64,000 nucleotides of DNA from a virus: the IMG/VR virus record IMGVR_UViG_3300036715_001290, positions 62,001 through 126,000 of that record, one strand, 5' to 3'. Below the pieces are notes generated by a model. The model made no database searches. It saw nothing but the letters and a program-made list of their open reading frames with translations, and had not been told where the DNA came from. Positions 1-64,000 of the stretch are shown piece after piece. Made by a program: the position numbers and the translations under genes. The first letter of the stretch is position 1, and every line of letters begins with the position of its first letter.

Positions 1-1203
1 ATTAGTCATGTTCTAGATTTTGAACAATCAATTTCAGATGAAATGGAAGCATCGGCAATATTAAATCGTAATATTGATTTAGGTGCTGCACGTAGAGCCG
101 CATTTGAAGGTGATACTGTAACCGCAATGAAAGAGATAACAAATCAATTAGGTAACCAATCCGATTTTAATAAATTAAACATATATCAAAGAGAAGCTTT
201 AGCTAAAGCAACTGGAATGAGTGTTAAAGATATTAATGAAATGTACAAAAAACAGGATGCTATGAATAAAATGGATTCTGTTAAACGTGCACAATTGGAA
301 GCTATTAATAAACAATTGGAAAATGCTAATAATTTAACAGGTGAAGAAGAATTAACCAATAAAAGAAATGAATTATCATTGGCATCATTAAAACATACAA
401 TGGAAGGTTTATTAACTGTTATTGCTCAATTAATTGCACCTATAGCGGCTGGATTAGAATGGGTTATGAATGCATTCGATAGTATTACTGGTAGTGTTGG
501 CGGTGCAACATCAATGTTAGGTGGTTTTGTTAGATCACTTAGTATACTTGGTGTTATAGCAGCTGCAACATTTGCAACTGTTTGGTTATATAGAAAAGCA
601 GGTGGTGTATTTGGAATGTTATTTCCTAAAGGCTCTATAGAAGCACCTTTAGTTGAAACTGAAAGGGCAGTATCAGCTACACTCCCAGGTATAGGTAGAG
701 CGATCGCAGGTTTTCTATCAGCATTAGCTAATCCTGAAATATGGTTAGGTATTGCTGCATTAGGTGCTATAATGGGAATATTAGTATTATCTGTTATTGG
801 TTTAGCATATGCATTAAATTTAGCAGCACCTGGGTTTATAGCAATTGGTACTGCAATTCAATTATCATTAATTGGTTTGGGTGCATTCTTTGCGGAAATT
901 ACAATTGAAAGAGCAGCTGCTCTTTGGGTTATGGTTCCTGCATTGTATGCATTAGCTGGTGCATTAGCTGCCGTTGGTGTTGCTAGCTTATTAATACCTA
1001 AAGATCTTATATCAAAAATATCAGTTAATCATGAAGTATCAAATAAACAAACTGAAACAAAAACCGAAGATTCTTTAGATACTAAAATTGGAAAGATATT
1101 AGATGAAAAATTTGATAAATTTCTAAATGCTTTAAATTCAATGGCGGTTAATATGGATGGACAAAAAGTCGGTCGTGTTATTGCCGCAGGTATTAAAAAA
1201 TAA
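1..1203 (+). CDS. Tail tape measure protein, C-terminal part (5' truncated by window edge)
   Basis: The frame is already open at base 1, fourteen codons before the first ATG at 43, so the gene starts outside the window. What is visible is a helical, alanine- and glycine-rich C-terminal segment of about 400 residues with several long hydrophobic stretches (roughly residues 127-147, 170-186, 232-257 and 295-320 counted from 43) and a charged tail. This composition is typical of tape measure proteins, which set tail length and enter the host envelope during DNA injection. The following genes look gpU-, gpX- and gpD-like, the usual order downstream of a tape measure gene. The role is inferred from composition and context; no catalytic domain is visible. 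Confidence 0.7.
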   Translation: MSHVLDFEQSISDEMEASAILNRNIDLGAARRAAFEGDTVTAMKEITNQLGNQSDFNKLNIYQREALAKATGMSVKDINEMYKKQDAMNKMDSVKRAQLEAINKQLENANNLTGEEELTNKRNELSLASLKHTMEGLLTVIAQLIAPIAAGLEWVMNAFDSITGSVGGATSMLGGFVRSLSILGVIAAATFATVWLYRKAGGVFGMLFPKGSIEAPLVETERAVSATLPGIGRAIAGFLSALANPEIWLGIAALGAIMGILVLSVIGLAYALNLAAPGFIAIGTAIQLSLIGLGAFFAEITIERAAALWVMVPALYALAGALAAVGVASLLIPKDLISKISVNHEVSNKQTETKTEDSLDTKIGKILDEKFDKFLNALNSMAVNMDGQKVGRVIAAGIKK

Positions 1204-1210
1204 GGTATAA

Positions 1211-2707
1211 ATGAATACAGAATTAGGATATAAAAAAGTTACATTTAACTTAGGTAATAATGTTTCAAATTTATTATATAAACCTTATGTTATAACAAAT
1301 GTTGGTGTAACTAAACAAGGTTTTCAAATTTATCATGGTAGTGATTTATCAATTGATAAAGAAGTTAATAAAACTGCAGTTGATAAAGCTATGAAAATAT
1401 TATCAGGTGTTAGTTCAGCAACAGGAGCAGCATTATCATTATTAAATAGTAAATTCATATCAGGATTTATTCCTAATGGAGTATTATCAAATGGTGCATC
1501 ATTCTTAGGTGCATTAAATACAGCTACAAGTGTTGGTGGTGTTGCACTACGTGCAGGTAATAACCTAAAGAATATGAATTTAAGTAAAATGAATATTAGT
1601 AACGCTGCACAAAAATTGAATACTGCATTTGGTGCTATAGGTGGAGCTGTTACAAAAATTGGCGGATTATTAGGATATAATTTTAATCCACAATCATTTA
1701 GTTCATTACCAAGTAGTTTAGATGGTAGACCATCAGATGGATGGATAATATCTAATAACACTCCAGTATACATTTATTTGAAAGATAATAAAATATTATT
1801 TGCATCATCAGGTGGTGATACTGATAAAATGCCAAGTGATTTTTCACAGTTATTGTATACACCAAATAACACAATATATTACTATCCTATTGAATTAGCA
1901 TCATCAACAACATATGAAACTGATATTAATAATTATATTAATACGTTTTATGAATTGGCATATAGGAACAAATATAATCCATATCCTATAGCATCAACAT
2001 CAAGTATAGACCAAAATTCAGATTCAACTTCTTATGATGGAAATGCTCATGATATTTATGTAAAAATACAACGTATAGGTGACACAACAAAAGGTTCTGA
2101 ATATTTAATAAAAGGTTCAGTTACTAGTTTAGGTGATTCATCATCTGGACATTGGTCAGAACGAAAATATTTAGGAAGACCATTAGCTGCACAACGATTT
2201 ACAGGTTATTCAAGGGGTGTTAGTTTTGAATTAAAGTTATTTGCTGAAAATCATAGACATTTGGATAGAATAATAGAATTATTAAATATGTTACATTCAT
2301 TACATATGCCTACATCAATTAAATCAAATATAGGATTAGGATCACCATTTTTTAGATTTAGTTTAGGTGATATGTTTAATACTAACAACATATACAAATT
2401 AGATACATTAGATGTTAAAGTACCTGATAGTGCAATGTGGGATGTATTAAAAGATAGACAATATCCTTTAGTATATGAAGTACATATGTCATTAGGTTTA
2501 GTATTTGATTTTGATTATACAACAAATGTTAAATTTATGGATACTTATAAAAAATTAGCACCATTAACATATGATTATATATCAGAAACCCAAGACAAAA
2601 CTGATAATTCAGAAAGTCAAAATGATAATTCTGATATTGATGTTATAAATCAAAAAGCACAAGATAGTGAAGATGCACAATCATATTTACCTTCAAAAAT
2701 GAGATAA
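1211..2707 (+). CDS. Tail/baseplate protein, gpU-like in its C-terminal half
   Basis: 498 residues. An N-terminal region rich in Gly, Ala, Ser and Asn (about 60-160) precedes a structured C-terminal half. The part beginning GRPLAAQRFTGYSRG (about residue 325) and running through HLDRIIELLNMLHSLH and GSPFFRFSLGDMF resembles phage tail proteins of the P2 gpU type, which sit at the tail tube end near the baseplate. It follows the tape measure gene by 7 nt and is followed 1 nt later by a LysM-like gene, matching the common tape measure-U-X-D order. The last 50 residues are acidic and low complexity. The structural role is well supported by context; the exact position in the virion is inferred. 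Confidence 0.6.
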   Translation: MNTELGYKKVTFNLGNNVSNLLYKPYVITNVGVTKQGFQIYHGSDLSIDKEVNKTAVDKAMKILSGVSSATGAALSLLNSKFISGFIPNGVLSNGASFLGALNTATSVGGVALRAGNNLKNMNLSKMNISNAAQKLNTAFGAIGGAVTKIGGLLGYNFNPQSFSSLPSSLDGRPSDGWIISNNTPVYIYLKDNKILFASSGGDTDKMPSDFSQLLYTPNNTIYYYPIELASSTTYETDINNYINTFYELAYRNKYNPYPIASTSSIDQNSDSTSYDGNAHDIYVKIQRIGDTTKGSEYLIKGSVTSLGDSSSGHWSERKYLGRPLAAQRFTGYSRGVSFELKLFAENHRHLDRIIELLNMLHSLHMPTSIKSNIGLGSPFFRFSLGDMFNTNNIYKLDTLDVKVPDSAMWDVLKDRQYPLVYEVHMSLGLVFDFDYTTNVKFMDTYKKLAPLTYDYISETQDKTDNSESQNDNSDIDVINQKAQDSEDAQSYLPSKMR

Positions 2708-2708
2708 G

Positions 2709-2999
2709 ATGAAAACATACAATAATATTAACATAATAAAGGATTCAAATAATAATTCATATTATGATGAACCTTTAATTCCAACAATACCAACAAATAG
2801 TGATGATATATTTTATAAATCTATCCCAGGTGATAGATTAGATATTTTATCAAAAAAATTTTATAATGATATGACATTATATATGATTATAGGTAGAGCT
2901 AATAATATTGTTGGAACTATATTTGTTGAAGTAGGAACTATATTAAGAATACCATCATTAAATTCAGTCAATTTATATTTACAAAATTTTAAGAAATAA
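2709..2999 (+). CDS. Small LysM-like tail protein (gpX type)
   Basis: 96 residues. The core, from about residue 38 (PGDRLDILSKKFYND) to residue 85 (VGTILRIPS), has the LysM/phage tail X pattern: a Gly-Asp start, a helix with K/FY, then a short hydrophobic strand ending in I-P. Such proteins bind the tail tube or hub in contractile tails. It begins 1 nt after the gpU-like gene and is followed 3 nt later by the hub gene, so all three are probably co-translated. Confidence 0.65.
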   Translation: MKTYNNINIIKDSNNNSYYDEPLIPTIPTNSDDIFYKSIPGDRLDILSKKFYNDMTLYMIIGRANNIVGTIFVEVGTILRIPSLNSVNLYLQNFKK

Positions 3000-3002
3000 A
3001 TA

Positions 3003-5882
3003 ATGAAACAACCAACATTTCCATACATATCAGGTATAGATTCTAATATTAGAAAAAGAATAAAGCAAATAATGATAGCTGATGTTCCAGATCTTAAACA
3101 TTGGTATCGTGTTACAAGTGGTATGTATAATAAAAATGGTCATAAACATTATCAATTAGCTCCATTATTAAATGATGATATAGCAAAAAATACACCAACT
3201 TCTTTTGCAAGTCAATATGATGCATTACAAGGTTTTGCTCCAATACCTGCATTGTTAAAAGTTACATCAAAATATATTGGTAAGTATGGTGGTTTAAGAG
3301 AAGTTAAATTAGATTGGATATGTTATACTAAATTACAATTTGATGAGTATATGACACCATTTGCAACACCTGGGCATATGCTATATGTAGATTGGGGTGA
3401 TGGTCCAGAATCATTATCAGTTAATCCACGTAATGTAGTAAAAGAAGCATTATCAAATCCAATAGATTTTCAATCAAAATTTTCAACGGTATGGGAAACT
3501 ATTAAAAAATATTCAACAACCTACAATCAAAAATATGATGGTTGTTTAGCTATAGTTACAAAATTTGAATGGTCATTACAAAGTGATATGTCATATTTAA
3601 TATCAGTTACAACAAAAACTATCGGTTCTTTAATGTCAGGTATTAGTGTATCAAATCAAAAAACATCGGATGTACCGAAAGAAGTAACTGGAATACGCGA
3701 TTTCTTTAAATCAATAAATGGTGATAGAGAAAAAGGATTAGAAAGTTTTTGTAATGACAATTATAAAAATAATGATAATATAAACGGCACTAATTTCAAA
3801 TTTGGAACACCATCAACTTCAACTACACCTGGGGGTGGTAATGTACAATCCAAAACAACAACAACACAAAATACTGATTTATGGATATGGGCTGGTAATG
3901 ATATTTTTATAAGTGAATTTTTATTAGAGTTAATTGTAAATAGGTATACGGCAGAATATAGAGGTGTATTATACTTAAATTCAACAACATCTAAATTGAG
4001 AAATTCTAAGTACTTATTATCGAGTGATTTATCAAAAGTATTAATACCAAATATTTGTATTACAAAAGAATTGGAAACATCCGATAGTAGAGTAACAAAT
4101 TATTCATATGTTAGAGAATTTACAAAAGATCCATTAGAAAATAATCCTGATTTGAAAAAATCATTATTAGGTGAACTAGGTGAAAATGCAGGTGATAATT
4201 CATATTCAGCAACAGATTCTGATAACGATCGTCTAAAGGCTATTAATAAGGATATGGCCGATTATGTTGCAAAAAATAATATAGCAACTGCAGGTTATGT
4301 TTCAAATTTTTATATTAACATGAATTTGGTTGTTAATGCATTTGATAATAAAGATAGTATTAATGATGCAATGACTGATATATTAAATAATATTAACAGT
4401 TGTTCTGGTAATATGTGGAATTTAGTTTATGTAAGTGATGAAGGTACATCAACTGCGCATATTATTGACTCAAATTTCTTTGATGTTGAAAATTTTAATA
4501 ACACAATATCAAATTTATATTTCTTTGACCCATATAATCCAAAATCAATAATACGTGAAATTTCATTAAGAGGTGATATTAATGATAGTATTGCATTAAC
4601 TAATTTTTATGGTGCTTTGGATGGGTCAGTTACTGTAAATTCACAATTCAGTCCAGCATTCAAATCATTATGGAATAATGAAGAATATGTTGATGAATTT
4701 ATGAAACAAATAAAAATAGATAAACCTAAAGATGCAAGTGTAAAACAACAAGATACAAATGATAAATCATGTCTTATAAATACATCAGAAAACTCATCAA
4801 TTGAAATTGGATTAAAATTAGCATTCTTACCAAGAATGTTATTAGAGAATGGTTCTATTAGTTTAATACCTGAAAAACAATTAAAATTAATTGCAGGTTG
4901 TGAAGTAAGTGGAATGAGAAGAATAATTAATTTTTATCAAGGTGGCGAAGCAGGTAATAATTCATTTTTAACACCTATTGAAATAGATGTTAAATTAGAA
5001 GGTATATCAGGATTTCAAATTGGTAATATATTTAGTACAACTGTATTACCAAATACTTATATTAAACGTGGCTATTTTCAAGTAACTGGAATTGATGATG
5101 ATGTTGATGAAAATGGTTGGGAGACAACATTAAAAGGTAGATATAGAATTGTTGGTGATAAATTTACAATACCTCCTCCACCAAAAGTAAATAATACATA
5201 TTCAAGTTCAACTACCAGTGATAGTTCAAATGATAAAATTGGAGCGTTACAAAATATAACACAAGCCGATATTGATGTTAGTCATGTTGATGAACTTAAA
5301 AAGGCATTGCTAAAAAATAATAAAGAAACCGCATTTGTTAAGACATATTATAAATATGCAAAAGATCTACAATCAAATTATAATATACCTATAGCATCAA
5401 TTTTAGCTATAGCTGCATATGAAAGTGCTTGGGGTGATTCATCATTAATGAAGAAATATAATAATATTGGTGGAATGCGTGCATCAAACAATACAACAAA
5501 AGGTAAAGTGTGGTTCGCCGCAACTAGACATAAGAATACACGGGATAATGCACCTGCGAGTGAATATAATGCAAGTTGGTGGCAAGTTAATAAAAATATA
5601 AAGGATGCCTTTAGTACAGTATACTCAACATTAAATAGTAGATTCAAAGATAATCCATTAGGTTTAGGTAATGATAAAATAGAATTGGCTAAAAAAGATC
5701 CTGTATATTTTTTAGATAATTTTATATTTCCAGATCCTGATTCACCAAAATTAAATAAGAGTAAACCATTATATGCTAAGATAAGTAGAAAATTAAATGG
5801 TAAAACATTTACAACTACACCATATTCTGATGTAGCTAAATCAATTTCAAAAATTATGAAAGATAATGGTTTGAGTGCATGA
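3003..5882 (+). CDS. Baseplate hub protein with C-terminal glucosaminidase domain
   Basis: 959 residues. The first 700 or so look like a large beta-rich hub protein (gpD/gp27-like position after LysM). A Ser/Thr/Pro-rich linker near residues 720-745 separates it from a C-terminal domain with the pattern NYNIPIASILAIAAYESAWG, whose Glu (about residue 806) is the expected catalytic acid of GH73/FlgJ-type glucosaminidases, followed by NNIGG. The enzyme would cut peptidoglycan glycan strands locally during tail penetration, the role T4 gp5 plays with a different lysozyme fold. The stop overlaps the next ATG (ATGA). Domain fusion is seen directly; family names are from motif recognition. Confidence 0.7.
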   Translation: MKQPTFPYISGIDSNIRKRIKQIMIADVPDLKHWYRVTSGMYNKNGHKHYQLAPLLNDDIAKNTPTSFASQYDALQGFAPIPALLKVTSKYIGKYGGLREVKLDWICYTKLQFDEYMTPFATPGHMLYVDWGDGPESLSVNPRNVVKEALSNPIDFQSKFSTVWETIKKYSTTYNQKYDGCLAIVTKFEWSLQSDMSYLISVTTKTIGSLMSGISVSNQKTSDVPKEVTGIRDFFKSINGDREKGLESFCNDNYKNNDNINGTNFKFGTPSTSTTPGGGNVQSKTTTTQNTDLWIWAGNDIFISEFLLELIVNRYTAEYRGVLYLNSTTSKLRNSKYLLSSDLSKVLIPNICITKELETSDSRVTNYSYVREFTKDPLENNPDLKKSLLGELGENAGDNSYSATDSDNDRLKAINKDMADYVAKNNIATAGYVSNFYINMNLVVNAFDNKDSINDAMTDILNNINSCSGNMWNLVYVSDEGTSTAHIIDSNFFDVENFNNTISNLYFFDPYNPKSIIREISLRGDINDSIALTNFYGALDGSVTVNSQFSPAFKSLWNNEEYVDEFMKQIKIDKPKDASVKQQDTNDKSCLINTSENSSIEIGLKLAFLPRMLLENGSISLIPEKQLKLIAGCEVSGMRRIINFYQGGEAGNNSFLTPIEIDVKLEGISGFQIGNIFSTTVLPNTYIKRGYFQVTGIDDDVDENGWETTLKGRYRIVGDKFTIPPPPKVNNTYSSSTTSDSSNDKIGALQNITQADIDVSHVDELKKALLKNNKETAFVKTYYKYAKDLQSNYNIPIASILAIAAYESAWGDSSLMKKYNNIGGMRASNNTTKGKVWFAATRHKNTRDNAPASEYNASWWQVNKNIKDAFSTVYSTLNSRFKDNPLGLGNDKIELAKKDPVYFLDNFIFPDPDSPKLNKSKPLYAKISRKLNGKTFTTTPYSDVAKSISKIMKDNGLSA

Positions 5883-6196
5883 AAGATCTAAATATAATTA
5901 CACTAACAAATGTACATCCTAATCCAACATCAGTTGATTATGATAATGGTTTTATGTATAGATATTTTTCAAAGTTAAATACTAAGACAAATAATTTAAT
6001 ATATGAGATAGATGAAAAGCAATATAAATCAGTATCAAATATTCCATATTATTATACTATAAAAGTAGTATGGTTAATAGTTGGATTAGTTGAATATGTT
6101 GCAACTAAGAATAATGATACTTTATTATATTATGATAATGAAATGCCCGGGTTGTATAAAAAATATGTAAAAACAGTTGTTGAATTTTTGAAATAA
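5879..6196 (+). CDS. Small protein of unknown function in the tail operon
   Basis: 105 residues, Tyr- and Asn-rich. It overlaps the hub stop codon by 4 nt (ATGA), so it is probably translationally coupled to it. One moderately hydrophobic segment (about residues 60-75, containing VVWLIVGLVEYV) could be a membrane-facing or buried helix. No family recognised. It closes the tail gene block: a hairpin overlaps its stop codon. Confidence 0.65.
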   Translation: MKDLNIITLTNVHPNPTSVDYDNGFMYRYFSKLNTKTNNLIYEIDEKQYKSVSNIPYYYTIKVVWLIVGLVEYVATKNNDTLLYYDNEMPGLYKKYVKTVVEFLK

Positions 6197-6222
6197 CCTT
6201 TATATTTATTTTCAAAGGTTAT
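6193..6222 (+). terminator. Hairpin at the end of the tail operon
   Basis: ATAACCTTT (6193-6201) pairs perfectly with AAAGGTTAT (6214-6222) around a 12-nt loop that contains TATATTTAT. There is no U-tract after it, so termination is not certain. Similar TAAC...GTTA hairpins follow genes at 46343 and 56232. Confidence 0.4.
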
Positions 6223-6235
6223 ATATTAAGCGGTT

Positions 6236-7567
6236 ATGATACTAAACACAATTGTCACAAATCACAATTTTACGGAAAAGTTAGAACAAATTAAAAACTC
6301 AAATCTTATATTTGTTCCAGTCTATAATAATGAACAATCTATTAGATATCTATGTAGACCAAATGTTATATTTATTTATATTATAGCTAATGGTGAAACA
6401 TTAACATTTCCATTTAACCATTCCGATTTAGATTCATTAGATTTATCAAACTTAGTTGTCTTAATAAAAGCACTAGAACAATCTACAAAAAATATAATAA
6501 CTATCAATAAAAAAGATCATGTAAAATGTTTGAATTTTACTAATTGTATTGATGTTAATATATTTGAATGGTCTTATGGTTTAGAGATAACTAATAATAA
6601 GAATCATTATACAAGTGCACATAATTATTTTAAGAATAATAATAAGCCATTTTTTGATTTTTCATTTTATGTACCTATAATTAAATTATATGAATACTAT
6701 ACATCAATACGAGATTATATTTTAGATTTTATAAAAAATCATAAACTTTATTTATCGGATAAAACATTCAAATTTATAAATGAAGAAATAAATGTTTTTA
6801 GTAAATTAGAATCTAATGGTTTATTTATTGACTATGATAAGTATAATAGAAAAGATACTTTATATGATAATCGTATATTTCCTGATTATTATTTATTTAA
6901 TAAATCATTTAGACCATCACCATCAAGTGGTTATGTTAATATGTCATCAATGAAAAAAGAATCAAATATCAGAGAATCTATAATTAGTAGATTTGAAGGT
7001 GGTAGATTAATTGAATTTGATTATAAAGCAGCCCATTTGTATTATTTAGGTAATGTAGTTGATTATGAATTTAAAGAGTACCCTTATCTTGAAGTTGCTA
7101 GAGATGTATTAAATACGAATGACGTATCGGCGGATGATATTGCAAAAATAAAAAAATTAACACAAACCGTATTATATGGTGATATAAAATTAGATTTACC
7201 ATTTTTCAATAAAGTTAATGAATTAAAAGCAGAATTAGTTGAAAGTAATGAAAGTAGTAAATTTATAGAATTACCAAAATCAGGTGTTAGAATATTTAAT
7301 GTAGATTCACGAAAAGTAATGTCATATTTTGTACATGGTATTGAAACCGAAACTAATACATATACAATGTCAAAAATACAATCATTTTTAGAAAAAAAAT
7401 CATATAAATCTAAGTTAATATTTTATATGTATGATTCATTTTTATTTGATATTCATCCTGATGAAAAAGATGTTATAAACGATTTAGAACGATTGATAAA
7501 TGGTAGAAGTATGCAAACTCATATTTCTGGCGGGTTAAATTGGTCAAAGCTAAGAAAAATAAAATAA
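6236..7567 (+). CDS. Divergent family A DNA polymerase-like protein
   Basis: 443 residues. Three stretches match the Pol I palm and fingers in order. Residues about 258-266 (EFDYKAAHL) resemble motif A with its Asp-Tyr. The stretch KKLTQTVLYG (about 308-317) resembles the O-helix, with Lys eight residues before Tyr-Gly as in Pol I K758/Y766. YMYDSFLFDI (about 398-407) resembles motif C with its Asp. The motif A Glu is His here, and the first O-helix Arg and the Phe are missing. The N-terminal 190 residues have no recognised exonuclease. A family B replicase lies at 22863, so this would be a second polymerase, a repair or priming accessory, or an inactive relative. The call rests on motif order only. 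Confidence 0.5.
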   Translation: MILNTIVTNHNFTEKLEQIKNSNLIFVPVYNNEQSIRYLCRPNVIFIYIIANGETLTFPFNHSDLDSLDLSNLVVLIKALEQSTKNIITINKKDHVKCLNFTNCIDVNIFEWSYGLEITNNKNHYTSAHNYFKNNNKPFFDFSFYVPIIKLYEYYTSIRDYILDFIKNHKLYLSDKTFKFINEEINVFSKLESNGLFIDYDKYNRKDTLYDNRIFPDYYLFNKSFRPSPSSGYVNMSSMKKESNIRESIISRFEGGRLIEFDYKAAHLYYLGNVVDYEFKEYPYLEVARDVLNTNDVSADDIAKIKKLTQTVLYGDIKLDLPFFNKVNELKAELVESNESSKFIELPKSGVRIFNVDSRKVMSYFVHGIETETNTYTMSKIQSFLEKKSYKSKLIFYMYDSFLFDIHPDEKDVINDLERLINGRSMQTHISGGLNWSKLRKIK

Positions 7568-7570
7568 TGA

Positions 7571-7579
7571 TATATTTAT
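7571..7579 (+). promoter_or_regulatory. TATATTTAT motif, candidate phage promoter
   Basis: TATATTTAT lies 36 nt upstream of the TTG start at 7607 and has no TTGAC box. The same motif sits 20-90 nt before several other gene blocks in this window. Confidence 0.35.
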
Positions 7580-7606
7580 TTACATATAACATAATAAGGT
7601 TTACAA

Positions 7607-9808
7607 TTGAGTACATTAGATAAAATAAAACAAGCCGTATATGATTTTCTAAATGAATCTGACTACACCGATCTTCTTAATACAAGAATACGAAACCAAG
7701 AGACTGGTAGGGATATTAAAGTTAAGAGTGCATTAGGTTATGATCCTTCTCATCCTGTACATCAAGTAGCTGTAAATTTAATTAAAAAACGACAACCTAA
7801 ACAAGCAGCAAAAATTATAAATAAAGTTAAGTCAGATAATAAATCGGACAAAAACACTAATAAAACGGCCGATAATAAACCAACTGGTATTTCACATAAT
7901 TCACCACAAAAATCAAATTCATATAGCGATATTAAAATTGATGATGCAGGTAAGAAGCAAATATCTAATGCATTATCATTAGCTAAAAAGAATTTACAAA
8001 AATATTCTGATAAACCCGAAGTAAGAAATCAAATTAAAAGTTTTATAGAAGATTTTACTAAATGGTCAGAAAAACCTACAGCTGCAAATGCAAAGACTTT
8101 AGAAAAATATCAATTAACAAAAAGTAGGGATGCCGAAGCCGGTGAAAAATCTAAAATATATATAGGTTCTATTAAAGATAGGCAAGGTCGTAAAATATTT
8201 GGTGATAGTAATACCGCAACCGCAATTGCTGATATGTTTACACAAGCAGGTATTTTATCTAAAAATGCAAGAATTGAAAAAAAGCAATTAACACCAAATA
8301 AAGTATTTCCTAATTCCGTTAAACCTAAAGTAACTATATCTGAAAAACACGTTATGATAGGTAATACTAAAATAGCCAAACCACCTGTACATTCTAAAAA
8401 AGAATGGGAAGATTGGTATAGTACTAAAAAGAATAAAGATGGTAAAACATTTACAAAAGATGAAGTTAAAAGAAAAACTGAAGCTCGTTTAATTAAACAA
8501 AAACTTGATGAAGAACGATATAATAATTTTTTAGAAAATGTAAAAGATCCCGAGTTTAAGATTCTTGATGTAGGTGATGCATCAACTGATAAAGGTAGAC
8601 ATGAAGTTAAACAAAAAACATTAAATAGTCTTACATCTATAATAAATAATATATCTAAGAATGGTGACTTAACACCTGAGACTAAAAAACTAGTAAATCA
8701 AATTGATTCTATTAAAAAATTAAAACCAACTGATGTTGAAGAATTTAATAATCAAATGAACTCTTTGATTTTTAATATTGGAAATAATCCTCAAACTACA
8801 AAGTCAGTTGCTGATTTTGTTGAAATAGCTAGTTTTTTAAGACATATTAATATGGGTCATAATGTAATATTACCAGCATCATCTAATTTCAAATTAGCCG
8901 ATATGATTATTATTAATGATGGTAAGAAAAAAGGACCTACTCCATTAACAGTTGATTATATTAATGAAAAAGATAGTGATGGTTCATTAATTAGTAGCAC
9001 AAGTATTAAATATGGAGTTGGTGGTGCATCTGCTTCTAAATCTAAAATAGAATACTCAATATTCAAAAATGTTGGAAGTAATAATACACAATCGGATTTA
9101 TTAAAAATAAATGACCAATTTGTTAATTTATTTAATAAAGGTGAATATAAAGAATCTGATGCTTTAATTAAAAAACTATCAAATGATTATTCTGATATAT
9201 TAAAAAAGGATCCTGAATATAATAAAAGATTAAAGGATAATGACGGTTGGATAAAAAGAAATAATATTCCACCAAAATTAGTTGATGCATATAAACGATA
9301 TTTGATATTAGGATATATGATGCAATCAATTCATAATGAATTATTACAGGGACAATGTTTCAATAATGAAAAATTTACAGCAAATAAAAGTGGTGTAACT
9401 GTACATACTACTGATGGTGAACAAACTGTTAGTTATATGAAATTTAATCCTTCATTAAAACTACCAAATGGATATCCAACAAACACATTTCCAAGTAATA
9501 TGGTGAATGCACCTAATAAAAATTATCTTAAAGAATCTTTAAAGAAATTGAAAAAGATTTTAGAATCTAAAAATATAAAAGAATTAAAGGTTGGTGAACA
9601 CTATACATTATCCGATGATTTTATAATGGCCTTACGAGATGAACATCCTGAAATGGCGGTTGGTGCAAATTATGGTTGGTTAGTTTCTATTGATGGTGAT
9701 GATATGGTTACAATGAATATACCTAATAAAGGTATAGTGCCAGACCCAGATATAAAAGTACCAACTAAATATATAATTTATAAGGATAAACCAAACACTT
9801 TAATGTGA
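7607..9808 (+). CDS. Large lysine/asparagine-rich protein of unknown function; TTG start
   Basis: 733 residues, starting with TTG preceded by a TAAGG box. The N-terminus is an amphipathic helix ending FLNE (residue 17), an (L/I)-x-E pattern like T4-type prohead-protease sites. Residues 60-110 are a Lys/Asn/Asp-rich low-complexity linker. The C-terminal half contains a compact domain (about 400-730) with no recognised catalytic motif. It could be a virion or internal head protein, given the N-terminal pattern and its position after tail genes, but this is inference. I do not recognise the family. Confidence 0.6.
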   Translation: MSTLDKIKQAVYDFLNESDYTDLLNTRIRNQETGRDIKVKSALGYDPSHPVHQVAVNLIKKRQPKQAAKIINKVKSDNKSDKNTNKTADNKPTGISHNSPQKSNSYSDIKIDDAGKKQISNALSLAKKNLQKYSDKPEVRNQIKSFIEDFTKWSEKPTAANAKTLEKYQLTKSRDAEAGEKSKIYIGSIKDRQGRKIFGDSNTATAIADMFTQAGILSKNARIEKKQLTPNKVFPNSVKPKVTISEKHVMIGNTKIAKPPVHSKKEWEDWYSTKKNKDGKTFTKDEVKRKTEARLIKQKLDEERYNNFLENVKDPEFKILDVGDASTDKGRHEVKQKTLNSLTSIINNISKNGDLTPETKKLVNQIDSIKKLKPTDVEEFNNQMNSLIFNIGNNPQTTKSVADFVEIASFLRHINMGHNVILPASSNFKLADMIIINDGKKKGPTPLTVDYINEKDSDGSLISSTSIKYGVGGASASKSKIEYSIFKNVGSNNTQSDLLKINDQFVNLFNKGEYKESDALIKKLSNDYSDILKKDPEYNKRLKDNDGWIKRNNIPPKLVDAYKRYLILGYMMQSIHNELLQGQCFNNEKFTANKSGVTVHTTDGEQTVSYMKFNPSLKLPNGYPTNTFPSNMVNAPNKNYLKESLKKLKKILESKNIKELKVGEHYTLSDDFIMALRDEHPEMAVGANYGWLVSIDGDDMVTMNIPNKGIVPDPDIKVPTKYIIYKDKPNTLM

Positions 9809-9818
9809 AAAGTAAAAA

Positions 9819-10226
9819 ATGAACATGCAGAATACTTACAAAACAAATAATACTTTACTATGTACAATATCTAGTGAAGATCAATATGAAACAATCAATA
9901 ATATTAATAGATATTATAATATTAGTAACAAGCGTATATTTATATTAACAATTGAAAAGAATGATGTTGAGTTTGTCTATACATATAATATAGATGGTGA
10001 AATTCAACATAACACTCATTTAGAAAATACATTTATGATTCATCGTAAAAAAGAATTTAATACTTTATTTACAATAAATGCTATAAATTTATTAGCAAAA
10101 GAAAAAGGTGTAGATTCTAAGGATTTCAAATTAGATTGGCAAAATTATAAAGATAGTTTAATAATATCAAAAGGTAATGTAATTATTTGTCTTAGAACAA
10201 AATTACATGACATTATAACATTATAG
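9819..10226 (+). CDS. Hypothetical protein
   Basis: 135 residues, starting 10 nt after the previous stop. Mixed alpha/beta composition with a beta-rich N-terminus. A helix near residues 85-100 precedes KDSLIISKGNVIICLRTK. Ends in TAG, 8 nt before the next ATG. No family recognised. Confidence 0.65.
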   Translation: MNMQNTYKTNNTLLCTISSEDQYETINNINRYYNISNKRIFILTIEKNDVEFVYTYNIDGEIQHNTHLENTFMIHRKKEFNTLFTINAINLLAKEKGVDSKDFKLDWQNYKDSLIISKGNVIICLRTKLHDIITL

Positions 10227-10234
10227 GAGATTAT

Positions 10235-10414
10235 ATGCCAGCAAAATCTAAAGCCCAAAAGAAATTTATGCAAATGGTTGCTGCTGTACAAAGTGGAAAT
10301 ATTCCAAAAAACAAAGTATCTAAAAAAATGCAAGATGTAGCTGCAGGAATGAAACACTCTGATGTAAAAAAATTTACTAAGACACCTGCTGATGATTTAC
10401 CAAATAAGACATAA
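10235..10414 (+). CDS. Small DUF3008-like protein (MPAKSKAQ...)
   Basis: 59 residues. The start MPAKSKAQKKFMQMV matches a small, very basic phage protein family (DUF3008) that begins MPAKSKAQQ and is found beside replication or structural genes of many phages; its function is unknown. A good Shine-Dalgarno-like AGGAG lies 6-10 nt before the ATG. The C-terminus TPADDLPNKT also fits the family. Confidence 0.75.
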   Translation: MPAKSKAQKKFMQMVAAVQSGNIPKNKVSKKMQDVAAGMKHSDVKKFTKTPADDLPNKT

Positions 10415-10457
10415 AAAAATAAAGATATTAAACACATAATAAAATTAAATACACATA

Positions 10458-10466
10458 TATATTTAT
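10458..10466 (+). promoter_or_regulatory. TATATTTAT motif in the leader of the SSB gene
   Basis: TATATTTAT lies 86 nt upstream of the SSB start. Between them is an A-rich leader holding two copies of AACATACTCAA (10511-10521 and 10530-10540), then a strong AAGGAG Shine-Dalgarno box. Confidence 0.35.
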
Positions 10467-10551
10467 ACAAATAACAAAACAATATAACTGTAATAACACT
10501 TATATTATAAAACATACTCAATATACACAAACATACTCAAGGAGAACTAAC

Positions 10552-11334
10552 ATGGCTACATCGTTAGACAAAATACGCGCAATGATTAAGGGAAACAAAA
10601 ATACCAACAAATGGTCACCACTCCCTGGCAATCACACCATCCGAATCGTTCCAAGCAAATTGGACCCTGAAAATCCATTTACACTTTTAAAGTTGTATTA
10701 TGGTATTAACGGTAAAACACTTCTTTCACCAACAACAGTAGGCGATCCTGATCCAATTTACGAATTGGCAAGAAAACTTTATGATGCAAAGACTGAAGAA
10801 AGTGAAGCAGCCGCAAAGAAAATTACACCTAAGCCAAGATTCTTTCTTCCTATTATCGTAAGAGAAGAGGAAAATAAAGGAGTTATGCTTTGGGGTGTTA
10901 GTAAGACAATGAAAGATGATCTTGCTAAAATTATTGAACAAAATTTAATTGAAGATGATACCGATATTGTTGACCCAGTATCTGGTATTGATTTAATTGT
11001 TGAGGTACTTTCACCTAAAGATGCAGGTAACAAGTTTGGTAAGACAACTGTTCGTGCAAAAAAGAAAAGTACTGCGTTATCAACTGATAAAGAGTTGGTA
11101 GAGAAATGGTTAACAGACCAACCAGATCCTAATTCATTATATGAAATGCCTTCATATGATGACCTTAAAAAGGAATTGGAAAAATATCTTAATTCAGGTT
11201 CAGAAGTTGATACCGTAGGTGCAAAGGTTGAAGTTGATGATGAAGATGAAGTTAGTGAAACTAAAGTTCAAACCTTAAAGAAAACTGGTGATGCTAACGC
11301 AAAAATCGATGAACTTTTCGGTAAGGAAAACTAA
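10552..11334 (+). CDS. gp32-like single-stranded DNA-binding protein
   Basis: 260 residues. The N-terminal basic segment, the OB-fold core with PLPGNHTIRIVP (about residues 23-34), and a long acidic C-terminal tail ending DELFGKEN are the hallmarks of T4 gp32, which coats ssDNA and contacts replication partners through its acidic tail. There is no cysteine at all, so the zinc site of T4 gp32 is absent. It is followed 5 nt later by the UvsX gene, a natural recombination partner. It has the strongest Shine-Dalgarno of the region (AAGGAG), suggesting high expression. Confidence 0.85.
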   Translation: MATSLDKIRAMIKGNKNTNKWSPLPGNHTIRIVPSKLDPENPFTLLKLYYGINGKTLLSPTTVGDPDPIYELARKLYDAKTEESEAAAKKITPKPRFFLPIIVREEENKGVMLWGVSKTMKDDLAKIIEQNLIEDDTDIVDPVSGIDLIVEVLSPKDAGNKFGKTTVRAKKKSTALSTDKELVEKWLTDQPDPNSLYEMPSYDDLKKELEKYLNSGSEVDTVGAKVEVDDEDEVSETKVQTLKKTGDANAKIDELFGKEN

Positions 11335-11339
11335 AACAT

Positions 11340-12479
11340 ATGGCTAAGAAAAAAGTAGAATCGAAAGTAGATAGAGAGGATTTAATTAATTCATTAGTTG
11401 AATCACTTAATAGCGAACATCGAGTTGCTTATTCCTTAATCAATGATGCCGAAATTAATCCAGCCACGATTAAAGGCTGGATTCCTACAGGTAATGAAAT
11501 AGTAGATTTAATGATTTCTAATACACGGCATGGTGGTTTACCATTAGGCCGTGTAACAGAAATTTCAGGTATGGAATCTTCAGGTAAATCTTTGTTTGTT
11601 GCTCATGCATTAGCAGAAGTACAAAAGCAAGGTGGTATTGCCGTTCTTATAGATACTGAATTTGCAATTTCAGCCGCATTCTTAGTTGCTATTGGTGTTG
11701 ACGTAGAAAAATTAATTTATATTCCTTGTAACATCCTTGAGGATGTACTTGGTCAAATTGAATTAATTATAAATAAATTACGTGAAGCTAAAAATGAAAA
11801 ACCTGCTCTTATTGTTGTTGACTCTATAATGGGTTCATCTACATCTATCGAAGCCGAAGGTGACTGGGGTAAGGATGGTTGGGCTACAGGTAAAGCTATC
11901 ATTTTATCAAAAGCAATGAGATTATTACCAGAAATGATTGCACAAGAAAACATCGCATTGGTTTTTACAAATCAATTGCGCGCAAATCTTGGTGCAATGT
12001 TTGGTGAGAAATGGACGACATCAGGTGGTAAAGCAATTCCATTTGCGGCATCATTACGTCTTAAGTTAAATAAATTAGCTAAGATTAAAAATGGTGCAGG
12101 GGCAGATGCCGATGTATTAGGTGTAAAAACTGGACTTGAGGTTTTCAAATCAAGATTAGGAAGTGCATTTCGTAAAATTGAATTTGACATTTATTTCGAT
12201 AGAGGAATGGATTCATCTTCATCATGGGTACAGGCTGCTGAGGAATCAGGTGCTATAGTAAAATCAAAAACAAAAACAACAATGTTTAGACTTTTTGATG
12301 ATGCTGACGAAAAGGTTATATTTAAGAAAACTGAATTTAGTGAAATATTAAAAGATCCTATTGTAAAAGAAAAGGTTTATAATATTATTGCTGATGCATT
12401 TATTATGACATACAAAGATAGGTCAACTATCGATGATATGGATAAATCAGGTTTCGTAGCAGACGAATCAGAAGATTAA
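11340..12479 (+). CDS. uvsX: UvsX/RecA-like recombinase
   Basis: 379 residues. Walker A GMESSGKS at 77-84, an LIDTEFAIS stretch near 102-110, Walker B LIVVDSI near 158-164 and a FTNQLRANLG stretch near 210 follow the RecA/UvsX order. The protein forms filaments on ssDNA for strand exchange and recombination-dependent replication. It lies directly after the gp32-like gene and is closed by a strong hairpin terminator at 12500. The length is close to T4 UvsX (about 390). Confidence 0.9.
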   Translation: MAKKKVESKVDREDLINSLVESLNSEHRVAYSLINDAEINPATIKGWIPTGNEIVDLMISNTRHGGLPLGRVTEISGMESSGKSLFVAHALAEVQKQGGIAVLIDTEFAISAAFLVAIGVDVEKLIYIPCNILEDVLGQIELIINKLREAKNEKPALIVVDSIMGSSTSIEAEGDWGKDGWATGKAIILSKAMRLLPEMIAQENIALVFTNQLRANLGAMFGEKWTTSGGKAIPFAASLRLKLNKLAKIKNGAGADADVLGVKTGLEVFKSRLGSAFRKIEFDIYFDRGMDSSSSWVQAAEESGAIVKSKTKTTMFRLFDDADEKVIFKKTEFSEILKDPIVKEKVYNIIADAFIMTYKDRSTIDDMDKSGFVADESED

Positions 12480-12499
12480 GTATAATCACTTAAAAATAC

Positions 12500-12525
12500 G
12501 GAACGCGGTAATTGTACCGCGTTTC
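12500..12525 (+). terminator. Rho-independent-type terminator after uvsX
   Basis: An 11-bp GC-rich stem (GGAACGCGGTA with TACCGCGTTTC, one G-U pair) with an ATTG loop, followed by TATTTTAAT. It ends the SSB-UvsX unit. Confidence 0.75.
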
Positions 12526-12610
12526 TATTTTAATGCATATCTACATCATCCATACCTCTCCAATGACATTTAATTGTCACAATACACATTATAAAAAGAC
12601 CAAAAATTAT

Positions 12611-13654
12611 ATGAACGAAAACATGAAAAAAATGCTCGAGTTAGTTGAAAAAGAGCATATTGAAAGATTAAGCTATAATCAAAATAGTAAAATATTAATT
12701 TTAGACGGATTAAACAACTATATTAGAAATTGGGTTACTTCGGTTGAAATGAATGCTGATGGAAAACATGTTGGTGGAATAACAGGATTTCTTAAATCAT
12801 TAGGTTTAGCCATTAGAATGTTAGAACCTACCCGTGTTATTATTATATTTGATGGTAATGGTGGTTCAAAAAGAAGAAGAAAAATATATCCAGAGTATAA
12901 GGCAACACGTGGGCATGGTGTTAAATTAAATAGAAAATATAATTGGTCATCTGATTCTGAAGAAGATGAACAAAAGATAGCACAATTAAAAAGATTAGTT
13001 GCATATCTAAAATTGTTACCAATCACTATTATGATATATGATAATATTGAAGCCGATGATGCAATCGGTGAAGTTGTAAAATTATGTGAAGATAAAAGTA
13101 AAATTTATATAATGTCAACTGATAAAGATTTTTATCAATTAATAACCGATAATGTTAACATATGGCATCCTATACATAAAAAGATGTTAGATAAAAAATG
13201 GATAATGGAAAAATATGGTGTAGATACGAAAAATGTATTAATACAAAAAGCACTTATTGGTGATACTGGAGATAATATCCCAGGCATAGATGGGTTTGGT
13301 ATTAAAACAATAAATAAACATTTTCCAATATTAGCTGAAGATAGAAAAATATCAATAGAAGAATTTAAAGAATATGTTAAAGAATTAAGTAATACAAAAA
13401 AACCACCAAAGGTTATATTAACACTATTAGAACAATGGGATAAGTTCTTATTAAATATTAGACTTATGACATTATCTGAAGCTAACGTCTCATATGGAAC
13501 AAAAGTATCAATTGAGGAGACTCTAAATACTAAGACAAAACGTTGTAGTGAATCAAAGCTTAATGATCTTTTTTTACTTGACAAGATAAATTCAATGAAT
13601 GGATATGATTATTTCAAAAATAATTTTGTATTTATAAATACATTTTGTAATTAA
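12611..13654 (+). CDS. 5'-3' exonuclease / RNase H (FEN superfamily)
   Basis: 347 residues from the ATG at 12611. An upstream in-frame TTG at 12512 lies inside the terminator loop and was not used. Metal-site motifs are visible: ILDGLNNY (N-terminal Asp), IFDGNGGSKRRRKIYPEYKA with the family's R/K-rich YK pattern, IEADDAIGE, MSTDKDFYQL and GDTGDNIPGIDGFG (helix-hairpin-helix). This matches T4 RNase H, which removes RNA primers. It stands between the recombinase and the helicase. Confidence 0.85.
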   Translation: MNENMKKMLELVEKEHIERLSYNQNSKILILDGLNNYIRNWVTSVEMNADGKHVGGITGFLKSLGLAIRMLEPTRVIIIFDGNGGSKRRRKIYPEYKATRGHGVKLNRKYNWSSDSEEDEQKIAQLKRLVAYLKLLPITIMIYDNIEADDAIGEVVKLCEDKSKIYIMSTDKDFYQLITDNVNIWHPIHKKMLDKKWIMEKYGVDTKNVLIQKALIGDTGDNIPGIDGFGIKTINKHFPILAEDRKISIEEFKEYVKELSNTKKPPKVILTLLEQWDKFLLNIRLMTLSEANVSYGTKVSIEETLNTKTKRCSESKLNDLFLLDKINSMNGYDYFKNNFVFINTFCN

Positions 13655-13668
13655 GGTTCAAAAGGGTT

Positions 13669-15036
13669 ATGCAAGAAAATTTACAGTCATACGGAACTAG
13701 GTTCCAACAAAAAGTTATATATTTACTATTACATGATATAAAATTCATAACATCAATTTATGATTCATTATCAGAAGTATACTTCGAACTTGATACTCAT
13801 ATATTTTTAGTAAAAAAGATAATAGAATATTATGCTAAATATCATGATGTTCCTACACTCGATTTCTTTAAAGTTGAGTTTCAAGAATTAAATGTCAATT
13901 ATCAAAAAGAATTAGTTGATGAAATAAAAGAAATCTTTGCATTATCAGATAGCAAAGATTTTGAATATATTGATGCATCATTCGTTAAATTTTGTAAACA
14001 ACAAGCATTTAAGAATGCTTTATTAAAATCTATAGATCATGTTGAATCTGGTGATTTTTCTAATATTTTAGAAATAATTCGTAAAGCAAATAATGTTGGT
14101 GAAAATCGTGATATTGGTTTAAGCCTATTTGAAACTGATGTTAACATGGTACAAAATACTTTAGTACGACAAACAACAGGAACACCTTGGGATATTATCA
14201 ATAATATAACAAATGGTGGAATTGGTACTAAAGAATTATGGATTGTTGTAGCACCCGCAGGTGCAGGAAAAAGTTGGTTATTATGTTCATTAGGTACTGC
14301 ATTATTAAAAGCAGGTAAAAATGTATTACATTATACATTAGAACTTGAAGAAGGTTCAGTACTTCAAAGATATTATACACAATTAACTGATATTACAAGT
14401 GCAGATTTACAATTTAATATTGATAAAATTAAAGCACATATTGACCATATGAAAGATTCAGGTCATGGTAATTTATTAGTAAAAGAATATCCACCAAATA
14501 CAGTTACTATTGAAACATTAAATGCACATATTGAAAAGGTTACATCAAATCTATTTGTACCAGATGCAATCATAGTTGATTATGGTGATCTTTTAAGACC
14601 TTCACATAAATATACTGATAGACGTTTTGAATTATCAGGTATATTTACCGATCTTAGAGCATTATCATTTACAAAGAAAATTCCTGTTATAACTGCATCA
14701 CAAACAAACCGCTCTGGTTATTCAAGTGATATTGTTGGTGGTGACCAGATATCCGAAGATTTTGGTAAGGTTATGATTGGTGATTTTGTATTTTCAATGG
14801 CAAGAAAAATTGAAGATAAAATAAATAACACCGCTCGTATACATATTGTTAAAAATAGATTTGGTCCTGATGGTTTTGTATATCCTGCAAAATTTGACCC
14901 ATCTATCGGTGAGTTAAAAATATTTGATGCCGCATCTCCAGCAGGTCAAGTACTTAATAAGAGTATGTCATCAGAATCAAATGATAAGCTTACTAAAAAA
15001 ATATTAAAAGATACATATTTCAAAGGTAATAAATAG
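13669..15036 (+). CDS. DnaB/gp41-like replicative helicase
   Basis: 455 residues. An N-terminal helical domain is followed by a RecA-like motor: GTPWDIINNI, Walker A APAGAGKS (195-202), LELEEG (H1a-like) near 221-226, Walker B AIIVDYGDLLRP near 303 and an ITASQTNRSG sensor near 345. It unwinds the duplex ahead of the family B polymerase encoded at 22863. Ends in TAG followed one codon later by TGA. Confidence 0.9.
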   Translation: MQENLQSYGTRFQQKVIYLLLHDIKFITSIYDSLSEVYFELDTHIFLVKKIIEYYAKYHDVPTLDFFKVEFQELNVNYQKELVDEIKEIFALSDSKDFEYIDASFVKFCKQQAFKNALLKSIDHVESGDFSNILEIIRKANNVGENRDIGLSLFETDVNMVQNTLVRQTTGTPWDIINNITNGGIGTKELWIVVAPAGAGKSWLLCSLGTALLKAGKNVLHYTLELEEGSVLQRYYTQLTDITSADLQFNIDKIKAHIDHMKDSGHGNLLVKEYPPNTVTIETLNAHIEKVTSNLFVPDAIIVDYGDLLRPSHKYTDRRFELSGIFTDLRALSFTKKIPVITASQTNRSGYSSDIVGGDQISEDFGKVMIGDFVFSMARKIEDKINNTARIHIVKNRFGPDGFVYPAKFDPSIGELKIFDAASPAGQVLNKSMSSESNDKLTKKILKDTYFKGNK

Positions 15037-15038
15037 TT

Positions 15039-15803
15039 ATGAAAAAGAAAAGGATAGTTTTTTGGAGCGGTGGATTGGATTCAACATATCTAATTCAAAA
15101 ATCTTTAGAAGAAGGATATCTTGTAACCGCATGTTATATTAATATTGAAAATAATACTAATAAAGTTGTACGAGAAAAAGAAGCAATTGAAAGATTATTA
15201 CCTCATTTTAATAAAAGTAAAAACTTTAATTATATTAATGAATTATTAAATGTTAATGTACATCCACAAGGTATAGTTTCATTTTATCAATTTCCAATAT
15301 TTATGCTAGGCATGATGTATTGTATGAATGAATATGATGAAATAGCATTGGCATATGTAATGAATGATGATTTTGTTTCATATCAAAATGAGGCAATAAA
15401 ATTGTTTAATGCTGCTAGGTTATTTTCAATAAGTGATCATAAATGTAAATTAGTATTTCCATTAATTAAAAAACATAAATTCAATATAATAGAATCATTA
15501 GATAATGATTTAATAAATTTAGTTACATTTTGTGAAAGTCAATATGCTAAGGATTTTTGTGGTACATGTACACCATGTAAAAAAATGAAAAGTGTTGATG
15601 AAAGATTATATAATACTTTACATGAAAAATATCATGATAACTTAGTTGTTAAAAATTTTACTGATAATGGTCATGGTGATGGTACTGAATGGGTTAATGA
15701 ACCAACGGAATCTGATGTTGAATTACTTAAAACTGTAATACATAAGAAAAATCACAGAAAAATCAAATCAAATAAAATGCCAACATCAAGTAAAAAAAGA
15801 TAG
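15039..15803 (+). CDS. queC: QueC-like 7-cyano-7-deazaguanine synthase
   Basis: 254 residues. The PP-loop SGGLDS (10-15) and a four-cysteine zinc site C165-x8-C174-x2-C177-x2-C180 have exactly the spacing of bacterial QueC, which converts CDG to preQ0 with ATP and ammonia. Phages use this pathway for 7-deazaguanine DNA modification, but no folE, queD, queE or transglycosylase (DpdA) is seen in this window. It begins 2 nt after the helicase. The C-terminal 50 residues are basic and low complexity. Ends in TAG, then TAA one codon later. Confidence 0.75.
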   Translation: MKKKRIVFWSGGLDSTYLIQKSLEEGYLVTACYINIENNTNKVVREKEAIERLLPHFNKSKNFNYINELLNVNVHPQGIVSFYQFPIFMLGMMYCMNEYDEIALAYVMNDDFVSYQNEAIKLFNAARLFSISDHKCKLVFPLIKKHKFNIIESLDNDLINLVTFCESQYAKDFCGTCTPCKKMKSVDERLYNTLHEKYHDNLVVKNFTDNGHGDGTEWVNEPTESDVELLKTVIHKKNHRKIKSNKMPTSSKKR

Positions 15804-15842
15804 CGATAATGACAATGAATTACTTACAACATATTAACTGTT

Positions 15843-15851
15843 TATATTTAT
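15843..15851 (+). promoter_or_regulatory. TATATTTAT motif before nrdJ
   Basis: TATATTTAT lies 34 nt upstream of the ATG at 15877, in a 73-nt intergenic gap, with a TAAGGAAAT box before the start. Confidence 0.4.
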
Positions 15852-15876
15852 ATTTTTTACATTATAAGGAAATTAT

Positions 15877-18000
15877 ATGACAGTTCAACCTATTGACTAT
15901 TTACAGGAAATTTCAAATTTTATATTTACGAGTAAATATGCTCGTTATGTTGATGAAAAAAAACAAAGAGAAACTTGGGAACAAGCAATAGATCGTAGCA
16001 TGAATATGCATCTAAAAAAATATTCATTTCTACCAAAGGAAGATTTGGATGAAATAGTATGGGCATTTTTACAAATGAAAATGTATAAAGTATGTTCATC
16101 TATGAGATCATTACAATTTGGTGGTGCTGCAATTGAAGCACATAATGCTAGAATATATAATTGTGCAGTACGCCATATAGATTCATTAAGATCATTTTCA
16201 GAAGTATTTTATTTATTACTTTGTGGTTGTGGTGTTGGTTTAGGTTTATCTGATTTATTTCTAAAGAGGTTACCTAATCTTGCAGGATCTGAAGATAAGA
16301 CAGGAACGGTATCGGTATATACTATTGATGATAGTATTGAAGGATGGGCAAATTCTGTTGAAGCATTATTAATGAGTTACTTTAAAAATACACCATTCAC
16401 TGGTAAAAAAATAGTTTTCGATTATTCAAAAATTCGTAAAAAAGGTGCAAAGTTAAAAACTGGTGGTGGTAAAGCACCTGGGTATGCAGGTCTTAAGAAA
16501 GCACATATTAAAATTAAAAAGATTTTAGATTTTATTATTGAAGAACAAGGTCAATATAGAATTAATAGTGTTAACTGTTATGATATATTAATGCATTGTG
16601 CAGATGCTGTTTTAAGTGGTGGTATTCGTAGAGCTGCAACATCAGTTATGTTTGCATTTGATGATTCAGGAATGATGAATGCAAAAATAAATGTTAAGGT
16701 ACATAAATATGGTTTATTTGAATTAGATACTAAGACAGGTAAATATGAAGGAAATGTTCATGTTAAAGATGAAACATATTTCAAATCACAAAGATATGAA
16801 GTACATTTAACCGAATGGGAATTGGGTAATCTTAAGGAAAATAATGAAGTAGGTTGGCATCATATTTATCCACAACGTGCACGTAGTAATAACAGTGTAT
16901 TATTTTTACGAGATAAAGTAACAAAGGAACAATTTACAGCAGCGGTACTTAATACAAAACAATGGGGTGAACCTGGGTTTGTGTTTGGTGATTTCTTAGA
17001 TATACTTTATAATCCTTGTTATGAAGTTGGTTTTAGACCTGTATTATCAAGTGGTGTCTGCGGTGTACAGTTTTGCAATTTAACTACTAAAAATGGTGCA
17101 TTAATTAAAACAGTTGAAGATTATTACACTGCATCAAAAGCAAGTGCTATCATTGGTACATTACAAGCAGGATATACTAATTTTCCATTTTTAGGACCTG
17201 CATCAAAAGAATTAACTGAAGATGAAGCATTATTAGGTTGTTCAATGACAGGTGTTATGGATAATCCTGATATTTTACTTAATCCTGAATATCAAAGAAA
17301 TGCCGCAAAAATAATAAAAGATACTAATAAATTATGGGCTAAGAAAATTGGTATTAATCAAGCTGCACGTGTTACTGTTGAAAAACCTGAAGGTACTTCA
17401 TCAATAGTTGTTAAATCAGCTAGTGGTATGGGTCCACATGAATCTCATAAATATATTCGTAGAGTTCAAATGAATAAAATGGATAATGTTTATAATCATT
17501 TCAAAAAATCAAACCCACATATGACAGAAGAATCCGTTTGGTCGGCTAATAAAACTGATGATGTTATATCGTTTCCTATTGTAGTACCTAAAACATCAAT
17601 GGTTAAAGCCGATTTAACAGCATTAAAACATTTAGAATATATTAAATCAACACAAATAAATTACATACTTGAAGGTGCAACAAAAAGAAATGTTAAAAAA
17701 ATATCAAATAATGTTAGTTGTACTGTAATTGTCGCTGATGATGAATGGAATGATGTTATTGATTATTTATATGATAACCGTAAGTATTTTTCAGCAGTAT
17801 CATTATTACCTAAAATGGGAAGTAAAATGTATCGTCAAGCACCTATGGAATCAATTGAAACATTAGAAGATGAAAAGATGTGGGATAAAATAGTTAAAAA
17901 TTATAAACATGTTGATTATTCAACAATGATTGAAAATTCAGATGAAACCAATATGATGGCTGAGGCAAGTTGTTATGGTGGTGCATGTAATATTGTTTAA
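15877..18000 (+). CDS. nrdJ: Class II (adenosylcobalamin-dependent) ribonucleotide reductase
   Basis: 707 residues, the size of monomeric class II enzymes such as the Lactobacillus ribonucleoside triphosphate reductase. Visible marks are NCAVRHIDSLRSF and GCGVGLGLS near 90-125, an NPCYEVGF active-site segment near 380, FCNLTT, EKPEGTSSIV near 505, and a C-terminal redox pair in CYGGACNIV. It reduces ribonucleotides without oxygen and without a small subunit, so one gene suffices. It depends on host B12. The TATATTTAT motif and a 73-nt gap precede it; a Nudix gene follows. Confidence 0.85.
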   Translation: MTVQPIDYLQEISNFIFTSKYARYVDEKKQRETWEQAIDRSMNMHLKKYSFLPKEDLDEIVWAFLQMKMYKVCSSMRSLQFGGAAIEAHNARIYNCAVRHIDSLRSFSEVFYLLLCGCGVGLGLSDLFLKRLPNLAGSEDKTGTVSVYTIDDSIEGWANSVEALLMSYFKNTPFTGKKIVFDYSKIRKKGAKLKTGGGKAPGYAGLKKAHIKIKKILDFIIEEQGQYRINSVNCYDILMHCADAVLSGGIRRAATSVMFAFDDSGMMNAKINVKVHKYGLFELDTKTGKYEGNVHVKDETYFKSQRYEVHLTEWELGNLKENNEVGWHHIYPQRARSNNSVLFLRDKVTKEQFTAAVLNTKQWGEPGFVFGDFLDILYNPCYEVGFRPVLSSGVCGVQFCNLTTKNGALIKTVEDYYTASKASAIIGTLQAGYTNFPFLGPASKELTEDEALLGCSMTGVMDNPDILLNPEYQRNAAKIIKDTNKLWAKKIGINQAARVTVEKPEGTSSIVVKSASGMGPHESHKYIRRVQMNKMDNVYNHFKKSNPHMTEESVWSANKTDDVISFPIVVPKTSMVKADLTALKHLEYIKSTQINYILEGATKRNVKKISNNVSCTVIVADDEWNDVIDYLYDNRKYFSAVSLLPKMGSKMYRQAPMESIETLEDEKMWDKIVKNYKHVDYSTMIENSDETNMMAEASCYGGACNIV

Positions 18001-18019
18001 TTTTAGGAAAAACTAATAT

Positions 18020-18541
18020 ATGAAATTAATATGTTTATTAAATGAAAAAGAATCATATTGGTATTTAGGTTCAAATCCAACAGCCGATGCGGCCGTATTT
18101 AAGAAAGTTAATAATAATATATTATTATTATTGATTAAACGTAAAGGTGAAATTGAACATGGAAAGTGGGCACTCCCAGGTGGTTTTGTAGATACGCTTT
18201 CTAAAAAAGGTGAACCGTGGAAACAAGACAAAGAAACACCAAAACAAGCAATTATACGAGAATTAATAGAAGAAACAGGATTAAATATCTCAAATATTGC
18301 CAACATGTTGAAAAAAATAGGTACATATAAAGGACATAAAAGAGATCCAAGGGATAATGATAAAGGTTGGTCATTATCTAATGCATATGCAATATTATTA
18401 CCTAATGATTTTAATACATCAAATATAAATGCAAAAGATGATGCTAGTGAATTAAAGTGGTTTGATATTAAAAGTTTACCAAATTTGGCATTTGATCATA
18501 GTATTATTATAAAACATGCAATATCAAGAATATTTAGATGA
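18020..18541 (+). CDS. Nudix hydrolase
   Basis: 173 residues. LPGGFVD begins the Nudix box; its catalytic half TPKQAIIRELIEETGL (about 75-90) is intact, with a 13-residue insertion between the two halves. The preceding RKGEIEHGKWALPGG is typical of ADP-ribose/NUDT-like enzymes found in phages beside NAD+ or nucleotide metabolism genes. The substrate cannot be read from sequence; cleaning of damaged nucleotides or ADP-ribose hydrolysis are both possible. Confidence 0.8.
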   Translation: MKLICLLNEKESYWYLGSNPTADAAVFKKVNNNILLLLIKRKGEIEHGKWALPGGFVDTLSKKGEPWKQDKETPKQAIIRELIEETGLNISNIANMLKKIGTYKGHKRDPRDNDKGWSLSNAYAILLPNDFNTSNINAKDDASELKWFDIKSLPNLAFDHSIIIKHAISRIFR

Positions 18542-18555
18542 AAATTATAATTACT

Positions 18556-18564
18556 TATATTTAT
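18556..18564 (+). promoter_or_regulatory. TATATTTAT motif before the tagged-protein cluster
   Basis: TATATTTAT lies 45 nt before the ATG at 18601, followed by an AGAGGATATT box. Confidence 0.35.
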
Positions 18565-18600
18565 TATTAAACACATTATTTCCCAAAAGAGGATATTATT

Positions 18601-19125
18601 ATGAAATTAAGTTCAGTTATAGCGGCTCCAGCCGTAATTCAAGAAGTCGCTAATGATTTTAAGAACATACCATTAAAAGGTAAAAAAACAAAAGTAGAAA
18701 TGTTTTGGGAATATAAATTATTACCTGCTACATTTGATATTGATTTTGGTTATAAAATTAATTTTGATAAAAAACAAGTAGATTATCATTTTGCATCAGC
18801 CGATGGTAAAATGGATACTGGTGGTATCTATTATGAAGTTGTTAAACCATATTTCTCAGAAAGAACCATTTTAACAAAAGCTAAAAATATTGGTATACCT
18901 GAATTTGTAGTTAAATATTGTAACTATGGTGGTGATAGTGATTTACATTCTATTAACATTAAACGTACATACGTATTTAACTTTTCACATACAATAACTT
19001 TTGAAGCAAAGGATTATAAAAAGACTTTTACAAAGGACCAAATAATGAAATTGGCTCAAGATTGGGTTAATAAAGCAGAGAATGTTTTATTTCCAGATAC
19101 CGATTTCTATAAAATAACAAAATAA
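18601..19125 (+). CDS. Unknown protein with shared N-terminal tag; possible internal head protein
   Basis: 174 residues starting MKLSSVIAAPAVIQE. The start resembles the first residues of the two following proteins and of the minus-strand gene at 37517, whose bodies are otherwise unrelated to it. The tag is a short hydrophobic-amphipathic stretch ending in I-x-E. In T4, internal proteins carry a comparable N-terminal capsid-targeting sequence cut by the gp21 protease after (L/I)-x-E. The body is beta-rich (DIDFGYKINFD, YHFASADG) with no recognised enzyme motif. Packaging in the head is inference. Confidence 0.6.
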   Translation: MKLSSVIAAPAVIQEVANDFKNIPLKGKKTKVEMFWEYKLLPATFDIDFGYKINFDKKQVDYHFASADGKMDTGGIYYEVVKPYFSERTILTKAKNIGIPEFVVKYCNYGGDSDLHSINIKRTYVFNFSHTITFEAKDYKKTFTKDQIMKLAQDWVNKAENVLFPDTDFYKITK

Positions 19126-19134
19126 GGAATCAAT

Positions 19135-19539
19135 ATGAAACTAAATAGCGTAATAAAAGAATATGGTATGAACAAAGATGTTCTTAAACCTGGGAAATCT
19201 TATAAAATAAAAACCGTAAAAAATGATTATGATTTATTTGTATTAGATGTAACGGTTGCTGGTCCTTGTTTGTACAAAGCAAATGAAGTTGCAGTTGTTG
19301 CTGATTTTTATGAAGTAACCGTAAGTGTATTTGATAAAGGTGGTCAAGAACAATTTTCACAAGAGACTGAGTTTGTAACACGAACAAAGTTAAAAGAAAC
19401 AAATGCAGGTGAAGTTGCAAAATTAATTGCAAATATAGCAGGTAATACTTTAAGTAAATTGGAAATGAATATTTCACGTACAGTTGATAATTTATTAACT
19501 ACAGATTTACCTAATAAAGCAAAGGCCGTTAAATTATGA
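19135..19539 (+). CDS. Unknown protein with shared N-terminal tag
   Basis: 134 residues starting MKLNSVIKE, the same tag type as its neighbours. The body alternates beta strands (YKIKTVKNDYDLFVLDVTV) with a C-terminal helix (EVAKLIANIAGNTLSKLE). It overlaps the next gene by 4 nt (ATGA). No family recognised. Possibly co-packaged with the capsid, by analogy with T4 internal proteins. Confidence 0.6.
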   Translation: MKLNSVIKEYGMNKDVLKPGKSYKIKTVKNDYDLFVLDVTVAGPCLYKANEVAVVADFYEVTVSVFDKGGQEQFSQETEFVTRTKLKETNAGEVAKLIANIAGNTLSKLEMNISRTVDNLLTTDLPNKAKAVKL

Positions 19540-19937
19540 AGTTAAATACACTCTTAAAAGAAGCACCTGTTGGTAAATTAACACCTTATAAAGGTAGTCA
19601 AATAACTGGTAATGATACATCTATAATGAAAGTTAAATCAGAATTGTTTTACGTTGGTGTTAAATTAAGTGTACCTTATACTGATGAAGCCGGTGATATA
19701 TATTATATATACTATGTTGAAATTCAAGATAAAGCTAAAAGTAAAACTGGTTGGTATATGCAAGAACGTTTGGTTGTAAAAATAACAAAAAAATATAAAG
19801 ACCAAAATGCATTAACTAAAAGAATAATAGAAATTGTATATGCTGAAATTAGAAAGCTTGAAAAATCTATTATTCCATTAGGTACACAATGTACAGAAAC
19901 TATAAAAGAACGTGTTAGTTTAATTAGTAATTCATAA
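19536..19937 (+). CDS. Unknown protein with shared N-terminal tag
   Basis: 133 residues starting MKLNTLLKEA. Residues 1-9 are nearly identical to those of the protein at 37517 (MKLITLLKE). The body has central beta strands rich in Tyr (GDIYYIYYVEIQD) and a helix of Lys/Ile. It is the last gene before a 15-bp hairpin. The identical tag on unrelated bodies is seen directly; its function as a targeting peptide is inferred. Confidence 0.6.
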   Translation: MKLNTLLKEAPVGKLTPYKGSQITGNDTSIMKVKSELFYVGVKLSVPYTDEAGDIYYIYYVEIQDKAKSKTGWYMQERLVVKITKKYKDQNALTKRIIEIVYAEIRKLEKSIIPLGTQCTETIKERVSLISNS

Positions 19938-19951
19938 TAACATTATTTTAT

Positions 19952-19995
19952 AAATCGCCTATAATAAAGACATTTGAAAGTATTATAGGCGATTT
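19952..19995 (+). terminator. Strong hairpin terminator
   Basis: A perfect 15-bp stem: AAATCGCCTATAATA (19952-19966) pairs with TATTATAGGCGATTT (19981-19995) around a 14-nt loop. It separates the tagged-protein cluster from the helicase gene. No long U-tract follows. Confidence 0.6.
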
Positions 19996-20001
19996 GTAGT
20001 G

Positions 20002-20010
20002 TATATTTAT
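20002..20010 (+). promoter_or_regulatory. TATATTTAT motif before the helicase gene
   Basis: TATATTTAT lies 36 nt before the ATG at 20038, directly after the hairpin at 19952-19995, with AAAGGTTA just before the start. Confidence 0.4.
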
Positions 20011-20037
20011 AAACATATGATATAATAAAGGTTACAA

Positions 20038-21636
20038 ATGATTGACTGGAGACCATATTTTCCTTACGAATCTCCTCGTGAACAACAAATACAAGCATTA
20101 GATTTTATATTCAAATCATGGTTTGAAGATAAAAAGAAATTTGCTATACTTGATGCACCTACAGGTGTAGGTAAGTCGGCAATTGCAATGACTGTTGCTA
20201 ATTTTTTTAAAGATGATAGAAATAAAATTAATTCATCATTACGTGGTAGTTATGTAGTTACTACGGAAACAATTCTACAATCACAATATACAAATGAGTA
20301 CTCAGATAAACTTGCTAGCATTTGGTCTAAGAAAAGATATAAATGTGAAGGTAGAGGTGGTGTGACTTGTGATGTTGGTACTATTGTTAATAAGATGACA
20401 GGTGGTATATTTTGTAAATGTCAATATCTAAAAGATAAAGAAAGTTTTATTAAAAGTGATATATCACTAACCAATATGACATTTTTATTAAATCAATTTG
20501 AACATGGTAAAGCAAAGTTTGATACTATTAATCGTAATTGTATGATTATAGATGAAGCTCATAATGCAGAACGTATTATGACTGATTTTGCTACAATAGA
20601 ATTAAGTAAATATTATTTAGAATCTCATAATATAGCTTGGATAGTAAATAATAAACTTGATTATGATAAATTGATTGAATGGGCTCGTGATGTTGTATTT
20701 AAGAAATTAGCAATTAAAAAAGTTGCTATGAATGAACGTCTTGAGAGTTATGCAAAATTAAAAACAAATGTTGAAAATAATGCATCATATAAAAAACTTA
20801 TGGATGATTATATTAATATTGATAAGTTTGTATGTCATTTAGGAATGTTTTTCAAATTGTATGAAAAAAACAAATGGGTATTTTATACAAATGAAGACCA
20901 AACAAGTATATTCTTTAAACCATTATTTTCAAATGAGTTCATGAATATGCTTTATGATAAAGGTGAAAAAATATTATTAATGTCGGCAACTATTTTAGAT
21001 GATAAAATATTTACAAAAGCAAATGGTATTACTAATTATACATATATGACATTAACTTCACCATTTCCTAAAGAAAATAGACCTATACATCATTTAGATT
21101 GTGGTCAATTAAATATGAAGTCAATTTCTAAAACAATGCCTACAATAATTAGTACTATTGAATCATTATTAAGTTTACCTGAACATGCAAATCAAAAAGG
21201 TATTATTCATTGTAATTCATATTTAATATCAAAAGCAATTCAAGCAGGTGTTAAAAATAGACGTTTAATATTTCATAAAACTAGTGATAGAGCAGAAGCA
21301 TTAAAGAAACATCTATTAAGTGATGGTCCTACCGTTTTGGTATCACCATCATTAACCGAAGGTTTGGATTTGATTGATGATTTATCAAGATTTCAGATTA
21401 TAGTAAAAGTACCATTTCCATACTTAGGAGATCATTATATAAAAGCAAAAATGAATCTTATTGATGATTGGTACCAATGGCAAACTGTTAAATGTATAGT
21501 TCAATCTTCAGGACGTAGTGTAAGATCTGAAACTGATTATGCAACTACATATATTTTAGATGGTGATTTTAAGTGGTTTTATAAAAAAAATATTAGTATG
21601 TTCCCACTTTGGTGGAGAGAGGCATTAACAATTTAA
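20038..21636 (+). CDS. DinG/XPD-like superfamily 2 helicase
   Basis: 532 residues. Walker A APTGVGKS (about 41-48), four cysteines between about 103 and 135 (C-x8-C, then C-x-C) placed like the Fe-S cluster of DinG/XPD, the DEAH box IIDEAHNAE near 178-186, motif SATILDD near 316, and the C-terminal motifs LTEGLDL and QSSGRSVRS. This is a 5'-3' DNA helicase family active in repair and R-loop removal. The stop overlaps the start of the next gene (TAATG). Confidence 0.8.
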   Translation: MIDWRPYFPYESPREQQIQALDFIFKSWFEDKKKFAILDAPTGVGKSAIAMTVANFFKDDRNKINSSLRGSYVVTTETILQSQYTNEYSDKLASIWSKKRYKCEGRGGVTCDVGTIVNKMTGGIFCKCQYLKDKESFIKSDISLTNMTFLLNQFEHGKAKFDTINRNCMIIDEAHNAERIMTDFATIELSKYYLESHNIAWIVNNKLDYDKLIEWARDVVFKKLAIKKVAMNERLESYAKLKTNVENNASYKKLMDDYINIDKFVCHLGMFFKLYEKNKWVFYTNEDQTSIFFKPLFSNEFMNMLYDKGEKILLMSATILDDKIFTKANGITNYTYMTLTSPFPKENRPIHHLDCGQLNMKSISKTMPTIISTIESLLSLPEHANQKGIIHCNSYLISKAIQAGVKNRRLIFHKTSDRAEALKKHLLSDGPTVLVSPSLTEGLDLIDDLSRFQIIVKVPFPYLGDHYIKAKMNLIDDWYQWQTVKCIVQSSGRSVRSETDYATTYILDGDFKWFYKKNISMFPLWWREALTI

Positions 21637-22814
21637 TGGAAAAAATATCATTCATTATAAGTAATTATAATACTGTTAATTATACTGCATTTTGTTATAA
21701 TAGCATTAGAGAAAATTTAGGATATGAACATGAAGTTGTATTAATTTCTGATGGTTCAACAGATGCTACTGAATTATATTTACAACAAATAAAAGAAGTA
21801 GACCCAAATGTTATAATTCATATAAATCAAAAAGAATCAATAGGTATAGCTCATTCATATAATATGGGTGTAAAATTAGCAACAAATGAAATTGTTTGTA
21901 TATTACATTCTGATATGTATGTTCCTAAAGGATTTGATGAAACTGTATTAAAATATTTAGGAACAAAATATGATTTCATTACTACGTATAGATGCGAACC
22001 ACCACTTTATGGTGAATCTATGGATAAGCATTTAGCATATTATGGTAATGATATTGAATCATTTATGAAAAATGATTATGATAAATGGAATGCAGATTTA
22101 TCAAAACGTGAAGGACAAACTCAAGCAAGAATGTGTTTTCCATTTATAACAACAAAAACTACATATTGGTCAGTTGGTGGTAATGATACATTATTTCTAA
22201 AATATATGGTTGATGATGATGATTTCTATTTAAGATTGGTTATGAATGAAGTAAGATATGCCCAAATAATGGATACTTCAGTTTATCATTTTTGTAGTAG
22301 GTCAACTAAATTCAAAGATGGTGTAAGTAATGAAGGTAGTTTAGAATGGAATACACAATATCAAAAATCAACACGTAATTTTATTAGAAAGTGGGGATAT
22401 TCCCAAGGATCCATTTATAATAATAAAATGGATATAGTTCCAATACCTACATATAATACTCATTTAATTTGTATGTCATTAACTTTAGAACAACTTGGTG
22501 CCGTTGAACCGTGGTTTAGATTTATTACATGTAATAAAGATATATATGATGAATATGTTAAATTGGAACAAAATAATACATTAATTAATTTAGATTCTAA
22601 ATTTACAACAGATGTATCAAATTCCGATGTATTAGTTGAGATTGAAAATCTAAATCCAGAAATGTTTAAGGTTTTTAATGTATTACAAAAAGTTATTTTC
22701 AATACCAAAATAGGTAAGCATAATATTAATGAGTTTGGTATTTTATTAACTATAAAAAATAAGATAGATCTTTCTGAGTCATTAATAGTCAATGATAGAT
22801 TATATCATTGTTGA
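21636..22814 (+). CDS. Family 2 glycosyltransferase
   Basis: 392 residues from the ATG at 21636, which overlaps the helicase stop; an in-frame TTG at 21609 was not used. The N-terminal GT-A fold begins ISFIISNYNT and shows VLISDGSTDAT (GT2 first Asp) and LHSDMYVPKGFD (the HSD/DxD-type metal site). The C-terminal 130 residues are a separate domain of unknown role. It transfers a sugar from a nucleotide sugar; the acceptor could be phage DNA, a virion protein or a glycan. It sits just before the DNA polymerase. Confidence 0.75.
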   Translation: MEKISFIISNYNTVNYTAFCYNSIRENLGYEHEVVLISDGSTDATELYLQQIKEVDPNVIIHINQKESIGIAHSYNMGVKLATNEIVCILHSDMYVPKGFDETVLKYLGTKYDFITTYRCEPPLYGESMDKHLAYYGNDIESFMKNDYDKWNADLSKREGQTQARMCFPFITTKTTYWSVGGNDTLFLKYMVDDDDFYLRLVMNEVRYAQIMDTSVYHFCSRSTKFKDGVSNEGSLEWNTQYQKSTRNFIRKWGYSQGSIYNNKMDIVPIPTYNTHLICMSLTLEQLGAVEPWFRFITCNKDIYDEYVKLEQNNTLINLDSKFTTDVSNSDVLVEIENLNPEMFKVFNVLQKVIFNTKIGKHNINEFGILLTIKNKIDLSESLIVNDRLYHC

Positions 22815-22841
22815 CATTTCAAAAATAAATAGTTATATTAC
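22811..22841 (+). promoter_or_regulatory. Bacteroidetes-type promoter before the DNA polymerase gene
   Basis: TTGAC (22811-22815), 18 nt, then TATATTAC (22834-22841), one mismatch from TATATTTG. Spacing is the same as in the accessory-region promoters. It lies 21 nt before the ATG at 22863. Confidence 0.45.
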
Positions 22842-22862
22842 TATATAAATTAAAGGTTATTC

Positions 22863-25412
22863 ATGTATCAAAATATATATTACGATTATAAAACTAATAC
22901 AATGCATTTGTGGGATGATGAACAAGGCTACAAATCATTTAGATATAATCGTAAAGCATACATCCCAACTGATGATATGGATTCAAAATACATATCTATG
23001 TATGGTGATAGGTTAGATGAAATAATATTAAAAAAAGGAACTCAAGGAAATGATGAAATTAAGTTATTTGGTTCTGACTTAAAACCAGAAAATCAAGTAC
23101 TTATTGATTTATATTTGGATTTAGATACAAATGTTTTAGCTAAACATAAAGTAGTTTGTTTTGATATTGAAGTAGATACTACTTATACATTTCCAAAACC
23201 AGAGGATGCAAATAATACAATTATATCAGTAGCAAAATTTGATTATGTTACTAATAAGCATACATGTTATGTATTAGATCCTACAGGAACCTTAAGTGAT
23301 GAAGATGGTTATCAAACATTAAATGATAAACAATATGCAGCATCTATTAGGATTTTTGATAATGAAGTAGATTTAATGGCTGCATTTATTAATGAATTAG
23401 ATGCTACAATATTAACAGGTTGGTTTATTGATGAGTTTGATATTCCATATATAATAAATCGGCTATATAAAATAGCTCCTGAATTAGTTCCTCTTTTATC
23501 GCCTATTAAAAAGGTTGAGTATAAAGAATATCAAAAGAAATATGTAATTGCAGGTATATCGGTACTTGATTATTTAAGTCTTTATAAAAAGTTTACATTC
23601 TCACAAGAACCATCATATAGATTAGATTATATTGCTAAAAAAGAATTAGGTGTTGGTAAAGTTGAATATGAAGGAAGATTATCTGATTTATATAGAACCG
23701 ATATTAAGAAATTCATTAAATATAACATTACAGATAATCAACGTGTAGTTGATATTGATAAAAAAGTAAAGTTTATAGATAATACAATAGCAATTGCTCA
23801 AAAAGGTAAAATTCCATATGAAGATATTCATTCATCATCAAGATATATTGATGGTGCAATCATATCTTATCTTAAAAAGAAAAATATTATAGTAACAAAT
23901 AAACCAGAAAAAGATTTTTCAGCATCAACTGATAAATTTGAAGGTGCTCTTGTAAAGATGCCTATGGTTGGTTTATTTGAATGGATTTATGATTTAGATT
24001 TAACATCTCTTTATCCTTCAATTATTATGACATTAAATATTTCACCTGAAACTAAATTAATGAAAATTGAAAATTGGGATCATGTTAAATATGCAAGTGG
24101 TGAATCTCATATATGGAATGTTTATCATTTTGTTAAACAAAAATCGGCTCTTATACCTAATAATACATTAAAGGAATTGTTTTTATCTAAAGGATATCAT
24201 ATTTCTACAAATGGTATTGTGTATGAAAATAAGAATGTACGAAAAGGTATTATACCTGAAATTTTGGAAGTTTGGTTTACCGAACGTATTAAGTATAAAA
24301 ACCTAATGAAGAAATTTGCAAAAGAAGGCAATGCTGAAATGTATGACTTCTATGATAAATTACAATATGTACAAAAAGTACTACTTAATACCGTGTATGG
24401 TGTTTTAGGTATGCGCGGATTTAGATTTTATGATTTGGATAATGCAGTTGCTGTTACTAAAACAGGTCAACATATTATTATGTGGTCCCAGTTAAAAGGT
24501 AATGAATATAAAAATATAAAATTGAAAACAATAGATAAAGATTATTGCATCTATTCTGATACTGATTCTGCATTTTTTACGGCAGCTGATTTTGTTAAGG
24601 GTTTATCTGAAGAAGAAGCATTACAAAAAGTAATGAAAGTTTCAGATGCAACTCAAAAATATATAAATGATTCTTATAATGAATTTTGTTTAGAGTATAT
24701 GAATACATCTACTCATAGAATAGAAATTAAAAAAGAACTTATATGTCGTAGAGGTTTCTGGGAAGGTACTAAAAAACGTTATGGTCTAAAGGTTATAATC
24801 AGGGAAGGTATACCTGAAGAAAAATATATCTTTAAAGGTATAGAAATTGTTAAGTCATCATTTCCACCTGCATTCAAAACTGCATTGGAATTAGCGGCAA
24901 GATCTATATTAGATGGTGTTGATAAAAAAGATGTTGATAAAATTATATTAGATTTGGAAGATGGTATTGAGGGTTATGAAGCTAAAACATTAGCAAAGGT
25001 AACATCAATTACAGATATAAAAAAATATTGTAAAAACCCAAATGCACGTAATATTTATTATAAATCAATTTTATCAAATATTAATAAAGGTACTCCTGCA
25101 CACGTAAGAGCATCTATCTATTATAATAATTTAATGGATCATTTTGGTATTACTAATATTCCACATATTGGTAATGATGAAAAAGTAAAGTGGGTTTATC
25201 TAAAGGATAATCCATTGAAGTTACAGAATTTAGCATTTCGTGGTTATGATGACCCTCAAGAAATATTAGACTTTATTGAAACATTTTGTGATAAACAAAG
25301 AATGTATGAATCAGAAATGAAAACAAAAGTTGTTTCTATTTATCATGCATTAGGTTGGCGGCTACCAAATAAAAATAGCGAACAATTAGAATCATTTTTC
25401 AAATTCGATTAA
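22863..25412 (+). CDS. Family B DNA polymerase (T4 gp43-like replicase)
   Basis: 849 residues. Exonuclease motif I CFDIEVDT (D101, E103), motif II region GWFIDEFDIPYIINR near 182-196, and exonuclease III near 290. Polymerase motif A is DLDLTSLYPSI (about 377-387), motif B KVLLNTVYGVLG near 508-519 and motif C YSDTDSAFF near 565. Proofreading and polymerising centres both look intact. It is followed by the sliding clamp and clamp loader, the standard T4-like holoenzyme order in reverse. AAAGGTTA precedes the start. Confidence 0.95.
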   Translation: MYQNIYYDYKTNTMHLWDDEQGYKSFRYNRKAYIPTDDMDSKYISMYGDRLDEIILKKGTQGNDEIKLFGSDLKPENQVLIDLYLDLDTNVLAKHKVVCFDIEVDTTYTFPKPEDANNTIISVAKFDYVTNKHTCYVLDPTGTLSDEDGYQTLNDKQYAASIRIFDNEVDLMAAFINELDATILTGWFIDEFDIPYIINRLYKIAPELVPLLSPIKKVEYKEYQKKYVIAGISVLDYLSLYKKFTFSQEPSYRLDYIAKKELGVGKVEYEGRLSDLYRTDIKKFIKYNITDNQRVVDIDKKVKFIDNTIAIAQKGKIPYEDIHSSSRYIDGAIISYLKKKNIIVTNKPEKDFSASTDKFEGALVKMPMVGLFEWIYDLDLTSLYPSIIMTLNISPETKLMKIENWDHVKYASGESHIWNVYHFVKQKSALIPNNTLKELFLSKGYHISTNGIVYENKNVRKGIIPEILEVWFTERIKYKNLMKKFAKEGNAEMYDFYDKLQYVQKVLLNTVYGVLGMRGFRFYDLDNAVAVTKTGQHIIMWSQLKGNEYKNIKLKTIDKDYCIYSDTDSAFFTAADFVKGLSEEEALQKVMKVSDATQKYINDSYNEFCLEYMNTSTHRIEIKKELICRRGFWEGTKKRYGLKVIIREGIPEEKYIFKGIEIVKSSFPPAFKTALELAARSILDGVDKKDVDKIILDLEDGIEGYEAKTLAKVTSITDIKKYCKNPNARNIYYKSILSNINKGTPAHVRASIYYNNLMDHFGITNIPHIGNDEKVKWVYLKDNPLKLQNLAFRGYDDPQEILDFIETFCDKQRMYESEMKTKVVSIYHALGWRLPNKNSEQLESFFKFD

Positions 25413-25431
25413 CATAATAAAAAGGTTATAT

Positions 25432-26217
25432 ATGAGTGATACTGCAGTAAAAACAGTAATAAGTAAAAAAGTTATTTCTTCATTTATGGAGAAATATAAT
25501 TTAATTAAAGAAGAAACCGATGCCGCAATTTGGTTGATTGAGAAGAACTCAATATCAACTAAATTTAGAACGGCCGCAGGAGATTTCTTTGGTCAAGTAA
25601 AATTTGATGATGTTGAGGATTTCGTTGATATTGAAGAATCAATTCAACTTCCAGTTTATGAATCATCGGAATTACAAAAATACATCAATGTATTAGGTGA
25701 TCATATTGATACGCAAATTATAACAAATGAAGATAATGTTGCATTCAAATTGAAAATGTCGGATGACAGTGGAAGTGTTGCATATACACTTGCTGACATG
25801 GCTGTTTTCACTAAAAAGACAATGAGTAAAGATGGTCAAATCAAATATGATTTTACATTTAACATTACACCTGAATTTAGAGCAAAGTTTCTAAATGCAT
25901 TAAATGCTATTGGTGAAACAAATCAACAAGGTTTGGCTAATAAATTTGTCATTAGCTCTAATGGTGATACTCGAGTATTAAAGTTTATCACAAATAATAA
26001 TGTTATATCTATTAACATTTTAGAAAATGATGTTGATGTTGATGGAACCGTTAATGCATATTTTAGAGCCGATTATCTTAAAAAGATTTTATCTGTTAAT
26101 AAAAACGCAACCGTTTTATTTTCAATTAAAGCTGGAAAATTTGCTGAAGTTGAATGTACCGATATTTTTGAAAATGTTACTATAACAAACAATTACTTTT
26201 TAACACAGGTAGTATAA
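25432..26217 (+). CDS. Sliding clamp (gp45-like processivity factor)
   Basis: 261 residues, slightly longer than T4 gp45 (228). The N-terminal helix after TVISKKVISSFMEKYN, AGDFFGQVKF, the acidic DIEESIQLPVY and the repeated beta-strand pattern fit the PCNA/gp45 fold. It would ring DNA behind the polymerase; in T4 it also activates late transcription. Placed between polymerase and clamp loader, with AAAAGGTTA before the start. Confidence 0.85.
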   Translation: MSDTAVKTVISKKVISSFMEKYNLIKEETDAAIWLIEKNSISTKFRTAAGDFFGQVKFDDVEDFVDIEESIQLPVYESSELQKYINVLGDHIDTQIITNEDNVAFKLKMSDDSGSVAYTLADMAVFTKKTMSKDGQIKYDFTFNITPEFRAKFLNALNAIGETNQQGLANKFVISSNGDTRVLKFITNNNVISINILENDVDVDGTVNAYFRADYLKKILSVNKNATVLFSIKAGKFAEVECTDIFENVTITNNYFLTQVV

Positions 26218-26220
26218 TAA

Positions 26221-27153
26221 ATGGATGTACTTAACAAAGTATGGTTCGAGAAATATAGACCTAAGACATTAGATGAATTGATATTAAATGATGATATTCG
26301 TGAAAGACTTCAAAGTTTAATTGATAAGGATGAAATACAACATCTATTATTATTTGGTACTGCGGGAATAGGTAAAACTACTCTCGCAAAAATATTAGTT
26401 AATACGTTAAATTGTTCATATCTATATATTAATGCATCTGATGAAAATGGTGTAGATACTATTAGATATAAAATAAAATCATTTGTTTCAACCTATAGTG
26501 AAAATAAATTCAAAATAGTTATATTAGATGAAGCTGATTTTCTTACAATACAATTTCAAGCAATTTTACGTCCAGTAATGGAGGAATTTTCCGATGTTGC
26601 TAGATTTATTTTAACCTGTAATTATGAAGAAAGAATTATAGAACCTATTCGTTCAAGATGTACATCGATACAATTGAGTAGTTATTCTATTGTTGATGCC
26701 GCTAAATATATTATTAAAATACTTGATGCCGAAAATATTAAATATGATTTGAAAGACATTAAACCAATTATTACATCATATTTTCCAGATATGAGAAAGA
26801 TTGTTAATGAAATAGAATCACATTCTATTAATGGTGTATTTAAGTTACCTTCCGAAACGACAATGACATCTACATATGTAGAATCAATATTTGGTATACT
26901 TAAACGTAAAACAACAAATATAAATAAAGATTATGCAGAGATTAGAACTATTGTTGATGAAAATAAAATCAAAATATTTAATCCATTGTATACACAATTA
27001 TTCAAAAATATCAGTACATTATTTAACTCTGATATTGTACCTGATGCTATATTAGCAATTGCAGAATCACAATTTCAAGATACTTTAGTTTTTGATAAAG
27101 AGATTACTTTTATTGCATGTATAATAAAACTATTAACTATTAAAAAAGGATAA
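26221..27153 (+). CDS. Clamp loader ATPase subunit (gp44-like)
   Basis: 310 residues. It starts with the RFC-family box WFEKYRPKTLDEL, then Walker A GTAGIGKTT (46-54), Walker B IVILDEADF near 99-107, and the SRC motif RSRCT near 146. It loads the clamp encoded immediately upstream, together with the gp62-like subunit encoded at 27434. Confidence 0.92.
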   Translation: MDVLNKVWFEKYRPKTLDELILNDDIRERLQSLIDKDEIQHLLLFGTAGIGKTTLAKILVNTLNCSYLYINASDENGVDTIRYKIKSFVSTYSENKFKIVILDEADFLTIQFQAILRPVMEEFSDVARFILTCNYEERIIEPIRSRCTSIQLSSYSIVDAAKYIIKILDAENIKYDLKDIKPIITSYFPDMRKIVNEIESHSINGVFKLPSETTMTSTYVESIFGILKRKTTNINKDYAEIRTIVDENKIKIFNPLYTQLFKNISTLFNSDIVPDAILAIAESQFQDTLVFDKEITFIACIIKLLTIKKG

Positions 27154-27156
27154 GTC

Positions 27157-27432
27157 ATGGGCCAACCAACTAAAATAAACCAACCTAAAATAGATCTTAA
27201 TTCATTAGAAACAATGGAATGTGAAGCATGTGGAGGAAGACTTTGGTCTGAATTATCATATATGAAAATTGTACCTGCCTTATTATCTAATACTGGTAAA
27301 CCTGGGTTAGTTCCAATCCCAGTTGTTGCATGTGCAAATTGTCTTCATGTTAATGAAACATTTAATCCAATTAAAGTAATTACCGTTGAACATGAAATGC
27401 CTGCACCACAATCAAGCCTATTAGTAAAATAA
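27157..27432 (+). CDS. Small zinc-ribbon protein inside the clamp-loader operon
   Basis: 91 residues. Two CxxC knuckles (CEACGG near 23-28 and CANCLH near 60-65) form a probable zinc ribbon, with GLVPIPVVAC between them. It starts 3 nt after gp44 and stops 1 nt before the gp62-like gene, so it is transcribed with the holoenzyme genes. A link to replication or late transcription is suggested only by context. No family assigned. Confidence 0.7.
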   Translation: MGQPTKINQPKIDLNSLETMECEACGGRLWSELSYMKIVPALLSNTGKPGLVPIPVVACANCLHVNETFNPIKVITVEHEMPAPQSSLLVK

Positions 27433-27433
27433 T

Positions 27434-27865
27434 ATGACAAATAAATCGGTTGATTTGTTTTGGTTCTTATCACAAATTCTTAAGGATAAGAACCAAAATA
27501 TTTTTGATGAATTATCGGATGTTGATAAAAATAAATGGTCTACATTTATGATAGATAAATATCTATCAATGGACCCAATGTATACTATATTAATTTCGGA
27601 TTTTTCAAGATACTCATTGTCATTACCACGTGAAATTGTATATAAGTTTTATTCAAATTTAATACCAAAAAGAACAAATACCTTTATTAGATATATAAAA
27701 GGCTCAAAGAAAACACAAACACATTCTCCTGAATTTATTGAGAAATTACAAGCTATGTATGAGTGTTCAAAAAAAGATGCTTTACAATATGCAAATCTTT
27801 TTAGTAAAGATGAAGAAGCCGCATATATGTTAAAATTTGGTATTATTAAAAAGAAAGAAAAATAA
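27434..27865 (+). CDS. Clamp loader small subunit (gp62-like)
   Basis: 143 residues, all helical. The C-terminal pattern LQAMYECSKKDALQYANLFS resembles the conserved C-terminus of gp62 proteins of T4-like marine phages, and its place after gp44 fits. T4 gp62 is longer (187). The call is based on position and the C-terminal pattern. Stop and next start overlap (TAATG). Confidence 0.6.
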   Translation: MTNKSVDLFWFLSQILKDKNQNIFDELSDVDKNKWSTFMIDKYLSMDPMYTILISDFSRYSLSLPREIVYKFYSNLIPKRTNTFIRYIKGSKKTQTHSPEFIEKLQAMYECSKKDALQYANLFSKDEEAAYMLKFGIIKKKEK

Positions 27866-28092
27866 TGTTTGGTTCTTTTGCTAAAACCTTTGATGCATAT
27901 GTTGAATATTGTAAAGCCAATAATATACCATTACCTAAGGTTAAATTAGTTAAACAAGATGATGTAACACCACAAAAGTTATCACCACCTGTTTGTTTAG
28001 TATATTATTTAGATTTTAAGTATAAAGGTAAATCAATGACAATAAATAATGAACAAAAATTTGATGATGAAAATAGTATAAAACAAATGTAA
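27865..28092 (+). CDS. Hypothetical protein
   Basis: 75 residues, overlapping the previous stop by 1 nt (TAATG). It has a basic, aromatic N-terminus (MFGSFAKTFDAYVEYC) and a short beta-rich C-terminal half. No family recognised; probably co-transcribed with the clamp-loader genes. Confidence 0.55.
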   Translation: MFGSFAKTFDAYVEYCKANNIPLPKVKLVKQDDVTPQKLSPPVCLVYYLDFKYKGKSMTINNEQKFDDENSIKQM

Positions 28093-28128
28093 GCACTATT
28101 TATACATAACAACATAAAGGAATTATAA

Positions 28129-29289
28129 ATGAAAACACAATTATGTATCGGCCCTATGAGTGACGAACTAATATTAGTTGCTGATAAACTTAGCAAAAAA
28201 TATGAAATTGATATTCCACTTATAGCAAGTAGAAATCAAGTTGATTATGATAATGGGTATGTATGTACTACATTAGAATTAAATGATAAATTAAACAAAT
28301 TAGATAATTCACATTTAAAGATGTGTAGAGATCATGCAGGTCCATTCTTAAAACAATCTGATAAAGGATTGAATATAATGGATGCAATGTCAGAAGTAAT
28401 GAAAACTATATTCAATGATATCATTAATGGTTTTACAACTATTCATATAGATCCTTCAGTAGGAACAAATATGTATGGAGAAGCAACATATGACCAATAT
28501 AATTTATTTAATGATGATAGTATTAATTATGGTTTAGAACCTAAACAAGCTGTTAATGTTATAATATCCAGAAGTAGATATCTTTTTGAATATGCTCAGA
28601 GTATTGCAAAATCATATAAAGTCGTATTAAATTATGAATTTGGTACTGAAGAACAAAATGGTAATTTACAAGATATTGAATTAATGAATTATTTTTTAAG
28701 TAAAATTAAAAATATATTTCGTGAAAATTTATCAGATTGGCCTGTTAATGATATTCATATAGTTTGTCAAACCGGAACATTAGTAAGTGGTGTTAGTAAT
28801 ATTGGTAAATATCCAACATTTACACAACATGAAAAGAGCGAATTACAGGATGTAATAAATTTAATTCATGCATACGGTTTTAAAGTAAAGGAACATAACT
28901 TAGATTATTTACCTGAGTATCTTTTACATGAACGTCATGAATTATGTATTGATGCAAGTAATGTTGCTCCAGAATTTGGTGTAACACAAACAAGAACATT
29001 ATTAAATTTATTTGGTAAGAATACTCAATTTATGGATTGTGTAACGGAATTAGTAAATAAAACAAACATGTGGAAAAAATGGTTACCTGCTGATGCAAAT
29101 GATATACAAAAGATTGAGGCTGCTTTACATTATGATTTTACAAATCCACAATTAAAATCATTATTAACAAAATTAAGTAAATCAACACCAAATTATTCTG
29201 AATATATTCAACATGATTTAGAAGTTGTTATGAACAAATATTTACATGCATTTAATCTAATTGAAAGCGATTTATGGAAAATAAAGTAA
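28129..29289 (+). CDS. GatZ/KbaZ-like tagatose-bisphosphate aldolase superfamily protein
   Basis: 386 residues. CRDHAGPF (near 65-72) corresponds to the GGDHLGP box of GatZ/KbaZ. IDPSVGTNMYG, NYEFGTEEQNG and VCQTGTLV...NIG follow in family order, and a final HERHELCIDASNVAPEFGV matches the C-terminal DH.I.KVGPALTF region. GatZ/KbaZ proteins work with class II aldolases on phosphorylated ketoses; relatives occur in capsule and surface-sugar clusters. It starts a four-gene sugar cassette and overlaps the cupin gene by 16 nt. Confidence 0.7.
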   Translation: MKTQLCIGPMSDELILVADKLSKKYEIDIPLIASRNQVDYDNGYVCTTLELNDKLNKLDNSHLKMCRDHAGPFLKQSDKGLNIMDAMSEVMKTIFNDIINGFTTIHIDPSVGTNMYGEATYDQYNLFNDDSINYGLEPKQAVNVIISRSRYLFEYAQSIAKSYKVVLNYEFGTEEQNGNLQDIELMNYFLSKIKNIFRENLSDWPVNDIHIVCQTGTLVSGVSNIGKYPTFTQHEKSELQDVINLIHAYGFKVKEHNLDYLPEYLLHERHELCIDASNVAPEFGVTQTRTLLNLFGKNTQFMDCVTELVNKTNMWKKWLPADANDIQKIEAALHYDFTNPQLKSLLTKLSKSTPNYSEYIQHDLEVVMNKYLHAFNLIESDLWKIK

Positions 29290-29726
29290 TTGATAAACCT
29301 TGGGGTAGTGAAGAACTCTTATCATTAAATGATAAGTATTGTATGAAATTATTAAAGATGAATCCTGATGAAAGATGTTCATTACAATATCATCAACATA
29401 AACATGAAACTGTATATTGTATTAGTGGTATATTAATTGTATCACATGTACCTAACTTTGATGCAAATGATCTTAACAATACCATTACTATGTGGAATGA
29501 TGTTTTAAGTGGTAAGTTAAATAAAATTGTTGAATTATACCCAGGTGATTATATTGTTATTCCAGTTGGTATGATTCATCAAATGATAGTACCTGCTGAC
29601 CAACAACAAGCAACACAATATCTTGAAGCATCTACACCTGAGCTTGATGATGTAATTCGTTTGAAAGATGCTTATGGTAGAATTACTGATGATTTATTTA
29701 TTCCTTATTCAAATGAAAGAATTTAA
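29274..29726 (+). CDS. Cupin, mannose-6-phosphate isomerase type II-like
   Basis: 150 residues. It starts DKPWGSEELL, then LQYHQHKHETVYCISGILIV with the metal-binding H-x-H-x-x-E arrangement, and GDYIVIPVGMIHQM as the second cupin motif. This matches the C-terminal isomerase domain of ManC/type II PMI as a free-standing protein. It would isomerise or epimerise a sugar phosphate for activation by the next gene's product. Confidence 0.75.
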   Translation: MENKVIDKPWGSEELLSLNDKYCMKLLKMNPDERCSLQYHQHKHETVYCISGILIVSHVPNFDANDLNNTITMWNDVLSGKLNKIVELYPGDYIVIPVGMIHQMIVPADQQQATQYLEASTPELDDVIRLKDAYGRITDDLFIPYSNERI

Positions 29727-29727
29727 T

Positions 29728-31470
29728 ATGAAATTTGAACACAAAGAACCTGTACGTTTGAATGTATTAATACCTTGTGCAGGTATAGGTAGTAGATTAT
29801 TAGATGAATCAAAAGCTATTAATAAAACATTAGTAACCGTTGGTTGTAAACCTGTATTATCACATATCATAGATACGTTAGAGTATACTCATACAAAAAT
29901 TACATATATTTTTGTGTTAGGATATAAAGGTGATTTAGTAAAACAATTTGTAGAAACTGTTTATCCAAATATTAATGCAAAGTTTGTATGGGTAAATAAA
30001 TATGAAGGAGAAGGTTCTGGATTAGGTGCATCAATTTTGGCAGCTAAATCAATATTACAAATACCATTAAATAATAGTAAAGGTGATGCAATATCACAAC
30101 CATTTTTATTTATTCCTAATGATGGTATATTTGATGAAAATGTTTTATCTTCAATAGTATCAAATGATCATTCATTTAGTTCACATGCGGTACTTGCATC
30201 ATATAATGTAATATTTACAGCGGCTGAACCTATCAATAATAAAAATAACCAATATAGAACAATTACCGATAAGCGTGGTTATGTTACAAATGTTGGACCA
30301 AAATCTGATACATTAGGAAAACCATATACCGGTATTTGTTATATTAAGGATGCATCTGTGTTTTGGTCATATATGGACAAATCAAAACAATGTATTGAAA
30401 CTGGTGAAGTTTATGCTATTAAAAAAATGATTAATGATTCAAACATAAAATTCTGTAAAAAGGAAATTGAATGGTATGACACTGGTAATCCTGAATCTTT
30501 ATTAAATGCAAGAGAGAAATTTGCAATTAAAGATGCAAATATATTACCTAAAGATGGTGAAGCAATTTGGTTTCCAGATCCTACACCGCTTGGTAAAGAA
30601 GAAGTTGTAAAATTTCATTTAGATACTGATTTTATTTCAAATAGAGTTAAGAGATCTAAATTGTTTGAAGATACTAATATGATACCAAAAATTAAAAGAT
30701 CTTCTGCTAATTTTTATGTATATGATAAAATAAAAGGTAAAGTATTTTCAGAAAAATTAAACTTATCAAATTTCAAAAAGTTAATATATAATTTAGATTC
30801 TTTTTGGAAAAATCCTTATGGGTTTACAATAAAATCTAAATGTAATGAAGCATTAAAAGATTTTTATAAAAATAAAACATATGATAGAGTTGACCAATTT
30901 TTCAATAGACATGAAATATTTGATGGTATTGATATTATTAATGGTGAAACTGTAGGTCCTATAAAAGAATTATTGGACAATGTTGATTGGAAATCATTTT
31001 ATGATAATAAAGTAATTGGAAATTTCCACGGAGATTTACATTTTGAAAATATTATTATGACTGAAGATAATGGATTTTATCTAATTGATATGAGACAAAA
31101 ATTCTCAGATATAACTGCTAATATCGATGTTACATCGGCAATGCTAGGTGATATCACATATGACTTAGCTAAGTTAAAACATGGTATGATTATAGGTCAT
31201 CATATGGTTGTTACTAATGGATTTGAAATAACAATTAATAAAAATACAGTCGACTTTTTTTACAAAAGAGACAGTCGATTAGTTGAAATTGAAAATGCAT
31301 TTGATAATTATATATTAAACAACTACGGTAAACAAATGTTAATTAATGTAAATATATTAACTGCATTAATATATCTTAACATTGCAACATTACACCACAA
31401 TCCTTATAGTTTATTCTTATTTTATTTAGGCAAATATATGCTGCATCAGTTGATGAATAATGCTTCTTGA
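29728..31470 (+). CDS. Two-domain sugar nucleotidyltransferase / phosphotransferase
   Basis: 580 residues from the ATG at 29728; an in-frame ATG at 29668 overlapping the cupin gene was not used. The N-terminal domain begins NVLIPCAGIGSRL, the G-x-G-x-R loop of nucleotidyltransferases, with EGSGLGASILAAK and FIPNDGI downstream. The C-terminal domain has NFHGDLHFENII (HGDxxxxN catalytic loop) and LIDMR, as in aminoglycoside/choline-type kinases. One chain could phosphorylate a sugar and convert it to a nucleotide sugar. It fits between the cupin and the KdsC-like phosphatase. Confidence 0.75.
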   Translation: MKFEHKEPVRLNVLIPCAGIGSRLLDESKAINKTLVTVGCKPVLSHIIDTLEYTHTKITYIFVLGYKGDLVKQFVETVYPNINAKFVWVNKYEGEGSGLGASILAAKSILQIPLNNSKGDAISQPFLFIPNDGIFDENVLSSIVSNDHSFSSHAVLASYNVIFTAAEPINNKNNQYRTITDKRGYVTNVGPKSDTLGKPYTGICYIKDASVFWSYMDKSKQCIETGEVYAIKKMINDSNIKFCKKEIEWYDTGNPESLLNAREKFAIKDANILPKDGEAIWFPDPTPLGKEEVVKFHLDTDFISNRVKRSKLFEDTNMIPKIKRSSANFYVYDKIKGKVFSEKLNLSNFKKLIYNLDSFWKNPYGFTIKSKCNEALKDFYKNKTYDRVDQFFNRHEIFDGIDIINGETVGPIKELLDNVDWKSFYDNKVIGNFHGDLHFENIIMTEDNGFYLIDMRQKFSDITANIDVTSAMLGDITYDLAKLKHGMIIGHHMVVTNGFEITINKNTVDFFYKRDSRLVEIENAFDNYILNNYGKQMLINVNILTALIYLNIATLHHNPYSLFLFYLGKYMLHQLMNNAS

Positions 31471-32326
31471 TTATTGGAATTTAGGTCAAGGTTTAACCAA
31501 ACCAATAAAATTAGAAGATTTTAAGATGACGTCTTCTATAAGAAAAAGATATGCAACTACATTTATAAATAAAGATTATTTTGAATTAATAACAAAAGAA
31601 AGTATTGAAAAAATGACAGAACAAAAAAACAATGATAATATGAATGCAACTTCGGTTAATGCTAGCAATGTTGTATATGTTGATAATAAAAATTATGATA
31701 TGAAAGATAATATAAAAATAGATATAAAGGAAGTTGATTATAGATCGCGAGCTACATTTGATTTTTTCAAATGTCGTAAAGTTAAATCTCCATCAATAGG
31801 TACCCGTGGTTCAGCAGGTATTGATTTTTATGTACCTGAATTTACAGAAGATTTCAAACAATATGTAAAAGAACATAATACCGATAGGAATTATATTTTT
31901 CATGAAAAAGGTGATGGTGGTAATATTGTATTTTTTGAAGAAGGTGTTAATATGGATTTTAATGCAGAAGATGCAATATGTCTAAAACCACATTCTTCAA
32001 TTGTTATACCAACAGGTATTCATGTATTATTTCCAGAATCATTAGTTTTGGTTGCATTTAATAAAAGTGGTATTTCAACTAAAAAGAAATTAGTTACTGG
32101 TGCTTGTGTTTGTGATTCTGATTATCGCGGTGAAATTCATTTCAATATGATTAATACATCTAATACTTATCAGTTAATTAGACCTAATGAAAAATTGTTA
32201 CAATTTGTTTTATTGCAATATTTTGTTCCGGATTTTGCGGAAGCCAATTCATATGATGAATTATATTGTAATTTGAAACAAACTAGATTTGGTGGATTTG
32301 GTTCAACCAATGAGGAATCAAAATAA
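31460..32326 (+). CDS. dUTPase with a long N-terminal extension
   Basis: 288 residues. All five trimeric dUTPase motifs are present in order: AGIDFY (about 115-120), FNKSGIS (near 196), DSDYRGEIH (near 218), EKLLQFVLLQY (near 243) and RFGGFGST at the C-terminus. The first 100 residues are an unusual extension rich in Asn and Lys; internal ATGs make its true length uncertain. dUTPase keeps dUTP out of DNA and supplies dUMP to the thymidylate-synthase-like enzyme at 36373. It overlaps the preceding gene by 11 nt. Confidence 0.8.
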   Translation: MLLDYWNLGQGLTKPIKLEDFKMTSSIRKRYATTFINKDYFELITKESIEKMTEQKNNDNMNATSVNASNVVYVDNKNYDMKDNIKIDIKEVDYRSRATFDFFKCRKVKSPSIGTRGSAGIDFYVPEFTEDFKQYVKEHNTDRNYIFHEKGDGGNIVFFEEGVNMDFNAEDAICLKPHSSIVIPTGIHVLFPESLVLVAFNKSGISTKKKLVTGACVCDSDYRGEIHFNMINTSNTYQLIRPNEKLLQFVLLQYFVPDFAEANSYDELYCNLKQTRFGGFGSTNEESK

Positions 32327-32344
32327 AGCACTGACACTGCTATC

Positions 32345-32367
32345 AATATCATAAAAGATATGATATT
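32345..32367 (+). terminator. AT-rich hairpin between dUTPase and kinase genes
   Basis: AATATCAT (32345-32352) pairs with ATGATATT (32360-32367) around a 7-nt loop, in a 101-nt gap. It has no U-tract; weak support for termination. Confidence 0.3.
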
Positions 32368-32427
32368 ATCAAAAACGGTAATTTTTAGTAAAAATAAAAT
32401 TGAAAAAATAGAAAGATATTGTGAATT

Positions 32428-33027
32428 ATGATAATCATTGTAGAAGGTCAAGACAGAGTGGGTAAGACGACCCAAATAGAATTACTACGAAATAGTTATG
32501 TACATTCATCACCTGTTGTAAAATATTCAAAAATAAAACCAAAATATAAACATAATCCTGAACATATATTTGAAAAATCAAAATTATTATATGAAGAAAT
32601 GTTTAATATGATATTTGATTCTGCTGCTGATGAAAGAGATCTTATATTAGATAGAGCTCATCTTGGTGAGTATGTATATTCAAAAAGATATCGTTCATAT
32701 TCAGGTAAATATGTTTTTGATTTAGAAAAACAATTTGTTAATGATGTTGATTTATGGGTAGATAATATATATCTTATAATATTAATTAATTCGGATCTTG
32801 AAGAATTGTATAAAAGAGATGATTGTCTTTCTCATAGTAATGCAATTGAGGCTATGGCAACTGATAAGATTAGATTTATGAAAGCATATAAAAAATCAAC
32901 AATTCCAAATAAATGTATTATTGATTGTAACGGATTAACATCTGATGTTGTACATAAAAAAATATTAGAGTTCTTAAAGCTTAAACCTATAGTTGAAGAA
33001 AAAATGTCAGATTATGAATACGAATAA
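32428..33027 (+). CDS. Thymidylate kinase-like nucleoside monophosphate kinase
   Basis: 199 residues. P-loop VEGQDRVGKTTQ (5-16), a DRAHLGEYVYSKRYR stretch near 72-86 corresponding to the DRY/DRS box of TMP kinases, and a lid-like region RDDCLSHSN. It would phosphorylate dTMP or a modified dNMP made by the neighbouring genes. It overlaps the HAD phosphatase gene by 14 nt. Confidence 0.75.
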   Translation: MIIIVEGQDRVGKTTQIELLRNSYVHSSPVVKYSKIKPKYKHNPEHIFEKSKLLYEEMFNMIFDSAADERDLILDRAHLGEYVYSKRYRSYSGKYVFDLEKQFVNDVDLWVDNIYLIILINSDLEELYKRDDCLSHSNAIEAMATDKIRFMKAYKKSTIPNKCIIDCNGLTSDVVHKKILEFLKLKPIVEEKMSDYEYE

Positions 33028-33568
33028 TATAAAAACATTAGTATTAGATGTTGATGGTGTATTTACTGATGGTACATTTACATATTCAGCTGAAGGTAAA
33101 ATACAAAAAGTATTTGGACCTGATGATACCGATGCAATGAAAATAGCATCTAAGTTTTTTACTATACATATATTTTCTGCGGATCATCGTGGGTTTGATA
33201 TTACTAAGAAACGTTTTGATGATGTTGGATTTGGTAATTGTTTATTCAATGTACAAGGTGGAGCTAATAGAGCTAGATATTTAATAAAACATTATGGTGA
33301 TTTATCATCCGTTGCTTATGTAGGTGATTCATTCTCAGATTTACCTGCATTATCAGTTGTTGGATATCCATTTATGATGGACTGTCTAAAAAATGATATT
33401 AAGAGTTCCCTACATGATATAAAAGAAAATATGTCTTGGTTTTATAATGCTCCCTCATTATTTCCAAAAACATTAATTGGTGGACAAAGAGCAGTCTCAA
33501 AGATTATCAATGAAATATTGGTACATCAGTATGATACGTCACTATACGACGAAATAATGAATAATTAG
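33014..33568 (+). CDS. HAD phosphatase, KdsC-like
   Basis: 184 residues from the ATG at 33014 (an in-frame ATG at 32993 would lengthen it by 7). LVLDVDGVFTDGTFTY is the HAD motif I typical of KdsC (KDO-8-phosphate phosphatase). SADHRGFD is the motif II region and YVGDSFSDLPAL motif III. It acts on sugar phosphates and belongs functionally with the aldolase, cupin and nucleotidyltransferase genes upstream. Ends in TAG. Confidence 0.8.
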   Translation: MNTNNIKTLVLDVDGVFTDGTFTYSAEGKIQKVFGPDDTDAMKIASKFFTIHIFSADHRGFDITKKRFDDVGFGNCLFNVQGGANRARYLIKHYGDLSSVAYVGDSFSDLPALSVVGYPFMMDCLKNDIKSSLHDIKENMSWFYNAPSLFPKTLIGGQRAVSKIINEILVHQYDTSLYDEIMNN

Positions 33569-33626
33569 AAGCCCGTGGAAGCGTTCTAATGACATCGAAT
33601 TAACGGACCGAACAAATATACGGTCC
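33564..33626 (+). other. Two hairpins between the HAD and glucosyltransferase genes
   Basis: ATTAGAA (33564-33570) pairs with TTCTAAT (33584-33590), and GGACCG (33605-33610) pairs with CGGTCC (33621-33626), followed by ATTTATTA. They may form a terminator or processing site before the glucosyltransferase gene. Confidence 0.4.
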
Positions 33627-33651
33627 ATTTATTACACAAAATATAACAAAA

Positions 33652-34965
33652 ATGAATATTGCAATAGGAAAAATAGGTAAAAGTATAATATTTGATTCCA
33701 CCAAGTGGGGTTTAATAGGTGGCGATGAAATGGCACCAATATTATATTCATTCTTAGCTGAGAAATATCCACAACATAAATTTTACATATTAGGTCAAAC
33801 TGATATAGATTATGTTAGACCAAAGGCAGCTTTAGGAAAACATCAAACATCAAGGGCTGGAAAAACATATACTTTTGAATATCCAAAATTACCTGATAAT
33901 TTAATTAGTGTAGAATCTATGATTGATAAAAGTGTATTACCAACTGCTAAAGAACGCGCCGCTGGAGATCCAACAAATGATCCTGCATTTCAACATAGAT
34001 TACAATATAGATTAATTGCCGATAAGTTAATGGAAATTCCTATTGATTTTGGTATTTTTGTAATGGGACCAACCGGTGCAGTTAATATTCCATGTAGGTC
34101 AAAAATTATTGGTTCAGAAAGAATTGCTATAACATTACAAATGTTTGCAAATTATGCAGGTCCTATATTTGAGTACTTAAACATGTCAGGTATACCTTGG
34201 TTTCATTTAAGTGAAGACCCAAGATATTTACCACCAACATGTAGAGATCTTTTTAATATTGAGAAATTTTCATTAAGTCAAATTAATGGTAAATTTCAAA
34301 CTAAAAGATATCAAGATTATGAACACCAAACAAAATTCATAACCAAAGATGTTGAATATATTTATTCAATGATAGAGACTATATTCTTAATTAAAGAAAA
34401 GAAAATTGACTTTAGGAATATGAATAAGACTGGTGGTTTTATCATGGGTATTAATGAAGGTGGTAAACGTGGTGAAATAATTGAACAATGGTTATTAAGA
34501 TATAATAAAGATATTCAAATTTTTGGTAAATGGGAAGAGTCTTGGCATAAGAAATATCCTAATAATTTTAAAGAAGTTCGTATTGCACCTGGGTATACTG
34601 ATAAATATGGTTTTAAGGAAAATGCATCTGATGAATTTTTGAATGCAAAGTATACATTAATCATAGGTATGAAAAATCCAAAATTTGTAACTCAAAAGTT
34701 TTGGAAAATGATTCATATGGGTATAATACCTTTCTTTCATCCTGACTATGATATAGATAGAATATTCAAAGTACCTACGTTTTTAAGAGTACGTACTCCA
34801 AAACAAATGTGGGAAAGAATTGCCGAATTAGAAAATAACGAAACACTTTATAGAGAAATTCTAAGTCAATTATATGATATGTTAGATGATTCTTTATTTA
34901 ATGGTGAACAAATAAACAAAGTAATAAATGAATCAGTTGTAAAATTGATTGGAAAGTCTTTATAA
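33652..34965 (+). CDS. T4 beta-glucosyltransferase-like DNA glycosyltransferase
   Basis: 437 residues (T4 beta-GT has 351). The C-terminal half lines up with T4 beta-GT: GINEGGKRGEIIEQWL (from about 265) against its GSFRSGQRESKMVEFL, then IQIFGKWEES, TLIIGMKNPKFVTQKFW (about 336) against the ALIIGDKNYNDNFITLRVW region, and a final LYREILSQLYDML against LRKEMLSIQHDIL. T4 beta-GT glucosylates hydroxymethylcytosine in DNA to block restriction. The neighbours are a C5-methyltransferase, a thymidylate-synthase/hydroxymethylase relative and dCMP deaminase, which fits DNA hypermodification. The base and sugar used are unknown. Confidence 0.7.
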   Translation: MNIAIGKIGKSIIFDSTKWGLIGGDEMAPILYSFLAEKYPQHKFYILGQTDIDYVRPKAALGKHQTSRAGKTYTFEYPKLPDNLISVESMIDKSVLPTAKERAAGDPTNDPAFQHRLQYRLIADKLMEIPIDFGIFVMGPTGAVNIPCRSKIIGSERIAITLQMFANYAGPIFEYLNMSGIPWFHLSEDPRYLPPTCRDLFNIEKFSLSQINGKFQTKRYQDYEHQTKFITKDVEYIYSMIETIFLIKEKKIDFRNMNKTGGFIMGINEGGKRGEIIEQWLLRYNKDIQIFGKWEESWHKKYPNNFKEVRIAPGYTDKYGFKENASDEFLNAKYTLIIGMKNPKFVTQKFWKMIHMGIIPFFHPDYDIDRIFKVPTFLRVRTPKQMWERIAELENNETLYREILSQLYDMLDDSLFNGEQINKVINESVVKLIGKSL

Positions 34966-36164
34966 TGAATAAGAAAATAAAATTTGCAACTATCGTGCCT
35001 TTAATTGGTGGTATGACAATAGGTAATATTAAAGCAGTAGGACATAATCCAGAGTTTTTAATATCATGGGATGCATTCAGTAAAAATGATGGTCATCTTA
35101 AAAATTATTTACCAGATGTACCATTTTATATTATAGGTGAAAATGATAGTAATATAAAGACTAAGCACCCTAAAATTGATTTTGTATCTGCTGTATGTCC
35201 ATGTGCAGGTTTATCCATGTTAAATTCAAGTCGTGGTAAAAATGAAAAAAGTAGAGGTGCAGATGCTATACAAAATGAATGGCTTTATAAATCGGCTGAT
35301 TATGTTTTAGATAATATCAAACCTAAAGTATTTTTTGGTGAGAACGCACCTGCATTGTTTGATAGTAAAGCAGGTCTTGGAGTACAATCAAAATTAATTG
35401 AAATTGCAAAAAAATATAATTATAGTTTTTCTGTATATAAAACAAATACAGTATTACATGGAGTTCCACAAAGACGTCCTCGTGCATTTTATTTCTTCTG
35501 GGAAACTGGTATACCTGTATTTGAGTGGTTCAACGAACCAATATCAGATGTTGCAACATTCTTAAAGGATAATATTAATGAGAAATATACAAACGTATTT
35601 CCATTTGCACATGATGTAAAAGATACATATTTCTATCAATTCTTAAAACATTTACATGGTGATAATTTTAGACAAATTGTAAAGGATGTAATGAATGATA
35701 AAGAATCTATTACATTCTGGGAATATATAATTAAAATAAATAAAGTTGCGGACTTTATTGACTTTGTGAAAAAAAATGATTATTTTAATAAATCGGTTGT
35801 ATTAAAAAAATCCATCCGAGCAAAAGAAAAACTTGATAATGGTTTTGGTATTTGGACTGATAATATTATATTGATTAATAAATCAACCCCAGCTATGATT
35901 AGCAGAAATACAAACATGGTTCATCCTACTGAAGATAGATATTTTACAGTATCTGAATATATGGCTCTTATGGGTATGCCTCATGATTTTGAATTTTTTG
36001 AAGATAAAGTTAATATTCAAATACTTGGACAAAATGTTCCAGTAAAAACTGCATCTGATATGACATCTCAAGTTGTTAAATATATTAATGGTGAATTAAA
36101 ACCAACAAAGTATACTTATATGAGACAAAATAATTGTACACAAAAATTAACATTTGACAAATGA
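34965..36164 (+). CDS. C5-cytosine DNA methyltransferase-like enzyme, variant motifs
   Basis: 399 residues. Catalytic motif IV is AVCPCAGLS (Cys80), where canonical enzymes have PCQ. Motif VI is GENAP (126-129, usually ENV), motif VIII GVPQRRPRAF (166-175), motif IX is visible as HPTEDRYFTVSEYMALMGMP, and motif X as ILGQNVPVK. The order is that of C5-methyltransferases, with altered residues at motifs IV and VI. It overlaps the glucosyltransferase stop by 1 nt (TAATG), suggesting a joint role in modifying pyrimidines. Whether it adds methyl or another one-carbon group cannot be read here. Confidence 0.75.
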   Translation: MNKKIKFATIVPLIGGMTIGNIKAVGHNPEFLISWDAFSKNDGHLKNYLPDVPFYIIGENDSNIKTKHPKIDFVSAVCPCAGLSMLNSSRGKNEKSRGADAIQNEWLYKSADYVLDNIKPKVFFGENAPALFDSKAGLGVQSKLIEIAKKYNYSFSVYKTNTVLHGVPQRRPRAFYFFWETGIPVFEWFNEPISDVATFLKDNINEKYTNVFPFAHDVKDTYFYQFLKHLHGDNFRQIVKDVMNDKESITFWEYIIKINKVADFIDFVKKNDYFNKSVVLKKSIRAKEKLDNGFGIWTDNIILINKSTPAMISRNTNMVHPTEDRYFTVSEYMALMGMPHDFEFFEDKVNIQILGQNVPVKTASDMTSQVVKYINGELKPTKYTYMRQNNCTQKLTFDK

Positions 36165-36376
36165 AATTTGAATTAGTTAAAGCAGATATCTTGCATATGG
36201 TATTAGGTTGTGATCCTTCATTTATAGAGGATCACACTTATATGCAATATGGACATTACATTAGTGCACATGGTACTTTAATATGGTCATGGTATGAAGC
36301 ATTATTAACATTATTAACGGAAGAAGAATTGTTAGATTTATATAATAGATGTACAAAGGATAAAATTAAAAGATGA
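36161..36376 (+). CDS. Small hypothetical protein
   Basis: 71 residues, overlapping both neighbours by 4 nt (ATGA each side), so it is tightly coupled in translation to the methyltransferase and hydroxymethylase-like genes. It has Trp/Tyr-rich central residues (HYISAHGTLIWSWYEALLTL) and an acidic helix. No family recognised. Confidence 0.6.
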   Translation: MKFELVKADILHMVLGCDPSFIEDHTYMQYGHYISAHGTLIWSWYEALLTLLTEEELLDLYNRCTKDKIKR

Positions 36377-37122
36377 ATGTTTTTAAAGAAAATTGGTTAA
36401 AAGCAAATTCAAATGAACAAAGACTAATAGAAACAATTATAGACTTTAAATTAAAAATTGATACAAATGATATAGTTATTGATAAGTCAGGAGTAAAGAC
36501 AGTTGAGATATTAAATTATAATGTTGTTTTAAGTCCAAACCAACCTGAACTAAATTTCTTTGATATAAGAAAAACTCCAACTAAATATGTTAATGATGAA
36601 ATAGATTGGTATTTAACAAAGGATATGAAAGTACCTGATGTAATATTAAAGAAAGCTCCAGTTTGGAGAACTGTAATGTCTAAACAAGGTTTAGTAAATT
36701 CAAATTATGGATATCTGGTTTATTCTGATGGTAATTATAAACAATATGAACATGTACTTAATGAATTAAAAAATAATTCATTTTCTCGTAGAGCAATGTT
36801 AGTTTATATAAGACCATCTATTTGGGAAGAATATAATCAAGATGGTAAAAATGATTTTATTTGTACATTAGGTTCACAATATTTTATTAGAGATAATGAA
36901 TTTATTAGTATTGTTAATATGAGGTCAAATGATTTTATATTTGGTTTCTTTAATGATTTTGCTTGGCAATGTTTTGTTACTAAATGTTTATATGAAGATC
37001 TGTTAGTTACATATCCTAATCTTAAATTAGGAAAATTATATTGGAACGCGAATACTATGCACGTTTATGAACGTCATTTTGATATGATTAATAACATTTA
37101 TAATACATATTATCATGGATAA
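36373..37122 (+). CDS. Thymidylate synthase / dNMP hydroxymethylase family enzyme
   Basis: 249 residues, close to T4 dCMP hydroxymethylase gp42 (246). Family marks are VNSNYGYLVYS (substrate loop, near 108-118), SRRAMLVYIRP (138-148), Cys164 in DFICTLGSQYF at the catalytic position, RSND (184-187) and FFND (192-195). The Asn194 position is Asn in dUMP enzymes and Asp in dCMP hydroxymethylase, so dUMP is slightly favoured, but the alignment is by eye. The product would be dTMP or a 5-hydroxymethyl pyrimidine. It overlaps dCMP deaminase by 8 nt. Confidence 0.7.
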   Translation: MNVFKENWLKANSNEQRLIETIIDFKLKIDTNDIVIDKSGVKTVEILNYNVVLSPNQPELNFFDIRKTPTKYVNDEIDWYLTKDMKVPDVILKKAPVWRTVMSKQGLVNSNYGYLVYSDGNYKQYEHVLNELKNNSFSRRAMLVYIRPSIWEEYNQDGKNDFICTLGSQYFIRDNEFISIVNMRSNDFIFGFFNDFAWQCFVTKCLYEDLLVTYPNLKLGKLYWNANTMHVYERHFDMINNIYNTYYHG

Positions 37123-37516
37123 GTTCGATAAATTATATTTGGATATTGCTAAAACATTAGCATGTATGTCACATTCTACACGAGCTAAAGTAGGTGCACT
37201 TATTGTAAAAGATAGGTGCATTATTGCTGAAGGTTGGAACGGCACACCAAGTGGTTGGAATAATACATGTGAAGATGAAAATAATGTTACATTACCTGAA
37301 GTTATTCATGCTGAGTGTAATGCAATTTTAAAGTGTGCAAGATTAGGTAATTCCGTTGAAGGTGCAACATTATATGTTACATTATCACCTTGTTTTGAAT
37401 GTTCAAAAATGATAGTACAATCAGGAATTAAGTCAGTATACTATTTTGAAGAATATAGAGATACAAAACCATTATTATTTTTAAGAAAAAATAATATTAG
37501 CGTTAATACAATATAA
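37115..37516 (+). CDS. dCMP deaminase
   Basis: 133 residues. The zinc and catalytic motifs HAECNAI (65-71) and PCFECSKMI (92-100) are intact. The N-terminal TRAKVGALIVK is typical of the family. It makes dUMP from dCMP to feed the synthase encoded just upstream. Its stop codon abuts the 3' end of the only recognised minus-strand gene. Confidence 0.9.
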   Translation: MDKFDKLYLDIAKTLACMSHSTRAKVGALIVKDRCIIAEGWNGTPSGWNNTCEDENNVTLPEVIHAECNAILKCARLGNSVEGATLYVTLSPCFECSKMIVQSGIKSVYYFEEYRDTKPLLFLRKNNISVNTI

Positions 37517-37903
37517 TTATAATTCTTCTACTTTACCTGTTAATTCAATATTTTGGATTGGTTTCCAATTGGTTAGCATGTTACTCATTACTGGTTTTCC
37601 ACCATTAGATTTATTTACAGCAATTGTAATATGTTTAATTTGATTTTTGCTTGGAACATCAGTAACAACCTTTACAGCTATTACTTTGTTATTCGATGCA
37701 ATTTCGGTAGCGATTAATTTAACTATCTTTGATTTTAATTGTTTATACTTTAGGTTACCTAAATTAATAGTCATATGATGAGCATAAATTACCCAATCGT
37801 TAGGAATTTCAATACTTCTTAACAATTTATTATGAGATACCCTGTCTAAAACAACGGCACTGTATGATACATTATATTCTTTTAATAGTGTTATTAATTT
37901 CAT
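37517..37903 (-). CDS. 2H phosphoesterase, Acb1-like, with shared N-terminal tag
   Basis: 128 residues on the minus strand, convergent with dCMP deaminase and divergent from the nuclease gene at 37966. Two H-x-T motifs stand at H43-M-T45 (in AHHMTINLG) and H91-I-T93 (in IKHITIAV), the paired catalytic signature of 2H phosphoesterases. Length, the two H-x-T sites and the SAVVLDRVSHNKLL start of the domain resemble T4 57B/Acb1, which degrades the cyclic nucleotides of CBASS immunity. The first nine residues MKLITLLKE match the tag of the proteins at 19135 and 19536, suggesting packaging in the capsid and delivery with the DNA. Family and substrate are inferred from motifs. Confidence 0.65.
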   Translation of the reverse strand: MKLITLLKEYNVSYSAVVLDRVSHNKLLRSIEIPNDWVIYAHHMTINLGNLKYKQLKSKIVKLIATEIASNNKVIAVKVVTDVPSKNQIKHITIAVNKSNGGKPVMSNMLTNWKPIQNIELTGKVEEL

Positions 37904-37936
37904 GTTAATAAATATTATTAAATTGAATATTCACAT

Positions 37937-37950
37937 TATATTTATAAATA
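37937..37950. promoter_or_regulatory. Symmetric TATATTTATAAATA in a divergent intergenic gap
   Basis: The 62-nt gap between the minus-strand gene (start 37903) and the plus-strand gene (start 37966) holds TATATTTATAAATA. Both strands contain TATAAATA, the T4 late-promoter core, and the plus strand also has TATATTTAT. It may drive both genes. Confidence 0.4.
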
Positions 37951-37965
37951 AAACAAACTACAAAA

Positions 37966-38823
37966 ATGAACACAATAAGTTACAGTCAATACACAACATA
38001 CAAAAATTGTAAACATCAATGGAAATTGATATATAAAGATGGTATACGTCCACCAAATGGAAATATACATTCTTTATTTGGTACTGCTATGCACCAAACA
38101 TTACAGGAAATGTTAAATCAATATTATAATGTATCTAAAAGAGCATTTTATGATTTTGATTATGCCGATTTTTTATTTGAATCTATGAAAGCCGAATATG
38201 AAAAATCAAAAAGTGAAGGTCTAGTTTTTACCGATAAAATTGAATTTGCTGAATTTTATAACGATGGTTTAATTGGTATATCATATTTCGTTAAACATGT
38301 TGATGAATACTTTAAACATAGGGGATTCAAATTAGTTGGTGTTGAAACAAAGTTATCATATCCATTACGACCAAATTTAAGTTTTACAGGTTATATAGAT
38401 GTTATTATATATGATGTACAAAATGAATCATATAGAATTATAGATCTTAAAAAATCATATAGAGGTTGGGGAGATAATGATAAGTTAAATAAAAGAGCTC
38501 AGCTTCAATTATATAAACATTTTTATTCATTACAATTTAATGTACCCGCAAAAAATATTGATGTAGAATTTATTATCTTTAAACAAAAATTATTTGTTCC
38601 TAAAGATCCAATGTATAGGCCAAAAAATATCCAACGATTTGAACCACCAACTGGACCTGTAACATTAAAGAAAGTTGTTGGTGAGTTCAATGCATTTATT
38701 GAGGAAGCATATGATGTCGAAGGATTTCATAGAGAAGCCGAATATAAAGCATCACCAAGTAAAAAGGCATGTAATTTTTGCCCATTCAAAACAAAGAAAG
38801 ATTTATGTAAACATGGACGATAA
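37966..38823 (+). CDS. PD-(D/E)XK nuclease, RecB/Cas4-like
   Basis: 285 residues. The nuclease core is GYIDVIIYD (D145) followed by RIIDLKKS (D160, K162), the PD-(D/E)XK pattern. Cys15 near the N-terminus and a C-terminal cluster KKACNFCPFKTKKDLC resemble the Fe-S site of Cas4/AddB-type nucleases. HSLFGTAMHQTLQEML is a RecB-family helix. It could process DNA ends during recombination or degrade host DNA. Its 3' end overlaps the next gene by 11 nt. Confidence 0.8.
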   Translation: MNTISYSQYTTYKNCKHQWKLIYKDGIRPPNGNIHSLFGTAMHQTLQEMLNQYYNVSKRAFYDFDYADFLFESMKAEYEKSKSEGLVFTDKIEFAEFYNDGLIGISYFVKHVDEYFKHRGFKLVGVETKLSYPLRPNLSFTGYIDVIIYDVQNESYRIIDLKKSYRGWGDNDKLNKRAQLQLYKHFYSLQFNVPAKNIDVEFIIFKQKLFVPKDPMYRPKNIQRFEPPTGPVTLKKVVGEFNAFIEEAYDVEGFHREAEYKASPSKKACNFCPFKTKKDLCKHGR

Positions 38824-39235
38824 AATTAATTTATATTTTGATTCAAAAACACTAACGGAAGAAATGTTTGATGATTTTATCGAACTTTTAGTTATTTTAT
38901 CTAAAGATTTGAAATTACGATTTAATGTATATTATGGAACACAAACATATCATATTAAGACAATGTTTAATGGTAAGATAATTCAATTTAATTCAGATTA
39001 TGATATGAATAAGAAATATTCAATATACTTTAAAAATTCAACAGATCCTATAGATAATGATATTAAATATAGACATTTGTTAGAATATGATAATACCAAT
39101 ATTGATAAATTTATGATTGATGTGTTTGTATTAGTTAGTTTATTAAAAGGAATATCAAATGGGTTACAACAACAACGATACGCTTTTACTAGGAATAACG
39201 GGAAGTCCAAATTACACGGACAAAATAAAAATTAA
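38813..39235 (+). CDS. Hypothetical protein
   Basis: 140 residues from the ATG at 38813; an in-frame ATG at 38675 lies deep in the nuclease gene and was rejected. It starts MDDKINLYFDSKTLTEEMFD. Acidic and Tyr/Asn-rich. Its last 77 nt overlap the SLOG gene in another frame, so the C-terminal residues (from about 116) are constrained by two frames. No family recognised. Confidence 0.55.
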   Translation: MDDKINLYFDSKTLTEEMFDDFIELLVILSKDLKLRFNVYYGTQTYHIKTMFNGKIIQFNSDYDMNKKYSIYFKNSTDPIDNDIKYRHLLEYDNTNIDKFMIDVFVLVSLLKGISNGLQQQRYAFTRNNGKSKLHGQNKN

Positions 39236-39578
39236 AAAATTTATATATGATTCATTATTAAAAAAGACTAAGAAATATAGAATCATTACATTAGGACAAA
39301 AATCAGGTGCTGATAGAATTGTAAAAGATATTTGCTTAGATGATTTTAATGTACCTTATGGAGAAATTCCACCTTTTTACAAAGAATATAATCAGTGGTG
39401 TATATTACCAGCATATAGATATAATAAAGAATATTCAAAAGCTTTACTTTTTTCATCATTAAATGAATACGTAAAAAGAATGAATATTATTATTTTATTC
39501 ACAAATGATAACAATGAAAATACCGATTATATTTATAATAAATCAAAAAAAACAAACAAAAATTTAATATTATTATAG
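39159..39578 (+). CDS. SLOG/YspA-like nucleotide-binding protein
   Basis: 139 residues. GITGSPNYTD near 12-21, RIITLGQKSGADRIVKDI near 41-58 and a late IIILFTND strand reproduce the SLOG (YspA/DprA/LOG) Rossmann pattern, in which G-x-x-G-A-D binds a nucleotide or nucleotide-derived ligand. SLOG proteins are common in phages and in defence systems. It stops with TAG, and the next ATG (39588) is in the same frame three codons later, so UAG readthrough would fuse it to the glycosyltransferase. Confidence 0.7.
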   Translation: MGYNNNDTLLLGITGSPNYTDKIKIKKFIYDSLLKKTKKYRIITLGQKSGADRIVKDICLDDFNVPYGEIPPFYKEYNQWCILPAYRYNKEYSKALLFSSLNEYVKRMNIIILFTNDNNENTDYIYNKSKKTNKNLILL

Positions 39579-39587
39579 GTTATATAC

Positions 39588-41039
39588 ATGTTAAGAGAAT
39601 TTATAAATCTCGATGACTTTTTAGAGTTTGATAAATATAAAACTCCAATTCCTAAAGCCGAACGCAAAACATTATTAATGATATCTGATGATATGTTTAC
39701 ACCAAGCGGTGTTGCAAATGTATCAAAAAATATTATCTTGAAAACTGCACATCATTTTAATTGGGTGCAATTGGCATCAATGCAAAATCATCCAAAACAA
39801 GGAAATATTTTTAATCTTGATGAAGAGTTAAAAACTCAATTCGGTATAGAGGATGCATCGGTTACATTAATTCCAATAAGTGGTTTTGGTGATGAAAGAA
39901 CAATTAATCAAATATTAGAAATGTTTAATATTTCTGGAATATTATTCATAACAGATCCTAAATATTTTGTTTGGTTATTTGAGATAGAACATCAATTACG
40001 TACAAGAGTCCCTTTATTATATTATCATGTTTGGGATAATATACCTAATCCAAAATACAATAAATCATTTTATGAATCATGTGATTATATTGCATCAATT
40101 AGTAAATTAACTCACAGTATTATTAAAAATACAATTTCACCTGAATTATTACGTGATTTATATTTAACTTACATTCCACATGGTGTTGATGAAAAAGTAT
40201 TTTTTAAGATAGATGAAACCGATGAAGATTATAAAAAATTCAAATCAGACTTCTTAAAAACTGAAGATGAATTATTTACCGTATTATATAATAGTAGAAA
40301 CCAAAATAGAAAACGCACAACGGTTTTACTTGAAGCATTTGGTAAATTTTTAAAGATGCCGAATGTTGATGTAGATAAATGTAAATTAATTTTACATACT
40401 GATATGTTTCCTGCTAATCCTGATGGAACAAACTTATATGCATGCATAGAGGATGTATACACTGATATAAAAGGTAAATATATTGAAACTAATGGAATAA
40501 TGGACCAAAAGCTTATTAATTATTTATATAATATAGCTGATGTAACCGTTAGTACTTCTAATGCAGAGGGATTTGGTTTAGGTACATTAGAATCAATGAT
40601 GGCAGAAACTCCAATTATAGCAAATATAACAGGAGGTCTACAAGATCAGTTTAATTTTATAGATGAAAATGAAAATCCATTAACTGTTGACAAATACACA
40701 GAAACATTTCAAACAAACTCTATTAGAAAATATGAAAGACAATCTTCGGTAGTTGGTGTACCAGTATTTCCTAAATTAACATGGTCATTTGGAAGTATAC
40801 TTACACCATATATTAACAATGATGAAGTATCTTCAGATGATATTGCTGATGCAATATATTTAATGTATACTATCGGAAAACATGGTCGCGACCAAATGGG
40901 TAAAGATGGTAGAGAATCTGCTTTAGGTTTTATTAAAGGTATGTATGCTGATAATATGGCATATAGATTTATGAAAACAATTGATGAGTTTCTTACATTA
41001 TGGAAACCAAAATCAAAATTCAAAATTTTTAAGGGTTAA
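39588..41039 (+). CDS. GT4-type glycosyltransferase
   Basis: 483 residues. GT-B fold: an N-terminal TPSGVANVSKN loop and the acceptor-domain DYIASISKLT, then NRNQNRKRTTVLLEAF (start of the donor domain) and the C-terminal signature STSNAEGFGLGTLESMMAETP. It is one of two adjacent GT4 genes separated by 1 nt. Acceptor unknown. Confidence 0.8.
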   Translation: MLREFINLDDFLEFDKYKTPIPKAERKTLLMISDDMFTPSGVANVSKNIILKTAHHFNWVQLASMQNHPKQGNIFNLDEELKTQFGIEDASVTLIPISGFGDERTINQILEMFNISGILFITDPKYFVWLFEIEHQLRTRVPLLYYHVWDNIPNPKYNKSFYESCDYIASISKLTHSIIKNTISPELLRDLYLTYIPHGVDEKVFFKIDETDEDYKKFKSDFLKTEDELFTVLYNSRNQNRKRTTVLLEAFGKFLKMPNVDVDKCKLILHTDMFPANPDGTNLYACIEDVYTDIKGKYIETNGIMDQKLINYLYNIADVTVSTSNAEGFGLGTLESMMAETPIIANITGGLQDQFNFIDENENPLTVDKYTETFQTNSIRKYERQSSVVGVPVFPKLTWSFGSILTPYINNDEVSSDDIADAIYLMYTIGKHGRDQMGKDGRESALGFIKGMYADNMAYRFMKTIDEFLTLWKPKSKFKIFKG

Positions 41040-41040
41040 T

Positions 41041-42321
41041 ATGAAACAAACTTTATTGTTCGCAGGTCCTGTTGCTACACGTTCTGGATATGGTGCACAC
41101 TCTCGAGATTTATTAAGATCATTAATATCAATGGATTTATTTGATATTTCAGTTTCACCTACAATTTGGGGTAACACCCCAATGGATGCATTAGATCCTG
41201 TAACTGATAATGATATCATTTCATTATTTATTAAATCACAACCACCTCAACCTGATGTTTTTGTACAAGTAACAATACCAAATGAATTTCAAAAATTTGG
41301 TAAATTTTTGAATATAGGTATTACCGCGGGTATAGAAACTGATTTAATTTCACCATCATGGGTTGAAGGTTGTAATAGAATGGATATGATAATAGTTCCA
41401 TCTCAGTTTGCAAAAGATACTTTCATTCGTTCAAAATGGAAAGTTGCTGGTGATAGAGAATTGGTTATAACTAAACCAATACATGTTTTATTTGAAGGAG
41501 TTGATACTGAAATTTATAAAGCAGTTAATGTAAGTAAAACAATGAGAGATTTGTTAAACTTTATACCTGAAAGTTTTGTATTTTTATTTACAGGACATTG
41601 GTTAAATGGAGATATTGGTGCTGATAGAAAGAATGTATCAACAATGTTATTAACATTCTTTCAAACATTCAGTAATGTTAAAAATCCACCTGCTTTATTA
41701 TTAAAGACCGGTAATAGATTTTCTAAAATAGAAGAACAATACATTAAAGCTCGTATTGATGCAGTTAAGAATTATGCAATAAATAATTTTAAGATAAAAA
41801 AACTACCTAATGTATATGTTTTATTTGGTGAATTAACCGATTCACAAATGAATGAATTATATAATCATTCTAAAATAAATGCTATGATATCATTTACACA
41901 TGGTGAAGGATATGGTAGACCTCTTGCGGAATTTGCAACTACAGGTAAGCCTATCATAGCATCAAATTGGAGTGGTTATTTAGATTTTCTAAATGATTCA
42001 AATTCAATATTAGTTAATGGTGAATTAGGTCAACCACACGAATCAGTACTTTGGAAAGATATAATTATACCAGAATCAAAATGGTTTAATATTAATGGTA
42101 CACAAGCAGCTATATCATTAAGTAATATTTTTAATAAATACCAATCACCTGAATATGTAAATATGGGTAGAGAATGTAGAGATAATATCAATACTAATTT
42201 TTCATTAGAATTAATGAAAACACAATTTAAAGAATTAATGTCTAAGTTAATAGATGATTTAGATGCACCACAAGAATTTCCATTTAATATAACGGAGGTA
42301 CAAAATGATAATAAAGGTTAA
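41041..42321 (+). CDS. GT4-type glycosyltransferase
   Basis: 426 residues from the ATG at 41041. It begins LLFAGPVATRSGYGAHSRDLL (GT-B glycine loop) and carries the donor-binding signature FTHGEGYGRPLAEFATTGKP near 301-320. The paralogue upstream shares fold but little sequence. It overlaps the next small gene by 17 nt. Confidence 0.8.
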   Translation: MKQTLLFAGPVATRSGYGAHSRDLLRSLISMDLFDISVSPTIWGNTPMDALDPVTDNDIISLFIKSQPPQPDVFVQVTIPNEFQKFGKFLNIGITAGIETDLISPSWVEGCNRMDMIIVPSQFAKDTFIRSKWKVAGDRELVITKPIHVLFEGVDTEIYKAVNVSKTMRDLLNFIPESFVFLFTGHWLNGDIGADRKNVSTMLLTFFQTFSNVKNPPALLLKTGNRFSKIEEQYIKARIDAVKNYAINNFKIKKLPNVYVLFGELTDSQMNELYNHSKINAMISFTHGEGYGRPLAEFATTGKPIIASNWSGYLDFLNDSNSILVNGELGQPHESVLWKDIIIPESKWFNINGTQAAISLSNIFNKYQSPEYVNMGRECRDNINTNFSLELMKTQFKELMSKLIDDLDAPQEFPFNITEVQNDNKG

Positions 42322-42520
42322 AGATAAAAACTCAAATGAGGTTTTTGAAGCAAAACGATATGCAGAAAATACTGTTGTATTATTAGAAACACAATCAATT
42401 AATGTTACACCTGATAATTGGGTGTTAGTAAATTCAACTGATAAATCAGTTGTTGCTGTATTAACCGAGAGTGAATTTAATGATAGATATACAAAGATTA
42501 ATCAATTGTTAATGGATTAA
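42305..42520 (+). CDS. Small hypothetical protein
   Basis: 71 residues, overlapping the glycosyltransferase by 17 nt. Beta-rich, with a VTPDNWVLVNSTDKSVV...SEFNDRY pattern that distantly resembles the PGDYG domain found in phage and toxin-related proteins; this resemblance is weak. An AACGGAGG box precedes the ATG. Confidence 0.55.
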   Translation: MIIKVKDKNSNEVFEAKRYAENTVVLLETQSINVTPDNWVLVNSTDKSVVAVLTESEFNDRYTKINQLLMD

Positions 42521-42522
42521 TA

Positions 42523-43155
42523 ATGGAAACTGTAATAAAACAATTACCGATATTTTATGATCCTATAACTTTTACACCAAAGTTTGTATTAAGAATAGAT
42601 ACACTATTAGAATATTCTGATATACATATTGAAGAAATAGAACAATATCTAAATCATTTAGGTGATGATACTGTTTTATCAGACAAACAACAATTAGCAT
42701 TAGTAACCAAAAATATTAATGATGGTAATTATAAAGTATATCCATATGATGTAAAAGTGGATGGTTTGGATATTAAAGAAGGTGAAAATCCTAAAGAAAT
42801 ACAAGAAAGATTTACTTCCAAATTTAGAACATGGTGTTTAGATCCTTCACATCCAGTTAAATCTAATTTAATATTAGTTACTCCAGAACGGTGGACTGAA
42901 ATGTTAAATAAAGAAGGAACTAGTAAAGCATTTACAACAAAAAAAATAACAGTGTTACCAATAACAATGTCATTAAATAGTATATTTACTGAAATTGATA
43001 AAGAATTATATTATAGACATGATAATAATAAAATTTATTTAGTTTCTTTAATGTTAACTCCAAATATATTTGCATTACAACCAAATACTAAATTTGAATA
43101 TATACCATCTATTGGTATATTAGCAAGGTATGCGGTGTTTAATAATGAGCAATAA
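42523..43155 (+). CDS. Hypothetical protein
   Basis: 210 residues. A helical N-terminus (LRIDTLLEYSDIHIEEIEQYL), a central RFTSKFRTWCLDPSHPV segment and a beta-rich C-terminus. No recognised family or catalytic motif. It overlaps the next gene by 11 nt, so it belongs to the glycosyltransferase operon. Confidence 0.6.
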   Translation: METVIKQLPIFYDPITFTPKFVLRIDTLLEYSDIHIEEIEQYLNHLGDDTVLSDKQQLALVTKNINDGNYKVYPYDVKVDGLDIKEGENPKEIQERFTSKFRTWCLDPSHPVKSNLILVTPERWTEMLNKEGTSKAFTTKKITVLPITMSLNSIFTEIDKELYYRHDNNKIYLVSLMLTPNIFALQPNTKFEYIPSIGILARYAVFNNEQ

Positions 43156-43534
43156 GTTTATAAAATATAATTGGGTATTTGCTAACTCAACTGCAACATC
43201 GGTTAATAACCTTAAAGCCGGTGATGTAGCAATGTTATCATATTCATTATCATTAGATAATAAAACACCAACTGTAATTATATTAAATCCAAGAGATGAA
43301 AATAATTTATTACATTGTTTAGTTTTAGATTATATGTCTCCAAATGAGTTCGAACAGTTAACAAAACAAATTGCCAATAAGATGTCATTAAGCGAACATA
43401 TTAGAAAAAACACAGGTAAAGGCAATTTTAATACATATTATAAATCAATTAAAAAATACATTACATCAACAAAGCAGGCATGTTATAGAACATATAAAAT
43501 ATCAACTATAACATCAGCAAAGTTGTTGTCATAA
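43145..43534 (+). CDS. Hypothetical protein
   Basis: 129 residues from the ATG at 43145 (an upstream start at 43130 is possible). LKAGDVAMLSYSL near 22-34 suggests a small beta-barrel. The C-terminus is basic (YYKSIKKYITSTKQACYRTYK). No family recognised. Confidence 0.55.
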   Translation: MSNKFIKYNWVFANSTATSVNNLKAGDVAMLSYSLSLDNKTPTVIILNPRDENNLLHCLVLDYMSPNEFEQLTKQIANKMSLSEHIRKNTGKGNFNTYYKSIKKYITSTKQACYRTYKISTITSAKLLS

Positions 43535-43541
43535 GGAAACG

Positions 43542-44219
43542 ATGAACATATCATATGCAATAACGGTACATAATGAACATTTTGAATTTAAGAGATTAAC
43601 AAACTTACTTTTAAAGTATTTAGGTCCTAATGATGAAATTGTAATTTTACAAGATATTCAAAGTGATATAAATATAGAAGAAATGGATTTTGAAACTGTT
43701 GAAACATTAAAACATATAGCAGTTTTAACAAATGATCCAAATGTCTGTTTACGTATTAAATATAGAAAAATAAAATTTGATGGTGATTTTAGTAAATTAA
43801 AAAATACATTAATATCATTATGTAAAAATGAATATATTTTTCATTTTGATGCAGATGAATATCCAAATGAAAATTTATTAATAAATCTAAAAGAACAAAT
43901 TATACAGGCTAATCCATCATGTGAAATGTTTTGGGTACCTAGAATTAATACTGTTAAAGGTATAACAAAAAGACATATAGCAATGTGGGGTTGGAATGTT
44001 AATGATAAAGGTTGGATAAATTATCCTGATTATCAACAACGTCTTTGGAAAAATGTACCTAATATTCAATTTACAGGAAAGGTTCATGAAAGATTAATTG
44101 GTGCTAATACATTTATGATATTACCTGCCTTTGAAATTTATTCAATATATCATCCAAAAGATATTAAAAAACAAGAATCACAAAATAAATTATATAGTCA
44201 ATTACAGGAAACAAAATGA
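43542..44219 (+). CDS. Family 2 glycosyltransferase
   Basis: 225 residues. ISYAITVHNEHFE start of a GT2 fold, FHFDADEYP (DxD-type metal site, near 103-111), and a WKNVPNIQFTGKVHERL acceptor-side motif with the conserved VHE seen in GT2 enzymes. It overlaps the membrane-protein gene by 4 nt (ATGA). Confidence 0.75.
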   Translation: MNISYAITVHNEHFEFKRLTNLLLKYLGPNDEIVILQDIQSDINIEEMDFETVETLKHIAVLTNDPNVCLRIKYRKIKFDGDFSKLKNTLISLCKNEYIFHFDADEYPNENLLINLKEQIIQANPSCEMFWVPRINTVKGITKRHIAMWGWNVNDKGWINYPDYQQRLWKNVPNIQFTGKVHERLIGANTFMILPAFEIYSIYHPKDIKKQESQNKLYSQLQETK

Positions 44220-45070
44220 TAATAGATTTAAAGTATAAAATATATGCAGCAATTGCTGTAGTAATAATAGCTGTGTTTACATACTTTGTGTATACAAATT
44301 ATGAATTAAAAAATGAGTTATATAAAACACAAACCGAATATAAAGTTAGTGCTCAGAATTTGGTTGCGACTCAAGACCAATTAAAATTAAAAACAGATAG
44401 TTTACAAAATGTAGCATTATTTGTTGATGACTTAAATCAAAAAAATTCAGATTTAATTTCAACAAATGCACAACTTAAAAATGCATATGTTTTAGTTAAA
44501 TCATCATATTCTATATTAAGAGATAGTTTTGTTGTTATCGGTAATGCGTATACTAAAATAATAGGTGATTCCGTTTATGTTACATTTCTTGGATATAAAA
44601 AAGGAATACATTATAATGGATTTACATTATATAATTTGGATAGTAAAAAATCAAATTATGAATTGTCATTGGTGTTAGATACATCAAAGATAAATTCAAT
44701 TATATTTATAGATTCAACAAAAACATTTATTAGAAATTTAGTTTATATTGATAATGAATTAATAACTGAAATAAAAACAACAATAGATAAAAAGCTATTT
44801 ATTAATATTATTAATGATGGCGGATTAAAAAGAGATACTACATCATTCTTAGATAATTTATCATTAAAATTAGGAATATTTGGTATTAGTGATTATAGTA
44901 AAGTTATAACTACTGATTATGGAATAGCAATGTCAGCATTTATAGATTATAAATCAACCGAATATAATGTATATGCAGGTTATGTATTATCAAATAGAGC
45001 AGAGTTCAATAAATTCCAACTTGGATTACAACATACATTAACATTCAAAAAGTTTTTATCTATATTTTAA
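44216..45070 (+). CDS. Membrane-anchored coiled-coil protein with beta-rich C-terminus
   Basis: 284 residues. One transmembrane helix (about 9-26, IYAAIAVVIIAVFTYFVY), then a coiled coil (about 28-90) rich in Gln, Lys and Leu, then a beta-rich domain whose last 60 residues alternate polar and hydrophobic residues and end in Phe (LTFKKFLSIF), like a C-terminal outer-membrane strand. The arrangement could bridge the periplasm as a spanin does, or anchor an inner-membrane complex. No family recognised. Confidence 0.6.
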   Translation: MIIDLKYKIYAAIAVVIIAVFTYFVYTNYELKNELYKTQTEYKVSAQNLVATQDQLKLKTDSLQNVALFVDDLNQKNSDLISTNAQLKNAYVLVKSSYSILRDSFVVIGNAYTKIIGDSVYVTFLGYKKGIHYNGFTLYNLDSKKSNYELSLVLDTSKINSIIFIDSTKTFIRNLVYIDNELITEIKTTIDKKLFINIINDGGLKRDTTSFLDNLSLKLGIFGISDYSKVITTDYGIAMSAFIDYKSTEYNVYAGYVLSNRAEFNKFQLGLQHTLTFKKFLSIF

Positions 45071-45156
45071 TATGATAAGGTGTCATAATGAATTTAGTTC
45101 CATTTTGGTTATCTAATTTATTAACAAAAGATAAAGGTTTACAAAGGAAAAAGATT

Positions 45157-46146
45157 ATGAAGATATTAACTATATCTGATTTATATGGTAGAAAAGATTG
45201 GTTACAATTTGCAAAACGTATTAATGAATATGATAAAATAATATTCTTAGGAAATTATACAGATGGTCCATTTAAAGACCAAAATGATATGTTAGCTAAT
45301 TTAGGTAATAATCCTAAAAGAATAAATGCAGAATTTGGTGTAACATCCGATGAGATTATGTTGCATTTTGAATTAATGTTAAAATTCAAACATAAGTATC
45401 AAGATAAAATAGAATTATTATTAGGACCTAAAGATGTACAATATTTATATATGACGGATTCTGATTTAAGATCTATTACATTCAGACGTAATGTAGCATT
45501 AAAATTAAATGGGTATTTAACAAAATATCGTAAATATTTTAAAGTTGCATATCAACATCCAAATTTTCCATATCTTTGGACAAATGCAGGATTATCAAAT
45601 ATTGCTTTACGAGAAATATATAAAGATTATAATCCAACAAGTGGAATGAGACTTGATACTTATTTTAATGCATTATTTGATGCGGATGATAAAAGGTTAT
45701 TTATTTCAAATGATTTATTAATGACAAATGAAAAAATACCAAGATCTATTTTACATACTCATGCATTAGAATTAAAAAATGATATGGTTGTAGGATTGAA
45801 TCAAATAGTTGGTGGTGATTTTACTACAGGTGTAATGGATGTTAGAAATGAATATGATCCTGCTGATGAATTAGAACGCAAACTTAATAAAAGAGTAGAT
45901 GTTACTGATAATTATGCAAGTGTATTAGAACAGTCGGTAACAGCTGCACGAAATGCAATGTTTGCTGGTGATAAAGATTCTAATATTATTAATAACATTA
46001 ATGATATGGATATGTTACCAAGACCAGATCCTACAACTGGAATATTTTTTACAAATTGTACATTTAAAGTTAAAGAATTTTTAGTACTTAATATTAAAGA
46101 TGACGGTTCATATGTAATGTCTGTTGAAAAATATGAAGATAAATAG
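45157..46146 (+). CDS. Calcineurin-like metallophosphoesterase relative, active site degenerate
   Basis: 329 residues from the ATG at 45157, which has AAAGGAAA upstream; an in-frame ATG at 45088 would add 23 residues. The fold signature is recognisable (ILTISDLYGR, IIFLGNYTDGPF, ELLLGPKD, HTHALEL). However, the metal ligands of D-x-H, G-D-x-x-D and GNH-D/E are changed to D-x-Y, G-N-x-x-D and GPK-D, so it is probably inactive as a standard phosphatase or has shifted specificity. Ends in TAG. Confidence 0.55.
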   Translation: MKILTISDLYGRKDWLQFAKRINEYDKIIFLGNYTDGPFKDQNDMLANLGNNPKRINAEFGVTSDEIMLHFELMLKFKHKYQDKIELLLGPKDVQYLYMTDSDLRSITFRRNVALKLNGYLTKYRKYFKVAYQHPNFPYLWTNAGLSNIALREIYKDYNPTSGMRLDTYFNALFDADDKRLFISNDLLMTNEKIPRSILHTHALELKNDMVVGLNQIVGGDFTTGVMDVRNEYDPADELERKLNKRVDVTDNYASVLEQSVTAARNAMFAGDKDSNIINNINDMDMLPRPDPTTGIFFTNCTFKVKEFLVLNIKDDGSYVMSVEKYEDK

Positions 46147-46154
46147 GTAATATA

Positions 46155-46343
46155 ATGACTTACGATTATAAGTGTTGTAAATGTAAAACTGTAAAGGAAG
46201 TTACATTTAAGAATATTGCTGAAAAAGAAAAGTCCGTTGTTGTTTGTGAATGTGGTTATATAATGAAGCAAACTTTTAACAATGGACATGGTGGTTTTGT
46301 ATTATTAGGCGGTGGGTGGCCTGGGAAATCTATAAAAAAATAG
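46155..46343 (+). CDS. FmdB-like zinc-ribbon protein
   Basis: 62 residues. YDYKCCKCKT near 3-12 and CECGYIMKQTF near 32-42 carry the zinc cysteines, and the C-terminus GGFVLLGGGWPGK fits the FmdB-type family. Small regulatory zinc ribbons of this type are common in phages. Ends in TAG. Confidence 0.7.
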   Translation: MTYDYKCCKCKTVKEVTFKNIAEKEKSVVVCECGYIMKQTFNNGHGGFVLLGGGWPGKSIKK

Positions 46344-46536
46344 TATAACCTATTTTTATGTTATATTTATATTGAAAATTGATAAATACATTATAAAGAC
46401 TTATTTTGTATTTGACTGATTGTTTATATAGACTAACCATGTTAACACTTCTGGTGGGCATCTAATGGGTTAATTACCTATTTTATGATCACAATATACA
46501 TTATATTGTGATATTTTAATTAAAATTTGAACTCTA
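46344..46536 (+). other. Intergenic region with two hairpins
   Basis: TATAAC...GTTATA (46344-46366) forms a hairpin followed by TATATTTAT (46362-46370). A perfect 10-bp stem ATCACAATAT/ATATTGTGAT (46488-46512) is followed by TTTTAATT and may terminate transcription before the promoter at 46537. No coding sequence seen. Confidence 0.5.
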
Positions 46537-46567
46537 TTGACATTTATCATTAAATTGGATATATTTG
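46537..46567 (+). promoter_or_regulatory. Bacteroidetes-type promoter P1
   Basis: TTGAC (46537-46541), 18 nt, TATATTTG (46560-46567), preceded by AACTCTA. The next ATG starts only 3 nt after the -7 element. Confidence 0.75.
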
Positions 46568-46570
46568 TAT

Positions 46571-46720
46571 ATGAAAAAATTCAAATACAACGATCATAAA
46601 ACAAATGATTATATAATTGTATATGCAACCGATATTTTGGCTGCTGATATAATTTATGAAAAAATAACTAAAATTAATCCAGTTAAGGCATCATATATTG
46701 GTTGTGAGACTTTAAAATAA
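46571..46720 (+). CDS. Small hypothetical protein, possibly from a leaderless mRNA
   Basis: 49 residues, starting MKKFKYNDHKTNDYIIVYAT. The ATG lies 3 nt after the -7 element of P1, so the transcript would begin at or just after the start codon. If so, the message is leaderless or an internal start is used. Amphipathic alpha/beta; no family recognised. Confidence 0.5.
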   Translation: MKKFKYNDHKTNDYIIVYATDILAADIIYEKITKINPVKASYIGCETLK

Positions 46721-46735
46721 AAATTTTAAACTCTA

Positions 46736-46766
46736 TTGACATTGATGATAATCTTAGTTATATTTG
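46736..46766 (+). promoter_or_regulatory. Bacteroidetes-type promoter P2
   Basis: TTGAC (46736-46740), 18 nt, TATATTTG (46759-46766), with AACTCTA before it. It lies 26 nt before the ATG at 46793. Confidence 0.8.
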
Positions 46767-46792
46767 ATTATACAATTTTTGAAAGATAATAA

Positions 46793-52831: not shown

Positions 52832-52906
52832 GCTAATGTAACTCAATTGGATTAGAGTACCGCACTTGTAATGCGGAGGTTAAGAGTTCGATTCTCTTCA
52901 TTAGCT
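52832..52906 (+). tRNA. tRNA-Thr (anticodon TGT)
   Basis: Acceptor GCTAATG/CATTAGC, D stem ACTC/GAGT, anticodon stem CCGCA/TGCGG with loop CTTGTAA, T-arm AAGAG-TTCGATT-CTCTT. Confidence 0.92.
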
Positions 52907-52925
52907 CAAACATAAAAAGGTTAAA

Positions 52926-53222
52926 ATGAAATCGTTTGATAGAATTGAATTAAGTACTTTAATTGAAAGACATCAATTTCTTTTTAAGGATAAAAAACAT
53001 CATGAATTTTCATTAGGTTTAGCAAAAGATATAATGGATATCTTTAAAGATAATATTTATATTATTGAAAATTGGTTAGAAAATACAAATTTAAAGTATC
53101 ATCCAGAATTGGATATTTTTAAAGATAAATTTGGATATTTAACAACATCTAAAGGTATTGATAATATTCTAAAACATTATTTTTTAGAAACTACTGGTTT
53201 AACTATTGATGAGATGAAATAA
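52926..53222 (+). CDS. Hypothetical helical protein
   Basis: 98 residues after an AAAAAGGTTA box. Helical with charged residues (LSTLIERHQFLFKDKKHHEF). No family recognised. It lies between two tRNAs, so its message and the tRNAs may share a transcript. Confidence 0.6.
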   Translation: MKSFDRIELSTLIERHQFLFKDKKHHEFSLGLAKDIMDIFKDNIYIIENWLENTNLKYHPELDIFKDKFGYLTTSKGIDNILKHYFLETTGLTIDEMK

Positions 53223-53228
53223 AAATAT

Positions 53229-53301
53229 ATCCGTGGAGCTCGACTGGTTGAGCAATTGTCTGATACGCAATAGGTTGTGAGTTCAAATCTCATCGCGGAT
53301 A
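53229..53301 (+). tRNA. tRNA-Ile (anticodon GAT)
   Basis: Acceptor ATCCGTG/CGCGGAT, D-arm GCTC...GAGC, anticodon stem ATTGT/GCAAT with loop CTGATAC, T-arm GTGAG-TTCAAAT-CTCAT. Confidence 0.9.
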
Positions 53302-53307
53302 CTAAAT

Positions 53308-53383
53308 GCCCATATAACCCCCTTCCCTGATATGGAAGATAAAGGTAATGTTGAAAATAAAGGTTCAAGTCCTTTTATGGGTA
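53308..53383 (+). tRNA. D-armless tRNA-Ile-like (GAT)
   Basis: Acceptor GCCCATA/TATGGGT, anticodon stem CTTCC/GGAAG with loop CTGATAT, T-arm AAAGG-TTCAAGT-CCTTT are all perfect. Only 7 nt (TAACCCC) separate acceptor and anticodon stems, so there is no D-arm; the variable region is about 20 nt. Confidence 0.6.
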
Positions 53384-53389
53384 CTATAT

Positions 53390-53463
53390 GCTGGGGTAGC
53401 ATAATCGGTAAATGCATACGGCTTATATCCGTGAGACAGTGTGTTCGAACCACACCTCCAGTA
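53390..53463 (+). tRNA. tRNA-Ile (anticodon TAT)
   Basis: Acceptor GCTGGGG/CTCCAGT, D stem GCAT/ATGC, anticodon stem TACGG/CCGTG with loop CTTATAT, T-arm GTGTG-TTCGAAC-CACAC. Confidence 0.88.
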
Positions 53464-53492
53464 CAAAAAATAGTTATAAAATAAAGATTCTT

Positions 53493-53702
53493 ATGGAATA
53501 CACTCAAGAAAAAATTGATGAAATTATCAAAAATATTAACGAAATGAGTCAATATCAAATGGCTTATATATGGAGATTTGCTCCAAGTGGTAATATATAT
53601 TTTGATAGTAAGTTACCATTTTTTGAAGTTTTTAATAAACGATTTAATGAACTTGGTGGAATGACACCTGAAATTAGTAAAAGCTTAGGATGGAATAAAT
53701 GA
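53493..53702 (+). CDS. Small conserved phage protein (WRFAPSG family)
   Basis: 69 residues from the ATG at 53493; earlier in-frame starts lie inside the tRNA. YIWRFAPSGNIYFDSKLPFF and GGMTPEISKSLGW match a small uncharacterised protein I recall from many phages. Overlaps the next gene by 4 nt (ATGA). Confidence 0.75.
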   Translation: MEYTQEKIDEIIKNINEMSQYQMAYIWRFAPSGNIYFDSKLPFFEVFNKRFNELGGMTPEISKSLGWNK

Positions 53703-53932
53703 GTGTAACTGTAATTAAACCATGTCCATTTTGTAATAGTACAAACTTACATATGGATTATGAAGGTAATAATTCTAGTGGATTTGATGAAATTCGATGT
53801 AAAGATTGCGGAGCAATTGTAACATTTGGAAAAAAAGGTGACTGTTTCAGAGGTATAGATATTATGCAATGGAATACACGTCCAATTCCAGTTGCTATTG
53901 AATTTGATTTTAATGAAATAATTAAATACTAA
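53699..53932 (+). CDS. Lar-like restriction alleviation zinc-finger protein
   Basis: 77 residues. KPCPFCNSTNL (7-17) and IRCKDCGAIV supply two CxxC knuckles, and the late MQWNTRP matches the W-N-x-R end of the Lar family (named for alleviating type I restriction in Rac prophage). The family role in this phage is inferred. Confidence 0.75.
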   Translation: MSVTVIKPCPFCNSTNLHMDYEGNNSSGFDEIRCKDCGAIVTFGKKGDCFRGIDIMQWNTRPIPVAIEFDFNEIIKY

Positions 53933-53941
53933 GATATTATT

Positions 53942-54271
53942 ATGACAACAAAATATTTAGTAAGAATGTTGGATTATACCAATAAAGAAAATATTGAAGT
54001 ATATTTAACACCAACAAAAGAAATACGATTTGATGTAATTGCTGTAACTTTTTATAAAAATGGTGCATATGATGCAAGACCTGCTGATTATGATTATCAT
54101 AATGGTTGGTATGATTATGAACCACCAATTGAGTTAACTGTTGAACAACTTGATTTGGCATTAAAAATTGCAGAATCGGAATTGTTAAAAGAAATTAAGA
54201 TAGATGTAAAAAAGAATATTGTTGATGATTTAGTAAAACTAAAAATTGATGATTTAATTTTTTATAAATGA
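53942..54271 (+). CDS. Hypothetical protein
   Basis: 109 residues. Beta-rich N-terminal half with an aromatic acidic stretch (DYDYHNGWYDYEPP) and a helical Lys-rich C-terminus. No family recognised. Confidence 0.6.
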   Translation: MTTKYLVRMLDYTNKENIEVYLTPTKEIRFDVIAVTFYKNGAYDARPADYDYHNGWYDYEPPIELTVEQLDLALKIAESELLKEIKIDVKKNIVDDLVKLKIDDLIFYK

Positions 54272-54282
54272 TATTAAAAACT

Positions 54283-54378
54283 GATAGTATGGCGGAATAG
54301 TAGACGCACTGATAGTATACTATAATAATAAGTAGAACTCGGTTTATTTTTATATAGGTTCATATCCTATTACTATTA
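54283..54378 (+). tRNA. tRNA-Leu-like, anticodon arm unclear
   Basis: Acceptor GATAGTA/TACTATT, a D-arm TGGCGGAATAGTAGACGC typical of tRNA-Leu, long variable region and T-arm ATAGG-TTCATAT-CCTAT. The anticodon region holds the palindrome ATAGTATACTAT instead of a clear 7-nt loop. Confidence 0.5.
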
Positions 54379-54389
54379 AGATTAATGAT

Positions 54390-54469
54390 GCAAGTATGGC
54401 GAAATGGTATACGCGGTCCCATATGAGGACTGTCTTACGGCATGTAGGTTCGAGTCCTACTACTTTGCA
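54390..54469 (+). tRNA. tRNA-Leu-like, loop CATATGA
   Basis: Leu-type D-arm (TGGCGAAATGGTATACGC), anticodon stem GGTCC/GGACT, T-arm GTAGG-TTCGAGT-CCTAC. The acceptor pairs with one bulged T. The loop has A33 and no Leu anticodon in register. Confidence 0.5.
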
Positions 54470-54474
54470 CAAAT

Positions 54475-54548
54475 GTTTATATGTTGTATCGGTAGCAAAC
54501 GGGCCGTAACTGGAGCCGGAGATCATGGTTCAATTCCTGATATAAACA
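54475..54548 (+). tRNA. Degenerate tRNA, anticodon unclear
   Basis: Acceptor GTTTATA/TATAAAC and D stem TTG/CAA are good. The anticodon region GGCCGTAACTGGAGCC has no standard 5+7+5 arm. The T-stem TCA(T)GG/CCTGA has a bulged T. Confidence 0.45.
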
Positions 54549-54550
54549 CT

Positions 54551-54686
54551 AAGTCCTTATGAACTTCGTAGGCTAAATGTCGATAGTTGAAATCAGCCTT
54601 AAGTTGGAGTTAACAACCAACATGAGCATGTTCAAGTGCATGCTTCCTGAATATAGACAGGACAAATAAATGTCGACTAAGGACTT
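54551..54686 (+). ncRNA. Structured RNA with five stems
   Basis: A 9-bp terminal stem AAGTCCTTA/TAAGGACTT encloses four hairpins: AGGCT/AGCCT, GTTGG/CCAAC, AGCATG/CATGCT and TCCTG/CAGGA. 136 nt, no coding frame, between two tRNA loci. Confidence 0.55.
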
Positions 54687-54697
54687 AATTTTAATAT

Positions 54698-54770
54698 GTG
54701 GGTATGGTGTAATGGGTAAACATACTGGGCGTTAGCCCGTGAGACGTAGGTTCGAGTCCTGCTATCCTCT
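54698..54770 (+). tRNA. tRNA-like, loop GCGTTAG (GTT in register, C33)
   Basis: Acceptor GTGGGTA/TATCCTC (one mismatch), D stem GTGT/ACAT, T-arm GTAGG-TTCGAGT-CCTGC. The anticodon arm ACTGG/CCCGT has one mismatch; C33. Confidence 0.5.
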
Positions 54771-54785
54771 GCTTTTTATAAATAA

Positions 54786-54829
54786 CGAGGCGACAGTACG
54801 CGCCTACAATACTAGAAATAGTAAGAGAT
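54786..54829 (+). ncRNA. Two small hairpins
   Basis: AGGCG/CGCCT and TACT/AGTA hairpins follow the tRNA at 54770 and precede an A-rich stretch. Possibly a 3'-end or processing signal. Confidence 0.3.
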
Positions 54830-54863
54830 AAAAAGGTACAAAACATATTTTTTATTTTAATTT

Positions 54864-54972
54864 AATTATATAGCATAAATGGTAAATGCACACAGTCTTA
54901 GCATTGTGTAGAGTGGTTCGAGTCCACTATTGTTAGGGATGGCCTGTGTAGGTTCGAGTCCTACTATAATTA
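54864..54972 (+). tRNA. tRNA-like locus with two T-arms
   Basis: Acceptor AATTATA/TATAATT (part of an 11-bp stem with flanks), D stem GCAT/ATGC, anticodon stem ACACA/TGTGT with a 10-nt loop GTCTTAGCAT, then T-arm AGTGG-TTCGAGT-CCACT, a 19-nt spacer, and a second T-arm GTAGG-TTCGAGT-CCTAC next to the acceptor. 109 nt. Confidence 0.5.
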
Positions 54973-54984
54973 AATTATGATATG

Positions 54985-55093
54985 ACTACAACAACTGATG
55001 GGTAATACTAATATTAATTGGATCATTTTTGCGAATTAATATAATATGTATTTCAATTCAAGAGTAAGCAAATGTGAGGGTTGATGTTGTAGT
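54985..55093 (+). ncRNA. Structured RNA element, 109 nt
   Basis: Terminal stem ACTACAACA/TGTTGTAGT (9 bp) and an internal hairpin TATTAATT/AATTAATA. No coding frame. Confidence 0.5.
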
Positions 55094-55098
55094 TGCTT

Positions 55099-55262
55099 TT
55101 TATGAATGATGATGAGTAACGGAAGAGGGTAGACTCCAATTACATCAATTTAAGTAGATACGCCGATAAACGCTCGTGAGTACGTTACGCAAGTCGAGCA
55201 AAGCCTTAGTCGCACGGATGTAAACCAGCGGTGTTGAAATATACATCTGCATCATTCATAAA
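55099..55262 (+). ncRNA. Structured RNA element, 164 nt, 13-bp terminal stem
   Basis: TTTATGAATGATG (55099-55111) pairs with CATCATTCATAAA (55250-55262). Internal pairs GTAAC/GTTAC and GCTCG/CGAGC. GC content of the interior is above its surroundings. No coding frame. Confidence 0.5.
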
Positions 55263-55272
55263 TAATTAAAAT

Positions 55273-55349
55273 ACGCGGGTCGTCTAAATTGGCAGTAGGA
55301 CATTGAACGTTTAGTTCAAAGATCTAAGTTGGATCCTTAGTCTGACGTA
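55273..55349 (+). tRNA. Degenerate tRNA, loop CGTTTAG
   Basis: Anticodon stem TTGAA/TTCAA closes CGTTTAG (TTT in register, G33). T-arm CTAAG-TTGGATC-CTTAG has an atypical loop. The acceptor ACGCGGG/CTGACGT has two central mismatches. Confidence 0.45.
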
Positions 55350-55369
55350 CATTTTAATTATTAACTAAA

Positions 55370-55400
55370 TTGACATTTGATTTATAAATGGTTATATTTG
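55370..55400 (+). promoter_or_regulatory. Bacteroidetes-type promoter P6
   Basis: TTGAC (55370-55374), 18 nt, TATATTTG (55393-55400). It lies 25 nt before the glycosylase ATG at 55425. Confidence 0.8.
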
Positions 55401-55424
55401 TATATAAAAATTAATGGACAATCA

Positions 55425-55847
55425 ATGCAAACATTTCTTCCATATAAATCATTTAACGAATCTGCACAATGTTTAGATTATCGTAGGTTAGGTAAACAAC
55501 GTATAGAAGCTAAACAGTTATTACAAATTTTATTAAGTGAAACTGATAAGAAAGGTTGGAGAAATCATCCAGCTTTATTAATGTGGAAAGGATATGAAAA
55601 TTCTTTAGCATATTATGGAATGATAATTTGTGAAGAATGGATTCGTAGAGGATATAAAGATAATCAATTAGATTATTTTAAAGAAAGATCTAATATTGAT
55701 AATGTAATATTACCACATTGGTTAGATGACAATTTTACTAAAAGTCATCGCTCAAATTTATTAAGAAAAGATAAAGAATTTTATTCTAAATATGGTTGGG
55801 ATGTTCCTGATGATTTGGAATACATTTGGCCTACAAAAATAAAATAA
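55425..55847 (+). CDS. Pyrimidine-dimer DNA glycosylase family protein (Pyr_excise)
   Basis: 140 residues from the ATG at 55425, since the ORF's upstream start lies inside promoter P6. MQTFLPYKSFNESAQCLDYR, RLGKQRIEAKQLL and RNHPALLMWKGYENSLAYYG match the Pfam Pyr_excise family, which contains T4 endonuclease V but also many phage proteins of unproven activity. The Arg/Glu-rich helix resembles the DNA-binding face. Repair of UV damage is the likely role. Confidence 0.75.
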   Translation: MQTFLPYKSFNESAQCLDYRRLGKQRIEAKQLLQILLSETDKKGWRNHPALLMWKGYENSLAYYGMIICEEWIRRGYKDNQLDYFKERSNIDNVILPHWLDDNFTKSHRSNLLRKDKEFYSKYGWDVPDDLEYIWPTKIK

Positions 55848-55854
55848 GGTTACT

Positions 55855-56232
55855 ATGAAAAAGTTTCTATATGTAAAGGCAGATACCAATGATACCAATG
55901 ATGCCGATTATGTTACTAGTTTGAATGAAATAGCAGATGAAGATATAAAACTAATGCAGCCTTTATTTGAGGCAATTAAAAGATTTGAACTATATGTTGG
56001 AAATATAAGAAATTATTCACCCGGGAATCCTTGGACCCATTCTAATAACTTTCCAACAAATGAATGTTGCAGAAAAGATTTAGGTGAAAAATATGCATCT
56101 GAATTATATGCCGATTATAAGGAAGCATTTGAATTGTTTGATGAAGATTATGTTCCCAGTTCTGAATATGGTATACATACTATTGAAGAAATAAAAGTTT
56201 TTGAAGTTGAAAATGTAAGAATATTAGTATAA
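55855..56232 (+). CDS. Hypothetical protein
   Basis: 125 residues. It starts MKKFLYVKADTNDTNDADYV; an acidic, mixed alpha/beta protein with HSNNFPTNECC in the middle. It follows the glycosylase by 7 nt (TAAGGTTACT before ATG). No family recognised. A TATAAC...GTTATA hairpin overlaps its end. Confidence 0.6.
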   Translation: MKKFLYVKADTNDTNDADYVTSLNEIADEDIKLMQPLFEAIKRFELYVGNIRNYSPGNPWTHSNNFPTNECCRKDLGEKYASELYADYKEAFELFDEDYVPSSEYGIHTIEEIKVFEVENVRILV

Positions 56233-56245
56233 CCTAATTCTTCGT

Positions 56246-56254
56246 TATATTTAT
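56246..56254 (+). promoter_or_regulatory. TATATTTAT motif before the tRNA-Leu pair
   Basis: TATATTTAT lies 8 nt before tRNA-Leu at 56262 and overlaps the 3' side of a TATAAC/GTTATA hairpin. It has no TTGAC box. Confidence 0.3.
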
Positions 56255-56261
56255 ATTAAAT

Positions 56262-56346
56262 GCTGATATGGTTGTAATGGTAAACACGGAGGACTTAAAA
56301 TCCTCTGGACTTAATGTCCGTAGGGGTTCGAGTCCCCTTATCAGTA
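56262..56346 (+). tRNA. tRNA-Leu (anticodon TAA)
   Basis: Acceptor GCTGATA/TATCAGT, anticodon stem GAGGA/TCCTC with loop CTTAAAA, long variable arm, T-arm AGGGG-TTCGAGT-CCCCT. Confidence 0.92.
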
Positions 56347-56352
56347 CAAAAT

Positions 56353-56436
56353 GGGCGGGTGGCGTAATTGGCAGCCGCATCAGACTTAAGATCTGATATC
56401 CGTAAGGGTGTGAGGGTTCGAGTCCCTCCTCGTCTA
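56353..56436 (+). tRNA. tRNA-Leu (anticodon TAA), second copy
   Basis: Acceptor GGGCGGG/CTCGTCT, anticodon stem TCAGA/TCTGA with loop CTTAAGA, long variable arm, T-arm GAGGG-TTCGAGT-CCCTC. Confidence 0.92.
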
Positions 56437-56439
56437 CTA

Positions 56440-56526
56440 ATATTGTTAGGTGTTACGATAAATAGCATAACTGTTGGCTCATAACATGAGGTGATGGTAG
56501 GAACGGTTCGACTCCGTAGCAATATG
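56440..56526 (+). tRNA. tRNA-like with CTCATAA stretch, irregular anticodon arm
   Basis: Acceptor ATATTGT/GCAATAT and T-arm ACGG-TTCGACT-CCGT are good. CTCATAA (CAT) is present but not closed by a 5-bp stem; TGTT/AACA pairs one register off. Length 87 nt. Confidence 0.5.
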
Positions 56527-56545
56527 AAATTAATAAAGGTTATGT

Positions 56546-56944
56546 ATGAAAACATTAGAACAACTTAAAGAAGAGTATACTAAAAGATTAATAGTTCCTA
56601 TTGAAGGGTCTACTAATATTCAATTAGTTACTAAAAGTGGTTTTCCATTTTGTCCTGCTGGTTATAATAGAATTGTAATTGGTGAACGTGGACCTTATGT
56701 TGAGTTTGAAGATGTTTATATGCATAGTGTACATATTCCTGAAGACCAAGAATATAGAACAAATTGTACCTTTAGTAAAGTTTATTATATTGAACATCGT
56801 ACTATTGATGAATCAAATGTAAAAATATATGAGCAATTAAGAACTGTAAATTATGCAGATTATTTAATTGGTAAATTTTACGTATCACCATTTGATTTGA
56901 AAATTATGGATGGGCCCAATCTTATTGAGTCTATTAAAAAATAA
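56546..56944 (+). CDS. Hypothetical phage protein
   Basis: 132 residues after AAAGGTTATGT. PFCPAGYNRIVIGERGPYVEF is a distinctive pattern I associate with an uncharacterised phage family. The C-terminus is mixed. No catalytic motif. Overlaps the next ATG by 1 nt. Confidence 0.65.
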   Translation: MKTLEQLKEEYTKRLIVPIEGSTNIQLVTKSGFPFCPAGYNRIVIGERGPYVEFEDVYMHSVHIPEDQEYRTNCTFSKVYYIEHRTIDESNVKIYEQLRTVNYADYLIGKFYVSPFDLKIMDGPNLIESIKK

Positions 56945-57054
56945 TGTTAGATTATAATAAACTTGATGTTGAATTTTCAAAAGAATTAAATAAATGGAGT
57001 TATATAAAATTAACTTTATGGATTTTGTTCGATAAATTAAGAATGCTAATGTAG
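56944..57054 (+). CDS. Very small ORF ending inside a tRNA
   Basis: 36 residues (MLDYNKLDVEFSKELNKWSY and a hydrophobic tail), overlapping the previous stop by 1 nt and ending with TAG inside tRNA-Thr. Weak evidence for translation beyond the TAATG junction. Confidence 0.35.
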   Translation: MLDYNKLDVEFSKELNKWSYIKLTLWILFDKLRMLM

Positions 57055-57117
57055 TTGTAATTGGTAAAACGAGTCCTTGGTAAGGATTAGTAAACGGATC
57101 GTAACCGTTCTTTAGCT
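57045..57117 (+). tRNA. tRNA-Thr (anticodon GGT)
   Basis: Anticodon stem AGTCC/GGATT with loop TTGGTAA, T-arm AACGG-ATCGTAA-CCGTT (A54), acceptor GCTAATG/CTTTAGC (one mismatch). Confidence 0.82.
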
Positions 57118-57132
57118 CAAAAAAATACATAT

Positions 57133-57206
57133 GCCGAGGTAAGTTAATTGGATAGACGATTAGAATGTGAATCTAATCAGTATGCGTTCGAACCGCGTCC
57201 TCGGTA
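57133..57206 (+). tRNA. tRNA-His (anticodon GTG)
   Basis: Acceptor GCCGAGG/CCTCGGT, extended 7-bp anticodon stem GATTAGA/TCTAATC with loop ATGTGAA, T-arm ATGCG-TTCGAAC-CGCGT. No G at -1. Confidence 0.82.
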
Positions 57207-57215
57207 CTAAAACAT

Positions 57216-57287
57216 TACTCTATCGTATAATGGTTATTACGCCGTCCTTTGAAGTCGGTTATTATAGTTCGAATCTATATAGAGTAG
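57216..57287 (+). tRNA. tRNA-Gln (anticodon TTG), second copy
   Basis: Acceptor TACTCTA/TAGAGTA, anticodon loop CTTTGAA in CCGTC/GTCGG (one mismatch), T-arm TATAG-TTCGAAT-CTATA, discriminator G. Confidence 0.85.
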
Positions 57288-57293
57288 CAAAAT

Positions 57294-57377
57294 GCATCTA
57301 TGGTGTAATAGGTAAACACGATAGTCTAAGAAGCTATTGGGAGCAATCCCGTAAGAGTTCGAGTCTCTTTAGGTGTA
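57294..57377 (+). tRNA. tRNA-Leu (anticodon AAG)
   Basis: Acceptor GCATCTA/TAGGTGT, D stem GTGT/ACAC, anticodon stem ATAGT/GCTAT with loop CTAAGAA, long variable arm, T-arm AAGAG-TTCGAGT-CTCTT. A34 is unusual for bacterial Leu. Confidence 0.82.
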
Positions 57378-57393
57378 CTAAATATTTATATGA

Positions 57394-57553
57394 CATGTCG
57401 CTGATAATATTTATCAGAGGAACTTTGGGCATATAAAGGATATGTAGGAGATATAGAATCGTTTGTACTACAAGACGTGTATGAAACATCAAATGATGAG
57501 TTAGCAATCCTTTAACATATCATCAGGTAAGATGGATTAGAAAAATGACATGT
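57394..57553 (+). ncRNA. Structured RNA element, 160 nt
   Basis: Terminal ACATGTC/GACATGT, hairpin CTGATA-ATATT-TATCAG, long-range TAAAGGAT/ATCCTTTA and CATAT/ATATG. No coding frame. Confidence 0.45.
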
Positions 57554-57597
57554 TGAAATAACGGAACTCTAAGTATAGTATAAATATTTAATCTTAG

Positions 57598-57628
57598 TTG
57601 ACATTTGATATAATAATGGTTATATTTG
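57598..57628 (+). promoter_or_regulatory. Bacteroidetes-type promoter P7
   Basis: TTGAC (57598-57602), 18 nt, TATATTTG (57621-57628), 17 nt before tRNA-Gly. Confidence 0.78.
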
Positions 57629-57645
57629 AATATCAATTATTTAAT

Positions 57646-57718
57646 GCGGTAGTAATTCAATTGGTAGAATACCACATTGCCAATGTGGAGGTTGTCGGTT
57701 CGAGACCGGTTTACCGCA
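57646..57718 (+). tRNA. tRNA-Gly (anticodon GCC)
   Basis: Acceptor GCGGTAG/TTACCGC, anticodon stem CCACA/TGTGG with loop TTGCCAA, T-arm GTCGG-TTCGAGA-CCGGT. Confidence 0.92.
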
Positions 57719-57804
57719 CAACATTAAAGGAAAATATTATGAAGAAACTTTTAGTAAAAGGTATATTTTTTCAGTAAGGTAAAACTAACTAAGGAAAAAT
57801 ATAT

Positions 57805-58242
57805 ATGAAGAAAATCAATAAAAAAAATCCAGTAACTGTATGTATTGAATCAAATAATACATACCCAAGATTAATTACTGCAAAATTCATTTCATATTCA
57901 GATGTTGTATCATTCTTTGTAAAAAGAGGTTATACAAAAGCAAATATTGAAAGATGGATTAAAGATTATAAAAATTCTCATAAATTTTATGAGTATAATA
58001 AATATGATAAACAAAGTTTTAATGAACAAGCTAAAGTTGTAATTAAAGCTAATTCTCAATGGTATGGTTACAATAGCATATTTATAGAAGATCCAATTAA
58101 AATTGTTGATTCATTTGGTACTAAGATTAATTTTTATTCAACAGTACTAAATGATATAACTAAAAGATCATCTATTGAAAAGGATACTCAACCTTTTTAT
58201 GACATGTATCGTGTTAGAGTACGATATTGTAAGAATCGTTAA
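57805..58242 (+). CDS. Hypothetical protein
   Basis: 145 residues, basic and Tyr/Asn-rich. GYTKANIERWIKDYKNSHKF suggests a helix-turn-helix-like or nucleic-acid-facing segment, without a recognised family. Transcribed with tRNA-Gly from P7. AAGGAAAAAT lies before the ATG. Confidence 0.6.
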   Translation: MKKINKKNPVTVCIESNNTYPRLITAKFISYSDVVSFFVKRGYTKANIERWIKDYKNSHKFYEYNKYDKQSFNEQAKVVIKANSQWYGYNSIFIEDPIKIVDSFGTKINFYSTVLNDITKRSSIEKDTQPFYDMYRVRVRYCKNR

Positions 58243-58262
58243 TATTTATATTATGGATATTT

Positions 58263-58348
58263 GGAAGATCCCATGTGGTGCGGTACTCGGTCCTGAAAAC
58301 CGTTAGGACGTTAATAGCGTTGTAAGAGTTCGAATCTCTTATCTTCCT
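58263..58348 (+). tRNA. tRNA-Ser (anticodon TGA, C33)
   Basis: Acceptor GGAAGAT/ATCTTCC, anticodon stem CGGT/ACCG with loop CCTGAAA (C33), long Ser-type variable arm, T-arm AAGAG-TTCGAAT-CTCTT. Confidence 0.82.
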
Positions 58349-58355
58349 CTAAAAT

Positions 58356-58440
58356 GCTGGTGTGGTTGTAATGGTAAACACATACGCCTTAGAAGCGTAG
58401 GGGTGATCTGCCCGTGAGAGTTCGAGTCTCTCCATCAGTA
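58356..58440 (+). tRNA. tRNA-Leu (anticodon TAG)
   Basis: Acceptor GCTGGTG/CATCAGT, anticodon stem TACGC/GCGTA with loop CTTAGAA, long variable arm, T-arm GAGAG-TTCGAGT-CTCTC. Confidence 0.92.
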
Positions 58441-58448
58441 CAAAATAT

Positions 58449-58520
58449 GTGCGTTAAGCTGAAGTGGATAGGTATAGGTCTGCAAAACCTATGTAGTTGG
58501 TTCGAGTCCAACAATGCACT
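58449..58520 (+). tRNA. tRNA-Cys (anticodon GCA)
   Basis: Acceptor GTGCGTT/AATGCAC, anticodon stem TAGGT/ACCTA with loop CTGCAAA, T-arm GTTGG-TTCGAGT-CCAAC, discriminator U73 as in Cys. Confidence 0.92.
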
Positions 58521-58528
58521 CAAAATAT

Positions 58529-58601
58529 GCCCGTGTAGTTCAATGGCTCAGAATGTTAGGTCTACACCCTAATGATAACAGTTCGACTCTGTTCGCGGGT
58601 A
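58529..58601 (+). tRNA. tRNA-Val (anticodon TAC, C33)
   Basis: Acceptor GCCCGTG/CGCGGGT, anticodon stem TTAGG/CCTAA with loop TCTACAC (C33), T-arm AACAG-TTCGACT-CTGTT. Confidence 0.85.
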
Positions 58602-58607
58602 CTACAT

Positions 58608-58680
58608 CCCAGTATCGTATAACGGCTTATTATATTGCGCTTCCAACGCAAGGACGTGGTTTCGATTACCACTACTGGGT
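58608..58680 (+). tRNA. tRNA-Gly (anticodon TCC)
   Basis: Acceptor CCCAGTA/TACTGGG, anticodon stem TTGCG/CGCAA with loop CTTCCAA, T-arm GTGGT-TTCGATT-ACCAC. Confidence 0.9.
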
Positions 58681-58715
58681 CAAATAAATAGTTATTAAAT
58701 AAAACAAACTAACCT

Positions 58716-59276
58716 ATGAATAAAAGATTAATAATATCAAGATATAATGAAAATTTAGATTGGCTTGATAGAATTAATTTTGATTATCTTGTTTATAATA
58801 AAGGTGAAAATATAAATCTACCATATATTAGATTGGAAAATATAGGTAGAGAAACTGATACATATTTAAGATTTATTATAGAACATTACAATAACTTACC
58901 AAATTATTTAATATTATGTCAAGGAAATCCATTTACACATCATAGAGATTTTGTAAATGTTGTTAATGAATTTAGTCATAATGATAATTCCGTTGTTTAT
59001 TTAAGTGAACATATTGTTAATGATGAACCATATAATCATAATCCTGAAAATGGTGATATAAGATGTGATAAATTATTAGACATACTTAACATTCCATATT
59101 CTAAAAATAATCTTTTATTTCCAGCAGGAGCTCAATTTATAATACCTAAAGATAAAATAACAAATAAAACTATTGAATTTTGGAAAGAATGTTTAAGAGT
59201 ATGTAATACATATTCTATAATGCCTTGGGTATTTGAAAGAGTATTTCCTATAATATTTGAGTATAATAATGTTTGA
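58716..59276 (+). CDS. DUF3431-like protein, glycan-related
   Basis: 186 residues. LIISRYNENLDWLD, YNKGENINLPYIRLENIGRE, LPNYLILCQGNPFTH and FPAGAQFIIPKDKI match DUF3431, a family found with glycosyltransferases and probably a GT-A-like enzyme. Followed by UDP-galactopyranose mutase with an 8-nt overlap, so a shared role in galactofuranose transfer is plausible. Confidence 0.7.
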   Translation: MNKRLIISRYNENLDWLDRINFDYLVYNKGENINLPYIRLENIGRETDTYLRFIIEHYNNLPNYLILCQGNPFTHHRDFVNVVNEFSHNDNSVVYLSEHIVNDEPYNHNPENGDIRCDKLLDILNIPYSKNNLLFPAGAQFIIPKDKITNKTIEFWKECLRVCNTYSIMPWVFERVFPIIFEYNNV

Positions 59277-60378
59277 ATATGATTATCTTATTGTAGGTGC
59301 AGGACTTTATGGTTCTGTATGTGCAAGAGAATTAACAAATCTAGGATATAAATGTTTAGTTATTGATAAACGTGATCATATTGGTGGCAATTGTTATACT
59401 TATAAATCAGATGATATTTATGTACATAAATATGGTCCACATATATTTCATACTAATGATATTAGTATTTGGAATTATGTAAATAGATTCATATCATTTA
59501 ACAATTTTACTTTAAGAACAAAGGTTAACTATAAGGATAGAATTTATTCATTTCCAATTAATTTAATGTCAATATATCAAATATATGGAATTAATAATCC
59601 ATCAGATGCTATTGAAAAAATTAATGAAGTAAAAATACATAATGATCATCCTGATAATTTAGAAGAATATATTTTATCTCAAGTTGGTAAAGATCTCTAT
59701 GAAATTTATATTAAAGGTTATAGTACAAAACAATGGGGAAGATCCCCTAAGGATTTACCTGCAAGTATAGTTAAAAGATTACCAATACGTTATAATTTTG
59801 ATGATAGATATTTTGATGACAAATATCAAGGTATACCAATTAATGGTTATACGGAATTGTTTGAATGTTTACTTAATGATATCAGAGTAATATTAAATGT
59901 AGATTATGATATAGAACATAATCATTTTGATTTATTAGCAAGAAATATAATCTACACTGGACCTATTGATAGATATTATAATTATTGTTATGGTGAATTA
60001 GAATATAGAACATTAAGATTTGAAAATGAATATCATAATGTTAATGATTATCAAGGTACGGCATTAATTAACTATACTGATGTAAATGTTCCATATACTA
60101 GGATAATAGAACATAAACATTTTATGTTGAATAAATCTATTCATCAAGAAAATCATACTATTATTACTAAAGAATATCCTAAGATTTTTGAAAAGGAAGA
60201 TATTCCTTATTATCCAATACCTGATAGTAAAAATAATAAATTATATAATATGTATTTATTAAAATCAAAAGGAAATTCAAATTTATCATTTGGTGGTAGA
60301 ATAGGTGAATATAAATATTATGATATGCATCAGGTTATTGCTTCAGCATTGTCATTCGTAAAGGATATTAGAAAATGA
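59269..60378 (+). CDS. glf: UDP-galactopyranose mutase
   Basis: 369 residues from the ATG at 59269. Rossmann FAD loop YLIVGAGLYGSVCAREL (GAGLYG 10-15), DKRDHIGGNCYTY (33-45), YGPHIFHT near 53-60, and YSTKQWGRSPKDLP near 146-159 are strongly conserved in Glf. It converts UDP-galactopyranose to UDP-galactofuranose. The closing FGGRIGEYKYYDMH (near 344-357) is the second FAD motif. It supplies an unusual sugar for the neighbouring glycosyltransferase-like enzyme. Confidence 0.9.
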   Translation: MFEYDYLIVGAGLYGSVCARELTNLGYKCLVIDKRDHIGGNCYTYKSDDIYVHKYGPHIFHTNDISIWNYVNRFISFNNFTLRTKVNYKDRIYSFPINLMSIYQIYGINNPSDAIEKINEVKIHNDHPDNLEEYILSQVGKDLYEIYIKGYSTKQWGRSPKDLPASIVKRLPIRYNFDDRYFDDKYQGIPINGYTELFECLLNDIRVILNVDYDIEHNHFDLLARNIIYTGPIDRYYNYCYGELEYRTLRFENEYHNVNDYQGTALINYTDVNVPYTRIIEHKHFMLNKSIHQENHTIITKEYPKIFEKEDIPYYPIPDSKNNKLYNMYLLKSKGNSNLSFGGRIGEYKYYDMHQVIASALSFVKDIRK

Positions 60379-60608
60379 ATATATTAGTTATAGGTGTTTT
60401 AAGTATACTAATTTATTTTATGATTAGAACAATATTTTGGATATTAATGGCAGTAATGATATCTTATAATTCTAAGGGTAGTAAAACTACAATTCAATTT
60501 TTATGGTATGATTTTTGGCGCGGTGCTTTCTTTGATAAAAATAACAAAATAATTTACATATGTCCAATTTCAACATGGGTCTTTAAAATAGAAATGGAAC
60601 CAAAATGA
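60375..60608 (+). CDS. Small membrane protein
   Basis: 77 residues with one or two transmembrane helices at the N-terminus (residues 3-30, ILVIGVLSILIYFMI then FWILMAVMI) and a soluble aromatic tail. Overlaps glf by 4 nt and the next gene by 4 nt (ATGA). Confidence 0.6.
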   Translation: MNILVIGVLSILIYFMIRTIFWILMAVMISYNSKGSKTTIQFLWYDFWRGAFFDKNNKIIYICPISTWVFKIEMEPK

Positions 60609-60745
60609 TAGATGGAATAGGTGATGCATTTGGTAATTTTATAGGTGGATTGGTTACTTTATGTATTATATTTGTACCATTAGGTATATGGAAATTTGTT
60701 GAAATAATTATATGGCTTTTTACTCATGTTAAAATTAGTTGGTAA
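60605..60745 (+). CDS. Small membrane protein
   Basis: 46 residues, starting MIDGIGDAFGNFIGGLVTLC, largely hydrophobic with one long or two short membrane helices. Translationally coupled to the preceding gene; begins a string of small overlapping genes. Confidence 0.55.
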   Translation: MIDGIGDAFGNFIGGLVTLCIIFVPLGIWKFVEIIIWLFTHVKISW

Positions 60746-60748
60746 AAA

Positions 60749-60991
60749 ATGAAAAATCCAATAAGACCTGAAAAAGTAATACTAACATTTATAGTTAGGG
60801 ATATCTCTCCTTTATTATTTTTGAACGATCTTCCAGTAAAAAGAACAATTCAATTAGAATTAACCGAAGAACAATTAAAAAAATTAAATCTAAGATGGGT
60901 TGGTTTTGATGGTGGTAAAGATGTTTATGAATCACTTGCCGAAGTATTTATGGAAAATATTGAAATGAAATTTACCGAGGTAAATAAATGA
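60749..60991 (+). CDS. Hypothetical protein
   Basis: 80 residues. TIQLELTEEQLKKLNLRWVG suggests a beta-strand plus helix; acidic C-terminal helix. Overlaps the next gene by 4 nt. No family recognised. Confidence 0.55.
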   Translation: MKNPIRPEKVILTFIVRDISPLLFLNDLPVKRTIQLELTEEQLKKLNLRWVGFDGGKDVYESLAEVFMENIEMKFTEVNK

Positions 60992-61323
60992 AAGATGACA
61001 CTGTTGAATATCCACAAAATATACTTAAAGAAGAAAAAGCAATAGTGAATCAAATCTTTAAAGATGATACTGTTATTTATAATGAGTATGATCCAATAGT
61101 TTTAAGCGACAGCACGGCAATTCAAATAAAAATATTTACTAATAAATATAGAGTTGGTGATATAGAATTAATTGAAAATGATAGTGCCGATGAACTTAGA
61201 TTTAATCGTTGGGATTTAGCCGCTATTAGATTAATAGACCAACTTGATGGTAATTATAATAGATTATTTTTAACCGCTTTGAAACGAGAGATTCAAAAAA
61301 GATTGGATGATATGAATGGTTGA
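60988..61323 (+). CDS. Hypothetical protein
   Basis: 111 residues. DADEL-type acidic stretches and a C-terminal amphipathic helix (FLTALKREIQKRLDDM). Overlaps the next gene by 8 nt. No family recognised. Confidence 0.55.
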   Translation: MKDDTVEYPQNILKEEKAIVNQIFKDDTVIYNEYDPIVLSDSTAIQIKIFTNKYRVGDIELIENDSADELRFNRWDLAAIRLIDQLDGNYNRLFLTALKREIQKRLDDMNG

Positions 61324-61618
61324 ATTAATTAATAAACATACTAATGAACATATAGTTTTACCAACACCCGATAATAAAATATGTAAGATACTTATTAAAG
61401 ATAATACGGCTACACCTATTGATTGGAGTAGTGTAGAATTACCTAAAGTAAATTATACTAATAAATTAATATCCGATAATTTGGTATCATTACGACCCAT
61501 GACATATTATAAAGGTAAAGCTTTCCACTTGAATTATAAATATGGATTCTGGGGTAGGTTAAGATGGTTACTTAATAAAATTAAAATTATTTTTACAAAA
61601 AAGATTAACAAAAAGTAG
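61316..61618 (+). CDS. Hypothetical protein with basic C-terminus
   Basis: 100 residues. Beta-rich first half, then FWGRLRWLLNKIKIIFTKK, a basic amphipathic tail that might contact membrane or nucleic acid. Ends in TAG. No family recognised. Confidence 0.55.
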   Translation: MVELINKHTNEHIVLPTPDNKICKILIKDNTATPIDWSSVELPKVNYTNKLISDNLVSLRPMTYYKGKAFHLNYKYGFWGRLRWLLNKIKIIFTKKINKK

Positions 61619-61649
61619 TATAAAACAAATACTTGATATATTTATAAAC

Positions 61650-61724
61650 ATGAAAACAAATAAATTCAATCCCAGTAATAAACGCAACTTTAGCAATCCA
61701 AGATGGAATCCTGCTGTGACGTAA
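61650..61724 (+). CDS. Very small ORF before a terminator
   Basis: 24 residues (MKTNKFNPSNKRNFSNPRWN...), preceded by a TATATTTATAAA motif 11 nt upstream. Arg/Asn-rich. Could be a real micro-gene or chance. Confidence 0.3.
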   Translation: MKTNKFNPSNKRNFSNPRWNPAVT

Positions 61725-61749
61725 CTATGTACTTTCAATTTATTTGAAG

Positions 61750-61790
61750 AAGCTGCTAAATACGTCATGGAATTATTTAGCAGCTTTTTT
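61750..61790 (+). terminator. Strong Rho-independent terminator
   Basis: A 12-bp stem AAGCTGCTAAAT/ATTTAGCAGCTT with a 13-nt loop, running into a T-tract and TTAGTTTTTG. It ends the glf operon. The region 61791-61925 after it shows no gene. Confidence 0.85.
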
Positions 61791-61933
61791 AGTTTTTGTT
61801 TTATGTTCTTTATAAATGCATCAATAATTGGTCTATGGTTTATATCAGTCTAATAGGTTAAACACTTGCTAGCATCATCTAAAGCATCAATTTTATGCAA
61901 ATAACACTTATTTTGGGTTATTTATTAACTCTA

Positions 61934-61964
61934 TTGACATTTTGATTAAAATTGGTTATATTTA
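61934..61964 (+). promoter_or_regulatory. Bacteroidetes-type promoter P8
   Basis: TTGAC (61934-61938), 18 nt, TATATTTA (61957-61964), preceded by AACTCTA. No gene between it and P9. Confidence 0.72.
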
Positions 61965-62023
61965 TATTATAAAATTTAACAATCAATTGGATTAAAAATA
62001 GATAAAATTATTTATTAACTCTA

Positions 62024-62054
62024 TTGACATTTGAATAAAAAATAGTTAAATTTG
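62024..62054 (+). promoter_or_regulatory. Bacteroidetes-type promoter P9
   Basis: TTGAC (62024-62028), 18 nt, TAAATTTG (62047-62054), 23 nt before the ATG at 62078. Confidence 0.8.
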
Positions 62055-62077
62055 TATTATAAATTTTAATTGAGAAT

Positions 62078-62248
62078 ATGAAAAATAAAGAAGAATTAAT
62101 TGAATTGGCAAACACACCTGTTAAAAAATTAACAGAAGATGAAGCTAAAAAATTGTTAGTTTATTTATATGATAAATTAAATGATTTAGGAGATGATGAT
62201 TTTTTTGGTACTGAAGGTTGGAAACATTTTTTTGGATTAGAAAAATAA
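62078..62248 (+). CDS. Small acidic hypothetical protein
   Basis: 56 residues: MKNKEELIELANTPVKKLTE, then a helix and a Gly-Asp-rich tail DDDFFGTEGWKHFF. It has its own promoter (P9) and is followed by P10, so it forms a one-gene unit, likely early. Confidence 0.55.
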   Translation: MKNKEELIELANTPVKKLTEDEAKKLLVYLYDKLNDLGDDDFFGTEGWKHFFGLEK

Positions 62249-62262
62249 ATTTTATAACTCTA

Positions 62263-62293
62263 TTGACAATTAAATAAAAAATGGTTAAATTTG
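62263..62293 (+). promoter_or_regulatory. Bacteroidetes-type promoter P10
   Basis: TTGAC (62263-62267), 18 nt, TAAATTTG (62286-62293), preceded by AACTCTA. It faces only RNA loci from 62.35 kb to the window end. Confidence 0.78.
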
Positions 62294-62346
62294 TATTATA
62301 AATAATTGATAATGAAAACAAAATATTAAAATTTTACAAATATAAA

Positions 62347-62434
62347 AACGGCAGTCGGTAGGAAAGTCCATATTTAGTATGGTACGTACCGTGAGTGATA
62401 TGAGGATAGAAGGCGAGCCTCAATATTTGTATAT
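62347..62434 (+). ncRNA. Structured RNA element
   Basis: CGGTA/TACCG and ATATGAGG/CCTCAATAT (one bulge) can pair, plus GGTAC/GTACC. First product of P10. No coding frame. Confidence 0.35.
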
Positions 62435-62436
62435 AT

Positions 62437-62509
62437 GCATCCACATGAACCAAGGCTGGCGATCTGGTCTCCAAAACCGGATGGAAGAGTTCGATTCTCT
62501 TTGGGTGTG
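62437..62509 (+). tRNA. tRNA-Trp (anticodon CCA)
   Basis: Acceptor GCATCCA/TGGGTGT, anticodon stem CTGGT/ACCGG with loop CTCCAAA, T-arm AAGAG-TTCGATT-CTCTT, discriminator G. The D-arm is weak. Confidence 0.82.
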
Positions 62510-62554
62510 CTAATGATTAGATATATGATTCTATAACTTTTTGAAAGATTGGAG

Positions 62555-62634
62555 GTTGGTCAAATATTTTAATTCATAATAAATCCGACAGGTTGATTCC
62601 CTGTAGTTGTCTGCTCATAATCAGACTGACCGAC
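62555..62634 (+). ncRNA. tRNA-like element, 80 nt
   Basis: Terminal stem GTTGGTCA/TGACCGAC, hairpin ACAGG-TTGATTC-CCTGT (GAT in the loop, T33) and hairpin GTCTG/CAGAC around CTCATAAT. The whole is enclosed by CTATAAC/GTTATAG (62531-62650). It resembles a tRNA without a normal T-loop. Confidence 0.4.
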
Positions 62635-62710
62635 TCAAGAAAGGTTATAGGATTAAGAATTAATAGATATATTTGAAAAGAATTTAAGTAGCTAAAATTA
62701 TTTTTTATAT

Positions 62711-62785
62711 CGGTATGTGGGCCAATGGCTAGGCCACTCCGTTTGGGGCGGAGGCATCGTGTAGGTTCGAGTCCTATCATACCGA
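62711..62785 (+). tRNA. tRNA-Pro (anticodon TGG)
   Basis: Acceptor CGGTATG/CATACCG, D-arm GGCC...GGCC, anticodon stem CTCCG/CGGAG with loop TTTGGGG, T-arm GTAGG-TTCGAGT-CCTAT. Confidence 0.92.
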
Positions 62786-62791
62786 CAACAT

Positions 62792-62904
62792 CACTGGTCA
62801 GATACATCTGAATAAAACGTGTAGGGACTATAAGCTATAAGTATGCATTGATGCTTATAAGAACAGCCTTGCTTTAGAGTTAAATGAAATATGTTAACCC
62901 AGTG
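62792..62904 (+). ncRNA. Structured RNA element, 113 nt
   Basis: Terminal CACTGG/CCAGTG, hairpins TCAGA/TCTGA and TATAAGC/GCTTATA. No coding frame. Confidence 0.4.
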
Positions 62905-62916
62905 GCCGTTTAATAT

Positions 62917-62987
62917 AACTCGGTAGCTTAATGTAAAGCTGCAGGTCGTCAAGAGCTGCGTTGTGAGGTCAAAACTTTCCCGGGTTG
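62917..62987 (+). tRNA. Degenerate tRNA with an 11-nt anticodon loop
   Basis: Acceptor AACTCGG/CCGGGTT and D stem AGCT/AGCT are perfect. GCAG/CTGC closes GTCGTCAAGAG, which contains GTC (Asp) twice. The T-loop is GTCAAAA (G54). Confidence 0.5.
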
Positions 62988-62999
62988 CTAAATTTATAT

Positions 63000-63065
63000 G
63001 CCGCGGTAGCTCAATGTAGAGCGCCAGTCGACTGGTGGTTGTGAGGTCAAAACTCACCTGCGGCG
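63000..63065 (+). tRNA. tRNA-like RNA without an anticodon loop
   Basis: Acceptor GCCGCGG/CTGCGGC, D-arm GCTC...GAGC and T-stem GTGAG/CTCAC (loop GTCAAAA) are intact. The anticodon arm is the palindrome CCAGTCGACTGG (63024-63035), which leaves at most a 4-nt loop, so it cannot decode. 66 nt. Confidence 0.5.
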
Positions 63066-63071
63066 CAAATT

Positions 63072-63167
63072 TTAATTGTATTAGTGGTAGAAGAATGCAA
63101 ACTCAGCGCTTCTAACGTTGATGTCGACTTAAGAGTAAAGTTTCATGTACATTGATAATACAATTAA
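63072..63167 (+). ncRNA. Structured RNA element, 96 nt, 11-bp terminal stem
   Basis: TTAATTGTATT (63072-63082) pairs with AATACAATTAA (63157-63167); internal AGAAG/CTTCT. No coding frame. Confidence 0.45.
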
Positions 63168-63179
63168 TTATTTTTACAT

Positions 63180-63251
63180 TCATTGGTAGCTCAATGGTAG
63201 AGCGCCGCGCTGTTAACGCGGATGTTGGGGGTTCGAGTCCCTCCCTCTGAG
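63180..63251 (+). tRNA. tRNA-Asn (anticodon GTT), CCA encoded
   Basis: D-arm GCTC...GAGC, anticodon stem CCGCG/CGCGG with loop CTGTTAA, T-loop TTCGAGT, discriminator G then CCA (63252-63254). The acceptor TCATTGG/CCTCTGA has two central mismatches. Confidence 0.85.
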
Positions 63252-63257
63252 CCATAT

Positions 63258-63333
63258 TCCTGATTAGCAATCGTGGTGAATTGCGACAAGCTGTTAACTT
63301 GTATAGAGACTGGTTCGACTCCAGTATTAGGAG
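63258..63333 (+). tRNA. tRNA-Asn (anticodon GTT), second nearby copy
   Basis: Acceptor TCCTGAT/ATTAGGA, D stem GCAA/TTGC, anticodon stem ACAAG/CTTGT with loop CTGTTAA, T-arm ACTGG-TTCGACT-CCAGT, discriminator G. Confidence 0.9.
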
Positions 63334-63351
63334 CAAAGTAAATATAAAGTG

Positions 63352-63489
63352 GGATCTTTTGAAGATTCATTATGATACTTAACAGGTTCGAATCCTGTCT
63401 ATGAGGTTATGCCTCAGAGAGTGGCAAGCGGTGGAGAAATCGATGCTATTTATTTATATATGTATATAATCCGGTTTTGTATACATATA
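63352..63489 (+). other. tRNA remnant and hairpins
   Basis: A perfect T-arm ACAGG-TTCGAAT-CCTGT (63382-63398) stands alone with a short flanking TCAT/ATGA helix but no D or anticodon arm. A 10-bp hairpin TATATGTATA/TATACATATA lies at 63457-63489. No gene seen. Confidence 0.4.
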
Positions 63490-63497
63490 GATATTAT

Positions 63498-63570
63498 CTG
63501 CGTATGGGCCAATTGGCAGGCTACCTGATTTGGATTCAGGGGTGTGGGGGTTCAAGTCCCTCTATGCAGA
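63498..63570 (+). tRNA. tRNA-Pro (anticodon TGG), second copy
   Basis: Acceptor CTGCGTA/TATGCAG, D-arm GCC...GGC, anticodon stem CCTGA/TCAGG with loop TTTGGAT, T-loop TTCAAGT. Confidence 0.85.
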
Positions 63571-63575
63571 CTAAG

Positions 63576-63637
63576 TTTCTATTCGGAGCAATGACAATAG
63601 TTTAACCCTATTGAGATTAAGTAGAAATCGTTCATTG
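63576..63637 (+). ncRNA. Possible H-type pseudoknot RNA
   Basis: TTTCTA (63576-63581) pairs with TAGAAA (63622-63627) while CAATGA (63589-63594) pairs with TCATTG (63632-63637), interleaved; a third stem CAATAG/CTATTG lies inside. Confidence 0.4.
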
Positions 63638-63651
63638 TGAAGATATATTGA

Positions 63652-63749
63652 TGTTAAGTACTCTGTTGCCGTATAATGAAATTTGCAAAAATCGTTATAC
63701 AATAAAGAAAGTATACCGTTGAGGAGAACATATTAGTATACGCTTAACA
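63652..63749 (+). ncRNA. Structured RNA element, 98 nt
   Basis: Terminal TGTTAAG/CTTAACA with hairpins GTATAA/TTATAC and GTATAC/GTATAC inside. No coding frame. Confidence 0.4.
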
Positions 63750-63794
63750 AATTTATGTTAATAAACTACAAATTAACTAGAAATATTTTTTTAT

Positions 63795-63869
63795 GGGTTC
63801 GTAGCAAAAATGGACAAATGCAGCTGGCTTTTAACCAGTAAAGTCCGAGTTCGACTCTCGGCGGGCCCA
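63795..63869 (+). tRNA. tRNA-Lys (anticodon TTT)
   Basis: Acceptor GGGTTCG/CGGGCCC, anticodon stem GCTGG/CCAGT with loop CTTTTAA, T-arm CCGAG-TTCGACT-CTCGG. Confidence 0.9.
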
Positions 63870-64000
63870 CTGCGGTTTTTTGGTGTAGATAAAAGGCATA
63901 CCAACGCTTATGTTGGAGGCAAAATCGCTTTGTTTTGATAATTAATATGTAGCTCTGAAACTTCGGGAAATCCTGCGCGTAGGACATTGTCTTGAGTACC
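63870..64000 (+). other. Non-coding tail of the window
   Basis: It contains hairpins CCAAC/GTTGG and TCCT/AGGA, similar in style to the preceding structured elements, but the window ends before any terminal stem can be judged. No gene seen. Confidence 0.35.

Follow-up and report, generated by a model that had tools for sequence, protein, structure and literature searches.

The window analysed here, a stretch of 64,000 nucleotides, corresponds to positions 62001-126000 of a virus record of 140,489 bases. At 37517..37903 it carries a gene for a 128-residue protein of the 2H phosphoesterase type, which is encoded on the minus strand between a dCMP deaminase gene and a PD-(D/E)XK exonuclease gene. 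The sequence-only reading of this DNA had described an open reading frame with two H-x-T motifs 48 residues apart and alone in its orientation, and both points are borne out: H43-M-T45 and H91-I-T93 are separated by exactly 48 residues, and the gene is the sole convincing minus-strand gene in its neighbourhood. The features referred to below are as follows.

37517..37903, minus strand: 2H phosphoesterase, CNPase/Trl1-CPD-like, 128 aa, with an N-terminal tag (from the open reading frame, its relatives and the predicted fold)
37877..37903, minus strand: tag MKLITLLKE, codons 1-9, ending in L-K-E, disordered in the model and absent from most stand-alone relatives
37769..37777, minus strand: catalytic motif 1, H43-M-T45, kept in 56 of 56 aligned sequences
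37625..37633, minus strand: catalytic motif 2, H91-I-T93, kept in 55 of 56
37939..37950, no strand assigned: TATTTATA and TATAAATA, overlapping, in the intergenic space between this gene and the plus-strand exonuclease gene
18020..18541, plus strand: NUDIX hydrolase, tagged likewise (MKLICLLNE)
18601..19125, plus strand: protein with a divergent tag, MKLSSVIAAP, with no L-x-E at the expected place
19135..19539, plus strand: protein with the tag MKLNSVIKE
19536..19937, plus strand: protein with the tag MKLNTLLKE, followed by AP

Two of the record's products are a major capsid protein of T4 type (PF07068, E 1e-68) and a prohead protease of family S77 (E 1e-20). Among the records listed, the capsid protein is nearest to those of the uncultured phage LR756508, Microcystis phage Mel-JY01 and Flavobacterium phage immuto, with 46-51% identity. 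The 2H gene looks like a late addition, because immuto has a PD-(D/E)XK nuclease gene and no detectable 2H protein.

Relatives of the 2H protein were found at about 80 loci in scans of viral contigs. In an alignment of 56 sequences from this set H43 and T45 never vary, and all sequences except one keep H91 and T93, so that the HxT motifs are not a product of chance. An AlphaFold2 model built on the same alignment reached a pLDDT of 93.7, with the fold starting at residue 14-15 and residues 1-10 showing a mean pLDDT of 56. When compared with solved structures by VIA-align, the model matched the catalytic domain of CNPase best (Z 12.8, 2.1 A over 119 residues), followed by the fungal tRNA-ligase Trl1 kinase-CPD structure 6u05 (Z 10.2) and by the goldfish RICH and rat CNP NMR models of the same CNPase/Trl1-CPD group (Z 8.8-9.9), and the remaining 2H entries gave Z 7.5 or less. 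CNPase was also ranked first by Foldseek, where all matches fell short of E 0.001. By its predicted fold, the protein is thus placed within the CNPase/Trl1-CPD group of the 2H superfamily, with which it has the two HxT motifs in common. It differs from CNPase and Trl1 in being only 128 residues long, stand-alone and provided with a removable-looking N-terminal tag, and its best Pfam match, tRNA_lig_CPD (PF08302), stays at 20.6 bits under the 23-bit cut-off, which counts against the reading preferred below. In the kinase-fused relative L052 the same family scores 27.2 bits, over the cut-off. A sequence search of solved structures with the 2H protein returned nothing meaningful. Matches to SoxY and Myb were rejected as chance, being low in score, partial and of unrelated folds.

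The domain partners of the relatives point toward RNA. Longer proteins make up 34 of the 62 distinct relatives, and they include an AAA_33 kinase joined to the CPD domain (L052), a PolyA_pol/CCA-adding enzyme joined to it (L016), a HAD_SAK_1 domain (PF10307) joined to it (L080), all by Pfam, and a further PolyA_pol protein (L018), where the 2H domain was recognised via the alignment. The placing of the domain behind a P-loop polynucleotide kinase is a trait held in common with CNPase and Trl1, and L080 resembles the Swiss Army Knife RNA-repair proteins, from which the window protein differs in having no HAD part. Behind the kinase-2H gene of record G018 stand a NUDIX gene and a gene for a T4 Rnl1-type RNA ligase. 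Only one cellular relative was found, in a Candidatus Nomurabacteria MAG; a P-loop kinase gene comes directly after it, the kinase being recognised by its Walker A motif only. Given these fusions to 5'-kinases, CCA-adding enzymes or HAD_SAK domains, the likeliest role of the predicted 2H enzyme is that of an RNA-end 2',3'-cyclic phosphodiesterase.

RNA-repair genes are present in the record itself, namely a Pnkp-type kinase-phosphatase (HAD_PNKP 1e-50), an Rnl1-type ligase (5e-19) and an Rnl2-type ligase (1e-28), and 33 tRNAs are predicted in the window. One of these predictions (ARAGORN, window 49072-49143) carries the anticodon CTA, which reads TAG, and is possibly a suppressor tRNA. CNPase-type enzymes leave a 2'-phosphate. 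If the product is the same here, it counts against the preferred reading that a search of the record found no Tpt1/KptA gene. In a review of jumbo phages, the clearing of 2',3'-cyclic ends for ligation is assigned to phage 2H enzymes (PMC7824862).

The tag had been claimed to match the first residues of the proteins encoded at 18601-19937. This is true for 19536-19937 (MKLNTLLKE, 8/9) and, to a lower degree, for 19135-19539 (MKLNSVIKE, 6/9), and at 18601-19125 the match is poor (MKLSSVIAA, 3/9). Several bearers had been missed, including the NUDIX gene at 18020 and two genes outside the window at genome 40873 (MKLINLINE) and 52692 (MKMIDLLNE). Two tag-like proteins lie in the head module, at genome 39519 (MSNTIKMMSLLKEAP) and at 40873, directly after the protease. 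The pattern MK[LM]..[LIV][LIV][KN]E occurs at the start of 6/178 genes of the record and at 0/6,735 internal methionine positions, figures that serve as description and give no clean p-value, as the pattern was drawn post hoc from the tagged genes; in other records it occurs in 1/1,313 genes, and 0.003 genes are expected from shuffled N-termini. The nearest neighbour of the 2H tag, at genome 81536 (window 19536), is identical at 8/10 positions, compared with a mean best of 4.8 and a maximum of 7 for shuffled queries. No close relatives of the protein at 19536-19937 were found in viral contigs.

Comparison with homologues marks the tag as an addition to the 2H domain. The first conserved tyrosine is preceded by 1-8 residues in 22 of the 28 stand-alone relatives and by 12-17 in six, the window protein included, with these N-terminal sequences:

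window 2H protein: MKLITLLKEYNVS
L059: MIKLKELLKKPT
L079: MIKLKEIISQSNKR
L090: MIKLKTLVTENLTKRK
L073: MMLFKEFFDKDKNSKVS
L034: MNWYKKANQNIS

The tagged relatives L059 and L079 are without L-x-E, which counts against the preferred reading. A different N-terminal extension, MNWYKKAN, starts the 2H proteins L028:5079 and L034:5974 of two other phages, with no second copy in those loci.

The sequence-only reading had called the tag capsid-style, and this description is supported: it is a discrete add-on of the T4 capsid-targeting type, found on unrelated proteins and ending in a prohead-protease motif. The T4 protease gp21 cleaves on the C-terminal side of L/I-x-E, and residues 1-10 of IPIII are enough for packaging; in T4, processing can be blocked by a substitution that leaves targeting in place (PMC9026906). 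The propeptides of the internal proteins and Alt are removed in the head (PMC9026906, PMC7411985). The leader is all that IP1-3 have in common (PMC12373910), and the T4 internal proteins with known targets are these restriction inhibitors and the ADP-ribosyltransferase Alt (PMC12373910, PMC9026906). The window protein follows the same plan, with an N-terminal tag of about ten residues that ends in L-K-E9, thus in the L-x-E motif of the T4 protease, ahead of unrelated bodies and in a genome with a T4-type capsid protein and protease. In the alignment of major capsid proteins (slashes mark the cleavage site), FLTE/A of T4 coincides with QLVKE/S of this record and with SLLTE/A, QLIEE/A, CLRE/A, LISE/T, MINE/S and LFNE/I in six other records. 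The spelling differs, MKLxxLLKE here versus MKTYQEFIAE in T4, and positions 4 and 7 are Ile4 and Leu7, hydrophobic and non-aromatic, where IPIII has Tyr4 and Phe7. The putative cargo also differs, being a predicted RNA-end enzyme instead of a restriction inhibitor or ADP-ribosyltransferase. Moreover, a tyrosine follows the presumed cut in the 2H protein, which is unusual for T4 and counts against the preferred reading; the protease of SPN3US cuts before Tyr (PMC7411985).

As a control, a looser tag pattern was applied to T4 itself, where it gave 11 matches including IPII, IPIII, gp24 and Alt and missed IPI. Its sensitivity is good and its precision only moderate, since about 6 of the 11 matches are proteins not known as packaged, a result counted against the preferred reading. 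With about as many false as true T4 matches and weak enrichment in some records, this pattern was rejected as proof by itself, and arrays, a record-specific consensus and the comparison of homologues were used instead. The product of T4 gene 61.1 (NC_000866 18966-19130; L180:18966-19130) starts with MKTFKEFIKED, close to the IPIII leader.

Runs of adjacent genes, nearly all starting with MIKLKxLLxE, were found in the records G021, G032, G038 and G022, with the 2H gene within or beside them. The tandem runs of L151 (G021), L148/L149 (G032) and L143 (G038) comprise about 6-12 unrelated genes with MIKLKxLLxE and lie beside tail and neck genes. In G018 about 15 genes start with MKxxIKxLLRE, including genes shortly after the major capsid protein, a CCA-adding enzyme and the kinase-2H fusion, and in G012 the tags are T4-IPIII-like, with MKNFHTFIAEA on a 2H fusion (L038) and MRSFKSYISEA, MKNFHEFVTET and MKTFVSYISEN on its neighbours. 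In W01 the 2H protein starts with MMNFAQWVENE and a nearby gene with MKTFAEWIVE. Against internal methionines the loose pattern is enriched in G038 (p 9e-7), G032 (3e-4), G018 (5e-4) and G021 (1e-3), weakly in G000 (0.036), and not at all in several other records. Among 35 tagged proteins of four records there is one homologous within-record pair only, and the tag codons and upstream DNA differ among the tagged genes. An origin of the tagged genes as recent paralogues or by copying of 5' ends was consequently rejected, with bodies unrelated and both codons and upstream DNA divergent.

The tagged cargo of these relatives includes Alt-like ADP-ribosyltransferases, CCA-adding enzymes, a GNAT acetyltransferase, a phage lysozyme, NUDIX and NUDIX-lysozyme proteins (the latter tagged in G032) and Acb1-family 2H proteins, together with a weak Tpt1/KptA match. 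Genes around the head module of immuto carry similar tags. Four immuto proteins (NC_055915; 1803, 103806, 117631 and 118632) share an N-terminal module of about MENFDLKKFLVENKLTxNSKLL, several of them near terminase and head genes, and this is perhaps a second kind of leader. In the fused protein L038:1415-2407, a second tag-like stretch, ENFHAFINEAP, stands directly ahead of the 2H domain in addition to MKNFHTFIAEA near the start, as if the prohead protease could release that domain.

The sequence-only reading had taken the isolated orientation and the shared gap as suggesting separate and perhaps late expression, and the late-promoter argument was not sustained: TATAAATA is present in the gap, yet it is enriched neither in the window (41 vs 32 +/- 6) nor upstream of genes (4/66 vs 2.1), and as a late promoter it was rejected. 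The enriched upstream motif of the record is TATATTTATA, which occurs in 10/66 gaps against 0.4 expected, precedes structural as well as metabolic genes and is probably a phage promoter element. It is found record-wide, for example at window 15845-15852 and 20004-20011, mostly 25-45 bases ahead of starts. The element at 37939..37950 fits the full motif in the orientation of the plus-strand gene only, and the 2H gene has just the TATTTATA core upstream. With TATAAATA not enriched and only this core ahead of the gene, late expression is not established.

Taken together, the locus probably, and with some reserve, encodes an RNA-end 2',3'-cyclic phosphodiesterase of the CNPase/CPD group behind a T4-type capsid-targeting sequence. 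What the data show directly is the fold group, the catalytic residues, the tag as a discrete add-on on unrelated proteins, the genes for protease and capsid protein, where the cleavage motif agrees, and those for RNA repair. The tag would bind the prohead core and carry the enzyme into the prohead, the T4-type S77 protease would cut after L-K-E9, and the enzyme would be injected with the phage DNA. In the new host it would open the 2',3'-cyclic phosphates that are left when defensive host RNases cut tRNA or other RNA, an activity suggested by the predicted fold and the domain partners, and the record's own kinase-phosphatase and RNA ligases would then finish the repair.

A possible, though rather unlikely, alternative is that the enzyme class is the same and the N-terminal sequence does not target the capsid, binding for example another phage or host protein, so that the enzyme would be made after infection beside Pnkp and the ligases. 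This would agree with the failure of the late-promoter evidence, with the stand-alone relatives, most of which work without a tag, and with the other RNA-repair enzymes of the record, which carry none, a fact that counts against capsid targeting. It does not account well for a tag that recurs on unrelated proteins, including the products of two head-module genes at genome 39519 and 40873 beside the protease, for its ending in a prohead-protease motif, or for tagged-gene arrays in relatives that include Alt-like ADP-ribosyltransferases.

It is doubtful that the enzyme acts instead on 2',3'-cyclic NMPs or on ADP-ribose 1'',2''-cyclic phosphate and so supplies the tagged NUDIX hydrolase at 18020 and clears signals or NAD-derived products. 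The identical style of tag on that NUDIX protein, the tagged NUDIX-lysozyme of G032, the NUDIX gene after the kinase-2H gene in G018 and the link drawn between jumbo-phage 2H and Nudix enzymes in NAD/ADP-ribose conflicts (PMC7824862) speak for such a role. They are opposed by the fusions with nucleic-acid enzymes (kinase, CCA-adding, HAD_SAK), by a search for macro domains that found none in the record, and by the match to the Arabidopsis Appr>p phosphodiesterase (1fsi), which reached only Z 7.0.

That the protein is an Acb1-like enzyme degrading CBASS cyclic oligonucleotides and delivered with the DNA, as first proposed, is highly improbable: it has the 2H fold and the HxT/HxT tetrad of Acb1 (T4 gene 57B), which are common to the whole superfamily, and Acb1 is among its structural matches, but neither the protein (E up to 1) nor the whole record gave a match to PF23474. 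A profile comparison with T4 57B returned 7% probability over 16 columns with the second HxT alone aligned, and the HxT spacing is 48 residues versus 69 in Acb1, where the pair runs from H44 to H113 (PMC9117128). Acb1 is further characterised by base-stacking aromatic residues and a C-terminal lid (PMC9117128). The proposed check by structure prediction ranked Acb1 (7t26, Z 7.4, 3.9 A over 106 residues) lower than CNPase and Trl1-CPD; the structural match thus falls to a different 2H group, which is the structural half of what the sequence-only reading had itself named as telling against Acb1. The identity was rejected on the profile evidence, with support from the structure comparison, and the domain partners of the window family differ too, being RNA-repair enzymes.

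Tagged Acb1-family proteins over the Pfam PF23474 cut-off do occur in G032 (36.6 bits) and G022 (29.8 bits). They lie at L149:5324-5842 (-) and L128:13265-14335 (+), have a MIKLK/MMTLK-type tag and belong to the very gene runs that include the tagged RNA-end 2H protein, and they are candidates for head-loaded anti-CBASS enzymes. Since tagged true Acb1-family proteins adjoin 2H relatives in two phage records, the idea of an anti-CBASS enzyme loaded into heads keeps its plausibility for other phages, not for this record. T4 Acb1 itself (57B, NC_000866 73952-74410, L172:13953-14411) starts with MMEFKDFSTG, which speculatively resembles the IPI leader MKTFKEFTST; its gene adjoins ipI, and its product has no obvious L-x-E.

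Capsid-targeting sequences and 2H cyclic phosphodiesterases were already known separately, and in a search of literature mainly outside the subscription journals, neither a paper joining capsid-targeting sequences with RNA repair nor a report of tandem arrays of tagged RNA-repair or counter-defence genes was found. More broadly, there is about an even chance that in many T4-type lineages a short N-terminal capsid-targeting code, spelled MKLxxLLKE, MIKLKxLLxE, MKxxIKxLLRE or MKNFxxFIAEA according to lineage, serves as a general loader of a counter-defence and RNA-repair enzyme kit into the head, often from about ten genes in tandem, and RNA repair would thereby start before phage gene expression. 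The kit would comprise 2',3'-cyclic phosphodiesterases, kinase-phosphodiesterases, CCA-adding enzymes, Acb1-type nucleases, ADP-ribosyltransferases, NUDIX enzymes and lysozymes. If this is true, RNA repair and the removal of nucleotide signals would arrive in the cell along with the DNA and ahead of the tRNA-cutting nucleases of abortive infection, and should the tag prove a general code for loading, sequence alone would allow a prediction of those among the many phage proteins without known function that are injected.
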